In this document: piece by piece, positions 1 to 45,799 of the stretch
How the letters are laid out: the number at the start of each line of letters is the position of its first letter
Position numbering within the stretch: position 1 is the stretch's first letter
Source: Chloroflexota bacterium
GTDB lineage: Bacteria > Chloroflexota > Anaerolineae > DTLA01
DNA: 45,799 bases
Assembly (NCBI GenBank): GCA_014360805.1
Contig: JACIWU010000016.1
Span: 1 to 45,799 of the forward strand
Reading direction: 5' to 3'
Program-made: the position numbers and the translations under genes
Notes under the pieces: model-generated
Told to the model about the DNA's origin: nothing
Databases searched by the model: none
What the model saw: the letters and a program-made list of their open reading frames with translations, nothing else

Positions 1-63
1 GGGGGGTTTCACCCCCGCGCGACTGCATTCACCCCGCCCGACGCTGAAGCGTTGGGCGCTGGC

Positions 64-93
64 CGTAGGGGCGACGCGTGCGTCGCCCCTACG
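64..93. repeat. Palindromic repeat downstream of nuoK
   Basis: Two 14-base arms (CGTAGGGGCGACGC and its complement) flank a 2-base centre. A relative lies at about 16765-16793 (CGTAGGGGCGACC followed by GGTCGCCCCTGC), so this is an interspersed palindrome rather than a gene part. It sits in the gap between nuoK and whatever follows off the left edge. No T-run follows on the minus strand, so I do not call it a terminator. A CCCGACGCTGAAGCG motif of a second repeat family precedes it at about 38-52. Confidence 0.7.
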
Positions 94-130
94 CGCATCA
101 GATCACCCTCCCATCACGCTGGACAGGCCA

Positions 131-436
131 TTACCCTCGCAGCACGTTCATCTCGTCCACGTCCGTGGTGGGACGTTTGCGGTACAGCGCGACCAAGATC
201 GCCAGCCCCACCACCACCTCGGCAGCGGCGATGGCCATCACGAACAACACCAGCAACTGCCCATCGGGTGCGTTCAGGTAGCGCGCGAAGGCGATCAGCG
301 ACAGGTTCACCGCGTTGAGCATCATCTCCACGCACATGAAGATGACGAAGACGTTGCGGCGCACCAGCACGCCGATGCCGCCGATAGCAAACAGAATCGC
401 GCTAAGGATAAAGTAGTGAAGCGAAGAAAGCGACAT
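131..436 (-). CDS. nuoK: NADH-quinone oxidoreductase subunit K (NuoK)
   Basis: Small membrane subunit of complex I, part of the antiporter-like proton-pumping arm. The 101-residue product has the family length and three hydrophobic helices. The middle one carries the conserved acidic residue in FVIFMCVEMMLNAVNL, the glutamate linked to proton transfer, and a second is in AIAAAEVVVGLAI. It is the last nuo gene inside the window, 49 bases after nuoJ. nuoL, M and N would be expected further left, outside the window. Identity is clear from sequence. Confidence 0.97.
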   Translation of the reverse strand: MSLSSLHYFILSAILFAIGGIGVLVRRNVFVIFMCVEMMLNAVNLSLIAFARYLNAPDGQLLVLFVMAIAAAEVVVGLAILVALYRKRPTTDVDEMNVLRG

Positions 437-485
437 CTCTTTCTCCTGTCCAAGTCCGATTCGCCCGCGCCTGCGTGCGGCGCTG

Positions 486-986
486 CTAAGCCTCCCGCCG
501 GCGTCTAGCCAGCATGACGACGGCGATCATCCCGATGAGAAACAGTACCCCCGCCATCCACAACGGCAGCAGATACTGCGAAAACAGCATCAGGCCCAAT
601 ATCTGAACGTTGTCCTGCGGCGTGGCGGGCAGCGGCGCGCGCGGCATGGCCGCGTTCAGCCCCACGTACAGCAGGCCCACCGCGAGAAGCACGGCCAGCG
701 CGATGCCCCCGTACCGCTGGACGAGCCGCCTGTCTTCGCCTTCGCCCCGCGCCACCATCAGGAACATGATGACGAACAGGAACATCACCACGATGGCGCC
801 CGCGTACACGATGAACTGAATCAGCGCCACGAACGGGGCGTTCAGCATAATGTACAGCGCGCCCAGCGCGCAGAAGTTCACCAGCAGCCCCAACGCGCTC
901 CACGTGGCGTTCTTGCCCAGTATCACCCAGATGGCTCCGGCGATGGCCGCAAGCGCGAAGCACGCGAAAAGGATGATCTCCAGCAT
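486..986 (-). CDS. nuoJ: NADH-quinone oxidoreductase subunit J (NuoJ)
   Basis: Membrane subunit of complex I, 166 residues with five predicted hydrophobic segments and the conserved VYAGAIVVMFLFVIM stretch around the pi-bulge helix. I start it at the ATG at 986 (MLEIILFACF). The open frame runs about 100 codons further upstream, but that part is an out-of-frame shadow of nuoI. It begins 5 bases after the nuoI stop, which suggests translational coupling. The C-terminus ends in an arginine-rich cytoplasmic tail. Confidence 0.96.
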   Translation of the reverse strand: MLEIILFACFALAAIAGAIWVILGKNATWSALGLLVNFCALGALYIMLNAPFVALIQFIVYAGAIVVMFLFVIMFLMVARGEGEDRRLVQRYGGIALAVLLAVGLLYVGLNAAMPRAPLPATPQDNVQILGLMLFSQYLLPLWMAGVLFLIGMIAVVMLARRRREA

Positions 987-991
987 GCTGT

Positions 992-1462
992 TCAATCCTC
1001 CAGTATGATCGCATGGGGTGTCGCGGGCTGAAGCAGCGTCTCCTTGCCCATAACCAGGTCGCCGCGCGACGCCCTCGCCAGTGCGAACTCGTGCCCCAGT
1101 TTCAGCGCGCCTGTGGGGCAGGCCTCCTCGCAGAACCCGCAGAAGATGCAGCGCGTGTAGTTGATCTCGTACAGCCGCGCGTAGCGTTCGGTGGCCGAGT
1201 AGCGAGCGTCGTCGGTGTTTTCGGCCGCCTCCACGTAGATGGCCCTGGCCGGACAGATGGCCGCGCACAACCCGCAGCCCACGCACAACTCCAGCCCGTC
1301 GGGGCGACGCTGCAATTCATGACGCCCGCGAAAGCGCGGGTACAGGCGGATCTTCTCTTTCGGGTACTGAACCGTGAGCGGCTTGGTGAAGAAATACTTC
1401 AGCGTAACCGCCATCGCCTTCAGGATCTCGTAGAACCCCTTGAGCACATTGACTATGGACAT
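992..1462 (-). CDS. nuoI: NADH-quinone oxidoreductase subunit I, 8Fe-8S ferredoxin (NuoI)
   Basis: Peripheral-arm subunit carrying clusters N6a and N6b, which pass electrons towards NuoB. The 156-residue protein has two CxxCxxCxxxCP motifs, CVGCGLCAAICP (about residues 60-71) and CIFCGFCEEACP (about 105-116). An N-terminal amphipathic stretch (KAMAVTLKYFFTKP) typically docks the subunit on NuoH. The ATG start at 1462 is preceded by a GAGGTG-like ribosome site. It lies 44 bases after nuoH. Confidence 0.97.
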   Translation of the reverse strand: MSIVNVLKGFYEILKAMAVTLKYFFTKPLTVQYPKEKIRLYPRFRGRHELQRRPDGLELCVGCGLCAAICPARAIYVEAAENTDDARYSATERYARLYEINYTRCIFCGFCEEACPTGALKLGHEFALARASRGDLVMGKETLLQPATPHAIILED

Positions 1463-1506
1463 GCCCCACCTCTGTCAACGCAGGGCGGATTCGCCCCGCC
1501 CTTCAA

Positions 1507-2496
1507 TCAGCGAAGGATGAGCACGACGACCGCCGTAACCAGCAGGTTGAGCGCGGCCAGCGGCGTCAGGAACTTCCAGCAGAAGTGCATGAGTTTGTCG
1601 TAACGGGCACGGGGCAGGCTCGCGCGCACCCAGATGAACACGAACAGCATGACCGCCGTCTTGATAAAGAACCAGAGCCACCCTGGGAGAATCGGCCCCT
1701 GCCAGCCGCCCAGGAACAGCGTCGCGACAAGGGCGCTCACCACGATCATGTTGATGTACTCGGCCATGAAGAACAGCGCGAACTTGATGCCCCCGTACTC
1801 GGTGTTGTAGCCGGAGATGAGTTCGTTCTCCGTCTCCGGAAAGTCAAACGGCGAGCGGTTGGTCTCGGCCAGGCCGCAGATGAAATAGATGAGGAAGCCG
1901 ATGGGCTGCAGCACGATGAGGGGCAGCGCCGCCTGGTATTCCACGATGCCGCTCATCCGCAGCGTGCCGGTAACGACGACCAGCGACACCAGCGACAGGG
2001 CCATGGGGAGTTCGTAACTGATGATTTGCGCCGTGGTGCGCAGCGCGCCCAGCAGAGAGTAGTTGTTGTTGGACGACCACCCGCCCAGCACGATGCCGTA
2101 GGCGCCCAGGCCGGCCACGGCCATGGGGTACAGCAGCCCCACGTTGATGTCCGCCAGTTGCAGCGTGATGGTGCGGCCGGCGATGACGATGGGCCGCCCG
2201 ACGGGAATCACCGCAAAGGCCAGGATGGCGGGCGCCATGGCCAGCACGGGGCACAGGACGTAGAGCCACTTGTCCACATGCTCCGGAATGATCTCTTCCT
2301 TGAAGATGGCCTTCAGGGCGTCGGCAATCGGCTGGAAGATGCCGAATGGCCCCGCCTGATTGGGGCCGTAGCGCAGTTGGAACCGCGCGCAAATCTTGCG
2401 CTCGGCCAGCGTCATGTAGGCGAAGCCGACCAGCAATCCCAACGTTACCACGATGGCCTTGATAGCCGGAATCAGCAGCGTGTCTATCCAGTCCAT
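1507..2496 (-). CDS. nuoH: NADH-quinone oxidoreductase subunit H (NuoH)
   Basis: Membrane subunit that joins the hydrophilic arm to the proton-pumping arm and helps form the quinone site. About eight hydrophobic helices are visible, with the family motifs AERKICARFQLRYGPNQAGPFG and SPFDFPETENELISGYNTEYGG in the quinone-chamber loops. I choose the ATG at 2496 (MDWIDTLLI, 329 residues) because GGGGAG lies 7 bases upstream; a GTG two codons earlier is possible. It follows nuoG by 25 bases. Confidence 0.96.
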   Translation of the reverse strand: MDWIDTLLIPAIKAIVVTLGLLVGFAYMTLAERKICARFQLRYGPNQAGPFGIFQPIADALKAIFKEEIIPEHVDKWLYVLCPVLAMAPAILAFAVIPVGRPIVIAGRTITLQLADINVGLLYPMAVAGLGAYGIVLGGWSSNNNYSLLGALRTTAQIISYELPMALSLVSLVVVTGTLRMSGIVEYQAALPLIVLQPIGFLIYFICGLAETNRSPFDFPETENELISGYNTEYGGIKFALFFMAEYINMIVVSALVATLFLGGWQGPILPGWLWFFIKTAVMLFVFIWVRASLPRARYDKLMHFCWKFLTPLAALNLLVTAVVVLILR

Positions 2497-2521
2497 GTGC
2501 ACTCCCCGAGTTCTTGCGATT

Positions 2522-5023
2522 CTACGAACGCGACAGTTTCACGAACGTGGCCCTGTCGGGCGTTTCCAGGACGGCCGCGACCGAATCCTGGCAGGCCCAC
2601 ACGCAACCTGGCACGACATCGGGCGACACCTGGGCCTTCAGTACCACGGCCCCCCTGGCCGAGGCAACGCGAACGGCATCGCCCGTCTTCACGCCGCGCG
2701 CCTCGGCATCCTGCGGGTGGATCAGCAGCGCATCGCCCCACTGGACAGGCGCGAGGGTCGCCGAGTGGCGGGCAGGCACGGCGTTCGGGAAAAGCGCCCG
2801 CCCGGCCGCCAGCCCCAACGGATAGCCTTCGGGCGCGACGGGGTACTCCACCGCGAAGGACGCGGGCTTGACCTTCTCCGCCGCCGATTCGGGTTGCCAG
2901 CCCGCGGCCCCGATGGTTTCATACGTGCACTCACGGCACACGGCGACGCCCCGCGTGATCTCGCGCCAGATTTCGGGCGCCGCCTCGTAGTCCCAGTGCG
3001 ACTCAGCGCCGCGCTTCTTTTCGCGGCCCGGGGTCGCATTCGCCAGGTCGGCCACGATTTTCCACGCCGGGCGCACGCCCTTGGGCGGGTACACCGCCTG
3101 GGCCGCCCGCTGGAGCCGTCGCGTCAGGTTCAGGAATGTCCCGTCCGTTTCCGATGGCGCGGCGGACGGGAAGACCACGTCGGCCAGTTCCGCCGTGGCG
3201 GTGAGGAAGTGATCCACAACGACCAGGAACCGCAGCGTGCGCAGCGCCTCGGCCGCGCCCGGATGCTCATGCACCAGGTCGGTCTCCACCACGAGCATGG
3301 CCTGGACGGTGCCCTCGCGGCAGCCGGCCAGCATCTCGCGCAGGGCCAGCCCCTTGCGCGGCGAGAGTTTCGCATCCCAACGCTTGCCGAAACTGTCGCG
3401 GGCCTTGGCGTCTTCCACCGACGCGCCGCCCGGGTAGCGATCCGGAACGGCGCCCATGAGCAGCGCGCCCCAGGCGTTGGGCTGCGGCGCGAGGTAGCCG
3501 GCCTCGCCGCCCAAAAGCGCCACCAGATTCCGAACGGGCGGCAGGTCTGCCCCGCTACCGTACAGCACCAGCGGCGCGCCCTTTTCGGCGAGCCAGTTGG
3601 CGGCCTGTTTCATATCCTGCGCGCTCACGCCGGTGGCTTCGGCCACGCGGTCGGGCGCGTAGTCCTTCGTCCACGCGGCGATGTCGGCGTGGCTGGCGCT
3701 CTGCACGCGCTCGTCGCGGGCCAGCAGGTGCAACAGCGCGGCGAGGACTGCCGATTCGGTGCCCGGCCGGCACCCCAGCCAGATGCCGTAGCGGCTGACG
3801 ACGGGGCGCTTGGGGCCGATGGCGATGACGCGGGTGCCTTTCGTGAGCGCAGCGCGGCGAATCCAGAGGTCCACCATTGGCGCGTCGCCCAGCGGGTCCA
3901 CGCCCAGGAGCACGACCACGCCGGCGCGGAGGGGCGCCGTTACCGCCGACAGAGGCGCGGCCCCATCGGCAGGCCGCCCCGCGAAGTCCACGTTGTTGGT
4001 GCCCACGACGGCGCGGGCCCACTTCTGGAGCACGTAGTTGGCCTCATTGCTGGCGCGCGCCGAACCGATGGCCGCGACAACGTCCGGGTTGGCCGTCTGG
4101 GCAATCTCCTGGAGGCGACGCGCAGCAAAGGCCAGCGCCTCGTCCCATGTCGCGGGCTGGAGTTTGCCGTCCTTGCGGATCATGGGCGTCTTCAGGCGCT
4201 GGTCGCTGCGCACGTAGTCCTGCCCAAAGCGCCCGCGGTCGCACAGCCACTCGTCGTTCACATCCGGGTTCTCGCGGCCCACGGCCCGCAGAAGGCGGTT
4301 GGCCTTAGCGTGCAGCGTGAGATTGCACCCCGCGCCGCACAGCGTGCAGATGCTGGGGGTGCGCTGGAGTTCCCAACTGCGCGCCTTGAATCGGAAGGGG
4401 ATGCTGGTCAGCGCACCCACCGGGCAGAGGTCAACGATGTTGCCCGAGAACGGCGACGTGAGCGGGCGGCCGTAGAACGTGTCCACGACGGTGTTGCGCC
4501 CGCGCTCAAAGGCGTCCAGTTCCACATCGCCCGGCCACTCCTCCAGGAAGCGGATGCAACGGCGGCACAGGACACACCGCTCCTCGTCCTTCATCACGAA
4601 AGGCCCCAGCGGCTTTGCCTTCGCCTTGTGGCGTTTCTCCTCCACGTAGCGGCTGACGGTTCCGCCGAACCGGAAGACCTGATCCTGCAAATCGCATTCG
4701 CCGCCCTTGTCGCAGATGGGGCAATCCAGCGGGTGGTTGGTGAGGAGGAACTCCAGCACGCCCTGGCGCGTCTTGATGACCTCCGGCGTGTTGGTGCGGA
4801 CTACCATGCCCTCCTGCACTTTGGTCGTGCAGGCTGTCTGGAGGCCGCGCATTTTCTCCACTTCCACCAGGCACATGCGGCACGCGCCGATGCCCACCAG
4901 TTTGGCGTAGTAGCAGAAGGTCGGGATGGTGATGCCGAGTTGCTTCGCGGCATCCAGCACGGTTGTGCCGGCGCGGACGCTCGTCTGTTGACCGTCTATC
5001 GTTACATTCACCAGAACTTCCAT
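2522..5023 (-). CDS. nuoG: NADH-quinone oxidoreductase subunit G (NuoG)
   Basis: Large iron-sulfur subunit of the NADH-oxidising arm, 833 residues. The N-terminus has a 2Fe-2S domain (Cys37, GACRMC at about 47-52, then TACTT), the His-Cys3 ligand set HPLDCPICDKGGEC (N5) and the 4Fe-4S ligand set CVLCRRC...CPVGAL (N4). CTLCGAGCNL...WLCDRGRF would bind the extra N7 cluster found in some bacterial NuoG proteins. The rest is a molybdopterin-oxidoreductase-like fold without an obvious active site, as usual for NuoG. It ends with an MopB-type C-terminal domain (about 720-833). Confidence 0.96.
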   Translation of the reverse strand: MEVLVNVTIDGQQTSVRAGTTVLDAAKQLGITIPTFCYYAKLVGIGACRMCLVEVEKMRGLQTACTTKVQEGMVVRTNTPEVIKTRQGVLEFLLTNHPLDCPICDKGGECDLQDQVFRFGGTVSRYVEEKRHKAKAKPLGPFVMKDEERCVLCRRCIRFLEEWPGDVELDAFERGRNTVVDTFYGRPLTSPFSGNIVDLCPVGALTSIPFRFKARSWELQRTPSICTLCGAGCNLTLHAKANRLLRAVGRENPDVNDEWLCDRGRFGQDYVRSDQRLKTPMIRKDGKLQPATWDEALAFAARRLQEIAQTANPDVVAAIGSARASNEANYVLQKWARAVVGTNNVDFAGRPADGAAPLSAVTAPLRAGVVVLLGVDPLGDAPMVDLWIRRAALTKGTRVIAIGPKRPVVSRYGIWLGCRPGTESAVLAALLHLLARDERVQSASHADIAAWTKDYAPDRVAEATGVSAQDMKQAANWLAEKGAPLVLYGSGADLPPVRNLVALLGGEAGYLAPQPNAWGALLMGAVPDRYPGGASVEDAKARDSFGKRWDAKLSPRKGLALREMLAGCREGTVQAMLVVETDLVHEHPGAAEALRTLRFLVVVDHFLTATAELADVVFPSAAPSETDGTFLNLTRRLQRAAQAVYPPKGVRPAWKIVADLANATPGREKKRGAESHWDYEAAPEIWREITRGVAVCRECTYETIGAAGWQPESAAEKVKPASFAVEYPVAPEGYPLGLAAGRALFPNAVPARHSATLAPVQWGDALLIHPQDAEARGVKTGDAVRVASARGAVVLKAQVSPDVVPGCVWACQDSVAAVLETPDRATFVKLSRS

Positions 5024-5064
5024 GCAGCGCCTACCTCATTGGTGTAGAAACGCAGGTACTCTTG

Positions 5065-6330
5065 CTAATCCTGGTATGGGCAACGCTTGTCGCGAATGTG
5101 TTGCAGGTACTCGTCGCGGAAATGGGCGATGCTAGAGCGCACCGGCCCCAGAGCCGCATCGCCCAGCGGGCAGAAACTCTTGCCGCCGATGTTGCTGCAG
5201 ATGTCCAGCAGGAGCGGCAAATCCTCCTCGCGGCCCGCGCCGTGCTCAATGCGGTGCAGGATTTTGTACAGCCAGTCGGTGCCCTCGCGGCAGGGGATGC
5301 ACTTGCCGCAGGACTCGTGGCGGTAGAACTCGGCCAGGCGCTCCACCGTCCGCACGATGCACGTGCCCTCGCCGATGACGATGACCGCGCCCGACCCCAG
5401 CATGGTGCCGATGGCCGCCAGCGACTCGTAGTCCAGCGGCACGTCCAGGTTTTCCGGCGTGATCATCGGCGTGGACGACCCGCCCGGGATGATGGCCTTG
5501 ATGGGCTTGCCCTCCAGCGGCCCGCCCGCGTAGTCGTAGATGAGGGTACGCAACGGCGTGGCCAGAGGCAGTTCGTACACGCCCGGCTTGTTCACGTGCC
5601 CGCTGATGCAGAACAGTTTGAGGCCGGGGCTTTTCTCGGTGCCCATGCTGGTGTACCATTCGGCGCCCCGCTCCACGATGAAGGGCACGTTGAACAGGGT
5701 CTCCACGTTGTTGATGACGGTGGGCTTGCGGTAGAGGCCCTCGCTGGCGGGGAAAGGCGGCTTCAGTTTGGGATGGCCCCGGTCGCCCTCCAGCGAGGTG
5801 AGGAGGCCCGTCTCCTCGCCGCAGATGTAGGCCCCGGCGCCGCGGTGCACGATGAGGTCCAGGTTGAAGCCGCTGCCCAAGATGTTCTTGCCCAAGAACC
5901 CGTGTGCGTAGGCTTCCTGGACGGCCTGCTCCAGCCGCCGCGCGCCGAATTCGTATTCCCCGCGGATGTAGATGAACGCGGTGTTGACTTCGCAGGCGTA
6001 GCATGAAATGATGATGCCCTCAATCAGGCCGTGCGGGTCGTGTTCAATGAGGACGCGGTCTTTGAACGTCCCCGGTTCGCCTTCGTCGGCGTTGCAGACG
6101 AGATAGCGCGGGTACACGCCCTTGGGGAGGAAACTCCACTTGACGCCCGCCGGGAAGCCCGCGCCGCCCCGGCCGCGCAAGCCCGAACGCTTCACCAGGT
6201 CCACCAGCGCGGCGGGCTCGTACTCCTTCAGGGCCTTGGGCAGGGCCTGATACCCCCCGCGCTGCATGTACACCTCTATCGTGTGAGAGTCCGGCACTCC
6301 CACGTTGCGCAATAGGATTGGTTCTGCCAT
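5065..6330 (-). CDS. nuoF: NADH-quinone oxidoreductase subunit F, FMN/NADH-binding (NuoF)
   Basis: Oxidises NADH through FMN and cluster N3 at the tip of complex I. Motifs are [10 protein letters not shown] and [13 protein letters not shown] for NADH/FMN binding, and [11 protein letters not shown] plus a later cysteine (SFCPLGD) for the 4Fe-4S cluster. I start at the ATG at 6330 (MAEPILLRN, 421 residues), which has AGGAG 6 bases upstream. An earlier in-frame start would add MYLNSQETH and lacks a comparable site. It lies 27 bases after nuoE. Confidence 0.97.
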
Positions 6331-6357
6331 GTGCGTCTCCTGGCTATTCAGGTACAA

Positions 6358-6828
6358 CTATCGGCTGCGCAGTTCCGCCAGAATCTGGTCCACCTTCTCC
6401 GCCGTCAGGTTCTCGTAGTAGGTGTCGTTGATTTGCATGACCGGCGCGGTGCCGCACGACCCCAAGCATTCCACCTCCAACAGCGTGAAGCGCCCGTCGG
6501 GTGTGGTCTCGCCCACGCCGATGCCCAGTTTCTGCTTGAGGTGCTCCACAAGATGCTCGGCCCCCAGGAGGGAGCACGCCACGTTGGTGCATACCTGGAT
6601 CAGGTACTTGCCAACCGGGCGGCGGTTGAACATGGTGTAGAAACTGGCGACGGACCCCACTTGCGCCGGCGATAGTTCCATGACCTCGGCTACCTCTTCC
6701 AACACCTCGGGACTGAGCCAGCCGTGCTCTTTCTGCGCCAGCGCGAGCGCGGGCAGGAGCGCCGAATTGGGGTGTGGGTAGCGCGCCTTGAGTTGCTGGA
6801 TTTCCGATTTGACCTTGTCAGACAGCAC
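6358..6828 (-). CDS. nuoE: NADH-quinone oxidoreductase subunit E (NuoE)
   Basis: Thioredoxin-fold 2Fe-2S subunit (cluster N1a) that pairs with NuoF. The cluster ligands are visible as CTNVAC and CLGSC, with the helical N-terminal domain (LPALALAQKEHGWLS) before them. I prefer the GTG at 6828 (VLSDKVKSEI, 156 residues): GGGAGG lies 5 bases upstream. A TTG at 6846 would extend it by six residues without its own site. It starts 21 bases after the nuoCD stop. Confidence 0.95.
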   Translation of the reverse strand: MLSDKVKSEIQQLKARYPHPNSALLPALALAQKEHGWLSPEVLEEVAEVMELSPAQVGSVASFYTMFNRRPVGKYLIQVCTNVACSLLGAEHLVEHLKQKLGIGVGETTPDGRFTLLEVECLGSCGTAPVMQINDTYYENLTAEKVDQILAELRSR

Positions 6829-6849
6829 GTGAACCTCCCGCCTCAATCG

Positions 6850-8604
6850 CTAGCGATCCACCTCGCCCAGGGTGATGTCTATGGAGCCGATGATGGCCAC
6901 CATATCGGAGAACATGTGCCCTTTCGCCATCAAACTGGCGGCCTGCAGATTGGAGAACGACGGCCCGCGAATCTTCAGCCGGTAGGGCTTGGGCCCGCCG
7001 TCCGACACGATGTAGTAGCCGATCTCGCCCTTGGGGGCCTCCACGCAGGCATAGACCTCGCCTTCGGGCGGGTGGAATCCCTCGGTAACCAGTTTGAAGT
7101 GGTGGATGAGGGCCTCCATGCTGGAATCCAGTTCCTCGCGCGGTGGGAAGACGATCTTGCGGTCGTCGCACTGCACGGGGCCTTCGGGCAACTTGGCGAT
7201 GGCCTGCTGGATGATGCGCACGCTCTGCCGCATCTCCTCCATGCGCACCAGGTATCGGTCGTAGCAGTCGCCGTTGGTGCCGGTGGGGATGTCAAACTCA
7301 AACTGATCGTAGGACGAGTACGGCGCGTACTTGCGCACGTCGTAGGCCACGCCCGTGGAGCGCAGCACGGGGCCGGTTACACCCAGCCCGATGGCCTGCT
7401 CGGCGGTCAGCGCGCCGATGCCCTTGACGCGCGACAGCCAGATGGGGTTCTCGTCCAGCATGCGCGCGATGTCGCGATGCCACTTGGGGAAAGTGTCCAG
7501 GAATCGCTTGACGGCGGGCACAAACCCCGGCGGCACGTCCCGCGCCACGCCGCCGATGCGGATGTAACTGGGAGTGAGGCGCGCGCCCGAGACCATCTCA
7601 AAGATGTTCAGGATGTCCTCGCGGGTGGCGAAGGCGTATTGGAGCAGGGCGTTGATGGTACCCGCCAGGTCCAGACAGTGGGTGCCCACCCACACCAGGT
7701 GCGCGGCCAGGCGCTGGAGTTCGCACATGATGACCCGCAGGTACTGGGCGCGCGGCGGAATCTCCACGCCCAGGAGTTTCTCCACGGCGATCACGTACCC
7801 CATGTTGTTAGTCATGGCCGCGACGTAGTCCATGCGGTCGGTGTAGGGGAGCACCTGCGCGTAGGTCTTGTACTCGGCGGTTTTCTCAATGCCCGAGTGC
7901 AGGTGGCCGATGTCGGGCCAGGCGTTGAGCATGGTCTCGCCGTCCAGTTCCACCACCACGCGCAGCACGCCGTGGGTGCTGGGGTGCTGGGGGCCCATGT
8001 TCAGGACCAGGGTGTGGGGCTGGGCCTCGGGCGGGCGCACCGGCGGCACCGAGACGGGGTCCAACACCTGCGTTCCCAGGCCCTCCAGCGCGGGGTCGTC
8101 CAGCGTGGGGGTAAAAGCCACCGGCTCGCCGCCCAGCGGATAGTCCTTCCGCAGCGGATGGCCCACCCAGTCGTCGGGCAGCATGATGCGGCGCAGGTCG
8201 GGATGACCCTTGAAGCGGACTCCCATGAGGTCATAGGCCTCGCGCTCGTGCCAGTTGGCGCCCGGCCAGATGTCCACAACGCTGGGAGCGGTGGGGTTGT
8301 CCCCCGCCAGCGGCACTTTGAGGCGCAGCACGCGCCGATGGGGGAGCGAGTACAACTGGTACACGGCGGCAAAGCGCGGCTCCCGCCCCAAGGCCGAATA
8401 GTCCACCGCGGTAACAAACGCCAGATGGTTGAACTGCGCGTCGGGGTCATCGCGGAGGAAGCGACAAACGGGCAGGAGATGATCTGCGCCGACCGTGAGG
8501 GTGGTCTCGTCCCGGAACTCGTAAACACCCTGGATCGCGTCGGGGAACTGCGCCTTGAGCCTCTCCAAGAGCACGTTGTTATCGGTCATAGCCATGCCTA
8601 CCAT
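6850..8604 (-). CDS. nuoC: NADH-quinone oxidoreductase fused subunits C and D (NuoCD)
   Basis: A 584-residue fusion of two complex I subunits. Residues 1 to about 180 are the NuoC/30-kDa domain, with the family signature WHEREAYDLMGVRFKGHPDLRRI. A proline-rich linker (about 180-200) leads into NuoD/49-kDa, starting at LVLNMGPQHPSTHGVLR. NuoD supplies the histidines and tyrosine of the quinone chamber (GPQHPSTHG, PYTDRMDY). Hydrogenase nickel cysteines are absent, as expected. The start is ambiguous among ATGs at 8604, 8595 and 8589, none with a strong ribosome site. Confidence 0.96.
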   Translation of the reverse strand: MVGMAMTDNNVLLERLKAQFPDAIQGVYEFRDETTLTVGADHLLPVCRFLRDDPDAQFNHLAFVTAVDYSALGREPRFAAVYQLYSLPHRRVLRLKVPLAGDNPTAPSVVDIWPGANWHEREAYDLMGVRFKGHPDLRRIMLPDDWVGHPLRKDYPLGGEPVAFTPTLDDPALEGLGTQVLDPVSVPPVRPPEAQPHTLVLNMGPQHPSTHGVLRVVVELDGETMLNAWPDIGHLHSGIEKTAEYKTYAQVLPYTDRMDYVAAMTNNMGYVIAVEKLLGVEIPPRAQYLRVIMCELQRLAAHLVWVGTHCLDLAGTINALLQYAFATREDILNIFEMVSGARLTPSYIRIGGVARDVPPGFVPAVKRFLDTFPKWHRDIARMLDENPIWLSRVKGIGALTAEQAIGLGVTGPVLRSTGVAYDVRKYAPYSSYDQFEFDIPTGTNGDCYDRYLVRMEEMRQSVRIIQQAIAKLPEGPVQCDDRKIVFPPREELDSSMEALIHHFKLVTEGFHPPEGEVYACVEAPKGEIGYYIVSDGGPKPYRLKIRGPSFSNLQAASLMAKGHMFSDMVAIIGSIDITLGEVDR

Positions 8605-8623
8605 CCACGTTCAGGAAATGGGG

Positions 8624-9103
8624 CTACGCAAAGTCCTTGAACCGCTGGGTCATGATCTTCTGCTGCAGTTGGGTCAGGGCATAGAACAGGGCTTCGGGGC
8701 GCGGCGGGCACCCGGGGATGTAGATGTCCACCGGGATGATCTTGTCCACGCCCTGGAGGATGGCGTAGTTGTGGAACATGCCGCCGGAAGACGCGCAGGC
8801 CCCCATGGCGATGACCCACTTGGGTTCGGCCATCTGGTCGTACAGGCGCTTGACCACCGGGGCCATCTTGTTGGACACGCGGCCGGCCACGATCATCAGG
8901 TCGGGCTGGCGCGGGGTGGCGCGGAAGACCTCGGCGCCGAACCGGGCAATGTCATACCGCGACATGCCGGCGGTCATCATCTCTATCGCGCAACACGCCA
9001 GACCGAATAGCAGCGGCCACACCGAATACTTGCGGCACCAGTTGACCGCAGACTCCAGCGTTGTGAGGACAACGCCATCGGGCAGTTTGGTCTCTAGTCC
9101 CAT
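8624..9103 (-). CDS. nuoB: NADH-quinone oxidoreductase subunit B (NuoB)
   Basis: Carries cluster N2, the last iron-sulfur centre before quinone. The product has the tandem cysteines GLACCAIEM and further ligands in GACASSGG and [12 protein letters not shown] start at the ATG at 9103 ([10 protein letters not shown], 159 residues) with GGGAG about 8 bases upstream; the longer open frame runs into nuoA. It overlaps the end of nuoA by 10 bases, so the two are probably coupled. Confidence 0.97.
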
Positions 9104-9453
9104 TCCAACGCTCCCTTCCGCCAGACGTAGATGTAGCCCACGAAGGCCATGAGGAGGAAAAGGAGAATCCCCAACAAGCCCGGCCATCCCAAATCCCGAA
9201 CCCTGGCGGCCCACAGGTACAGGAAGACCACGACCATGTCCAGCAGGGCGAACAGCATGGCGAAGCGGTAATACCTCACCGAGAATGGGCGTTCGCGCGG
9301 GCTCTGGAACGGAATCTTGCCGGACTCATAGGGAAGGAGTTTGACGGGATTCTTGCGTTTGGGGCCTAGGACTGCGGGAACCCCAAGGGCTAATACGGAC
9401 AGGATGCCTGCCACCGCAAGCAAGATGAGGATGGGGACAAAATCGCTTGGCAT
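9094..9453 (-). CDS. nuoA: NADH-quinone oxidoreductase subunit A (NuoA)
   Basis: Membrane subunit of complex I at the junction of the two arms. It has 119 residues and three hydrophobic helices. The loop after helix 1 carries the family motif [12 protein letters not shown], and helix 2 begins [23 protein letters not shown]. It is the first gene of the nuo operon; the promoter lies about 90 bases upstream. The GGAGG upstream of the ATG is further away than usual (about 12 bases). Confidence 0.96.
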
Positions 9454-9542
9454 AACCTGAGGATTCCTCCATACATAGAGTTAGGATACCACGCTGTATC
9501 GGGAATTCTTCAATCCCCGCCAGATCCCCAGGAACGCTGTAC

Positions 9543-9571
9543 AGTTTATCACAAATGCTGGGCGCTGTCAA
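9543..9571 (-). promoter_or_regulatory. Promoter of the nuo operon
   Basis: On the minus strand TTGACA (9566-9571) and TAAACT (9543-9548) are separated by 17 bases. The predicted transcript starts near 9536, giving a leader of about 80 bases before nuoA. No other promoter as good is seen inside the nuo cluster. Confidence 0.75.
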
Positions 9572-9744
9572 ACCGACGGGACGATTCGGTTTCACGCCAT
9601 GTCGGCGACGCCACAGCATCCGATGTCATTCCACGTTTCGGCAGCGAAGTCATCCCGTAGGGACTTCATCACGAGCGACACGAATCTACCGAATGGAACA
9701 GAGATCCCAGGGGGCATCGGAGGCTTTCAGAGATTGTGCTTTTT

Positions 9745-9773
9745 TTGACAATCTCCGAGAACGGGTGTATACT
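9745..9773 (+). promoter_or_regulatory. Strong promoter for a candidate small RNA
   Basis: Plus-strand TTGACA (9745-9750), 17-base spacer, TATACT (9768-9773). The predicted transcription start is near 9780. The nearest gene downstream (bactofilin) is on the opposite strand, so this promoter has no protein-coding target in the window. Confidence 0.7.
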
Positions 9774-9779
9774 TGTGCC

Positions 9780-9890
9780 AAGTTACACAATCACCGTTGT
9801 GGGCTACCCAGACGCTCAGCCAGGGCTTCTGGTTGCCTCCTTTGCTGATCCCCCTCTCGGAAGGTGCCGCCGAGAGGGGGCCCCCTTTTT
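9780..9890 (+). ncRNA. Candidate small non-coding RNA, about 110 nt
   Basis: The segment is bounded by a near-consensus promoter and a strong hairpin followed by TTTTT. It contains no open frame with a ribosome site. An internal hairpin can form around CCAGA...TCTGG (about 9808-9832). It matches no RNA family I recognise; it is too short for 6S or tmRNA and has no SRP core. It lies between the divergent nuo operon and the convergent bactofilin gene. Existence is inferred only from signals. Confidence 0.45.
9850..9890 (+). terminator. Terminator-like hairpin
   Basis: An 11-bp perfect stem, CCCCCTCTCGG (9850-9860) with CCGAGAGGGGG (9870-9880), has a 9-base loop. It is followed by five Cs and five Ts (9886-9890). 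The spacer between stem and T-run is longer than ideal. The minus strand lacks a T-run, so it mainly serves plus-strand transcription. Confidence 0.6.
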
Positions 9891-9896
9891 GTGGGC

Positions 9897-10340
9897 CTAC
9901 GACTCTTCGGCGTCTACCACTTCGCCTTCCAGGGCAGGCGGCTCGGTCTTCGCCTCGGGGGCCTTGAGCAGCGGCGGCTCCTCGGCGCCGGCCATGAGGC
10001 TTTGGCCTCGGAAGAACCCGCCCTCCTCTATGAGGAATGAGGCCACGGCGATGTCGCCCCAGACCTTGCCCGTGGACAGGATTTCCAGCCGGCCCGATGC
10101 GACGATCTTGCCCTTGACCGCGCCCGAGACCGAGACGTTGCTGGCCTTGATGTCGGCCAGGACGCGCCCCTGCTCGCCGACGATCACATTGCCCGCCGCC
10201 TGGATGGAACCTTCGCACAGGCCGTCAATGCGCAGGCCGCCGTCGGTCTCCAGTTTTCCGGAAAAGCGCGCGTTGGGGCCGATCACGGTTTCTATGCGGT
10301 CAGAACCGCGCTGCCTATCTTTGCCTAGACTCAACGTCAT
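9897..10340 (-). CDS. Bactofilin family cytoskeletal protein
   Basis: A 147-residue protein with the bactofilin beta-helix (about residues 15-110). Hydrophobic/glycine repeats such as IGPNARFSGKL, DGLCEGSI, GRVLADIKASNVSVSGAVKGKI and GKVWGDIAVASFLIEEGG stack as helical rungs. The C-terminus is a disordered acidic/proline tail, as is common. Bactofilins polymerise without nucleotide at the membrane and often recruit M23 peptidases; an M23 peptidase gene lies 95 bases upstream in the same direction. The start at 10340 has AAGGAG very close (2-base spacer). Confidence 0.9.
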   Translation of the reverse strand: MTLSLGKDRQRGSDRIETVIGPNARFSGKLETDGGLRIDGLCEGSIQAAGNVIVGEQGRVLADIKASNVSVSGAVKGKIVASGRLEILSTGKVWGDIAVASFLIEEGGFFRGQSLMAGAEEPPLLKAPEAKTEPPALEGEVVDAEES

Positions 10341-10435
10341 ATCTCCTTGCGGTCCGATTTGTATGCGAAACCTTCGGGGGCGGCTGCGCGTGCGTCGGCC
10401 GAAGCGAGTACAGGAGCGCCGCGACCCGAAGGGGG

Positions 10436-11596
10436 TTATGGCTTGGTGTCCAGCCCGATGTATTTCATCGGATCCACCGGCTTGCCGTTGAGGAGAATCT
10501 CGTAGTGCACGTGCGGGCCGGTGCTGCGGCCGGTGGAACCGGAACGGGCGATCACATCCCCCGCCTTGACCTGCGCGCCCTTCTTCACCAGCAGGCGGGA
10601 GTTGTGGCCGTAGATGGTTACGAAGCCTTCTTCGTGTTTGATCTCCACGGTCCAACCCAGCCCGCCACGCCAGCCGGCAAACGTAACCGTCCCGTCTTTG
10701 GTTGCCTTCACGGGCGTGCCATACCAGGCGTTCAGGTCCACGCCCTCGTGGAATTCGCGCACGCCCTGCAAGACCCTGTACCCGAATTCCGAGGTAATCT
10801 CCACCTTGCCGTCCAGCGGCCACCCGTGCGGCGCTGCGGCCAGGAGGCGCAGTTCGCGCTCCAGTTGCTCTTTCGTCGTCCGCTTCTCGGGGTCAATGCG
10901 CTCCAGTCGCTTGTTGGCCTCGGCGATGAGTTCGTTGAGGTGCGCGATGCGAAGGGGCAACGAGGCCTCTAGCGTGGCGATCTCGGCCATGTTGGCATCC
11001 ACAAGCCCCATGGTCGGGCGCGTGCCGCGGCTGCTGAGGGTGCGCGGCGCGGGGGTCGGGACGGGTGGCGCTGCAGCCTGCCCGCCCACCGCCCCCTGGC
11101 TTTCGGCCGGCGCGCTTTCGGACGCAGGCTCAGCCGTGGGCGTGGGCGTCGGCGTGGAAAGCCCCATCATTTGCTCCACCTGCTGCGCCAGGCGGTCCAC
11201 CTCGCTCAGGCTTTCCTGGAACTCGGCGACCTGGGCGGCGAGGGATTTGGTCTCTTCCTGCTGGGCCAGAATCGTGTCGCGCATCTCCCGCTGACGCGAA
11301 CTCTCCAGTTCCACCATGCGACGGTAGTGGGCCAGTTCGCGCTCCAGGTTGGCGCGGGAATCCACGAAGTAGCCCAGGGCCAGGAAAAACGCAAGCCCCA
11401 AGATGAGGAACAGGGGAAGAGTCCACCGTGGAAAGCGCAGACTGACCGGCGCGCGCTCAGGCTGCGGCGGGACGATGAGCAAAGTAATCGGTTGTTTATC
11501 TCGCTTTCGCGCCAACTCTCTGGCCTCTCCCCACAAGGTCAAAGAAGCCCGCCATGAGCGGGGTGGGACTAGCCTCTCAGACGCAGCCGGAACCAT
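10436..11596 (-). CDS. Membrane-anchored M23 family metallopeptidase
   Basis: Peptidoglycan endopeptidase with a short cytoplasmic N-terminus, one transmembrane helix (WTLPLFLILGLAFFLALGYF), a long coiled coil, a threonine/proline-rich linker (TPTPTPTAEP), a second helical stretch and a C-terminal LytM domain. Zinc motifs are EFHEGVDLNAW (HxxxD) and TGPHVHYE (HxH). Start choice is uncertain: the ATG at 11596 lies only 4 bases after the -10 element and would need a nearly leaderless message. A TTG at 11542 (MTLWGEARELARKR) has GGCGGG upstream and gives 368 residues. Pairing with bactofilin suggests a shape-determining module. Confidence 0.88.
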   Translation of the reverse strand: MVPAASERLVPPRSWRASLTLWGEARELARKRDKQPITLLIVPPQPERAPVSLRFPRWTLPLFLILGLAFFLALGYFVDSRANLERELAHYRRMVELESSRQREMRDTILAQQEETKSLAAQVAEFQESLSEVDRLAQQVEQMMGLSTPTPTPTAEPASESAPAESQGAVGGQAAAPPVPTPAPRTLSSRGTRPTMGLVDANMAEIATLEASLPLRIAHLNELIAEANKRLERIDPEKRTTKEQLERELRLLAAAPHGWPLDGKVEITSEFGYRVLQGVREFHEGVDLNAWYGTPVKATKDGTVTFAGWRGGLGWTVEIKHEEGFVTIYGHNSRLLVKKGAQVKAGDVIARSGSTGRSTGPHVHYEILLNGKPVDPMKYIGLDTKP

Positions 11597-11600
11597 GGAT

Positions 11601-11629
11601 ATCATACCACGACTCTCGCCGGCTGTCAA
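11601..11629 (-). promoter_or_regulatory. Promoter of the M23 peptidase-bactofilin pair
   Basis: Minus-strand TTGACA (11624-11629), 17 bases, TATGAT (11601-11606). The predicted start falls near 11594, inside the longest open frame, which argues for a downstream start codon or a leaderless message. Confidence 0.7.
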
Positions 11630-11686
11630 CTGTTTTGCGGGCCAGATCCGCTCCTTTTTCGTTGGCGAAAAAGGTGCGATGCACCC

Positions 11687-11770
11687 GCCCGACGCTGAAG
11701 CATCGGGCTGAACGGGCGAAGCCCTGCGGGCTGGCGTCATCCACGAATAACACGAATCTACACGAATGGG
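11687..11770. repeat. Interspersed repeats (CCCGACGCT palindrome and CACGAAT motif)
   Basis: GCCCGACGCT-GAAG-CATCGGGC forms an imperfect palindrome (11687-11708). It is followed by the ACGAATAACACGAATCTACACGAATGGG motif that recurs at about 14680, 26640, 32340, 35300, 35480 and 41270. Confidence 0.7.
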
Positions 11771-11821
11771 AATTGGACCCAAAGACCTTGGAAACCCTTG
11801 GGGTCTTCGGGAGGGTCAGTT

Positions 11822-11850
11822 TTGACGAATTCGCCGCTCTGGCATATAAT
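11822..11850 (+). promoter_or_regulatory. Promoter of the tRNA pair
   Basis: TTGACG (11822-11827), 17-base spacer, TATAAT (11845-11850). The predicted start is near 11857, about 7 bases before the mature 5' end of the first tRNA. Confidence 0.8.
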
Positions 11851-11863
11851 ACAGGTGCAACGT

Positions 11864-11935
11864 TGCGGGGTGGAGCAGTGGCAGCTCGTCGGGCTCATAA
11901 CCCGAAGGTCGTTGGTTCAAATCCAACCCCCGCTA
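11864..11935 (+). tRNA. Initiator tRNA-fMet (anticodon CAT)
   Basis: Folds as a cloverleaf with anticodon CAT at 11896-11898. Initiator hallmarks are visible: the anticodon stem has three consecutive G-C pairs (GGG...CCC) and the first acceptor pair is unpaired. Here the 1-72 pair is T-T rather than the common C-A. The T arm is GTTGG-TTCAAAT-CCAAC. The discriminator is A; the full CCA end is not encoded (ACCTGA follows). Confidence 0.92.
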
Positions 11936-11941
11936 CCTGAG

Positions 11942-11968
11942 ACACGGCAGGTATCCCACCTGCCGTGT
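11942..11968 (+). other. 11-bp hairpin in the tRNA spacer
   Basis: ACACGGCAGGT (11942-11952) pairs perfectly with ACCTGCCGTGT (11958-11968) around a 5-base loop. It lies between the two tRNAs, only 5 bases before the second. The short GTTGT that follows is too poor a T-run for a confident terminator; processing or partial attenuation is possible. Confidence 0.7.
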
Positions 11969-11973
11969 GTTGT

Positions 11974-12049
11974 GGCGGCGTAGCTCAGCAGGTAGAGCAG
12001 GGGACTCATAAGCCCTGTGTCGGGGGTTCAAAGCCCTCCGCCGCCACCA
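11974..12049 (+). tRNA. tRNA-Met (anticodon CAT), elongator or Ile2 type
   Basis: The acceptor stem GGCGGCG pairs with CGCCGCC (12039-12045). Discriminator A is at 12046 and CCA is encoded at 12047-12049. The anticodon loop is CTCATAA. Position 31-39 appears as an A-G mismatch. A CAU anticodon can also be lysidine-modified to read AUA (tRNA-Ile2), and sequence alone does not settle this. It shares the promoter of the first tRNA. Confidence 0.9.
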
Positions 12050-12054
12050 CCCGG

Positions 12055-12086
12055 AAGCGCGCTCCCTCGCGGGGAACGCGCTTTTT
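12055..12086 (+). terminator. Rho-independent terminator of the tRNA pair
   Basis: AGCGCG (12056-12061) pairs with CGCGCT (12077-12082), with an inner CCC/GGG pairing, and TTTTT runs directly out of the stem. Confidence 0.75.
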
Positions 12087-12107
12087 GGTTTCCCCCATCG
12101 TCGCCCG

Positions 12108-14453
12108 CTAGAACAACGGAATCTGCGCCTCGCCCTTTTCCATGATGGGATCCAGCCCCACGGCCTGCTTCAGCGAATGGATGTCCACGCTGGGCAGTTT
12201 GAGCAGCGCCTGGATGAAGGGCTGGCGGATGAGCGTCCAGTCGCCCTGTTGAAGGATGCGCCCGTAGATGGGCGAACGGCGCAGTTTCAGCCGCAGCAGG
12301 GCAACGCGGGATTCCGGTATCACCAGATAGCGGGCCGCGTTCGCGTCGGGCGGGCCGAGCGCCGCCAGCGTGTGGATGAGAGCCGTCGGCGAGAACACGA
12401 ACGCATGGGCCGCCCCGTTGGCGACCCACACCACATGGTACGGCGGCCTGTCGGCAGCCACCTGAAGCCCCATCCGCCGTCCCAATGTCTCCATGTCGGC
12501 GACGAACGCCGCCAGGGCCAGGCGGACGCGCTCGGGCTGATCCTCGTCGCGAAGCCGAACCCAGCCAGGGGATGTCTCCTGCGCGTAGGATTCCAGGCAC
12601 GCCTGGACCAAATCCTGCTCGGGCGTTTGCAGGCCCGGGAATCGGCGATAGAGGGCCTCCTCGCAATCCTCGCGGCGGAGGACCAGCGTCTCCCGCAGAA
12701 TCTCGGCCACGGCGGTCTCCACGCGGTCGGCCAGCGGCGGGGCAACCTCCGACGCCTCCCGCGGCCACAGCATGGGGAACAGAGCATCCGGGACGAAGCG
12801 CGCCTCCCACTCCATGGGCACCAGGGGTTCGCGGGCATCCTTGCCGAGCGCCTCTTCCACCGCCTTGTGGATGACCTCGTAGCCGGAATGGCCCTCGTCT
12901 CTGGGCAGCAGGGCGCGCTGGAGAAGGCCTCGCTGGGCCAGGCGGGCAAAGGCTCCGTGGCGCAGCCAGCCGGTCGGCAGGGGTTCGCCCCGCTGGGCGA
13001 GGGCCTCACGCGCGCCGTGCTCCGCCTCGTCTCGGATCTCGTTGCGCAGGAGGCCCGCGTCAGGCGGGCGCGCTACCCCCTCCAAAATCTCCGCGCCTTT
13101 GGCCAGGATGATGCGATAGTCGCCCCCGCCCTGCACGGCCTCGGCGACGGACCGAGGCCCGTACACGTGGGCGGCGGGGCGGAACCCGGCCAGCGCCCCC
13201 GCCATCAGGGCCGCCTCCGCCTGAGTGCTCCGCCGCGGCGACAGTAGCAGTGCGAGATGGCCGTGCAGGTGCAGTTTGGGGCGGAGCGCCTGGAACGCCG
13301 CGCCCATCGTCCGCACGTACCAGGCCCAGTCGGGTACGGGCTGACGGAGCAGGGGCTTCAGGTACGCCGCGCTCTCCTTCCCGAACAGCCAGCCCGCCCA
13401 CAGAAAGCAAAGCCGCCAGTAGCGCTGGCCGATGTTGGACAGCCCTGTTACGACGAGCCGCACGCTTTGGACGGGCAGCGCCCGGGCGAGTTCGCGCACC
13501 GCGCAGTGGAGCACGGCGGCGCTGGTTTCCCTTCCGCCGGCCAGCACCCCGGCCACACCATCCGCGCCGGTCAGGGAACTCAGGCCGGCGATGGTGGGAG
13601 GGCGCGGGGTTTCTCGCCATTCTTTCCACGCCTCCTCAAAGGCAAGCCACACGTTGCGCTCCAGGCCGAGGCCGCTTGTGCGCATGGCGGGCGTGTCCGG
13701 GGTTACGGGTGGGCGATTGAACAGGCCGCACCGCACCATGCACCCCAGCAGCAGATACTTCAGCGCCTTCTCCTCGGGCGTGTTGGCGAATTCCGCTTCA
13801 GTCTTGATGACCATCTGCGTCAGGGCGTAGCGGGCGCGCGTGGTGTAGAACTTCAGGAGCGCCTCCCCTTCCTGGCGGGCCAGGTCTCCGGGCGGCGACA
13901 ATCGGTCCAGGACGAAGAAGTAGGTCAGCCCCTTGCCCTCAACTTGCTCCAGCACGGCCATGTCGTCATCCTGAACCGTAGCGGAACCCTGGAACCCGCA
14001 CGCGGGGCAGCGCACGTACTTCTCAACGGGCGCATTGCGCTCCAAGTCCCAGATGAAGTAATCGGCGAAGGTCTGGCGGCGGCACGAAGGGCACGCGCAC
14101 CGGTACAGGCGGAGGATGTGCTCGCGCAGCAGGGTCGTGCCGCGCAGGGTCTGGCCCAGGGCCGTCGCGGCGGCGTTGAGTTGCTTCTCGGGAGGGGGCG
14201 CAAGGGTCTGCTGGACGGCGAAGGCGTCTATGGGGTTGGCGCTGCTGGCGATGATGCGCCGCCCCAGCGATGCCGCGGCCAGGACCACGGCCGGCGACTG
14301 GCAGAATGGGTCCAGCACCACGTCGCCCGGGGCGGTGAGGGCCTCTATGCAGGCGGCCACGACGTTCTCTGCCAGGGGCGGCAGATACGACTCCAGGAAA
14401 CCCGCCCCCATGCGGGTTCGCGCAGGGATGAAGTGATCCATCCGTGCGGACAT
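12108..14453 (-). CDS. Degenerate DNA-methylase-like protein with zinc ribbon
   Basis: A 781-residue protein resembling COG1743-type adenine methylases, but with altered motifs. The SAM motif region reads DPFCQSPAVVLAAASLGRRIIASSANP (about 48-74), where active relatives have DPFxGSG. Cysteines CACPSC and CPAC (119-124 and 149-152) would form a zinc ribbon. VRLVVTGLSNIGQRYWRL (about 332-349) occupies the place of the catalytic VxxTDPPY, with GLSN instead of DPPY. The C-terminal half is long and unfamiliar. The ATG at 14453 has AAGGGG about 8 bases upstream. The real function is unknown; catalysis looks lost. Confidence 0.7.
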   Translation of the reverse strand: MSARMDHFIPARTRMGAGFLESYLPPLAENVVAACIEALTAPGDVVLDPFCQSPAVVLAAASLGRRIIASSANPIDAFAVQQTLAPPPEKQLNAAATALGQTLRGTTLLREHILRLYRCACPSCRRQTFADYFIWDLERNAPVEKYVRCPACGFQGSATVQDDDMAVLEQVEGKGLTYFFVLDRLSPPGDLARQEGEALLKFYTTRARYALTQMVIKTEAEFANTPEEKALKYLLLGCMVRCGLFNRPPVTPDTPAMRTSGLGLERNVWLAFEEAWKEWRETPRPPTIAGLSSLTGADGVAGVLAGGRETSAAVLHCAVRELARALPVQSVRLVVTGLSNIGQRYWRLCFLWAGWLFGKESAAYLKPLLRQPVPDWAWYVRTMGAAFQALRPKLHLHGHLALLLSPRRSTQAEAALMAGALAGFRPAAHVYGPRSVAEAVQGGGDYRIILAKGAEILEGVARPPDAGLLRNEIRDEAEHGAREALAQRGEPLPTGWLRHGAFARLAQRGLLQRALLPRDEGHSGYEVIHKAVEEALGKDAREPLVPMEWEARFVPDALFPMLWPREASEVAPPLADRVETAVAEILRETLVLRREDCEEALYRRFPGLQTPEQDLVQACLESYAQETSPGWVRLRDEDQPERVRLALAAFVADMETLGRRMGLQVAADRPPYHVVWVANGAAHAFVFSPTALIHTLAALGPPDANAARYLVIPESRVALLRLKLRRSPIYGRILQQGDWTLIRQPFIQALLKLPSVDIHSLKQAVGLDPIMEKGEAQIPLF

Positions 14454-14522
14454 GCGGCCCCCTTCTGTGTCGGGAGGCACAGGGTGCGCAGCCCGAAACG
14501 TGCCCGTCTCCTACCCGCACTC

Positions 14523-14552
14523 ATTATACCATGAGGCGGGGCAGGGCGGCAA
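14523..14552 (-). promoter_or_regulatory. Promoter of the methylase-like gene
   Basis: Minus strand: TATAAT (14523-14528) preceded by TGG as an extended -10, and TTGCCG (14547-14552) at 18-base spacing. The predicted start is near 14516. Confidence 0.55.
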
Positions 14553-14596
14553 GGGGTCTGGCAGCAACCTCGTGCAGGCCGGCTTGCAAAGCGAGC

Positions 14597-14875
14597 GTAG
14601 GGCAGGTTTCCGTACCTGCCCCCTGCCCACGGCGACTATGGAAAGCCGCCCTACATGTCTTCCATCCTCCATTCGTGTGGATTCGTGTTATTCGTGGATA
14701 GCGGTTACCGAGCGTAGGGCAGGTTCCCATACCTGCCCCTGCATCCGGCGGCTATGGAAAGCCGCCCTACGTGCTTACTGTGACCGCGAATGCACGCGAA
14801 TCACGCGAATGGGAAACCGTAGGGCAGGTTTCCACGCCTGCCCCGGCCTACGGCGGCTATGGAAAGCCGCCCCAC
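14597..14875. repeat. Three copies of the two-hairpin interspersed repeat
   Basis: Copies at 14597-14654, 14714-14770 and 14819-14875 follow the plan GTAGGGCAGG-loop-CCTGCCC, short spacer, GGCGGC-loop-GCCGCCCTAC. They are separated by ATTCGTG-type or CGCGAAT-type tandem motifs. Further copies lie at 21143-21200 and in 26196-26477; partial ones are at 31982-32015, 35397-35430 and about 41322-41367. No coding sequence is seen in this 445-base gap. Confidence 0.85.
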
Positions 14876-14898
14876 GTGTCTCCCGAAGGTGGGCGGCG

Positions 14899-16200
14899 TC
14901 AAGCGGATTGCGCCAACTTGCGCGGCTCCACCAGGCGCGCCGTCAGCCACAGCGCGGGCAGAAGTCCCAGTGCGGTGAGGGCGAACAGCGGCTCATACGA
15001 CACGGCGCTCGCCAGCGCGCCCCCGAGGAGCGGGAAAGCAATGATGACGCTGGTGAGGGTGTTGCTCAACCCGACGTAGATGGGCCGCTTGCTTTCGGGC
15101 GAAATCTCCAGCAGGTAGTTCATGTGGCCCAACATGAACGAACTGTTGAGCGCGCCGAGCGAGGCGAACAGCAGGAGATAGACACCCGCGAACCACGGCG
15201 AATGGCCGGGCAGGAACACGCCCGCGATCGTGGCCAGCGCCGGCGCGAACAGGGCGATAAACGCCTCCACGCGGGTGGTCAGCCGCCCCCCGAACCGCTC
15301 CAGAAGGTACCCGCCCAGGATGGAGTACAGGAAGCCGCCCACGATCTGCGCCGACAGGAAAAGCCCGATGGTCCCTGTGGGCACCCCTTTCTGGTTGATG
15401 GCGTACACCGCGTAGAACGGCGATGAAAGCGAAGTCAGCCCCAGCAGCAGCCGAATGGCGGAGATGGTGCGAAAATTCGCGTCGCCGCGCCAGATGGCGC
15501 CGAGTTCGCGCGCGTAGTCTCGGAGAGTCAGCGCGGCGTCGTCCACCGGGCAGGGGGTCTCGCGGATGTTGGCGCAGAACAGAAGCGAAAGGGCAAGAAA
15601 GCCCGCCGCCGCAAGAAACAGCGAGGCATAATTGGCCGGATAGGCGAGCGGGCTGCCGTCGCCCAGGATGTACCCGACGAGGCCGCCCACCCCCGTGGTC
15701 AACAGGGCGCTCACGACCTGCGTTATCCCGATGAACCGCCCCCGGCGCGTGGGGGGAATGGCTCTGCTGAACAGGTCAAACCACGCGACGCTGGCGATGC
15801 CATCGCACACGTTGAAGATGCCGAACCCCGCGAGGATGATGGCCGCCACCAGCGCGGGCCGCGACTCGGCGAGCCAGAACAGGGCCAGCGCGCCGAGGAT
15901 GAACATAGGCCGCCCGAAGAGGGACGGGACGATGATCGCCGGCTTCTTGCACGGCAGGCGGCTGACGTGGCCCGCGGCGAATAACTGCGGCAGCAGCCAC
16001 CCGCCCGAGGCCAGCGTGCTGACCAGGCCCACGGCGATGGGCGACCCGGACAGGCGGTCCACCAGCGTGGGGAGAACCGTGCTGGCGCTGACGAACGTCA
16101 TGGCCAGGCCGAAACTGATCCAGTCGCCCATCAAGGCGACGGCGTTCCATCGGTAGTTTGTGGGCAAGATTGTCGTCGTGTCGTGTGTGTTGTTCGCCAT
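14899..16200 (-). CDS. MFS family transporter
   Basis: A 433-residue inner-membrane protein with about 12 hydrophobic segments in two six-helix halves and a central cytoplasmic loop (about 195-225). A basic loop of MFS type (PPTRRGRFIG) follows helix 4. The substrate is not evident. I start at the ATG at 16200 (MANNTHDTTT) with GGAGAAGGA just upstream; the longer open frame continues into repeat-derived sequence. It stands alone between two repeat-filled gaps, so context does not reveal its role. Confidence 0.88.
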   Translation of the reverse strand: MANNTHDTTTILPTNYRWNAVALMGDWISFGLAMTFVSASTVLPTLVDRLSGSPIAVGLVSTLASGGWLLPQLFAAGHVSRLPCKKPAIIVPSLFGRPMFILGALALFWLAESRPALVAAIILAGFGIFNVCDGIASVAWFDLFSRAIPPTRRGRFIGITQVVSALLTTGVGGLVGYILGDGSPLAYPANYASLFLAAAGFLALSLLFCANIRETPCPVDDAALTLRDYARELGAIWRGDANFRTISAIRLLLGLTSLSSPFYAVYAINQKGVPTGTIGLFLSAQIVGGFLYSILGGYLLERFGGRLTTRVEAFIALFAPALATIAGVFLPGHSPWFAGVYLLLFASLGALNSSFMLGHMNYLLEISPESKRPIYVGLSNTLTSVIIAFPLLGGALASAVSYEPLFALTALGLLPALWLTARLVEPRKLAQSA

Positions 16201-16219
16201 CGTGTCCTTCTCCACGGCG

Positions 16220-16248
16220 ATTATATGCCCGCTGCCCCGGCTCTCCAA
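16220..16248 (-). promoter_or_regulatory. Promoter of the MFS gene
   Basis: Minus strand: TTGGAG (16243-16248), 17 bases, TATAAT (16220-16225). The leader before the ATG would be only about 13 bases and is almost entirely the ribosome site. Confidence 0.55.
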
Positions 16249-16332
16249 ACGTTCACGGGGGCCGAGGCGTCCCCCGAGGGTGGCGAATTGCCGTGCGCGG
16301 GCACGCAGCGCGCGAAGGCCGCGCCGGCGCCA

Positions 16333-16842
16333 CACCTCACTCCCGGCCTTCGGCTGCCCCCTCGCCGTGGGCAGAGATGTGGAGCAAATTGACAATTTGC
16401 TCCACGCGAGTAGGGGGTGAATCGCCGCATCGTCGCGCGGGGCCAAACCCTCGCGCTAGGGGCGTTTGGAGCGCGAAGGACGCGAAAGGGCGCGAAAGCC
16501 GCGTCCGGCTGGCGCGCGGGGCTAAACCCCCGCGCTGAAAGAACAAAGCCCCTTCGGGGCTTCGCCCGTTCAGCCCGATGCTTTAGCGTCGGGCGGGTTG
16601 CAGATGCACCTCACCCCCGGCCTTCGGCTGCCCCCTCGCCGTGGGCGGAGATGTGGAGCAAATTGCCAATCTGATCCACGCGAGTAGGGGGTGAATCGCC
16701 GCATGCCCGCGCGAGGCCAAAGAGGCCAAACCCTCGCGCTAGGGGCGAAGGTTGCGTATCGCGTAGGGGCGACCGGCCGGTCGCCCCTGCAGCCAGCCCG
16801 ATGCTTTAGCGTCGGGCGGGTTGCAGATGCACCTCAGCCCCA
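16333..16842. repeat. Repeat-filled gap with a duplicated 130-140 bp unit
   Basis: A unit at 16333-16464 recurs at 16607-16747. It begins CACCTCAC, passes through GCCTTCGGCTGCCCCCTCGCCG, and ends CCCTCGCGCTAGGGGCG. The first copy contains a perfect 27-base palindrome (16379-16405, GTGGAGCAAATTG / CAATTTGCTCCAC); in the second copy it has decayed. CCCGATGCTTTAGCGTCGGGCGGG occurs at about 16575 and 16798. No gene is visible between 16201 and 16963. Confidence 0.8.
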
Positions 16843-16963
16843 TGCTTCCGCGCCGGGCAACCCTCGCGACAACAGGTACCCAACAGACGCGGGAACCCAA
16901 GGAAAGCGAAACGCCGAAGGCCATGGGGCCCTCGGCGTCTCCGAAAGTGGCGATGCGAAATCG

Positions 16964-17908
16964 TTACGGGACGATGAGCGTGCCTGTCTCGCCGCGCAGC
17001 GCGCGCTCAATGTTCTCGGGGTTGGTGATGATGGCCTGCTTCCCGCCCGCCTCCAGGAACCAGATGATGGCCTGAATCTTGGGGAGCATGGAGCCTTTGG
17101 CGAAGTGCCCCTCGGCCATGTACTGCTTGGCCTCGGCGACGGTCATGCGGTCTATGGCCTTCTGGTTGGGTTTGCCGTAGTTCAGGTACACCTTCTCCAC
17201 AGCGGTGGAGATGAGGAATAGGTCGGCCTTGATACTGCGGGCCAGCAGCGACGAAGCGTAGTCCTTGTCAATCACGGCGGCCACGCCTTCCAGTTCGCCC
17301 TTCTCGTTCTCCACCACGGGGATGCCGCCGCCGCCCACAGTGATCACCACAAACCCCTTTTGGATCAACTCCTCTACCGCGTCCTGCTCCTTGACCTTCT
17401 TGGGCAGGGGCGAAGCGACAACCCTGCGCCAGCCGCGCCCGGCGTCCTCCACTACATGCCAGCCCTCCAGGTCTCGGCGGCGCTTGGCCTCCTCTTCCGT
17501 CATGAACGAGCCGATGGGCTTGGTCGGGTTCTGGAAGGCGGGGTCGTTGCGATCCACGACGACCTGAGTAACCACGGTAACGGCCTGCTTTTTCATACCA
17601 CGGCGCAGGAACTCATTCTGTAGATTTTGCTGGAGCATGTAGCCGATAGCGCCCTGGGTGTCGGCGCCGCACACGTCCAGCGGCACCTCGTGCAGTTCGT
17701 GGCGCGCCAGTTCGCTGCGGCGCAGGATGAACCCCACCTGCGGCCCGTTGCCGTGGCCGATGGCCACGTCCCAACCCTGCTCAATCATGCCCGCGATGTG
17801 GTAGCAGGTTTCCTTGGCCGCCTGGTACTGGTCGGGAACCGACTGATGATCTTTGTCCTTGATGAGCGAGTTGCCGCCGATGGCAACAACCGCGACTTTC
17901 TTCGTCAT
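16964..17908 (-). CDS. arcC: Carbamate kinase
   Basis: Transfers phosphate from carbamoyl phosphate to ADP, giving ATP plus carbamate; in catabolic operons this is the energy-yielding step. The 314-residue protein has the amino-acid-kinase fold. IGGNSLI is at the N-terminus, GHGNGPQVG (about 52-60) and VTVGGGGIPV contact substrate, and KGSMLPKIQA and ITNPENIERAL are typical of ArcC. It is the last gene of the operon, 30 bases after a carbamoyltransferase. The two carbamoyltransferases upstream probably supply its carbamoyl phosphate. Confidence 0.96.
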   Translation of the reverse strand: MTKKVAVVAIGGNSLIKDKDHQSVPDQYQAAKETCYHIAGMIEQGWDVAIGHGNGPQVGFILRRSELARHELHEVPLDVCGADTQGAIGYMLQQNLQNEFLRRGMKKQAVTVVTQVVVDRNDPAFQNPTKPIGSFMTEEEAKRRRDLEGWHVVEDAGRGWRRVVASPLPKKVKEQDAVEELIQKGFVVITVGGGGIPVVENEKGELEGVAAVIDKDYASSLLARSIKADLFLISTAVEKVYLNYGKPNQKAIDRMTVAEAKQYMAEGHFAKGSMLPKIQAIIWFLEAGGKQAIITNPENIERALRGETGTLIVP

Positions 17909-17938
17909 AGACCCACTCCTTTGTGTGATGTGTGTAGC

Positions 17939-18982
17939 CTACAGAAGGCCGGACATGGTCAGGGCCATGACGGCCTTTTGCACGTGCAGGCGATTCTCGG
18001 CCACGTCGTAGATGCAGGAGCGCGGGCCGCTGGCGACCTCGTCGGTAACTTCGTGGCCGCGGTCTATGGGCATCGGGTGGGTGAAGATCGCGTTGTCGGT
18101 CAGCCGCATCTTCTCGGCGTCGCAAATCCACTCGGTGAGTTTCAGCGCCCGCTCAATCTCCTGCTGCTTGAGGAACTCGCCGTCCTTGTACGCCTCGGGA
18201 CTCATCCAGTGGCGCGAATACACCACGTGAGCGCCCACATACCCCTCGCGCACGTCGGTGGTCTCTTCAAACGCGGTGCCGTTGGCGCGGCAGTTGGCCT
18301 TCGTCCACTCAATGACCTGGGGGTCCAGCGTATACCCCTCGGGGTGGGCCAGGGTTACGTGCATGCCATAGCGCGAGCCGATGAGCAGCGCCTCCTGCAC
18401 CGAGCACCACGAGCGCGCCAGCGCCCCGTGGCCCCAGGTAACGAGCAATTTCTTGCCCTTCAGCACGCTCATGTCCAGGCCCTGCCCAGGCCCCTTGCCG
18501 TACCACTCGGCCCAGCCCATGATGTCGGCCAGGCCCTGGAACGGGTGGTACTTGTCGTGCGCCATGGAGAAGACCGGCATCCTGGCCCAGTAGGCGTACT
18601 CGCGGATGAGGTCGTCGCCCTCGCCATACGCGCCGATCTTGTCCTCCAGGATGCGGATGCCCAGGCCAGCGGCGTAGCGATCCATCACCTTGGCGGCATC
18701 CTCCACCGTCTCGCCCGCGCTCGTGGCCGTCTTCAGGCGCATGGCCTTCGGCTCCAGGAACTGGGCGTGGCCGCCGAGTTCGGTGGCCGCGCACTCAAAA
18801 CTCTGGCGCGTGCGCACCGACGGGTTGTAGAAGAACATGAAGAACGTCTTGTTCTGCAGCAGGCTCGTGAACCGAGGGTTGAAGCGGTCGCGCTTCATCT
18901 TGGCCGCCAGGTCCAGCACGGCGTTCAATTCGTCTTCGCTCCACTCCTGCGTCGTAATCAGGTCCTTGCCATAGAGATCCAT
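17939..18982 (-). CDS. Carbamoyltransferase, YgeW-like (paralogue 1)
   Basis: A 347-residue member of the aspartate/ornithine carbamoyltransferase superfamily. The carbamoyl-phosphate site is NPSVRTRQSFE. The second-half substrate motif reads FTHPMPIDRGHEVTDEV, i.e. HPMP rather than the HCLP of ornithine transcarbamylases. The WICDAEKMRLT and ENRLHVQKAVMALTM segments are nearly identical to those of the neighbouring paralogue. It resembles the knotted YgeW type linked to ureido/purine degradation. The start at 18982 (MDLYGKDLIT) has GGGAGG upstream. The substrate is not settled. Confidence 0.85.
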   Translation of the reverse strand: MDLYGKDLITTQEWSEDELNAVLDLAAKMKRDRFNPRFTSLLQNKTFFMFFYNPSVRTRQSFECAATELGGHAQFLEPKAMRLKTATSAGETVEDAAKVMDRYAAGLGIRILEDKIGAYGEGDDLIREYAYWARMPVFSMAHDKYHPFQGLADIMGWAEWYGKGPGQGLDMSVLKGKKLLVTWGHGALARSWCSVQEALLIGSRYGMHVTLAHPEGYTLDPQVIEWTKANCRANGTAFEETTDVREGYVGAHVVYSRHWMSPEAYKDGEFLKQQEIERALKLTEWICDAEKMRLTDNAIFTHPMPIDRGHEVTDEVASGPRSCIYDVAENRLHVQKAVMALTMSGLL

Positions 18983-19016
18983 CTTCGGCCTCCCAACAGG
19001 AAGTTTCAAGAATCGG

Positions 19017-19094
19017 CCCACCGCAGAAGCCACGGAGCACGCAGAGGGAGAAAAGCCTTCCTCCCTCCGCAATCTGCGCGCTCTGCGGTGAGCC
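19017..19094. repeat. Inverted repeat between the two carbamoyltransferases
   Basis: CCACCGCAGAAGCC...ACGCAGAGGGAG and its imperfect inverse (CTCCCTCCGC...CTCTGCGGTGAG) form a long hairpin in the 132-base gap. This is another interspersed family, of the CACCGCAGAG type, also seen at about 41381-41440. It could reduce or process read-through inside the operon; no T-run makes it a terminator. Confidence 0.6.
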
Positions 19095-19114
19095 TACTGT
19101 AGGCGGTGTCCGTC

Positions 19115-20185
19115 TTAGGCCATCACCAGGCTCATGACGGCCTTCTGGACGTGCAGGCGGTTCTCCGCCTCGTCGTAGGCCGCCGAGAGCCACGGGCGCT
19201 CCTTGGAGCGGGTCGTGTTGTCAATGACTTCGTCGGTTACCTCGTACCCGCGGTCGCAGGGCAGGCAGTGCAGGTAGATGCTCTCGGGATCCGTCAGGCG
19301 CATCTTCTCGGCGTCGCAAATCCAGTCCTTGTGGCTGTCAAAGATTTGCTGGGTCTTCTTGGGGTCGTCCTGCCCGACGGGGGGCTTGAAGATGGGCGTA
19401 GCGCACCAGGCCTTGGGATAGACGACGTGCGCGCCCTTGAACGCCTCGCGCATGTCGTGGCTGATCTTGAACGAGCCGCCGTTGTGGCGCGCGTTGGTCT
19501 CGCAGGCCGCCAGCACCTCGGGATCCAGTTCCATGCCCTCGGGATGGGCCAGGGTAACGTTCATGCCCATCATGGTGGCGGCGATGATGGCGCTCTGGGG
19601 CACGGCCCTAGGCTTGTGGATGCTGGGCGAGTAGGCCCAACTCATGACGAAGTTGACGCCATTGAATGTGCCGAACTTCTCCTTGACGGTGAGGATGTCG
19701 GCGAGGGCCTGGAAGGGATGGTACTTGTCGTCCTCCATGTTGAGCACAGGGATGTCGGCCCAGTAGGCGAAATTGCGGATCAGTTCGTTGGCGCCGCCAT
19801 AGACCCAGTCCACGGGGTCGCCGTAGCAGCGGATGGCGATGGCGTCGCCCATGCGCGCCAGCACGCGGGCCACGTCCGAGACGCGCTCGGTGGAATAGGC
19901 CACCTCTTTGCCGGGGAGCGCCGGGGTGTAGATTTTGCCCGGGTCCAGGTAGTGGGCATGGCCGCCCAGTTGCGTCATGCCGGCCTCAAACGAGTTGCGG
20001 GTGCGCAGGCTCTGGTTGTAGAAGATCATGAACAACGTGCGGGCGCGCAGCAGATGGTCGTGAGGCTCGCGCATGGCGTAGCGCCGCTTCAGGTCCAGCG
20101 CCACGTCTAGGATGGTCTCTACCTCTTCGCGGGTCCAATCCAGCAGGGTAATGAAGTCTTTGCCACGGAACGTTTCGGTTTTCAT
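19115..20185 (-). CDS. Carbamoyltransferase, ornithine/YgeW-like (paralogue 2)
   Basis: A 356-residue carbamoyltransferase-superfamily protein, clearly a duplicate of the next gene. The carbamoyl-phosphate loop is NQSLRTRNSFE, and the second motif is YLHCLPCDRGYEVTDEV, with the catalytic HCLP of ornithine-type enzymes. It carries insertions (KIYTPALPGK, KPPVGQDDPKK) not in paralogue 1, so its substrate pocket probably differs. RBS AAGGAGAAGG precedes the ATG at 20185. It lies 40 bases after the GntR regulator gene in the same transcript. Confidence 0.85.
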   Translation of the reverse strand: MKTETFRGKDFITLLDWTREEVETILDVALDLKRRYAMREPHDHLLRARTLFMIFYNQSLRTRNSFEAGMTQLGGHAHYLDPGKIYTPALPGKEVAYSTERVSDVARVLARMGDAIAIRCYGDPVDWVYGGANELIRNFAYWADIPVLNMEDDKYHPFQALADILTVKEKFGTFNGVNFVMSWAYSPSIHKPRAVPQSAIIAATMMGMNVTLAHPEGMELDPEVLAACETNARHNGGSFKISHDMREAFKGAHVVYPKAWCATPIFKPPVGQDDPKKTQQIFDSHKDWICDAEKMRLTDPESIYLHCLPCDRGYEVTDEVIDNTTRSKERPWLSAAYDEAENRLHVQKAVMSLVMA

Positions 20186-20225
20186 AACCTTCTCCTTTCA
20201 AAATAGTGATTTCGTATCCGATTTT

Positions 20226-20966
20226 CTAGCGCGATGGGGCGATACGGCGAATCAGGTGGAACTTGAAGACGGTGGGCAGGAAGTAGTTCTGCGAATAGCC
20301 GACGATCTGATTCTCCTGCGTGTAACTGACCTCCTCTAGCAAGAGTAACACGGTGCTCGGTTTGACATGGAGTTTGGCGGCGACAGAGGAATCCGCGCGC
20401 GTCGCGATGATGTTGGTCCAGGCGAAACTCAAGGGAACCCCACGCTCCAGGAGGTAGTCCAGCACGGAGCCCTTGAACGAGGCCCTCAGCGTGGCGACGT
20501 CGGTAACCCAGGCGGGCAGCACGTCGTACATATAGGCAGCGATGACGCCGTTGGTTACCTTGGTGCGGCCGACGGTGATGACCTTGTCGCCTGCCGCAAT
20601 TCCGAGCCGCGAGGCGAGTTCCGGTGTGGCAGGCTCCTCGCGGATTTCCAGGTCCTCAGTGGTGCAGACGAGTCCCATGCGGCGGGCCAGGGAGTCCAGG
20701 CTTTCCAACTGTTCCAGGCCGCTGTCTATGAGGGGGGCAGGCGCGTTGATGAAGGTGCCCAGGCCGCGGCGGCGGGTGATGAGTCCTTTGTCCTCAAAGG
20801 CGCGCAGGGCCTCGCGCAGCGTGGCCCGCGAGATGCCCAGGCGCTGCGCCAGTTCCGGCTCAGGCGGCAAGCGGTCGCCAACGCGATAGGTCCCGTCCTG
20901 GATGAGCCGATTCAGGGCCTCTTCGGCCTGGAGGTAGAGAGGCCGGGAGTCATATTTCAACCGCAT
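20226..20966 (-). CDS. GntR family transcriptional regulator (HutC type, UTRA domain)
   Basis: A 246-residue regulator with an N-terminal winged helix (PLYLQAEEALNRLIQDG, then LPPEPELAQRLGISRATLREALRAFEDKGLITRRRGLGTF) and a C-terminal UTRA ligand-binding domain (about 90-240). Proteins of this type usually repress and are released by a metabolite. It is the first gene of the operon that follows (two carbamoyltransferases, carbamate kinase), so it probably regulates itself with them. The ATG at 20966 has AAAGGGG upstream; earlier in-frame starts fall in the promoter. Confidence 0.9.
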   Translation of the reverse strand: MRLKYDSRPLYLQAEEALNRLIQDGTYRVGDRLPPEPELAQRLGISRATLREALRAFEDKGLITRRRGLGTFINAPAPLIDSGLEQLESLDSLARRMGLVCTTEDLEIREEPATPELASRLGIAAGDKVITVGRTKVTNGVIAAYMYDVLPAWVTDVATLRASFKGSVLDYLLERGVPLSFAWTNIIATRADSSVAAKLHVKPSTVLLLLEEVSYTQENQIVGYSQNYFLPTVFKFHLIRRIAPSR

Positions 20967-20979
20967 CGGGACACCCCTT

Positions 20980-20995
20980 TGTCTGATGTCTGACA
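20980..20995 (-). promoter_or_regulatory. Candidate operator of the GntR regulator
   Basis: TGTCTGATGTCTGACA on the plus strand holds two direct TGTCTGA units; its right end also contains the palindrome TGTCTGACA. It lies immediately downstream of the -10 element, at the predicted transcription start. That position suits autorepression. No second copy is seen elsewhere in the operon. Confidence 0.55.
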
Positions 20996-20996
20996 T

Positions 20997-21025
20997 ATTA
21001 TACGCACGTGACACGCGGTCGTCAA
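20997..21025 (-). promoter_or_regulatory. Promoter of the GntR-carbamoyltransferase operon
   Basis: Minus strand: TTGACG (21020-21025), 17-base spacer, TATAAT (20997-21002). The operator-like repeats follow at once. Confidence 0.75.
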
Positions 21026-21114
21026 ATCGCCGGATGCGGGACTCGTCCGCAAGGGTGCTGGGGGCTTCATTGCGGTGCAAGCGGCGCCGAGCAATCTCGT
21101 ATCCCTATTCGTGC

Positions 21115-21243
21115 CCATTCGTGTCATTCGTGGTTACAGAGCGTAGGGCAGGTTTCCATACCTGCCCACGGCCCCCGGCGGCTATGGAAAGCCGCCCTAC
21201 GGGTCTATTCTACATTCGTGCCCATTCGTGTTATTCGCGGTTA
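21115..21243. repeat. Two-hairpin repeat flanked by ATTCGTG motifs
   Basis: A clean copy of the GTAGGGCAGG...GCCGCCCTAC element occupies 21143-21200. Both flanks carry CCCATTCGTG-T-ATTCG(T/C)GGTTAC tandem motifs (21115-21137 and 21218-21243). The gap lies between the divergent start of the GntR operon and the 3' end of efp. Confidence 0.85.
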
Positions 21244-21281
21244 CGACAGCAACAGCCCCCCGCGGGCCGCACAGGCAACGC

Positions 21282-21839
21282 CTACACGCGGGTCAGGTAC
21301 TCGCCCGTCCGTGTGTCCACGCGGATCACATCGCCCTCGGCGACGAACAGCGGCACCTTAACCACCAGGCCGGTCTCCGTAACCGCATCCTTGGTCGCGC
21401 CGGTGGCCGTGTCGCCCTTGATGGCGGCCTCGGTCTCGGTAACCCGCATGTCCACGGTTACCGGCAGTTCCACCTCAATCGGCTCGCTCTCGTAGGAGAT
21501 GAGTTCCACGTTCAGGCCATCCACCAGGTACTTCGCCGCGTCGCCCAGCACGTCGGCGCTGAGGATGGGCTGCTCGTAGGTCTCCACGTCCATGAAGTGA
21601 TAGAACTCGCCGTCGTTGTACAGATACTGCACGGTACGGTGATCCAGCCGCACGTCTTGCACGCGGTCGCCCGACTGGAAGGTGCGGTCTATGGTCGCGC
21701 CGGAGCGCAGGTTGCGCAGGCGGGTGCGGATGACCGCATTGCCCCGGCCTGGCTTATGGTGCTGATAGTCCAGCACCCTGTACAGTTCGCCGTCCATCTC
21801 AAAGGTTACGCCTTTGCGCAGTTCGGTTACCGAAATCAT
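21282..21839 (-). CDS. efp: Elongation factor P
   Basis: Binds the ribosome between the P and E sites and relieves stalling at proline runs. The 185-residue protein has the KOW-like N domain and two OB domains. The loop that reaches the peptidyl-transferase centre reads HHKPGRGNAV, so the tip residue is Arg32 rather than the lysine modified by EpmA in E. coli. The ATG at 21839 has AAGGAG upstream. It is a single-gene unit with its own promoter. Confidence 0.97.
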   Translation of the reverse strand: MISVTELRKGVTFEMDGELYRVLDYQHHKPGRGNAVIRTRLRNLRSGATIDRTFQSGDRVQDVRLDHRTVQYLYNDGEFYHFMDVETYEQPILSADVLGDAAKYLVDGLNVELISYESEPIEVELPVTVDMRVTETEAAIKGDTATGATKDAVTETGLVVKVPLFVAEGDVIRVDTRTGEYLTRV

Positions 21840-21950
21840 CGTCTGCTCCTTCGCAAAACGCCGAATTGCAGTCCTCGCAAAGTCAAGGCGCGCTTCCGGC
21901 CTGATCGGCAGAAAGCGCACCATGATGTGCACAAGGACAATTCTGCGCCT

Positions 21951-21978
21951 ATTATATGCGGGGGCGGCGACCTGTCAA
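21951..21978 (-). promoter_or_regulatory. Promoter of efp
   Basis: Minus strand: TTGACA (21973-21978), 16-base spacer, TATAAT (21951-21956). The leader before the efp start is about 105 bases. Confidence 0.75.
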
Positions 21979-22091
21979 TTTTGCGGGCGAGTCTCCGTTC
22001 CGCTTCATACCGGTACCTTCATGCCACAGATGCCGTTCGCCGTCATGGCGGGCGGCAATGCACACGGTGAACGCAGCCGGCGGACGTTGAT

Positions 22092-22120
22092 TTGACGCGT
22101 TTTGCGACTCATGTTATACT
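22092..22120 (+). promoter_or_regulatory. Promoter of the infC-rpmI-rplT operon
   Basis: TTGACG (22092-22097), 17 bases, TATACT (22115-22120). The predicted start is near 22127. A 7-bp hairpin (22144-22150 with 22158-22164) forms in the leader just before the ribosome site. Confidence 0.75.
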
Positions 22121-22173
22121 GCGTTGCTTGTAAGGGCTTACCCGGAACGGTCTAAATCCGTTTCTGCACGTAC

Positions 22174-22180
22174 AGGAGGA
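22174..22180 (+). promoter_or_regulatory. Ribosome binding site that places the infC start at ATA
   Basis: AGGAGGA lies 7 bases before ATA at 22188. No ATG, GTG or TTG is at a suitable distance, and the reading frame from this ATA gives the conserved IF3 N-terminus. Confidence 0.7.
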
Positions 22181-22187
22181 GCACAAC

Positions 22188-22706
22188 ATAAGTACCAGGA
22201 GCCAACGTGTCAACGAAGAGATCCAGGCCCGCCAGGTGCGCGTCATAGACGAAAACGGCGAGCAGGTCGGCATCATGTCCCTGCGGGACGCCCTACAGTT
22301 GGCCTACGACCGCGACCTGGATCTGGTGGAAGTCGCGCCGAATGCGGACCCGCCGGTTTGCCGCATCCTGAACGCCGGCAAGTTCTTCTACGAGCGCACG
22401 AAGAAAGAGCGGGAGGCGCGCAAGGCTCAGAAGACGGTGGACGTGAAAGAAATCCGTCTGAGCCCGAAGATCGGCGACCACGATGTCTCGTACAAGGTGC
22501 GCGACGCCCGCCGTTTCCTGGAGAGCGGCGCGAAGGTCAAGGTCCGCGTCAGGTTCCGCGGGCGCGAGGCGAGCCATCCCGAGTTGGGCGTGGAGGTGCT
22601 CCAGAAAGTCGCAGAAATGCTGGGGGACGTCTCTACCATAGAGCAGCCGCCCCAGGTGGACGGCAGAAGTCTCCTGATGGTGTTGAGTCCGGCCAAGAAG
22701 TCCTAG
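22188..22706 (+). CDS. infC: Translation initiation factor IF-3, non-AUG (ATA) start
   Basis: IF3 binds the 30S subunit and checks start-codon and initiator-tRNA pairing. From the ATA codon at 22188 the product is 172 residues and includes the conserved N-terminal segment SQRVNEEIQARQVRVIDENGEQ. The next in-frame start (GTG, 22236) would cut off part of the N domain. The C domain has VKEIRLSPKIGDHDVSYKVRDARRFLESGAKVKVRVRFRGRE. infC often uses AUU or another rare start so that IF3 limits its own translation; AUA fits that. It heads the classic infC-rpmI-rplT operon. Confidence 0.9.
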   Translation: MSTRSQRVNEEIQARQVRVIDENGEQVGIMSLRDALQLAYDRDLDLVEVAPNADPPVCRILNAGKFFYERTKKEREARKAQKTVDVKEIRLSPKIGDHDVSYKVRDARRFLESGAKVKVRVRFRGREASHPELGVEVLQKVAEMLGDVSTIEQPPQVDGRSLLMVLSPAKKS

Positions 22707-22736
22707 GCGGACACTGTGTACGCGAACGAGCGAGCA

Positions 22737-22768
22737 GAACCGCCGGCCATCTGTCTGGCAGGCGGTTC
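22737..22768 (+). promoter_or_regulatory. Hairpin between infC and rpmI
   Basis: GAACCGCC (22737-22744) pairs with GGCGGTTC (22761-22768), with an inner GCCA/TGGC helix above a G-A mismatch. No T-run follows, so it is not a simple terminator. Its place suits an RNA element for L20/L35 control or message processing, but I recognise no known family. Confidence 0.5.
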
Positions 22769-22863
22769 GCACTTGAAAAGGATAGAATGAGCGGTGGGCG
22801 AGCCTGCCAGGCCCAGAGCGGCCCGCAAGCCCATCCGGATACCAAGTATTTGGGAGGAGTTCC

Positions 22864-23073
22864 GTGCCGAAGATCAAAACGCACAAGGCCACAGCCAAGC
22901 GCTTCCGTTACTCCGGGAGCGGCAAACTGCTGCGCACCAAGCAGATGAAGAGCCACCTGCGCCGCAACAAGTCCGCGCGCGTGAAGGCTCAATTTGACGA
23001 GATGTTGGTGGTTGAGTCCAGGGGGCTCAAGCGCCGGGTGGCCCGGCTTGCCCCTTACCTCAAACAACAGTAG
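22864..23073 (+). CDS. rpmI: 50S ribosomal protein L35
   Basis: A 69-residue, strongly basic protein with the L35 signature PKIKTHKATAKRFRYSGSGKLLR and HLRRNKS. The start is GTG at 22864, with GGAGGAG about 5 bases upstream. It is the middle gene of infC-rpmI-rplT. The 157-base gap before it carries a hairpin. Confidence 0.97.
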   Translation: MPKIKTHKATAKRFRYSGSGKLLRTKQMKSHLRRNKSARVKAQFDEMLVVESRGLKRRVARLAPYLKQQ

Positions 23074-23109
23074 CATCTTGAACACTTTGACGGAAGGGGG
23101 TATCCATCC

Positions 23110-23466
23110 TTGCCAAGAGTAAAACGGGGCGTTCCCGCCCATCAGAAACATAAGAAAGTCCTCAAACTCACCAAGGGGCAGTTCGGCACTCGGAGCAAAC
23201 TGTTCCGCAGGGCCAACGAGGCGATGCTCAAGTCGCTGTCGTATGCGTACCGCGACCGCCGCAACCGCAAGCGCGACATGCGCCGCCTGTGGATCGTGCG
23301 CATCAACGCGGCCGCGCGCGAGCAGGGCCTGTCCTACAGCCGCTTCATCCAGGGCCTCCAGACCGCCGGCGTGGAACTGGATCGCAAGGTCCTGGCAGAC
23401 ATGGCCGTAACCGACCCGAAGGCGTTCGCCGACCTGGTTGACGTGGCCCGCAACGCTTTGGCGTAG
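23110..23466 (+). CDS. rplT: 50S ribosomal protein L20
   Basis: A 118-residue basic protein with the L20 motifs [22 protein letters not shown] and [27 protein letters not shown]. The start is TTG at 23110 with GAAGGGGG upstream. L20 is the repressor of its own operon in several bacteria, which makes the hairpins in and before this operon worth noting. It is followed after 93 bases by an rRNA methyltransferase gene, a common order. Confidence 0.97.
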
Positions 23467-23559
23467 AACGTTCACGTTCGCGCAGAATCCACCGCAGCAC
23501 GCTGAGGGAATGTGAGGATTGCCCCACCTTCCCTCGTTTTGTTGTATGGTAGAGTAGAG

Positions 23560-24357
23560 ATGATCACGATTAGCAGCACGGCCAATCCGCAGGTCAAGTA
23601 CGTGCGCTCCCTGCACCGGCAGAACGTCCGCAGGCGGGAGGGCTGCTTCATCGCGGAGGGGGCGCGGCTGGTGGCCGACGCCTTGGCGGCCCATGCCATC
23701 GTCCGCGAGGCGTTCTACACCAAAGAGTTCGCCGCATCTCCGCTGGGGCGCCCGCTGATTCCGCGACTCCAACAGGCCACGGACGCCTGTTTCGCCGTGT
23801 CGCCACCGGTCATGAAGGCGATGACCGACACCGTAACTCCGCAGGGCGTTCTCATCGTCGCGGAGATGCCCGCCTGGCCCATGCCCAAGACGCCGAAACG
23901 CATCGGCCTCCTGCTGGACGAATGGCGCGACCCGGGCAACCTGGGCACGGCGTTGCGCACGGCGGAAGCCGCCGGCGCCGACTGGGTTGTCCTGACGCCG
24001 GGCACGGTGGACCCGTTCTCGCCGAAAGTCGTCCGCGCGGGTATGGGGGCCCACTTTCGCCTGCCCGTTTTCCTGGATCCCAATTGGGGCGAGATACATC
24101 GGGTTCTGGGCAGCACTCGGGTGTACCTGGCCGATGCCCACGCCGACCTGCCCTACGACGCGGTGGATTGGACACGCCCGGCGGTGTTGGTGGTCGGCGG
24201 CGAGGCTCACGGAGCACCTTACGAACGCCACTTTCCGACAAAGTTGACGCCGATTGCCATCCCCATGATGGGGAAAACCGAATCGCTGAACGCGGCAGTC
24301 GCTGCCGCCGTGATCCTCATGGAAGCCATGAGGCAGCGGCGGCACGGGGGAGGATAG
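23560..24357 (+). CDS. TrmH/SpoU family RNA 2'-O-methyltransferase
   Basis: A 265-residue SPOUT enzyme that methylates ribose on rRNA or tRNA. An N-terminal substrate-binding domain (ITISSTANPQVKYVRSLHR...REGCFIAEGARLV) precedes the knotted domain with the three SpoU motifs: LDEWRDPGNLGTALRTAEAAG, LVVGGEAHG and IPMMGKTESLNAAVAAAVI. The ATG at 23560 has a weak GAGTAGAG site; the open frame extends upstream into non-conserved sequence. It lies 4 bases before the DUF711 gene, suggesting one transcript with tsaC. Confidence 0.92.
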   Translation: MITISSTANPQVKYVRSLHRQNVRRREGCFIAEGARLVADALAAHAIVREAFYTKEFAASPLGRPLIPRLQQATDACFAVSPPVMKAMTDTVTPQGVLIVAEMPAWPMPKTPKRIGLLLDEWRDPGNLGTALRTAEAAGADWVVLTPGTVDPFSPKVVRAGMGAHFRLPVFLDPNWGEIHRVLGSTRVYLADAHADLPYDAVDWTRPAVLVVGGEAHGAPYERHFPTKLTPIAIPMMGKTESLNAAVAAAVILMEAMRQRRHGGG

Positions 24358-24361
24358 GGCC

Positions 24362-25555
24362 GTGGAGATTCGGTCGCTTACGTGCTTTGTGGACCTGACG
24401 TATCCGCTCCAAGGGTCGCAGTGGGAAACCATCGCGCGGTTCGCGTCGGCAGCGCGGCGCGCCTTCGCCGACGCGGGCTACCGCGTGCAGTCCATCCGCC
24501 TGGCGACGCAGCCGTTCCCCGAGTTCGCCGCGGGCGTGGAAGCCTTCTCCCTTGCCGATGTCGCCGTGGAGGTGGAAGCCGCAGCGCGGGAGGCGGGCGT
24601 GGACTACGTGTCCCTGGGGCCGGCGCCGGGCGTCCAGCGCGCCTTCGGCTGGCACCTCGCCGAGGAGATTCCGCAGGCCATCGCGGCCACGCAAGGCGTG
24701 TTCTTCGGCGTAACCATCGCGTCGCCCACGCTGGGCATGGACACCGAAGGTATACGCCACGCGGCGTCGCTGATCTCACAGGTCAGCAGGAGCGTGGCGC
24801 ATGGGTTCGGCAACCTGCGGCTGGCGGCCCTGGCCAACTGCGCGCCCTGGTCGCCGTTCTTCCCCGTGGCGTACCATGGCGGCGGGGCGGCCCGCTTTGC
24901 CGTCGCCACGGAGGCCGCCGACCTGGCGGTGCAGGCGTTCTCCCAGGCGGGTTCGCCCGCGCAAGCCGAGGCGACCCTGCGATCCCTGGTGCAAACCCAC
25001 GCCGACCGCATCGCAGAGACCGCCCGCGCGCTGGCGCAGGAACTGGAGATGGGATTCGCCGGCATAGATTTCTCGCTCGCGCCCTATCCCGTCCCAGAGC
25101 GCAGCATCGCGAAGGCGCTGGAGGCGCTCACGGGCGACAAGTTTGGCGCGCGCGGGACGCTGTTCGCCGCCGCGCTGGCGACCCGCGCCGTACAGTCCGC
25201 CGAGTTCCCCAAGACGGGCTTCTGCGGCCTGTTCCTGCCCGTGCTGGAAGATGCGGTGCTGGCCCAGCGAAGCCGGGAGCGCACCTACTCGCTGGATCAC
25301 CTGTACCTCTTCTCGGCCGTCTGCGGGGCGGGTCTGGATACCGTGCCCCTGCCCGGCGACGTCAGCCGCGAGGAACTGGAGGCCATCCTGTTGGATCTGG
25401 CGGCGCTGTCCACCCGACTGAGCAAGCCACTCACCGCGCGCCTGATGCCGATTCCCGGCAAGCGGGCGGGCGACATCACCGAGTTTGATTTTGAGTATTT
25501 CGCAAACGCTGCCATCCTTGAGGTTGGGGGGACCGCCCCACGGATCGGAAGATAG
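24362..25555 (+). CDS. DUF711 (UPF0210) family protein
   Basis: A 397-residue protein of the DUF711 family, whose biochemical role is not established. Family features seen are the N-terminal VDLTYPL...QSIRLATQPFPE, the VDYVSLGPAPG segment, the NLRLAALANCAPWSPFFPVAYHGGGAARFAVATEAADL core and GMDTVPLPGD-like GLDTVPLPGDVS near the C-terminus. It begins with GTG 4 bases after the trmH-like gene and ends 2 bases before tsaC, so all three are probably co-translated. That context hints at RNA modification but does not prove it. Confidence 0.85.
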   Translation: MEIRSLTCFVDLTYPLQGSQWETIARFASAARRAFADAGYRVQSIRLATQPFPEFAAGVEAFSLADVAVEVEAAAREAGVDYVSLGPAPGVQRAFGWHLAEEIPQAIAATQGVFFGVTIASPTLGMDTEGIRHAASLISQVSRSVAHGFGNLRLAALANCAPWSPFFPVAYHGGGAARFAVATEAADLAVQAFSQAGSPAQAEATLRSLVQTHADRIAETARALAQELEMGFAGIDFSLAPYPVPERSIAKALEALTGDKFGARGTLFAAALATRAVQSAEFPKTGFCGLFLPVLEDAVLAQRSRERTYSLDHLYLFSAVCGAGLDTVPLPGDVSREELEAILLDLAALSTRLSKPLTARLMPIPGKRAGDITEFDFEYFANAAILEVGGTAPRIGR

Positions 25556-25557
25556 AC

Positions 25558-26184
25558 GTGCGAATTCTGGCAACGCCCGAGAACCTGGACGAGGCCCTGG
25601 AGCAAGCGGCCCGCATCCTGCGCGACGGCGGCCTGGTGGCATTTCCCACCGACACGGTGTACGGCGTCGGGGCGCTGGTGTTCATGGAGCAGGCGGTGGA
25701 GCGGCTGTTCGCGGCCAAGATTCGCGACCGCGCCAAGGCCATCCCCGTGCTCCTATCCGGTGTGCGCGACCTGAACCGCATCGCCAGGCACGTGCCGCCG
25801 GCGGCCTGGCAACTGGCCGGGGCCTTCTGGCCCGGGGCATTGAGCCTGGTCCTGGAGAAATCCGCGCTCGTCCCCGACGTGGTAACGGCAGGCGGCCCGA
25901 CGGTCGCCGTGCGCGTGCCCGACCATCCGCTGGCCCTGGCGCTGATTGAGCGCGCAGGCTCGCCTCTGGCCACCACCAGCGCGAACCTGTCGGGCCAGCC
26001 CAGCGCCGTAACCGCCGACGAGGTGGAGGCATCCATCGGAGACGCCGTAGACCTTATCCTGGACGGAGGCCCCTGCCCGGGCGGAGTCGCCTCCACCGTG
26101 CTTGACCTCACCGTGCAGCCGCCGCGCATTGTCCGCCCCGGCCCCATCCGCTGGGAGGACCTGGCTCCGCTCCTCGGCGTCTAG
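25558..26184 (+). CDS. tsaC: Threonylcarbamoyl-AMP synthase
   Basis: Makes threonylcarbamoyl-AMP from threonine, bicarbonate and ATP for t6A37 in ANN-decoding tRNAs. The 208-residue, single-domain (YrdC/TsaC-type) protein has GGLVAFPTDTVYGVGA, the basic KIRDRAKAIPVL strand and TTSANLSGQPSAV. There is no C-terminal Sua5 extension. GTG start. The last codons CTCCTCGGCGTCTAG recur almost unchanged 257 bases downstream in the repeat array. Confidence 0.95.
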   Translation: MRILATPENLDEALEQAARILRDGGLVAFPTDTVYGVGALVFMEQAVERLFAAKIRDRAKAIPVLLSGVRDLNRIARHVPPAAWQLAGAFWPGALSLVLEKSALVPDVVTAGGPTVAVRVPDHPLALALIERAGSPLATTSANLSGQPSAVTADEVEASIGDAVDLILDGGPCPGGVASTVLDLTVQPPRIVRPGPIRWEDLAPLLGV

Positions 26185-26195
26185 GCCCCGCGTCT

Positions 26196-26477
26196 GGCGG
26201 CTACGGAAAGCCGCCCTACGTGCTTACTGTAACCGCGAATCACGCGAATGCGCGCGAATGGAAAATAGGGCAGGTTTCCATACCTGCCCCGGCCTACGGC
26301 GGCTATGGAAAGCCGCCCTACGTGCTTACTGTAACCGCGAATCACGCGAATGCGCGCGAATGGAAAATAGGGCAGGTTCCCATACCTGCCCCGGCCTACG
26401 GCGGCTATGGAAAGCCGCCCTACGTGCTCCTCGGTGTCTAGTCCCCGCGTCCGGCGGCTATGGAAAGCCGCCCTACG
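26196..26477. repeat. Tandem array of a 102-bp unit, with extra partial copies
   Basis: Units start at 26196, 26298 and 26400, giving two full 102-base periods plus a partial third. Each unit has GGCGGCTATGGAAAGCCGCC, then CGCGAAT tandem motifs, then TAGGGCAGGTTTCCATACCTGCCC. A further copy of the second hairpin follows a duplicated end of tsaC (26427-26441, then 26453-26476). No gene is seen in 26185-26712. Confidence 0.9.
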
Positions 26478-26498
26478 GACTTTGTGCGAAAATAATGT

Positions 26499-26575
26499 TT
26501 CACACAAAGGCACAGAGACACAAAGGGGGAAAGAGACTCGCAGAAAATCCTCTGTGTCTTCGTGTCTTTGTGTGA
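26499..26575. repeat. Imperfect inverted repeat, ACACAAAGGCACAGAG type
   Basis: TTCACACAAAGGCACAGAGACACA is mirrored by TGTGTCTTCGTGTCTTTGTGTGA about 25 bases on, with a few mismatches. It sits between the tandem array and another hairpin-repeat fragment at 26580-26606, followed by an ATTCGTG block (26625-26653). Confidence 0.8.
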
Positions 26576-26674
26576 GCCTACGGCGGCTACGGAAAGCCGC
26601 CCTACGTGTCTTCATCTATCCTCTATTCGTGTGGATTCGCGTTATTCGCGGATAGCGAGCGTGGGGCTCACCTG

Positions 26675-26683
26675 TGGTATAAT
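26675..26683 (+). promoter_or_regulatory. Extended -10 promoter of rpiB
   Basis: TGGTATAAT with no recognisable -35. The predicted start is near 26690, about 23 bases before rpiB. The same TGTGGTATAAT occurs before yebC on the other strand. Confidence 0.6.
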
Positions 26684-26712
26684 GGCGTTGCAGTTCACAG
26701 GGGGAGGAAACG

Positions 26713-27165
26713 ATGAAAATCGCCATTGGAGCCGACCACGGCGGTGTGGACCTGAAGGAGGTCATCCGCCAGTACCTGGAAAGCCAGGGATACGAGGTGC
26801 AGGATTTCGGGGCGCATTCCCGCGAGTCCACCGACTATCCGGATTTCGCGCGGCCCGTCGCCGAGGCGGTGGCGGGCGGCCAGTTTGACCGCGGGATTCT
26901 CATCTGCGGCACGGGCCAGGGGATGGCCATGACCGCCAACAAAGTCCGCGGCATCCGCGCCGCCGTGTGCCTGGACACCTACTCGGCCCGCATGAGCCGC
27001 GAGCACAACAACGCCAACGTCCTCTGCCTGGGCGGGCGCGTCGTAGGGCCGGGGCTGGCCGTGGACATCGTGGACATCTGGCTGCAAACCGAGTTCAGCG
27101 ACGCGCCTCGGCATCATCGCCGCGTGGAGAAAATCGCCGAGGTGGAGCGCGATTACCGTCGGTGA
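26713..27165 (+). CDS. rpiB: Ribose 5-phosphate isomerase B
   Basis: Interconverts ribose 5-phosphate and ribulose 5-phosphate; the RpiB/LacAB family also includes allose-phosphate isomerases. The 150-residue protein has MKIAIGADHGGVDLKE, the catalytic-cysteine loop LICGTGQGMAMTANK (Cys65) and SREHNNANVLCLGGRVVG. GGGGGAGGAAACG precedes the ATG. It leads a plus-strand run with two glycosyltransferases, starting 10 bases before the first. Confidence 0.95.
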   Translation: MKIAIGADHGGVDLKEVIRQYLESQGYEVQDFGAHSRESTDYPDFARPVAEAVAGGQFDRGILICGTGQGMAMTANKVRGIRAAVCLDTYSARMSREHNNANVLCLGGRVVGPGLAVDIVDIWLQTEFSDAPRHHRRVEKIAEVERDYRR

Positions 27166-27175
27166 GCCGCCCGCC

Positions 27176-28270
27176 ATGAACATCGGCATTGACGCCAGCC
27201 GTGCCGCGCGCCCCATCCGCACCGGCACCGAACATTACTCGCTGCACGTCATCCGCGCGCTGGTGGATTTGGGGGCCGACCACACCTTCACGCTGTACTT
27301 CAACCGGCCACCCGAACCCGGCCTTTTCCCCGCGCGCCCCAATGTACGCGTTCGGGTCATCCCGTTCCCGCGCCTGTGGACGCATGTTCGCCTGGCCGCC
27401 GAGATCGCGATGAGGCCGCCCGATGTGCTGTTCGTCCCGGCCCATGTGCTGCCGCTGGTGCCAGGGCGGGCGGTGGCCACCGTGCACGATTTGGGCTATC
27501 ACTACTTCCCACAGGCGCACCCCTGGGCCGCGCGCATGTACTTGGAGTGGGGCACGCGCCACAATGCCCGCGCCAGCCGCCTGGTCATCGCCGATTCCCG
27601 CGCCACCCGCGACGACCTGGTGCGATTCTACCGCGTGCCCGCCGACAAGATTCGGGTGGCGTATCCCGGCCTGCGGCCCGACGTGAGGCCGGTGCGCGAC
27701 AAGGCCGCACTGGACGCCACGCTGCGCCGCTACGGGATTGAGCCGCCGTATGTGCTGTACGTCGGCACGCTTCAGCCCCGCAAGAACCTACGCCGCCTGA
27801 GAGAGGCCTTTGCCCGCGTGCCGCCGCCCTATCGCCTCGTGCTGGCCGGGAGCAAGGGCTGGATGTACGGCGAGATTCTGCGCCGCGCCGGGGAACTCGG
27901 CATCGGCGACAGGGTCCTCTTCCCCGGCTACGTGCCCGACGAGGACCTGCCGACGCTGCTCAGCGGCGCGGCGCTCTTCGCCTTCCCATCGCTGTACGAG
28001 GGGTTCGGGTTGCCGGCGCTGGAGGCCATGGCCTGCGGCGCGCCGGTGGTGTGCAGCGACACCAGTTCCCTGCCGGAGGTGGCCGGCGACGCGGCCATTC
28101 TCGTGCCGCCCACGGATACGGACGCACTGGCCGCCGCCATGAACCGCGTCCTCGCCGACGCCGACCTGCGCGCTGACCTGTCGCGCAGGGGCATGGAGCG
28201 GGCGCGGCTCTTCACCTGGCGGCGCTGCGCCGAGGAGATTCTCAAGGCTCTGGAGGATGCCGCCGCATGA
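27176..28270 (+). CDS. Glycosyltransferase family 4 protein
   Basis: A 364-residue GT-B enzyme that transfers a sugar from a nucleotide donor. The N-terminal Rossmann half starts MNIGIDASRAARPIRTGTEHY. The C-terminal half has VLYVGTLQPRKNLRRLREAF and the donor-site motif PSLYEGFGLPALEAMACGAPVVCSD, where E-x7-E contacts the nucleotide sugar. No signal peptide or membrane helix. It overlaps the next gene by 4 bases (ATGA). Both acceptor and sugar are unknown; with the GT26 partner, surface-polysaccharide assembly is likely. Confidence 0.9.
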   Translation: MNIGIDASRAARPIRTGTEHYSLHVIRALVDLGADHTFTLYFNRPPEPGLFPARPNVRVRVIPFPRLWTHVRLAAEIAMRPPDVLFVPAHVLPLVPGRAVATVHDLGYHYFPQAHPWAARMYLEWGTRHNARASRLVIADSRATRDDLVRFYRVPADKIRVAYPGLRPDVRPVRDKAALDATLRRYGIEPPYVLYVGTLQPRKNLRRLREAFARVPPPYRLVLAGSKGWMYGEILRRAGELGIGDRVLFPGYVPDEDLPTLLSGAALFAFPSLYEGFGLPALEAMACGAPVVCSDTSSLPEVAGDAAILVPPTDTDALAAAMNRVLADADLRADLSRRGMERARLFTWRRCAEEILKALEDAAA

Positions 28271-29016
28271 CCCTGCCCGAGCGCGTGCCGAAGGTACACT
28301 TCCTGGGCGTGCCCGTCCACAACGTGGATAGCGGCGAAGCCCTGCGCATCCTGGAGGCGTTCATCCGCGAGCGGAAACCCCGCCAGGTGGTAACGGTGAA
28401 CCCCGAGTTCGTCATGGCCGCCCAGCGGTTGCCCGAGTTTCGCGATGTGCTGACCCGCGCCGACCTGTCGCTGCCCGATGGCGTGGGGCTGCTCCTGGGC
28501 GCGCGGATTCAGGGGACGCCGCTCAAGGAGCGCGTTACCGGCGTGGATACCGTGGTGCGGGTGGCCGCGCTGGCCGCAGAACGGGGCTATCGGCTCTACC
28601 TGCTGGGCGCCGCCCCGGGAGTCGCCGAGGAGGCGGCGCGCCGCCTCGTGGACGCCCATCCCGGCCTGGTCATCGCGGGGACTTACGCCGGGTCGCCCGC
28701 GCCGGAAGAAAAAGACGCTATCGTCGCGCGAATCACCGCCGCGGCCCCCGACGTGCTGTTCGTGGCCTACGGCGCGCCGAAGCAAGACCTGTGGATCGCG
28801 CGGAACCTGGAGCGGTTGCGGGTGCCGGTGGTCATGGGGGTCGGCGGGGCGTTTGACTTCATCGCGGGCCGGGCCAAGCGCGCGCCGGCCTGGATGCAGC
28901 GCATGGGACTGGAGTGGCTCCACAGGCTCATCCATCAGCCGTGGCGCTGGCGGCGGATGTTGGCGCTCCCGCGGTTTCTGTTCGCCGTCGTCGCCGACCG
29001 TCTCACGAGGAGGTAG
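28267..29016 (+). CDS. WecG/TagA/CpsF family (GT26) glycosyltransferase
   Basis: A 249-residue GT26 enzyme, the family that adds a second sugar to lipid-linked precursors of teichoic acid, enterobacterial common antigen or capsule. Visible family segments are FLGVPVHNVDSGEAL, VTVNPEFVMAAQ, SLPDGVGLLLGARIQG (with the catalytic aspartate), ERVTGVDTV, LLGAAPGVAEEAARRL, FVAYGAPKQDLWI and GVGGAFDFIAGRAKRAP. The basic C-terminal tail (WRWRRMLALPRFLFAVVADRLTRR) would sit on the membrane. Translationally coupled to the upstream glycosyltransferase. Confidence 0.93.
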   Translation: MTLPERVPKVHFLGVPVHNVDSGEALRILEAFIRERKPRQVVTVNPEFVMAAQRLPEFRDVLTRADLSLPDGVGLLLGARIQGTPLKERVTGVDTVVRVAALAAERGYRLYLLGAAPGVAEEAARRLVDAHPGLVIAGTYAGSPAPEEKDAIVARITAAAPDVLFVAYGAPKQDLWIARNLERLRVPVVMGVGGAFDFIAGRAKRAPAWMQRMGLEWLHRLIHQPWRWRRMLALPRFLFAVVADRLTRR

Positions 29017-29019
29017 CGC

Positions 29020-29955
29020 ATGGACTGGTCATCGCGTTTCGGTCGCGCGCCTCGCTACGCGGGGCTGCCCACCTTCGCCCACGTCGGCGCGGCCCCCGCC
29101 CCCGACGGCCTGGACGTGGCCGTTTTCGGCGTGCCCTACGACAGCGCCACGACGTTCCGCAGCGGGGCGCGCCACGCGCCGGCGGCAATCCGCGCGGTCT
29201 CGGGCATCCTGCGCGAATATCATCCCTGGTGGCGGGTCGCGCCTTTTGAGACGCTGCGGGTGGGAGATTTGGGCGACGTGCCGGTGGTTCCCGCGTATGT
29301 GGACGACACCATGCGCGCCATCCAGGACTGGATGACCGGCGTTCTGGAGGCTGGCGCGTTCCCCATGGCCATGGGCGGCGACCATTCGGTTACGCTGCCG
29401 CTGCTGCGAGCCGTCGCCGCGCGACATGGGCCGCTCTCGCTCATCCAGTTTGACTCCCACCCCGACACCTGGGACACCGAGCACGGTCGGCCCTACGGCC
29501 ACGGGACATGGGTGCGGCGCGCCGTGGAGGAAGGGCTGATTGATCCCGCCGCCTCGGTGCAGGTGGGGCTGCGCGGGTCTGTGGACGCGGCGCACGACCT
29601 GGACGATGCGCGGGCGCTGGGCCTGCGCCTGATCCCCATGGACGAGGCGGCGGAGATGGGCGTGGCCGCCGTTGTATCCCGCGTGCGGGAGACGGTGCGC
29701 GGCCCCGTGTACGTTACGCTGGACATAGACGCTGCCGACCCGTCCTGCGCCCCAGGGACGGGCACGCCCGAGGTAGGCGGATTTTCGGCGCGGGAGATGC
29801 TCCAGTTGGTGCGCGGCCTGCGCGACCTGCCCATCGCGGGGTTTGACATCGTGGAGGTATGCCCGGCGTTTGACTGCGGGGGAATCACCGCGCTCCTGGC
29901 AGCCAACCTCATGTACGAGATGCTGTGCCTGCTGGCGCGCCAACGCGCCGCGTGA
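29020..29955 (+). CDS. Agmatinase-family ureohydrolase
   Basis: A 311-residue manganese ureohydrolase that releases urea from a guanidino compound. Metal ligands are visible: GGDHS (His122), DSHPD (Asp145, His147, Asp149) and DIDAADP (Asp235, Asp237). The usual DAH is DSH here. His161 in GHGTWVRRA matches the catalytic histidine. Agmatine is the likely substrate by similarity, but guanidinobutyrate or another guanidine cannot be excluded. It starts 3 bases after the GT26 gene and ends 2 bases from the end of convergent ruvA. Confidence 0.88.
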   Translation: MDWSSRFGRAPRYAGLPTFAHVGAAPAPDGLDVAVFGVPYDSATTFRSGARHAPAAIRAVSGILREYHPWWRVAPFETLRVGDLGDVPVVPAYVDDTMRAIQDWMTGVLEAGAFPMAMGGDHSVTLPLLRAVAARHGPLSLIQFDSHPDTWDTEHGRPYGHGTWVRRAVEEGLIDPAASVQVGLRGSVDAAHDLDDARALGLRLIPMDEAAEMGVAAVVSRVRETVRGPVYVTLDIDAADPSCAPGTGTPEVGGFSAREMLQLVRGLRDLPIAGFDIVEVCPAFDCGGITALLAANLMYEMLCLLARQRAA

Positions 29956-29957
29956 AC

Positions 29958-30536
29958 TCAACGCCCGAAGTACGCCAGGGCGAGCCGTATCCGCTCTTCC
30001 AGCGGCAACTCCTCGCGGGGGAGCGACTGCACCGCCCGCTGCGCCTCTACGACGCTATAGCCCAAGGACGTGAGGGCGCTGATCACCTCGGCGTCGGCCT
30101 CGGCAAGCGCCGCCAACGACGGGCCGACAGGCGCCGTCTGAATCTTGTCGCGGAGATGAAACACCAGGTTGCGGGCGGTCTTGGGGCCAATTCCGGGCAC
30201 GCGGGCCAAGGCGCCGATGTCTTCCTGGACAAGGGCCTTCTGCAAATCGTCGGGGGAAAACGCGGACAGGAGGGCCATCGCGACCTTGGGGCCGATGCCG
30301 CTCACCGTGAGCAGGAGTTCAAACAGTTCGCGCGCCTCTTCGGTGGAGAAACCGTACAGCGTCAGCCCGTCCTCGCGGACTTGCAGGTGGGTGAACAGCG
30401 TTACCTCGCGGCCCACCTCGCCGAGGCGCTCCAAGTCCGACGCGCTCAGCATCACCTGGAACCCCACGCCGTTCACATCCACCACGATAGACTGCTTGGC
30501 ATGGCCGACGATCCTGCCGCGCAAGGTCGCGATCAC
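29958..30536 (-). CDS. ruvA: Holliday junction branch migration protein RuvA
   Basis: Binds four-way DNA junctions as a tetramer and loads RuvB. The 192-residue protein has the N-terminal OB fold (MIATLRGRIVGHAKQSIVVDVNGVGFQV), two helix-hairpin-helix motifs (LTVSGIGPKVAMALL and RVPGIGPKTARNLV) and a C-terminal domain III (about 145-192) that contacts RuvB. It follows ruvC by 3 bases. No ruvB is present in the window. Confidence 0.97.
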   Translation of the reverse strand: MIATLRGRIVGHAKQSIVVDVNGVGFQVMLSASDLERLGEVGREVTLFTHLQVREDGLTLYGFSTEEARELFELLLTVSGIGPKVAMALLSAFSPDDLQKALVQEDIGALARVPGIGPKTARNLVFHLRDKIQTAPVGPSLAALAEADAEVISALTSLGYSVVEAQRAVQSLPREELPLEERIRLALAYFGR

Positions 30537-30539
30537 GGC

Positions 30540-31049
30540 TTACCCTCCCTGTTGGGTGGCTTCCGCCAGTTTGCGGTAGAGGGCGAACGATTGCAGATGA
30601 CACAAGGCGACCGCTACGGCGTCGGCGGCGTCATCGGGCTGCGGGATAGCCTCAAGCCCCAGCAGGATGCGCACCATCTCCTGCACCTGGCGCTTCTCGG
30701 CGCGCCCGTAGCCCACCACGGCCTGCTTGACCTGTAGCGGTGTGTACTCGTACAGCGGGACGCCGGCCTGGGCGGCGGCCAGCAGGACAACCCCGCGCGC
30801 CTGGCCCACGGCGATGGCCGTCCGCGCATTCTTGTTGAAGAACAGTTCCTCCACGGCGATGGCGTCGGGGCGGTGCGCGGCAAGGAGCGCCAGCAGGCGG
30901 TCGTGCAGCAGGAGCAGCCGCTGGGGCATCGGCTCATGTGCGGGCGTGAGGATGACGCCGCAATCCACCAGGCAGTATGCGCCGTGATCCTCGCTCACCA
31001 GGCCGAAGCCGGTGGTCGCCGTCCCAGGGTCTATCCCCAGCGCCAACAT
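30540..31049 (-). CDS. ruvC: Holliday junction resolvase RuvC
   Basis: Endonuclease that cuts Holliday junctions symmetrically. The 169-residue protein shows the acidic active site: Asp7 in [13 protein letters not shown], Glu in [10 protein letters not shown], and the two aspartates in [13 protein letters not shown]. Its ATG directly abuts the yebC stop codon, so the two are coupled. The order yebC-ruvC-ruvA is common in bacteria. Confidence 0.97.
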
Positions 31050-31808
31050 CTACGCAGCCTGATACTTCTCCATGACCTCATCGGGGATGTCCAGGTTGGT
31101 GAAGACCTTGGAAACGTCTTCCAGTTCCTCCAGCGCGTCAATGAGGCTCATGGCTTGAAGGGTCTCTTTCTCGCCCAGGCGCATCAGGGTCTTGGGGGTC
31201 ATCCAGATGGGTTCCTGCTCATCCAGTTCCAATCCCCGCCTTTCCAGCGCCTCGCGCACCCACTGGAAGTCTTCCACCTTGGTATAGACTTCCACGATGT
31301 CCTCGGAGGGGACGACATCATCAGCGCCGGCGTCAATCGCGATCATGGCGATCTCGTCGGGATCCTGGCCATCGTTGACTTTGACGGCCAGGTAGCCCTT
31401 CGGCTCAAACATCCAGGCGACGCACCCGGTCTCGCCGAGGCTGCCGCCATGCCGCGTGAAGACGCGGCGGACTTCGGCTGCGGCGCGGTTGCGGTTGTCG
31501 GTGAGAACCTTGACCAGGACCGCCACGCCGTTGGGGCCGTAGCCCTCGTAGGTGATCTCGTACTCGGCTTCGCCCTTGAGTTCGCCCGTGCCGCGCTTGA
31601 TGGCCCGCTCTATGTTCTCCTTGGGCATGTTGGCGGCCTTGGCCTTATCTATGATGAGGCGCAACTTGAAGTTCGCCGCAGGGTCGCCGCCCCCTTCGCG
31701 CGCCGCCACGGAGATTTCGCGACCCAACTTGGTGAAAAGAGCCCCCCGCCGAGCGTCGGCAACGCCCTTCTGTCGCTTGATGGTTGACCATTTGGAGTGT
31801 CCTGACAT
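31050..31808 (-). CDS. yebC: YebC/PmpR family protein
   Basis: A 252-residue protein with MSGHSKWSTIKRQKGVADARRG and the three-domain YebC fold. Family members have been described as transcription regulators and, more recently, as translation factors acting at proline-rich stalls. It is first in the yebC-ruvC-ruvA operon. The ATG at 31808 has GGAGAGGAG upstream; the open frame extends 41 codons further into leader sequence. Confidence 0.95.
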   Translation of the reverse strand: MSGHSKWSTIKRQKGVADARRGALFTKLGREISVAAREGGGDPAANFKLRLIIDKAKAANMPKENIERAIKRGTGELKGEAEYEITYEGYGPNGVAVLVKVLTDNRNRAAAEVRRVFTRHGGSLGETGCVAWMFEPKGYLAVKVNDGQDPDEIAMIAIDAGADDVVPSEDIVEVYTKVEDFQWVREALERRGLELDEQEPIWMTPKTLMRLGEKETLQAMSLIDALEELEDVSKVFTNLDIPDEVMEKYQAA

Positions 31809-31874
31809 AGACTCCTCTCCCCTCAGAGACGAGCCTTCCCGCTCTTCGCAGCGCGGGAAGAACTGCTTTTCTTT

Positions 31875-31883
31875 ATTATACCA
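31875..31883 (-). promoter_or_regulatory. Extended -10 promoter of yebC-ruvC-ruvA
   Basis: Minus-strand TGGTATAAT without a good -35. The predicted start is near 31868, about 60 bases before the yebC ATG. Confidence 0.6.
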
Positions 31884-31979
31884 CAACCTGACCCTTTCGC
31901 GCCAAAAGACCGCCCGCGGGGTAGTGTTCATTTCGCTGGAAAGCAGTCAGACCGATGAGCGGCAGCGTGAAACGGATAG

Positions 31980-32412
31980 AGCGTAGGGCAGGTTCCCATA
32001 CTGCCCCTCGCCTTCGGCTACGTGTCTCGGTTCTACCACCCGTTAGCGGGACCTGCATGGGCCCGATTGAATTACGCCCCCGCGCATTCCGCAACGCCGC
32101 ACGGTAACGGCGCGGGCGGCACGGCACGGCGCACCTCACCCGCCGCGGGCAAAATGGTAGGGGAACCCGTGGGTCGCTCCCACGCGCCGTGCCCTTTCGC
32201 ACCTCACCCCCAGCCTTCGGCTTCCCCCTCTCCGCGCGGCGGAGAGGGGGAACGAGGGGGTGAGGTCGGCAGGCCCGCGCAGGGCACAGACCAACGCCAG
32301 CCCGATGCTTCCCCGTCTGGCATAATACCCTTCGTGTGGATTCGTGTTATTCGTGGATGACGTCAGCCCGGGTCGCCCCTTCAGCCCGGCGCTTCAGCGT
32401 CGGGCAGGGTTC
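31980..32412. repeat. Repeat-filled gap between yebC and psuK
   Basis: Contains a partial two-hairpin element (31982-32015), a CACCTCACCCCCAGCC...GGAGAGGGGG...GGGGGTGAGG inverted repeat (about 32202-32262), an ATTCGTG tandem block (32331-32357) and an AGCCCGGCGCTTCAGCGTCGGGC palindrome (about 32383-32405). No gene is seen. Confidence 0.75.
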
Positions 32413-32443
32413 GCGTGGGTGTGGTTGCTGCGTCCTGCCTCGT

Positions 32444-32472
32444 TTGACTTGCGCGGTGAAGTCGGCTATCCT
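32444..32472 (+). promoter_or_regulatory. Promoter of psuK-psuG
   Basis: TTGACT (32444-32449), 17 bases, TATCCT (32467-32472). The predicted start is near 32479, about 33 bases before psuK. Confidence 0.6.
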
Positions 32473-32511
32473 TGCGTGGCGGCTGATGAGCATCACAAGG
32501 GAGGGAGCGAC

Positions 32512-33441
32512 ATGGATGAATATCCGCCGGTGGTCGTGGTGGGCGCGGCGGCGATGGACACCAAAGGCAGGCCCGACAAGGGCTTGACGGCGGGCACGTC
32601 GTGCGAGGGCGACATCCGCATCAGCGTCGGGGGGTCGGCGCGGAACGTCGCCGAGAACCTGGCGCGGCTGGGCGTGCCCACAACCCTGCTCACGGCGGTG
32701 GGGAAGGACGGGTCGGGCCGGCGCATCCTGCACCAGGCCCAGGAAAGCGGCATCAACGTGGACCGCGTCATCGTTACGGACGAGTATCATACGGCCGCGT
32801 ACATGACCATCTACGACGAGCGGGGCGAGCCCGTGTACTCCATCCACGACATGGACATCCTGTCGCTCATCACGCCGCAGTACCTGTACTACAACCGCCG
32901 CGTCATCACCGAGTCGGCCCTGATCGCGGTGGACGCCAACCTGTCGCCGCGGGCGCTTCGGTCGCTGTTTGCGCTGGCCCGCAAGCACAAGATTCGGGTG
33001 TGCGCCGACCCGACGACGGTGGGGCTTGCGGCCCGCCTGAAGCCGTACCTGGGCGAGTTGTACATGGTAACGCCGAACGCGGCGGAAGCCGAGGCACTGA
33101 CGGGCGTGCCGGTTACCAACAAGGCCAGAGCGTTGCGCGCGGCCAAGGCCCTGGTGGGCATGGGCGTGCGCCTGGCCATCGTTACGTTGGCCGAGAAGGG
33201 GCTGTGCTACGCCACGAGCGAGGCCAGCGGGACGCTGCCCGCCGTGCCGTGCGAGATCGTGGACCTGACGGGGGCGGGCGATGCGCTGACGGCGGCGGTG
33301 ATCTTCGGCTTGCTGAACGAGATGGACGTGGACGACGCGGTGCGGTTGGGGCTAGCCGCCGCTGCCGCTACCATCGGCTGCGAGGAGACGGTCTGCCCCG
33401 ACCTGAGCGTAGATGTCTTGTATGAGAAGTTAGTTGTATGA
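32512..33441 (+). CDS. psuK: PfkB family kinase, probable pseudouridine kinase
   Basis: A 309-residue ribokinase-fold enzyme. Family motifs are GGSARNVAENLARLGVPTTLLTAVGKDGSG and the C-terminal DLTGAGDALTAAVIFGLL with the catalytic aspartate. Substrate choice comes from context: the next gene, overlapping by 4 bases, is pseudouridine-5'-phosphate glycosidase, and the pair breaks pseudouridine down via its 5'-phosphate. I start at the ATG at 32512 with GGGAGGGAG upstream; the longer open frame is repeat-derived. Confidence 0.9.
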   Translation: MDEYPPVVVVGAAAMDTKGRPDKGLTAGTSCEGDIRISVGGSARNVAENLARLGVPTTLLTAVGKDGSGRRILHQAQESGINVDRVIVTDEYHTAAYMTIYDERGEPVYSIHDMDILSLITPQYLYYNRRVITESALIAVDANLSPRALRSLFALARKHKIRVCADPTTVGLAARLKPYLGELYMVTPNAAEAEALTGVPVTNKARALRAAKALVGMGVRLAIVTLAEKGLCYATSEASGTLPAVPCEIVDLTGAGDALTAAVIFGLLNEMDVDDAVRLGLAAAAATIGCEETVCPDLSVDVLYEKLVV

Positions 33442-34334
33442 ATATTCAAATATATTCGGAAGTGCAGGCGGCGCTCCGCGCGGGCCAGCCCGTCGTGGCG
33501 CTGGAGTCCGCCGTCATCACCCACGGCCTGCCGCGCCCTCAGAACCTGGATACCGCCCGCCGCTTGGAGCGCGTGGTGCGCGAGCGCGGGGCGACGCCTG
33601 CTACCGTGGCGGTGGTGGACGGCCGCCTGTGCGTGGGTCTGGCCGACGAGGAGTTGGCGCGCCTGGCCCAAAGCCCGCGCCCGCGCAAAGTGAGCCTGCG
33701 CGATTTGGCGGCGTGCGCAGTGCAGGGCGAGGACGGCGGCACCACGGTTGCGGCGACCATGCACCTGGCGCACCAGGCCGGCATCGGCGTTTTCGCCACG
33801 GGCGGCATCGGGGGCGTTCACCGCGGGCAACCCTTTGACGTTTCGGCTGACCTGCCCATGCTAGCGCGCATGCCGATGGCCGTGGTGTGCTCGGGCGCGA
33901 AGAGCATCCTGGACCTGCCCCTGACGCTGGAGTGGCTGGAGACGCACGGCGTGCCCGTGGTGGGATACCAGACCAATCGGTTTCCGGCGTTCTACTGCCG
34001 GGACAGCGGACTTGAGGTGGACATCCGCGTGGACACGCCGGAGGCGCTGCGCGACTTCATCCGCGCTCATTGGGGCGCTGGCCTGCACACGGCGGTGCTG
34101 GTGGGGGTGCCCGTCCCCGAAGACGCCGCGCTCCCCGGCCCGCTGGTGGAGGAGGCCATTGCGCAGGCGCTGGCCGACGCGGAGCGGGACGGCATACGCG
34201 GGAAGGCCCTCACGCCGTACCTGCTGGCGCGGCTGAGCCGCATCACCGAGGGGCGGTCGCTGCGGGCGAACTTAGCGCTGCTTGAGCGCAATGCCGAGAT
34301 CGCCGCCCGACTGGCCGTGTGCATGGCGGCGTAG
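33438..34334 (+). CDS. psuG: Pseudouridine-5'-phosphate glycosidase
   Basis: Splits the C-C glycosidic bond of pseudouridine 5'-phosphate to uracil plus ribose 5-phosphate. The 298-residue protein has the family motifs VALESAVITHGLPRPQNL, SLRDLAACAVQGEDGGTTVAATMHLAHQAGIGVFATGGIGGVHRG, VCSGAKSILDLPLTLEWLETHGVPVVGYQTNRFPAFY and a conserved C-terminal half. The start ATG overlaps the psuK stop (ATGA). rpiB elsewhere in the window could use the ribose 5-phosphate released. Confidence 0.96.
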   Translation: MNIQIYSEVQAALRAGQPVVALESAVITHGLPRPQNLDTARRLERVVRERGATPATVAVVDGRLCVGLADEELARLAQSPRPRKVSLRDLAACAVQGEDGGTTVAATMHLAHQAGIGVFATGGIGGVHRGQPFDVSADLPMLARMPMAVVCSGAKSILDLPLTLEWLETHGVPVVGYQTNRFPAFYCRDSGLEVDIRVDTPEALRDFIRAHWGAGLHTAVLVGVPVPEDAALPGPLVEEAIAQALADAERDGIRGKALTPYLLARLSRITEGRSLRANLALLERNAEIAARLAVCMAA

Positions 34335-34354
34335 CGGGTTGCGCGGGCCTTCCA

Positions 34355-34370
34355 TGTTTCACGTGAAACA
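34355..34370. promoter_or_regulatory. parS centromere-like site (ParB binding)
   Basis: TGTTTCACGTGAAACA is a perfect 16-base palindrome identical to the bacterial chromosomal parS consensus; one more pair on each side extends it to 18. It lies in the 48 bases between psuG and the next gene, 12 bases before that gene's GTG. ParB loads here and spreads, and ParA/SMC act on the origin region. No parA or parB gene is in the window. Confidence 0.93.
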
Positions 34371-34382
34371 TCGGGGGACGGT

Positions 34383-35264
34383 GTGGCTGACAGAAGCGAG
34401 CCGAGAATCATAGACTACGGCGAGAGCACCTACAAGCGCGACTTCTGGGGCGAGGGCCGCGAGTACGAGGACCGGGCCGAGCGGTTCGCGCTCCGGCGCC
34501 TCATCCCGCCGCAGGGCCTGCGCATCCTGGACGTGGGCTCGGGGTTCGGCAGGCTGGTCGCGCTCTACCGCCATTTCTCCGAGGTGGTCCTGCTGGACTA
34601 CTCGGACGACCAACTGCGCGACGCCCGCCGCACATGGGGGGACGACCGCATCCAGTATGTGGCGGCCAACTGGTACCACATGCCCTTCGCCGACGCGACC
34701 TTTGACGCCGTGTTGAGTGTGCGCGTGCTCCACCATGCGGCGGACTTGCCCGCGCTCATGGGCGAGATCGCCCGCGTCCTGGCCCCTGGCGGCATCTACG
34801 TCCTGGAGTTCGCGAACAAGCGGAACCTCAAGGCCATCGCCCGCTTCCTGCTGCGCCGCCAGAAGTGGAACCCCTTTGACCCGGAGCCGGTGGAGTACCA
34901 CCCGCTGCATTGGGATTTCCATCCCCGCTGGATGTACGACCTGCTCGTGGACAAAGGCTTCACGGTGGAGCGGCGGCTGACCGTGTCCCACTTCCGCGCG
35001 GGGCTGCTCAAGCGCCTGGTGCCCGCGGGCATCCTGGCGCGCGCCGACGCCGCGCTCCAGTGGACCGGGCGGTACTTCCAGTTGACCCCCAGCGTGTTCA
35101 TGCGGGCGCGCGCGGCGGGCCTGCCCACGCCCCCGACGGAGCGCCTGGTGTACCGCTGCCCGGCGTGCGGCGGCGCGCTGACAGAGGACGCGATGGGGCT
35201 GCGCTGCGCGGCTTGCGGCGCGCTGTACCCGCTGCACGACGGGATTTGGATGTTCAAGGCGTAG
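34383..35264 (+). CDS. SAM-dependent methyltransferase with C-terminal zinc ribbon
   Basis: A 293-residue protein with a class I methyltransferase domain (motif I LDVGSGFGRLVALY, about 49-62; acidic strand 2 end VVLLDYSDDQL; post-motif FDAVLSVRVLHHAADL). It ends with a Trm112-like zinc ribbon, CPACGG...LRCAACGALYPLHDGIWMF. The substrate is unknown. The GTG start at 34383 has GGGGGACG upstream, and the parS site lies just before it, so ParB binding might affect its expression. Confidence 0.85.
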   Translation: MADRSEPRIIDYGESTYKRDFWGEGREYEDRAERFALRRLIPPQGLRILDVGSGFGRLVALYRHFSEVVLLDYSDDQLRDARRTWGDDRIQYVAANWYHMPFADATFDAVLSVRVLHHAADLPALMGEIARVLAPGGIYVLEFANKRNLKAIARFLLRRQKWNPFDPEPVEYHPLHWDFHPRWMYDLLVDKGFTVERRLTVSHFRAGLLKRLVPAGILARADAALQWTGRYFQLTPSVFMRARAAGLPTPPTERLVYRCPACGGALTEDAMGLRCAACGALYPLHDGIWMFKA

Positions 35265-35274
35265 GATGCGCCCC

Positions 35275-35640
35275 CATACGCGAACCGGAATCCACGAATC
35301 ACACGAATCCGCACGAATGAGATAACCGGAATCCGCGAATAACACGAATCTACACGAATGGGGGAACATACTGCGTCGCATCTTGGTCGCCGGACACGTA
35401 GGGCGGCTTTCCATAGCCGCCGGAGCCTGCTAACCGCGAATCGCGCGAATCCACGCGAATGGGTAACCGGAATCCGCGAATAACACGAATCTACACGAAT
35501 GGGTAGCATACCCGACGCCGAAGACGGGGGTTTAGCCCCGCGCGGGCATACCGACCTCACCCCCCTCATTCCCTCTCTCCACGGGCGGAGGCCGAAGGCT
35601 GGGGGTGAGGTGCGCCGGCGCGAACCCCGCCCGACGCTGA
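35275..35640. repeat. Repeat-filled gap (CACGAAT tandem blocks and others)
   Basis: CGAATCCACGAATCACACGAATCC-type blocks occur at about 35285-35317, 35330-35360 and 35430-35500. Half of a two-hairpin element lies at 35397-35430, and a CTCACCCC...GGGGGTGAGG inverted element at about 35556-35611. No gene is seen in 35265-35837. Confidence 0.8.
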
Positions 35641-35697
35641 AGGAGCAATCGGATGCCCGTCTCGGTTCCAAATCTTGTTGGTCGCGCCATGGACACA

Positions 35698-35729
35698 GAT
35701 GCGACGCACTTCTGAAAGTGCGTCGCATC
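35698..35729. repeat. Perfect 14-bp inverted repeat
   Basis: GATGCGACGCACTT (35698-35711) and its exact complement (35716-35729) flank CTGA. The right arm with its tail GCGTCGCATCTTGGT also occurs alone at about 35372-35386, so it belongs to a repeat family. It lies upstream of the riboswitch promoter. Confidence 0.8.
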
Positions 35730-35788
35730 TTGGTTGCCACACCTTGGTCGCCAACGCAAGACGGAGCCGAATCGGACGTCGCGCGGTT

Positions 35789-35817
35789 TTGACAACGCCA
35801 TCCGCCCCGCGTATAAT
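35789..35817 (+). promoter_or_regulatory. Consensus promoter of the FMN-riboswitch operon
   Basis: TTGACA (35789-35794), 17-base spacer, TATAAT (35812-35817): a full match to the sigma-70 consensus. Transcription would start near 35824, 14 bases before the riboswitch P1 stem. Confidence 0.85.
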
Positions 35818-35837
35818 CAGCGCAAGTTGAATATCCA

Positions 35838-35983
35838 GGAGCCTTCGGGGCAGGGTGCGGCCTGCGAGTCAGGCCAATTCCCGATCGGCGGTAAGGCCTC
35901 GCTGAGGAGGCCAAGCCCGCGAGCGCAAGCAGATCCGGTGCAAAGCCGGGGCCGACGGTACAGTCCGGAAGGGAGAAGGTTCC
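35838..35983 (+). ncRNA. FMN riboswitch (RFN element)
   Basis: Conserved RFN blocks are all present in order: CTTCGGGGCAGGGTG, AATTCCCGATCGGCGGTAA, AGCCCGCGAGC, ATCCGGTGCAAAGCCGGGGCCGACGGTACAGTCCGGAAGGGAGAAGG. P1 closes between GGAGCCTTC (35838-35846) and GAAGGTTCC (35975-35983), 9 pairs with one G-T. It binds flavin mononucleotide and usually turns expression off. Two variable stems are extended (about 35856-35875 and 35896-35913). Confidence 0.95.
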
Positions 35984-36048
35984 GCAATGGGCAGTGCGCA
36001 TGCCTGGAATTTCCATGCGCCCTGTCGGTTGAATTCCTGCCCCGCTGG

Positions 36049-36069
36049 CCCCAAGCCTGTGGGGTTTTT
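36049..36069 (+). terminator. Riboswitch-controlled terminator / RBS-sequestering hairpin
   Basis: CCCCA (36049-36053) pairs with TGGGG (36060-36064), followed by TTTTT. The ABC permease ATG begins at 36072, so the GGGG of the 3' arm is also the only ribosome-site-like sequence, 7 bases before the start. The same hairpin could stop transcription and hide the start. Another hairpin (35996-36002 with 36014-36020) lies between aptamer and terminator. Confidence 0.7.
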
Positions 36070-36071
36070 GT

Positions 36072-36872
36072 ATGGCCGGAATCTGCCAACCTCAAACCAA
36101 GCCGGACCTGGCGAAGCGGCTGCGGCAGGCGGCAGGCCGCGCGGCGGGTGCGATCCTAGGTGTGCTGGGCTTCCTCGCAGTGTGGGGCGGCCTGGTCGCG
36201 CTGCTGAAGTATCCGCCGTTTATCCTCCCTGGGCCTGGGCGCGTCTGGTCGCGCTTCCTCGTCGCGGTCGCCGATGGCTCGCTGTGGTACCACACATCGC
36301 TCACGCTGTTTGAAATCTTCGCGGGCCTCCTGCTGGGCGTGAGCGTTGCCACCCTGCTGGGATACATCATCGCCAAGTCGCCCACGCTGGACCGCCTGCT
36401 GTCGCCCTACATCGTCGCGGCCCAGGCAGTTCCCATCGTTGCCCTGGCGCCGTTGCTGGTCATCTGGTTCGGCTTCGGGAGCGTCTCCAAGATTCTGGTC
36501 TGCGCGCTGACGCTGTTCTTGCCCGTGCTCATCAATACTGCCGTCGGCATCCGCTCGGTGGATCGCAACCTGCGCGAACTGATGCGGTCGCTGGGCGCGT
36601 CGCGATGGCAGACGTTTCGGATGCTGGAAGTGCCCGCCGCGCTGCCCGTGCTGTTCGGGGGGCTGAAAATCGGCGCGACGCTGTCGGTCATCGGCGCGGT
36701 CGTGGGCGAATTCGTCGGCGCCGACAGGGGACTGGGGTTTCTGATCAACCTGGCGCGGGGGCTGTTTGACACGCCCCTGCTCTTCGTCGCGCTGTTCACC
36801 CTTGTGGCGATCGCGCTGTCGCTCTACGGCGCGATCTCGCTCGTTGAGGCCGCTCTGCTGCGGCATCGGTAA
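36072..36872 (+). CDS. ribX: ABC transporter permease, riboflavin-type (RibX-like)
   Basis: A 266-residue inner-membrane permease of the BPD type with about six helices and the EAA loop RELMRSLGASRWQTFRMLEVPAALP that docks on the ATPase. It is related to SsuC/TauC/ThiX permeases. The FMN riboswitch immediately upstream points to flavin or a flavin precursor as substrate, matching the predicted RibXY transporters of Chloroflexi. The ATG is unusually close to the terminator T-run. Confidence 0.85.
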   Translation: MAGICQPQTKPDLAKRLRQAAGRAAGAILGVLGFLAVWGGLVALLKYPPFILPGPGRVWSRFLVAVADGSLWYHTSLTLFEIFAGLLLGVSVATLLGYIIAKSPTLDRLLSPYIVAAQAVPIVALAPLLVIWFGFGSVSKILVCALTLFLPVLINTAVGIRSVDRNLRELMRSLGASRWQTFRMLEVPAALPVLFGGLKIGATLSVIGAVVGEFVGADRGLGFLINLARGLFDTPLLFVALFTLVAIALSLYGAISLVEAALLRHR

Positions 36873-36896
36873 CATATTACAGTCCAGGAGGACGCC

Positions 36897-37883
36897 ATGA
36901 AGACATTGCGGTTGGCTTTGATTCTGCTGGCGCTCGTCGCGTCGGTCGCTGCGGTCGGGTGCAAGCCCACTCCCCGCCCCACCCAGGAAGTTACGCTGGC
37001 GATGGGCTATATCCCCAACGTGCAGTTCGCGCCCTTGTACGTGGCGGTGAAGAAAGGCTACTTCGCCGAGGAAGGCATCCAGGTGAAGTTTGACTACGGC
37101 TGGGAGACCGACCTGCTGAAACTGGTGGGCACGGGCGAGTTGAAGTTCGCCGTCGCCAGCGGGGATCAGGTCATCCTGGCCCGCTCGCAGGGGCTGCCCG
37201 TCGTGTACGTGATGAACTGGTACCGCCGCTATCCGGTCTCGGTTACCGCCCTGGCGGACAGGGGCATCCGCACGCCGCAGGATTTGGTCGGCAAGACCGT
37301 GGGCATTCCCGCGACCTACGGGGCCAGTTACATCGGGTGGCGGGCGCTGCTGTACGCCACCGGCATCAGTCCCGATTCGGTTACGCTTCAGACCATCGGC
37401 TACGCGCAAGTCCCCGCGCTGGTAGAAAAGCAGGTGGACGCCGCCGTCTGCTACGTGATGAACGAGCCGGTTCAACTGGCGCAGGCGGGGTATGCCGTCG
37501 TGGATATGCCCGTGAGCGACTACATAGACCTGGTGTCCAACGGCTTCATCACCAACGAGCAGACGATCCAGAAGGAGCCGGCGCTGGTGCAGGGTATGGT
37601 GAGGGCGGCGCTGCGGGGCCTGCGGTACACGCTGGATCACCCCGACGAGGCGTTTGAGATTTCGCTGGAGTTCATCCCCGAGATGAAGAGCACCGATGTC
37701 CCGCTCCAGAAGGCCGTCTTGTACAAGAGCCTGGAAGTTTGGAGAAGCGATCGCCTCGGCGAGAGCAGTCAGGCGGCGTGGCAGGCCTCGGTGGACTTCA
37801 TGAAGTCCGTGGGGTTGATTCAGGAGGCCCCTGCGATCAACACGCTGTTCACGAATCGGTTTGTGGAGGGCGCGAGGAAATAG
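36897..37883 (+). CDS. ribY: ABC transporter substrate-binding lipoprotein (RibY-like)
   Basis: A 328-residue NMT1/THI5-type binding protein. The signal peptide ends in the lipobox-like VAAVGC, so Cys22 would be lipid-anchored after cleavage. The mature protein has VTLAMGYIPNVQFAPLYVAVKKGYFAEEGIQVKFDYG, typical of the family. GGAGGACGCC precedes the ATG at 36897, 24 bases after ribX. Substrate is inferred from the FMN riboswitch. Confidence 0.88.
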   Translation: MKTLRLALILLALVASVAAVGCKPTPRPTQEVTLAMGYIPNVQFAPLYVAVKKGYFAEEGIQVKFDYGWETDLLKLVGTGELKFAVASGDQVILARSQGLPVVYVMNWYRRYPVSVTALADRGIRTPQDLVGKTVGIPATYGASYIGWRALLYATGISPDSVTLQTIGYAQVPALVEKQVDAAVCYVMNEPVQLAQAGYAVVDMPVSDYIDLVSNGFITNEQTIQKEPALVQGMVRAALRGLRYTLDHPDEAFEISLEFIPEMKSTDVPLQKAVLYKSLEVWRSDRLGESSQAAWQASVDFMKSVGLIQEAPAINTLFTNRFVEGARK

Positions 37884-37885
37884 CG

Positions 37886-38677
37886 ATGGCTGGCAGTCCG
37901 CCAGATTCCGAGAATACCACCGCGCCCCCTGCGCTGGAGGCGATTGACCTGACCAAGACCTACTGCACGTCCCAGGGCGAGGTGGCGGCCGTGGCGGGGG
38001 TAACGATGCAGGCCGCCCAGGGCGAGTTCGTGTGCATCGTGGGGCCTTCGGGGTGCGGCAAGACCACGCTCCTGCACCTGTTCGCGGGGCTGCTGGAGCC
38101 GACATCGGGCCTCGTGCGCGCCAACGGCATCCAGATCAAGGGGCCCGTGCGTGAGATCGGGCTAGTGTTCCAGAACGGGAACCTGATGCCCTGGCGCAGC
38201 GTGTTGCGCAACGTTACCCTGCCGCTGGAGATCCAGGGCGTGCCCCTTCGGGAGGCCGAGGAGGCGGCGCGTAGCGTGCTGGATTTGGTGGGCCTGAGGG
38301 GGTTTGAGCACGCGCGACCGCGGGAACTTTCGGGCGGGATGCAGCAGCGGGTCGCCATTGCCCGCGCCCTGGTGTACGACCCGAAGATCTTGCTACTGGA
38401 TGAGCCTTTCGGCGCGCTGGACGCCCTGACCCGCGAGCGGATGAACCTGGAATTGCAGCGTATCTGGCAGGCGCGGCAGAAGACCGTCATCATGGTAACC
38501 CACAACATTCACGAGGCGGTGTTCCTGGGAGACCGCGTGCTGGTGATGACCCCGCGGCCAGGGCAGATTTCCTCCGAGACGCGCATTCCCCTGCCGCGCC
38601 CGCGCGACCTGGCGGTGATGGCCTCGCCGCAATTCGGCCTGCTGGCCCAGTCCATCCGCGAATCTATCTATGAGTGA
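37886..38677 (+). CDS. ribZ: ABC transporter ATP-binding protein (RibZ-like)
   Basis: A 263-residue ATPase that powers the RibXY permease. Walker A is GPSGCGKTT, the Q-loop is FQNGNLMPW, the signature is LSGGMQQRVAIARA, Walker B is ILLLDEPFGALD and the switch histidine is in VTHNIHEA. The start at 37886 lies 2 bases after the ribY stop; the longer open frame is an overlap with ribY. The C-terminus ends 17 bases from the convergent transglutaminase gene. Confidence 0.9.
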   Translation: MAGSPPDSENTTAPPALEAIDLTKTYCTSQGEVAAVAGVTMQAAQGEFVCIVGPSGCGKTTLLHLFAGLLEPTSGLVRANGIQIKGPVREIGLVFQNGNLMPWRSVLRNVTLPLEIQGVPLREAEEAARSVLDLVGLRGFEHARPRELSGGMQQRVAIARALVYDPKILLLDEPFGALDALTRERMNLELQRIWQARQKTVIMVTHNIHEAVFLGDRVLVMTPRPGQISSETRIPLPRPRDLAVMASPQFGLLAQSIRESIYE

Positions 38678-38694
38678 AAATTGGACAATCTGTC

Positions 38695-40980
38695 TCACCA
38701 TCGCGTGATGGGCACGCGGACAACGCGCGGTTTGGGCGTCAGGGCCAGGCGCAGCCGCCGCCACCGATACGCCAGGATGTGCCGTCGGAGGGAAGCCCAG
38801 GAGCGACGAATGGCGTCCCTGTCCACCGGCGCGGCCTTGCGGGCGCTGAAGCGTTCCTGATAGTACAGGTCGGCGAAGAACAGGGCTTCGGGTTCGCACC
38901 CGCCGATGGTGCGCGCCAGGCGCACGGCGAACTCGCGCGGCGTTTCGCTGTCGCCTTTCCGCACGCCCGCCAGCCGCGCCAGCCATACGAGGAGCGCGAA
39001 CAGCCTCTCGGCCGGCTTCATCCTTCGGACGGCGAGGGCCCCCCAGAGCGCCGCGCCCAGGCCCGCGAGGAGCGCCAGCACGCCAGCGCCCAGGGCCACG
39101 GCGCGCCACCCACGTAGGGCCGTCTCGGACGCGGAGGGCGTTGTCGCGCCTGTTTCGTCTGTGCCTGCCAACTCGTCCGCGCCGAACTTCGCCTCTTCCT
39201 CGTCCTCGCGCAGGGTCGGAGGCACGATGCCGATGCCGGCGAGGCCCTGCGGTTCATCCGACGGGCGGACGATGAGGGGTTCCGAGGCCGTGGGTTCAAA
39301 GGGAATCCACCCGTAGTTGGGGAAGAACACTTCGGGCCAGGAATGCGCGTCCGAGTACAGGACCACATAGCCCCGACGGTTGGGATCCCATCCGCCGCTG
39401 GTGTAGCCCGCCGCAATGCGGGCGGGGATGCCGATGGTGCGAAGCATCACGACCATGGCCGAGGCGTAGTAGTCGCAATAGCCTGCCTTGCTCACGAACA
39501 GGAAATGATCCACCGCGTCGGCGCCCGGTGGCGGGGCTTCCACCGACTGGTCGTATCGGTACTCGCGCCGCAGGTAGCGTTCTATGGCCACGCACGCCTC
39601 GTAGGGCGTGTTGGCGCTCGCCGTGATCTCGCGGGCCAGGTCCGCCACTCGCGAGGGCAGCGTCGCGGGCAGGTCCAGGTACCGCTCCAGCACGTAGGTG
39701 GGGTAATTCGTACCGGCGTCGCGGAGCCGCCGCTCGCTGACGGTGGGCACGGACGAGATGACCGTGTAGCCCGCGCTCGGGGACACGGCGCGGAGCGCGC
39801 GGATGCTAGAGGGTTCCGCCAGGCCCGTGATCATGCCCCCGCCGCGGCTCATGCCCACATACGTTACGTCGGCCGCCACGGGGATGTCGGCCCAGATGGG
39901 CTGGCCCGCCGCATACACGCGGAACTCGCCCGACTGCAACGGCTTCACCGTCTGCGTGATCTCCTGGGCCGAGTCAAAGGTCGGCACGGGCCAGTACTCG
40001 CGGGCGGGCCAGGTGGCCGAGAAGCGGTCCGAGTTGACCCAGCCGCGCCCCGTGTACTCGTCGTACACGGCGGCGCGCCAGTACAGCGGCCGAGGGGATT
40101 CCACCACCATGAACGGCGTGTCGCTCAGCCGCACCGGTCCGCCCAGGGCCAGCGCCCGACCGAAGGATATGCCTTCCTGCGCCTGCTGCGACCGCAGGCT
40201 GGAGTACAGGCGCGCCCATTCGTCCTGCACCCGCTGCCAGGGGCGTGAGAACGTGTCCCAGATGTCGCTCCACCTCGGGCTGGCCAACGCGTTGGGCAGG
40301 AACAACGCCGACAGGACGATCACCAGGGACAGGATCATGCCGTCACGCAGGAAATCCCAGGCGATGTCGGGCGAGAAGGCGATGCGGTTCGCCTGCCAGC
40401 GCGTCTGCTCGGCCAGCACGTGCACCCGCACGATGAGCAGGAGCGCGCAGAACAGGTACAAGACGAAGTAGATGCCCACGCCGCTGGGCGCGTACAATGA
40501 GTTGATGAGGATGACCAGGCCCACGGGGATGATGGCGGCCCACACCTGATGCCTGCGGAAGGTGAACCACGTGCCCAGGTACGCGGCCAGCCACAGGAGA
40601 ACGCCCAGTTGGAGCACGAAGATCACGCCGTCGCCGCTCACGCCTTGCCCCAGCGCCACGTCCAGCCACGCCATGAACCGGTACACCAGGGCCAGCATGC
40701 GCTCTTTCACGGGCATCGCGCCGGGCAGGATGTGGCTCACGAGGAAAACCGTCCATGCCAGGCCGACGACGGTGGCGAAGATGTGTGAGACGACGCCGGG
40801 TAGCCAGCGCTGCTTGGCCAGGAGCATGCCCAGGGTTACCGCCACGAGCACGACCCAAATGAGGAGTCCGAGGCCGTCGGCCCATTCGGCCGCGCTCAGC
40901 GCCCAGACGGCGAGCATGTGTATGATCAGGAGCAGGAAATAGGTGCTCCAGCCTTCCTTGAGCCGAAACCGTGATCTCAC
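38695..40980 (-). CDS. Transglutaminase-like membrane protein (TgpA type)
   Basis: A 761-residue protein: an N-terminal membrane part with several helices (residues 10-230), an extracytoplasmic region with the transglutaminase core (about 450-570), one further helix (about 628-650) and a C-terminal DUF4129-like cytoplasmic tail. The catalytic Cys502 (KAGYCDYYASAM) and His546 (DAHSWPEVF) are present; the third position reads FEPT, with glutamate where many relatives have FDPT. Substrates are unknown. In many bacteria such genes sit beside a MoxR ATPase and DUF58 gene, which are missing here. Confidence 0.88.
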   Translation of the reverse strand: MRSRFRLKEGWSTYFLLLIIHMLAVWALSAAEWADGLGLLIWVVLVAVTLGMLLAKQRWLPGVVSHIFATVVGLAWTVFLVSHILPGAMPVKERMLALVYRFMAWLDVALGQGVSGDGVIFVLQLGVLLWLAAYLGTWFTFRRHQVWAAIIPVGLVILINSLYAPSGVGIYFVLYLFCALLLIVRVHVLAEQTRWQANRIAFSPDIAWDFLRDGMILSLVIVLSALFLPNALASPRWSDIWDTFSRPWQRVQDEWARLYSSLRSQQAQEGISFGRALALGGPVRLSDTPFMVVESPRPLYWRAAVYDEYTGRGWVNSDRFSATWPAREYWPVPTFDSAQEITQTVKPLQSGEFRVYAAGQPIWADIPVAADVTYVGMSRGGGMITGLAEPSSIRALRAVSPSAGYTVISSVPTVSERRLRDAGTNYPTYVLERYLDLPATLPSRVADLAREITASANTPYEACVAIERYLRREYRYDQSVEAPPPGADAVDHFLFVSKAGYCDYYASAMVVMLRTIGIPARIAAGYTSGGWDPNRRGYVVLYSDAHSWPEVFFPNYGWIPFEPTASEPLIVRPSDEPQGLAGIGIVPPTLREDEEEAKFGADELAGTDETGATTPSASETALRGWRAVALGAGVLALLAGLGAALWGALAVRRMKPAERLFALLVWLARLAGVRKGDSETPREFAVRLARTIGGCEPEALFFADLYYQERFSARKAAPVDRDAIRRSWASLRRHILAYRWRRLRLALTPKPRVVRVPITRW

Positions 40981-41155
40981 TGCGCTCCTCGGCGGCGATT
41001 CGCGCCGCTCACCCCAGAGACGGCGGCCGCGGGCGCGGGGTTCCGCCCAACGCGCGCCAACGGGCTTCTGTTCACCGCCCTCTGATGGGTGTACACGCCT
41101 GCCTTACCGCAGGTTCAACGTGCCCGAAAATATGGAAAGAGACAATGACACAATT

Positions 41156-41184
41156 AGTATAAGCCAACACGCCCGGCTGGTCAA
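41156..41184 (-). promoter_or_regulatory. Promoter of the transglutaminase gene
   Basis: Minus strand: TTGACC (41179-41184), 17 bases, TATACT (41156-41161). The leader is about 170 bases, with no feature I recognise. Confidence 0.6.
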
Positions 41185-41239
41185 AAGGGCGCGACAGCAT
41201 CCGAACAGTCCCGTCCCCAGAACCCGATTTGCGCGGATT

Positions 41240-41445
41240 CGCGGTTAGCGGTTACCTCATTCGTGTTATTCGTGGATTGCGTTTACCCCAATTCGCGTGG
41301 ATTCGCGGTTCCCACAGCCGCCGGGGGCAGAGGGGCCGGGGCAGGTATGGGAACCTGCCCTACGTGCTTACGAGATTCTCACCGCAGAGACCGGCGAGAA
41401 CGCGGAGATTTCGGGGTAAATCTCTGTGGTCTCCGCTTGCCCCGC
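41240..41445. repeat. Interspersed repeats before mnmG
   Basis: ATTCGTGTTATTCGTGGATT and AATTCGCGTGGATTCGCGG blocks lie at about 41261-41312. Part of a two-hairpin element with the loops GGCAGGTATGGGAACCTGCCCTACG is at about 41341-41366. An imperfect inverted repeat of the CACCGCAGAGA type (41381-41440) follows. No gene is seen in 40981-41649. Confidence 0.75.
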
Positions 41446-41614
41446 TGGGGGCACGTTTCATTTTGGCCTCCTTTGAGAGGAAACAAGGCGCTTCCCCCGC
41501 CGCGTTTATAGCGCACCTGGCGCAGTTTGCCAAACGGTTCCTTCTGATAACATAACGCAGGGCGCGTGGGCGCTGTGCGGGCGCGAACAGGCCGCTCGCA
41601 GCGCCTTCCCCTGT

Positions 41615-41642
41615 TTGCCGCGCCGCCGAAGATGTCTATACT
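41615..41642 (+). promoter_or_regulatory. Promoter of mnmG
   Basis: TTGCCG (41615-41620), 16 bases, TATACT (41637-41642). The ATG at 41650 begins 7 bases after the -10, which would make the message leaderless. Confidence 0.5.
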
Positions 41643-41649
41643 TGTTTGC

Positions 41650-43572
41650 ATGCAAGAGATGTACGACGTGATCGTGGTCGGGGCAGGACATGCCGGCTGC
41701 GAGGCGGCGCTGGCGGCGGCGCGCATGGGCTGCCGCACGCTCCTGCTCACCATGAACCTGGACCTCATCGCGCAGATGCCGTGCAATCCCAGCGTGGGCG
41801 GCCCCGCCAAGGGCCACCTGGTGCGCGAGGTTGACGCGCTGGGCGGCGAGATGGGCCGCAACACCGACCGTACCTTCATCCAGATTCGCCTGCTCAACTC
41901 GTCCAAAGGGCCGGCGGTGCAGGCCCTGCGCGCCCAGACCGACAAGCGCCTCTACTCACTGGCGATGAAACTGACGCTGGAGGCCACGCCCCACCTGCAC
42001 CTCAAGCAGGCCGTCGCCGAGCGCCTGCTGGTGGAAAAGGGGCGCGTGCGCGGCGTGGCGACGGCCACCGGCCAATTGTACTACGGGCGCGCGGTGGTGC
42101 TGACCACCGGCACGTTCCTGGCAGGGCGCATCCTCAGCGGCGAGTGGAGCCACCCCGCGGGGCGCGCGGGCGAATTCCCCGCCGTGGGCCTGTCGGCCAG
42201 CCTGCGCGACCTGGGCTTCCGCCTGAAGCGATTGCAGACCAACACCCCGCCCCGCGTGGACGCCCGCACGATTGACTTCGCCCAGACCACGCCGCAGATC
42301 GGCTCCGAAGCCCCGCTCTACTTCAGCCGCCGCCGCGACCCCAATCCGGTGGAGATTCCCCTGCCGCCGCCGAACCCCGTCTATCCCATCCCGCGGCAGA
42401 CGGAGTGGCGGACGCAGTTGCCGTGCTATCTCGTGTACACCAACGCCGAGACGCACCGCATCGTGCGCGAGAACCTGCACCGCTCGCCCATCGCGGCGGG
42501 GTTCATAGAGGGCGCAGGCCCGCGCTACTGCCCGTCTATTGAGGAGAAGATCGTCCGCTTCGCGCATAAGGAGGCGCATCAGATCTTCCTGGAGCCCGAG
42601 GGGTTCCTCACGGCCGAGGTGTACGTGCAGGGGTTCTTCACGTCCATGCCCGAGGACGTGCAGCGGGCCATGCTCCACTCCATCCCCGCGCTGCGCAACG
42701 CCGAAATCATGCGCGCGGGCTACGCCATAGAGTACGACCACGTGCCCCCCGACCAGATTTTGCCGTCGCTGGAGACGAAACTCGTGGAGGGGCTGTTCCT
42801 GGCGGGACAGATCAACGGCACGTCGGGGTACGAGGAGGCCGCGGGGCAGGGCATCATCGCAGGCATCAACGCGGCGCGCAAGGTGCAGGGCAAGCCGCCC
42901 ATCATCCTGCGCCGCGACGAGGCGTACATCGGCGTGATGATAGACGACCTCATCACCAAAGAGATTGACGAGCCGTATCGCCTGATGACCTCACGGGCCG
43001 AATATCGCCTGCTGTTGCGGCAGGACAACGCCGAATTGCGCCTGGCCGACGTGGCCTACGAGTGCGGCCTCATCTCACGGGAGGAGTACGACCGCCGCCT
43101 GGCGCAGAAGGCGGCCATCCGCGACGAACTGGCGCGCCTGCGGGCCACCTACCTTCGCCCCGACGCCGAGACCAACGCCATCCTGGCGCGCCACGGTCTG
43201 GAGCCGCTGACGGATGGCGTCAACGCGCTCCTGTTCTTGAGCAGGCCCGAGGTGCGGTACGACGTGGTGGCCGAAGTCTGCCCGCCGCCCGCGCCGCTGG
43301 ACATGCACACGCGCGAGCAGGTGGAGATTGAGGCGAAGTACGCGGGGTACATAGAGCGGCAGCGGGAGCAGGTGGAGCGCGCCCGCCGCCTGGAGGAGAT
43401 GCGCATCCCCGCCGACCTGGACTACGCGGCGCTAATGGGCCTGCGCAACGAGGCGAAGGAGAAACTGGCGCGGGCGCGGCCTGCGACGGTGGGGCAGGCG
43501 TCGCGCCTGTCGGGGGTCAACCCCGCCGACATCGCCGCGCTGCTGGTGCACCTTCAGCGGGGGAGGGGGTAG
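41650..43572 (+). CDS. mnmG: tRNA uridine-5-carboxymethylaminomethyl modification enzyme MnmG (GidA)
   Basis: With MnmE, installs the cmnm5 group on U34 of tRNAs. The product is 640 residues from the ATG at 41650 (MQEMYDVIVVGAGHAGCEAA). Motifs are the FAD dinucleotide fold, MPCNPSVGGPAKGHLVREVDALGGEMG, GTFLAGRI, NGTSGYEEAAGQGIIAGINAA and TSRAEYRLLLRQDNAELRL. The C-terminal MnmE-binding domain ends with a normal SGVNPADIAALLVHL. Alternative starts at 41632 and 41659 are possible. mnmG is often near the replication origin. Confidence 0.96.
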   Translation: MQEMYDVIVVGAGHAGCEAALAAARMGCRTLLLTMNLDLIAQMPCNPSVGGPAKGHLVREVDALGGEMGRNTDRTFIQIRLLNSSKGPAVQALRAQTDKRLYSLAMKLTLEATPHLHLKQAVAERLLVEKGRVRGVATATGQLYYGRAVVLTTGTFLAGRILSGEWSHPAGRAGEFPAVGLSASLRDLGFRLKRLQTNTPPRVDARTIDFAQTTPQIGSEAPLYFSRRRDPNPVEIPLPPPNPVYPIPRQTEWRTQLPCYLVYTNAETHRIVRENLHRSPIAAGFIEGAGPRYCPSIEEKIVRFAHKEAHQIFLEPEGFLTAEVYVQGFFTSMPEDVQRAMLHSIPALRNAEIMRAGYAIEYDHVPPDQILPSLETKLVEGLFLAGQINGTSGYEEAAGQGIIAGINAARKVQGKPPIILRRDEAYIGVMIDDLITKEIDEPYRLMTSRAEYRLLLRQDNAELRLADVAYECGLISREEYDRRLAQKAAIRDELARLRATYLRPDAETNAILARHGLEPLTDGVNALLFLSRPEVRYDVVAEVCPPPAPLDMHTREQVEIEAKYAGYIERQREQVERARRLEEMRIPADLDYAALMGLRNEAKEKLARARPATVGQASRLSGVNPADIAALLVHLQRGRG

Positions 43573-43815
43573 GAGCATCTCTGGGCAACACTCGGGATGC
43601 CGCAGCCCGATGGGGCGCGATCGGTTCCCCCTATGATGCGTGTAGGTGCGGGCAGAGGCGTTGAGGGCGCCAAGTGAGAGGATGTTAGGCGCAGGGTTCA
43701 TGCAAGGCGAGCGTCGCCGCGTGCTCCAGAATGGCGCCTGCGACTGCTCCACATGCCCGAGTGCCGGAGGGTGCTAGTAGCCAGTCCGTCCGCGTTATGC
43801 GTCACGTGTACCGTG
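43573..43815. other. Gap with no recognisable feature
   Basis: The 243 bases between the convergent ends of mnmG and the helical protein gene hold no convincing gene, terminator or known repeat. Confidence 0.5.
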
Positions 43816-45165
43816 CTAATTGTACTCCTGCAGCGCCGAAAGGGCATCAAGGAGCAGGAAAGCCTTGAGCGAATGAACCGGCCTGTCGTATCTCACCGCT
43901 ATGCCATGCAAAACGGTGTGCCGCGTCACCTGCCTTCGGCAAGCTGATTTCTTCAATTCCCGCTTGAAGTCCGTAAAGACGTAGGTACTGGTTTGAAGTT
44001 GGTATAGAACGGTAGTAGCAATCGCCCATCTAGCCAAGTCATAGGCGTCTGGGTCACCTACCGCTGCTCTGTACACTTCCTCAATCTTGCCAATCCTTGC
44101 GACGAGCTGGTTGGCTGTCACGTAGTCATTTAGCACACCCTCTATCTGTGGCAACAGCGTAGGGACCGAGAGCGTGTACTTGCGCTGGCGATGCGCGGCC
44201 AGAGCGTCCCGCAGTATGTGCATTCGTGAAGCGAACAGCGGGTGGTCCTCCCAGGACTCCACTGCCTCAGTGAGCTTCTCGTACTTGCTTCGGTGGTAGT
44301 ATGCGATTATTGTTCTGCTCACATAGCGCGTCTTGCCGTTCCTGTGTAATCTAGCTACTTGATCTCTCAGTGCGATAGGCATTGAGGGCGCAATAGGCCA
44401 GCCGGCTGCGTTGAAAGCCTCCGCTGCATCCCGATTACTCTCAAGCCAAGAAAGCAGGTTCCTAGAAATGATCAGCGGGATGGTTTGCTGGAACGCGATG
44501 GCAACGGCAGCCAGGTCCGCAAATGTGCGGCGAGTGCGAGCATCAAACTCGCGAGTTAGGTCTTGGATCTGTTTGCTCAGCGCTTCTTGTGTTACGAGCG
44601 CAGACTCTGCGAGACCAACCAGCTTTTCTATGATGTCCTGAGATGCAATCAGGGCGGCAGTGGACAAGGACAGGTAGCCAACTGTGGCCAAAGGGACGAC
44701 GGGTTTGGACAGAGCAGCAACGATTTGCTCCCGCAGCGGGGCCATTGGCTCCATCGAGCGGAGCGAAGCGGCAAGCGACTCCCACGATGCTTTGAAAGTT
44801 TGGACCTGTCGGTCCACTGTATCCTTTAGTTGCTCGGTCATCTCCTTCTCATGTGCGGAGAGGGCTCTAAAGAACCTCTCGCGTATCGGAAGATCTGCCG
44901 GAGTCTCGTTGAAATGATCGCGAATCTGCAGATACTCAACAGCCCACTCGATCAAAACCGACAGAGACTCGGTAGGCAGTCTATCTATGTCCTCTGGGGT
45001 CGTATGGGGCTCGTGGAGCATGCTAGAGAGCACAGAGTTGGCAAAGACATCGGCTGCCTGAGCTGCTTGGGCATCCTCGGCTAACTCATAAGCCTTGATA
45101 ACTGCCCCGAACGTTATGGGACGCAATTTAACCTGACCGAGTCCAGGTATGTGCTTGTGCTCCAT
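43816..45165 (-). CDS. Large helical protein with C-terminal HEPN-like motif
   Basis: A 449-residue protein I do not recognise as a named family. It is mostly helical, with a probable coiled coil in the middle (about 105-225). The C-terminal region (about 310-447) contains LLPQIEGVLNDY and then RHTVLHG, an R-x4-H arrangement (Arg415, His420) like the active site of HEPN RNases. It starts 7 bases after the vapC stop, so it appears to be the third gene of the vapBC operon. Its codons are visibly less GC-rich than those of its neighbours, suggesting recent acquisition. A GTG at 45171 is an alternative start. Confidence 0.6.
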   Translation of the reverse strand: MEHKHIPGLGQVKLRPITFGAVIKAYELAEDAQAAQAADVFANSVLSSMLHEPHTTPEDIDRLPTESLSVLIEWAVEYLQIRDHFNETPADLPIRERFFRALSAHEKEMTEQLKDTVDRQVQTFKASWESLAASLRSMEPMAPLREQIVAALSKPVVPLATVGYLSLSTAALIASQDIIEKLVGLAESALVTQEALSKQIQDLTREFDARTRRTFADLAAVAIAFQQTIPLIISRNLLSWLESNRDAAEAFNAAGWPIAPSMPIALRDQVARLHRNGKTRYVSRTIIAYYHRSKYEKLTEAVESWEDHPLFASRMHILRDALAAHRQRKYTLSVPTLLPQIEGVLNDYVTANQLVARIGKIEEVYRAAVGDPDAYDLARWAIATTVLYQLQTSTYVFTDFKRELKKSACRRQVTRHTVLHGIAVRYDRPVHSLKAFLLLDALSALQEYN

Positions 45166-45172
45166 GCCCACT

Positions 45173-45547
45173 CTATGCCTTCGCTACGTATCGCACCCCC
45201 GCTATGCCCGCGAAGGGCGCGTCCTCCGTCCACAACTCCGCGCCGTGGGCCCGCGCCGTGGCCAGCATCACGCTGTTCGCCATCGGCAGGCCCGTGTCGG
45301 CCGATATCCGCGCCGCCTCCAACGCGACCTCCGCGGTGAGTTCCACGACCTGCCCTTCCATCATCACCGCGGCCGCCTGTAGCGCCTCTCCCTCCCCGCG
45401 TTGTTGCAGCACCCGCTTGAACACCTCATACAAACTCAGCGTCGGCACGATCAGTTCGGATACCGCCTCTATGGCGGGCGCGAAGAAATCGGCGTTCGGC
45501 CCGTCCGCGAAGTACTCCAACCACCCGCTTGAGTCCACGATGTTCAT
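45173..45547 (-). CDS. vapC: PIN-domain protein, VapC-type toxin
   Basis: A 124-residue PIN domain, the RNase toxin of VapBC pairs. Acidic positions are Asp5 (NIVDSSGWLEYF), Glu41 (SLYEVFKRV) and Asp109 (LWTEDAPF). The third usual aspartate is Asn91 (PMANSVMLATARA, where relatives have MADS/LADA). This may reduce or abolish activity. The ATG overlaps the antitoxin stop by 4 bases (ATGA). Confidence 0.88.
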   Translation of the reverse strand: MNIVDSSGWLEYFADGPNADFFAPAIEAVSELIVPTLSLYEVFKRVLQQRGEGEALQAAAVMMEGQVVELTAEVALEAARISADTGLPMANSVMLATARAHGAELWTEDAPFAGIAGVRYVAKA

Positions 45548-45750
45548 AGGCGGTCTGGCTCCCGCTCCACGCTCGTGTCTATCCCCTTCAGGAAGCCGCG
45601 AGCCGTCTCCATAGGTCTTATCGGCACCATCTCCACCCGATTGTCGTAGAGGATCATCCGCATCCGCTGCCCGGGCCGAATGGCAAGCCGCTCACGGATC
45701 TTGCTGGGAATCACGATCTGATATTTGGGCGAAACTCTTACCGTGTCCAT
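45544..45750 (-). CDS. vapB: AbrB/MazE-type antitoxin, VapB
   Basis: A 68-residue protein with a swapped-hairpin DNA-binding domain (MDTVRVSPKYQIVIPSKIRERLAIRPGQRMRMILYDNRVEMVPI) and a short C-terminal tail expected to wrap the toxin. The start at 45750 has GGGGAG upstream; the open frame extends 14 more codons into promoter sequence. First gene of the vapB-vapC-helical protein operon and likely autorepressor. Confidence 0.9.
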   Translation of the reverse strand: MDTVRVSPKYQIVIPSKIRERLAIRPGQRMRMILYDNRVEMVPIRPMETARGFLKGIDTSVEREPDRL

Positions 45751-45773
45751 ACTCCCCTCTGAGAATCCATCAG

Positions 45774-45784
45774 TTGTATTACAA
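45774..45784 (-). promoter_or_regulatory. Candidate operator upstream of vapB
   Basis: TTGTATTACAA is a perfect palindrome (TTGTA-T-TACAA). It overlaps the transcription start predicted from a CATAAT -10 element (45791-45796, minus strand). No -35 can be checked because the window ends. Confidence 0.45.
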
Positions 45785-45799
45785 TTCGCCATTATGCCA

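Follow-up and report, generated by a model that had tools for sequence, protein, structure and literature searches.

We consider it quite likely that the element repeated at positions 14597 to 14875 of the window (the whole stretch of 45,799 nucleotides of a Chloroflexota bacterium that was analysed) is a REPIN, a head-to-head pair of GTAG-tagged REP hairpins that probably spreads as a non-autonomous single-strand DNA element. Its membership in the GTAG REPs and in the inverted-doublet REPINs is well supported: the foot tetranucleotide and the many extragenic palindrome copies of the former were both found, and the inverted REP doublet of the latter is the common unit here (75 pairs among 212 units). 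Read on its own strand, REP-A is GTAG-GGCAGG-TTTCCATA-CCTGCC and REP-B is GTAG-GGCGGC-TTTCCATA-GCCGCC. The two have in common the GTAG foot, a GC-rich stem of 6 bp and the loop TTTCCATA, whereas two compensated base pairs distinguish their stems. A dimer consists of a plus-strand A and, after a spacer of 1–12 bases, a minus-strand B; the two units are placed head to head and each outer end carries GTAG. The GTAG foot was present in 75 of the 116 A-type and 95 of the 121 B-type matches, the remainder being mostly one-base variants, shifted reads or degenerate matches.

The first-pass annotation had described two hairpins with complementary loops and pairing outer ends, and both the hairpins and the GTAGGGC/GCCCTAC match are present. 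Its second hairpin is REP-B on the minus strand, i.e., the unit of the first hairpin inverted, and the A and B loops are complementary because both hairpins are one unit in opposite orientation. Between inverted repeats complementary loops are expected by default and provide no evidence of kissing; what supports the stem is the pair of compensated differences by which A and B are told apart.

The interval 14597–14875, which had been taken for a single element, consists of three tandem dimers of 57–58 bp. Copy 1 (14597–14654, plus strand) has REP-A (+) at 14597–14620 with the loop TTTCCGTA and REP-B (−) at 14631–14654, whose stem GGCGAC/GCCGCC has one mismatch. Copy 2 (14714–14770, plus strand) has REP-A (+) at 14714–14737 with the loop TTCCCATA and REP-B (−) at 14747–14770, and copy 3 (14819–14875, plus strand) has REP-A (+) at 14819–14842 with the loop TTTCCACG and REP-B (−) at 14852–14875 with the foot GTGG. 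Copy 4 (21143–21200, plus strand) is a perfect consensus in both A and B. Copy 5 (26265–26321, plus strand), with REP-A (+) at 26265–26288 and REP-B (−) at 26298–26321, and copy 6 (26367–26423, plus strand), with REP-A (+) at 26367–26390 and REP-B (−) at 26400–26423, both carry the foot ATAG on A; copy 6 is a tandem 102-bp repeat of copy 5 including its flank. The expectation of at least six copies agrees with the six head-to-head dimers located in the window. In addition, solo REP-B units lie at 26196–26219 (−, loop TTTCCGTA), 26453–26476 (−), 26582–26605 (−, loop TTTCCGTA) and 35398–35421 (+), and solo REP-A units at 31983–32005 (+, decayed, one stem base missing) and 41340–41363 (−, loop TTCCCATA). 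The loop TTTCCATA occurs 11 times in the window, counting both strands, compared with 0.24 expected in shuffles. That the two loops are exact reverse complements holds at 21143–21200 and, with the ATAG foot, at 26265–26321; it fails in all three dimers of 14597–14875, where the variant A loops named above oppose the B loop TTTCCATA.

The window holds other repeats as well. GTAG palindromes of another family, GTAGGGGCGAC...GTCGCCC, lie at 65–92 and 16763–16790. An intergenic direct repeat of 115 bp, 92% identical, was found at 16333–16447 and 16607–16721, near a repeated hairpin-like sequence (CAGCCCGATGCTTTAGCGTCGGGCGGG). The adjacent genes at 17939–19033 and 19115–20185 contain repeated stretches that are 70–82% alike, probably from a tandem duplication.

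In the own genome of the window (3.24 Mb, 154 contigs), 98 exact A-type hairpins were counted, together with 363 A/B-like units at up to three mismatches; the control with the reversed pattern gave 0 in both searches. Pairing was analysed over 249,949 bp, comprising the surroundings of the A hairpins, the three Y1 genes and the window. This yielded 243 matches, of which 31 that were untypable or failed a stricter stem filter were dropped before pairing and 212 (106 A and 106 B) were retained. The 75 head-to-head pairs no more than 80 bp apart comprised 74 A-B pairs, one B-B pair and no A-A pair, and their start-to-start distance was mostly 32–34 bp. Because the loci were chosen through exact A hairpins, the absence of A-A pairs is meaningful, and B-B pairs and solo B units are possibly under-counted. 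Members of dimers were closer to the consensus than units outside dimers (mean mismatches 1.15 against 2.88 for A and 0.66 against 3.64 for B), a difference that weakened to p = 0.055 (A) and p = 0.068 (B) after removal of very degenerate matches. A repeat at which an assembly breaks might be suspected of being a product of assembly or of chance, and 18 of the 98 exact A hairpins are indeed no more than 300 bp away from a contig end, compared with 2.8 expected. The empty reversed-pattern controls and the recurrence of the element in independently assembled, named MAGs speak against this, and we regard such an origin as hardly credible.

The number of units at up to three mismatches was far lower in two congeners of the same genus, with 23 and 13. 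At least one exact unit was found in 9 of the 60 relatives searched, and, in a sample of 400 genomes of the phylum, 2 had the exact dimer, the own genome included; the distribution across Chloroflexota is therefore patchy. The exact heterodimer was found in the Anaerolineales MAGs E26_bin7 (G048), which belongs to the same class as the window's genome and has 40 units at up to three mismatches, and Yes70-19, and in the Chloroflexus MAG DR5_57_13. The class shared with G048 makes Anaerolineae the probable class of the window's genome. Stems, loop and foot are identical but the spacers different in these three genomes and in a further relative, G058. Such identity of the hairpins beside differing spacers indicates constraint on the hairpins and none on the spacer. 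In four of the five dimers read in G048 (loci L126, L127, L129 and L130), the REPIN is central in a larger palindrome (TAGTTTCTGTCTGGAAA ... GTTTCCAGACAAGAACTA), which is comparable to the dimers nested in palindromes described in section 7 of Di Nocera et al. 2013 (PMC3733652).

The comparison of orthologous sites with the two congeners (G001 and G002) covered the 21143 site and the 26169–26611 cluster, the first cluster (14.6–14.9 kb) being unusable because synteny breaks there. At both sites the neighbouring genes are kept in the congeners with 82–93% identity, and no A/B dimer was found at the orthologous sites of either. The gap between the conserved blocks is 248 bp here and 78 bp in each congener at 21143, and 493 bp here compared with 113 and 142 bp in the congeners at 26169–26611. 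The extra DNA at 21143 consists of ATTCGTG arrays plus the REPIN, so that the unit inserted there may exceed the REPIN core. At the site orthologous to 26169–26611 both congeners carry a different GTAG palindrome, GTAGGGGCAATTCATGAATTGCCCCTAC. It was also observed that the synteny break relative to both congeners coincides with the first REPIN cluster (14556–14911). Carriage by a phage or plasmid was considered and rejected, as the dimer had no match among viral contigs or plasmids.

A search for a linked transposase, as proposed in the first-pass annotation, was successful in a relative and not in the own genome. The own genome encodes three Y1 proteins, one of the IS200 type and two passing the NCBIfam RAYT model (97.6 and 86.1 bits). 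No A/B units occur within 1.5 kb of these three genes, and the search of the own genome gave no cognate RAYT flanked by A/B units, although one could be concealed by the breaks of the assembly at the repeat. One of its RAYTs (C87) shows no alignment to Gln95 and Arg104, residues of E. coli TnpA-REP that section 23 of Corneloup et al. 2021 (PMC8266576) names among the GTAG contacts. In G058, an intact RAYT of 182 aa was found (NF047646, 149.4 bits), which aligns with E. coli TnpA-REP (PDB 4ER8) over 157 residues (E = 5e-26) and has the HxH histidine pair and the equivalents of Tyr115, Gln95 and Arg104. At 57 bp past the stop codon there is an A-B dimer with a single altered base, and a decayed dimer is located farther out; by our reading another decayed dimer lies immediately upstream of the gene. 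Since G058 has just 29 units at up to three mismatches in 5.0 Mb, we judge it unlikely that this linkage, a single case, arose by chance. No A/B unit was found within about 1 kb of the G048 Y1 genes in the loci read, and none flanks the RAYT-like genes in the genomes of loci L165, L170 and L171. Other RAYTs of the class (G028, G021, G031 and G007) adjoin GTAG hairpins with different stems, which fits a co-evolution of enzyme and REP. Over 30 RAYT loci, 27 GTAG hairpins were counted compared with 3.6 in shuffles, 13 of the 27 coming from one locus.

The GTAG foot, the inverted doublets, the high copy number, the excess over the congeners and the presence of these dimers on both sides of a RAYT in a relative thus bear out the earlier suggestion of a structured mobile element of the REP/RAYT-like kind. 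Movement driven by a RAYT is likely, on the basis of one linked case and of what is known of the family. In single-stranded DNA, each arm would fold on the strand that bears its GTAG, and a HUH/Y1 transposase of the RAYT (TnpA-REP) type would bind foot, stem and loop. The enzyme is predicted to nick beside the hairpin, and the nicked unit would then be copied or joined at another site. A RAYT of the G058 type may have moved the copies present here.

The flanks of the copies offer a different account, in which the REPIN is immobile here and is copied as a passenger inside larger repeats, either a GTGTAT...TTTCGGTGGAAA composite or the CGAAT/ATTCGTG arrays. Arrays flank at least one side of 41 of the 74 dimers and composite flanks were found at 20 of the 74, some of which are also array-flanked; moreover, tandem copies bring their flanks along, as in the 102-bp repeat at 26186–26389. 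The composite has the form GTGTATACATTTCGGTGGAAA...REPIN...TTTCCACCGAA...ATACAC with inverted-repeat-like ends and surrounds the dimers of loci L066, L067, L065, L025, L048 and others; its pattern matched 20 times in the own genome, 21 times in G058 and 0–2 times in five other genomes. Yet no one context fits all copies, 12 of the 74 dimers having none of those tested, and the core has different flanks in other genomes. Conservation also falls off beyond GTAG/CTAC, save for a short GAGC on the left and G plus a few bases on the right. Thus, we think it unlikely that the REPIN is only a passenger. The ATTCGTG/CGAAT arrays themselves are short, with a period of about 10–11 bases, are numerous also in both congeners and often lie beside REPINs; in the window they were found at 11731–11770, 14658–14703, 21094–21246, 26223–26262, 35282–35503 and 41228–41287.

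A role as an RNA element, through kissing hairpins or through a transcribed hairpin acting as a terminator or mRNA 3′-end stabiliser, was also weighed. Loop covariation, the check proposed in the first-pass annotation for its two kissing hairpins, was run over the 74 A-B pairs, and loop complementarity is not maintained. Both loops were at consensus in 32 pairs and at least one loop was changed in 42, and a compensating change was found in none of the 74, compared with a mean of 1.35 under random re-pairing. Loop position 3 by itself accounts for 17 changes in A and 8 in B, and no pair carries a change there in both members. By the refuting condition that the first-pass annotation had set, the kissing-loop structure is rejected on these pairs, the match of the loops being explained by the inversion of one unit. 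The stem changes among copies (0 compensated, 6 one-sided that still pair and 18 pair-breaking) are uninformative for the stems; the scan demanded near-consensus stems and at least 5 of the 8 loop bases, and stem percentages are therefore biased towards pairing. The single long cruciform that had been offered as the other fold is also interrupted, with the same internal positions unpaired in nearly every copy: a Watson–Crick pair is present at position 8 in 1 of the 74 copies and at positions 10 and 19 in none, and 73 of them have a G-T wobble at position 21.

The genomic context gives the RNA role some footing. With our simple gene caller, 53 of the 74 dimers were placed, the 21 at locus edges being left out, and every one of them was intergenic (33 co-directional, 19 divergent, 1 convergent and 0 inside genes). 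Of the 42 distinct regions, 26 are co-directional, 15 divergent and 1 convergent; the arm that points to the upstream gene is B in 21 of the co-directional ones and A in 5 (p = 0.0025, post hoc), and the bias is 13 against 4 without the composite. Strand-specific insertion or selection at the transcript level could underlie this bias. The long hairpin is stable under RNA parameters (−32 to −35 kcal/mol), and secondary RNA roles of REPs are known, as described by Di Nocera et al. (PMC3733652). On the other hand, the loops show no compensation, and the 15 divergent regions are without any gene end. Terminator-like sites show no enrichment (12 were found, with 7.8 expected, and only 2 of the 12 overlap A/B hairpins), so that a terminator identity was rejected, and no Rfam family reaches its gathering score over the A/B hairpins, which speaks against a known RNA family. 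We consider a function in RNA very unlikely as an explanation of the repeat. Rfam matches at the gathering score in the whole window are limited to two tRNAs and an FMN riboswitch; the latter (35837–35984, 89 bits) lies upstream of an ABC-transporter permease gene (36072–36872), possibly of a riboflavin transporter.

The REPIN described here is close to systems already known. Like the GTAG REP superfamily of Di Nocera et al. (PMC3733652), it has a GTAG foot, a 6-bp stem and intergenic inverted dimers with GTAG outside. The same paper describes heterodimers with different stems, e.g., GTAG-24 of P. aeruginosa, and GTAG repeats in Chloroflexi, such as GTAG-23 of T. roseum. In contrast to the superfamily as described there, the loop here is the 8-base TTTCCATA and nearly all pairs have one fixed stem pair across genomes; these two fixed stem types also differ from the homodimers of two like REPs in its section 14. 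Bertels and Rainey 2011 (PMC3116915) described the REPIN as an inverted, spaced REP doublet that is intergenic and multi-copy, as here, with doublets nearer to the consensus than singlets, a tendency that is weak in our data; unlike their REPINs, ours is without a linked RAYT in its own genome. The short perfect palindromes and the loop recognition of the group 3 RAYTs in Corneloup et al. (PMC8266576) may be analogous, whereas the REPs flanking the G058 RAYT differ from those of the TnpA-REP and group 3 systems described there in having another stem and a longer loop. Section 17 of the same paper states that group 3 RAYTs require particular loop bases, and by analogy such a requirement would explain a conserved loop without kissing. 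The exact A and B sequences were not found in the text of the literature searched. We report the element as a putative new family of GTAG-REP heterodimers, additional to the 24 published families and belonging to a kind of element already known.

The strict asymmetry between A and B, conserved across families, is the most interesting aspect of this element. Under DNA parameters, the best folds of the A-B heterodimer are a pair of separate hairpins or a long hairpin with interruptions, with energies of about −17 to −20 kcal/mol that vary with the spacer. A-A or B-B homodimers would form a single long hairpin of about −29 to −34 kcal/mol; under RNA parameters the long form is favoured in all cases. 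The difference between the stems probably lets two short hairpins compete with one long hairpin. It is possible, and we put it forward only tentatively, that the asymmetry is a selected device and that the heterodimer is poised between the long hairpin and two GTAG hairpins readable by a RAYT. If so, the dimer would be a conserved two-state DNA substrate and not a decayed homodimer, its stems and loop being constant in several Chloroflexota genomes while its spacers vary. Di Nocera et al. noted in section 14 (PMC3733652) that there is no obvious explanation of why REP dimers are often heterodimers. Our finding adds a well-populated GTAG-REP/REPIN family in the little-studied Chloroflexota and provides a clean case for this question, as the rule has hardly any exception, concerns two base pairs and is shared by several genomes.

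What the first reader, a model, noticed from the sequence alone, without database searches (positions are those of the whole stretch)
34355..34370. Perfect chromosomal parS site between psuG and a methyltransferase gene
The 16-base palindrome TGTTTCACGTGAAACA equals the well-known ParB loading site. Such sites cluster near the replication origin, and mnmG, often origin-proximal, is 7 kb away. The nearby genes are not parAB, so this would be an outlying parS, and it lies 12 bases before a start codon where ParB could affect expression.
Basis: partly seen in the sequence, partly recalled or inferred. Interest (0 to 1): 0.75.

Follow-up and report, generated by a model that had tools for sequence, protein, structure and literature searches.

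The report
Lone parS site beside methyltransferase gene
This is a genuine chromosome-partitioning (parS) site, the only one found in this Chloroflexota genome, and across many related bacteria the same site stays attached to the start of the same uncharacterised methyltransferase gene even when the genes for the proteins that act on it have moved away.

Summary
The 16-mer TGTTTCACGTGAAACA is at 34355-34370, inside an 18-bp perfect palindrome, 12 bases before the methyltransferase (MTase) start codon. The expected number of exact copies is about 1e-4 per genome. It is the only match (<=2 mismatches) in the 3.24-Mb draft genome, so it is not an outlier of a cluster. The genome has one parAB pair on another contig, and its ParB carries the parS-reading residues R173/G201. 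In 60 genomes of the class (Anaerolineae), 32 have parS within ~260 bp of, or inside, the ortholog of the same MTase. In 80 loci chosen by MTase alone, 33 have parS within 1 kb upstream or inside; a reversed control pattern gave 0. parB lies within 10 kb of parS in only 3 of the 60. Some lineages keep parA-parB-parS-MTase; others parS-MTase-dnaN-recF-rsmG. So the window most likely holds the parS-MTase half of a split origin/par locus. mnmG 7 kb away is not part of it. In two relatives parS lies ~20 kb from the skew-defined origin, but this genome's origin cannot be placed. Control of the MTase by ParB is untested. Side finding: variant parS sites co-vary with ParB residues 173 and 201.

The parts
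34355..34370 (.). parS site TGTTTCACGTGAAACA, the only one found in the genome (<=2 mismatches)
   Evidence: conserved at this place in relatives
34354..34371 (.). full 18-bp perfect palindrome around parS
34383..35264 (+). SAM-dependent methyltransferase (PF08241) with a C-terminal four-cysteine zinc-ribbon (weak Trm112p match); gene to which parS is evolutionarily linked
33438..34334 (+). psuG-like pseudouridine-5'-phosphate glycosidase (PF04227); left neighbour of parS in the three genomes of this genus, not conserved at class level

Best explanation
The site is the chromosome's ParB-loading site (parS), the only one found in this genome. ParB (encoded on another contig) should bind the palindrome through its helix-turn-helix, close into a CTP-bound clamp, slide onto flanking DNA and serve ParA-driven segregation of the origin region; this is inferred from the known family. 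The site's position is inherited: in ancestral Chloroflexota the origin locus probably read parA-parB-parS-MTase-dnaN-recF-rsmG, and rearrangement separated parAB and dnaN while parS stayed attached to the 5' end of the MTase gene. Shown here: the site, its uniqueness, the ParB with matching specificity residues, and the conserved linkage to the MTase. Inferred: ParB binding, clamp sliding, segregation role, origin proximity in this genome, and the ancestral order.
For: Exact palindrome with negligible chance expectation. One chromosomal-type ParB with ParA upstream, residues R173/T179/R184/G201; R173 and G201 are the parS-reading residues of ParB (PMC7383237). parS within ~260 bp of or inside the same MTase in 32 of 60 class genomes spanning dozens of families. 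In 80 loci picked by MTase alone, 33 have parS within 1 kb upstream or inside, against 0 reversed-control hits in 1.14 Mb. Outside the class, 2 of 3 MTase-bearing genomes also have parS at the MTase start (G079, G075). Possible ancestral order: parA-parB-parS-MTase in G042; parB-MTase-parS in G038; parB-variant sites-MTase in G012 and G047; parS-MTase-dnaN-recF-rsmG in L244, L251, L252, L271. In closed genome G011 the cumulative GC-skew minimum is ~2.736 Mb and parS is at 2.716 Mb, while dnaA, parAB and MTase lie elsewhere; in G053 the minimum is ~70 kb, dnaA 64.7 kb, parS 89 kb. Variant sites co-vary with ParB residues 173 and 201.
Against: No binding or segregation data. This genome is a 154-contig draft, so further parS sites could be missing in gaps, although parAB itself is assembled. 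In +-9 kb around parS there is no consistent leading-strand switch (26 loci, mean difference -0.019, p = 0.12). GC skew was uninformative in G031 and broad in G028. In 47 of the 80 loci no near-canonical parS lies within 1 kb of the MTase.
Confidence: 0.85

Rival explanations
1. The parS is also kept as a regulatory element of the MTase gene (or of a membrane-protein/MTase operon): ParB loaded 5-90 bp upstream of the start codon obstructs or tunes transcription, tying MTase expression to origin segregation or gene dosage.
For: parS usually lies 5-90 bp upstream of the MTase start. In a subgroup it lies ~770-970 bp upstream, before a one-TM protein gene that directly precedes the MTase on the same strand; G010 shows parS ~110 bp before that gene although no MTase was found in it. 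parS left parAB far more often than it left the MTase. ParB at a single parS modestly lowers comCDE expression in S. pneumoniae (PMC7022226).
Against: The probable ancestral order parB-parS-MTase already puts parS upstream; with only tens of bases between them, linkage alone can keep the pair together. In family f13 parS is inside the coding sequence, in G038 and G015 downstream, so the upstream place is not obligatory. No expression data.
Confidence: 0.25
2. The palindrome is an operator for a dedicated transcription factor controlling the MTase, unrelated to ParB.
For: Perfect palindrome, present once in the genome, directly upstream of a gene.
Against: Identical to parS; changes at base 1 and base 6 of the half-site in relatives go with changes in ParB residues 173 and 201; sites occur inside or beyond the gene in some genomes; the few parS sites of genomes such as G011 and G028 are far from the MTase.
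Confidence: 0.04
3. The palindrome acts as an RNA hairpin (terminator, attenuator or translation control) between psuG and the MTase.
For: The transcript could form a 7-bp stem just upstream of the MTase ribosome-binding site.
Against: No terminator-like site found. The letters rather than only the complementarity are conserved across dozens of families, with distance to the gene varying from a few to ~950 bp.
Confidence: 0.02
4. Chance occurrence of a 16-mer.
For: Only one site in the genome.
Against: Expected 9.6e-5 per genome, and the same position is conserved in both other genomes of the genus and in dozens of families.
Confidence: 0.001

Closest known systems
Canonical chromosomal ParABS system (ParA, ParB/Spo0J, parS; TIGR00180 ParB)
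   Same: Exact consensus parS; one ParB with GERR and ENIQR motifs and R173/G201 specificity residues; ParA directly upstream of ParB.
   Different: Only one parS, on a different contig from parAB (115 kb apart in sister genome G002), linked instead to a methyltransferase gene.
Single-parS chromosomes such as Xanthomonas campestris (PMC7333895)
   Same: One parS in the genome; a single parS is often enough for segregation.
   Different: Here the single site shows a conserved gene neighbour that is not parAB.
S. pneumoniae parS near comCDE, where ParB modestly represses a nearby operon (PMC7022226)
   Same: parS close to a non-par gene; ParB could influence it.
   Different: Here the linkage is much closer (12 bp) and shared by dozens of families; no expression data.
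Noc and its NBS site (PMC7383237)
   Same: Variant sites in relatives (TGTTTCCCGGGAAACA; TATTTCACGTGAAATA) and ParB changes at 201 (A or R) and 173 (Q) mirror the parS-to-NBS differences.
   Different: They occur in the best chromosomal-type ParB of each genome, not in a recognised Noc; the window genome itself has the canonical pair.

Membership tests
chromosomal parS site | 16-bp consensus TGTTTCACGTGAAACA | tested here: met
   0 mismatches at 34355-34370
chromosomal parS site | genome encodes ParB (and ParA) | tested here: met
   G000:C18, TIGR00180 E 3.8e-55; ParA upstream
chromosomal parS site | ParB carries parS-type specificity residues (R173, G201) | tested here: met
chromosomal parS site | conserved in related genomes at an equivalent place | tested here: met
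chromosomal parS site | near the replication origin | tested here: inconclusive
   ~20 kb from the skew minimum in G011 and G053; next to dnaN/recF/rsmG in some relatives; no local switch at parS in 26 loci; own contig not placeable
chromosomal parS site | bound by ParB in vivo or in vitro | not testable with these tools
   needs ChIP-seq, EMSA or bio-layer interferometry
origin-region par locus (mnmG-rsmG-parA-parB type) | parAB and rsmG adjacent to mnmG and parS | tested here: not met
   no parAB, rsmG, dnaN or recF in the window; mnmG absent near this MTase in 80 related loci
NBS (Noc-binding site) | NBS letters (A at base 1, C at base 6 of the half-site) | tested here: not met
   window site has G at base 1 and A at base 6 of each half-site, the parS letters

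The most novel reading that the evidence does not exclude
In Chloroflexota the chromosomal centromere doubles as the 5' control element of an uncharacterised zinc-ribbon methyltransferase operon, so ParB loading couples origin segregation to MTase expression, and the pairing has been maintained for that reason since before the classes of the phylum split.
Probability: 0.2. Interest if true: 0.7.

Novelty: new member of a known kind. Interest (0 to 1): 0.45.

Why it matters
No paper was found in the searched library that describes parS sites in Anaerolineae or their tie to this methyltransferase. If the linkage holds, this MTase gene becomes a landmark for finding the centromere of uncultured Chloroflexota in fragmented genomes, and it raises a testable question: is a gene that stays next to the chromosome's only ParB-loading site regulated by it? 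The variant sites that co-vary with ParB residues 173 and 201 look like natural counterparts of a parS-to-NBS specificity path studied by mutagenesis (PMC7383237).

Tried and rejected
A strand-switch test at parS in +-9 kb of 26 loci found no signal. GC skew in G031 was not significant and in G028 too broad to place the origin precisely. mnmG as an origin marker was rejected. RNA-hairpin and terminator readings were rejected. Livny et al. 2007 on parS distribution is not held. The f11 variant site TGTTTCACGTTTTACA is not explained by ParB residues 173/201.

Full report
OBSERVATION. The 16-mer TGTTTCACGTGAAACA is at 34355-34370 and is the only match in the window at up to 3 mismatches. It sits inside an 18-bp perfect palindrome, 34354-34371. 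At 65% GC an exact copy is expected 9.6e-5 times in the whole 3.24-Mb genome. It is the only site in the genome at up to 2 mismatches. It lies between a psuG-like gene (33438-34334, PF04227) and a SAM methyltransferase gene (MTase, 34383-35264, PF08241), 12 bases before the MTase start.

PROTEIN PARTNERS. The genome has one ParB (TIGR00180, E 3.8e-55) on contig C18 with ParA directly upstream. ParB has the GERR and ENIQR motifs and, in Caulobacter numbering (assigned from the helix-turn-helix motif, not from a full alignment), R173/T179/R184/G201. R173 and G201 are the residues reported as conserved in ParB and replaced by Q and R in Noc (PMC7383237). So site and protein match.

LINKAGE. The window genome belongs to the Chloroflexota, class Anaerolineae, judged by the titles of closely related records. 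In 60 class genomes, comparing parS positions with orthologs of the downstream MTase and reading 40 neighbourhoods, 32 genomes have a parS (0-2 mismatches) within about 260 bp of the MTase or inside it, mostly 5-90 bp upstream of its start. ParB lies within 10 kb of such a parS in only three (G018, G038, G042). In a second set of 80 named loci, chosen by the MTase alone and partly overlapping the first set, 24 have a near-perfect core within 250 bp upstream, 2 more only inside the gene and 7 more at 770-950 bp upstream, in total 33; the reversed pattern gave no hit in 1.14 Mb. In six of the seven that were read, the gap holds a conserved one-TM protein gene on the same strand; this protein was found before the MTase in 21 of the 80 loci. 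Beyond the class, the MTase was found in three sampled genomes of other groups in the phylum, and in two of them (G079, G075) parS is at its start.

ORIGIN OF THE ARRANGEMENT. G042 has parA-parB-parS-MTase; G038 parA-parB-MTase-parS; G012 and G047 parA-parB-[two TGTTTCACGTTTTACA]-MTase; G034 parA-parB-MTase with parS 40 kb away. Others show parS-MTase-dnaN-recF-rsmG (L244, L251, L252, L271). The simplest reading is an ancestral origin cluster parA-parB-parS-MTase-dnaN-recF-rsmG that has been broken up while parS stayed with the MTase. No formal gene-order reconstruction was made. In the sister genome G002, parS and parB are 115 kb apart on one contig.

POSITION ON THE CHROMOSOME. In closed genome G011 the GC-skew fit is strong (R2 0.67, 0 of 300 permutations) and the cumulative minimum lies at about 2.736 Mb; parS is at 2.716 Mb, whereas dnaA (1.84 Mb), MTase (1.85 Mb) and parB (1.52 Mb) are elsewhere. 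On the G053 contig the minimum is at about 70 kb, dnaA at 64.7 kb and parS at 89 kb. G028 is compatible but broad, and G031 gives no signal. There is no consistent strand switch within 9 kb either side of parS in 26 loci, so parS is not exactly at the switch point. The window's own skew is flat and the origin of this genome cannot be placed.

SITE-PROTEIN CO-VARIATION. Of 44 ParB helix-turn-helix regions read, all have R173 except G042 (Q173), whose site is TATTTCACGTGAAATA, with base 1 changed. Nearly all have G201; the four that belong to genomes with base 6 changed (G036 and G060 TGTTTCCCGGGAAACA; G061 and G063 hybrid sites) have A201, R201, A201 and A201. G022 is irregular there. Base 1 with residue 173 and base 6 with residue 201 are the pairs established by mutagenesis and crystal structures (PMC7383237). 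The four belong to one family, f35 (matching ParB coordinates), so this is only one or two evolutionary events, plus G042.

MECHANISM AND VERDICT. Most likely this is the working centromere site of the chromosome, loaded by ParB as in other bacteria, lying where it does because it is inherited with the MTase. Whether ParB also regulates the MTase is open. The MTase has a C-terminal four-cysteine ribbon with a weak Trm112p match (7 of 12 members, best E 0.002), matches no NCBIfam equivalog above cut-off, and its substrate is unknown.

Noticed in passing
G036, G042, L234, L254, L280 and family f35: Variant parS sites with NBS-like letters, including hybrids such as TGTTTCACGGGAAACA, in genomes whose ParB has A/R at position 201 or Q at 173: natural counterparts of the parS-to-NBS specificity switch.
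   Followed up: partly
G012, G047 (L092, L094) and L220: Asymmetric variant TGTTTCACGTTTTACA, twice between parB and the MTase in G012 and G047 and once before the MTase in L220; not explained by ParB residues 173/201.
   Followed up: no
L205, L223, L244 (MTase +565 to +586): In some lineages the parS lies inside the MTase coding sequence at nearly the same position; L244 has a matching variant both inside and upstream.
   Followed up: partly
L222, L227, L234, L237, L243, L280 and others, directly upstream of the MTase: Uncharacterised one-TM protein of ~205-250 aa on the MTase strand; no significant Pfam match.
   Followed up: partly
window 35837-35984 (+), genes 36072-38677: FMN riboswitch (RF00050) upstream of an ABC transporter with an NMT1-like binding protein: probably a riboflavin or flavin-precursor importer.
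   Followed up: no
window 16765-16788: 24-bp perfect palindrome AGGGGCGACCGGCCGGTCGCCCCT, not examined.
   Followed up: no
window 35285-35515: Repeated intergenic unit of the type 'ccggaatccgcgaataacacgaatctacacgaat', seen several times by eye.
   Followed up: no
G132: 15 parS sites (<=1 mismatch) over many contigs, in contrast to one or two in most Chloroflexota.
   Followed up: no
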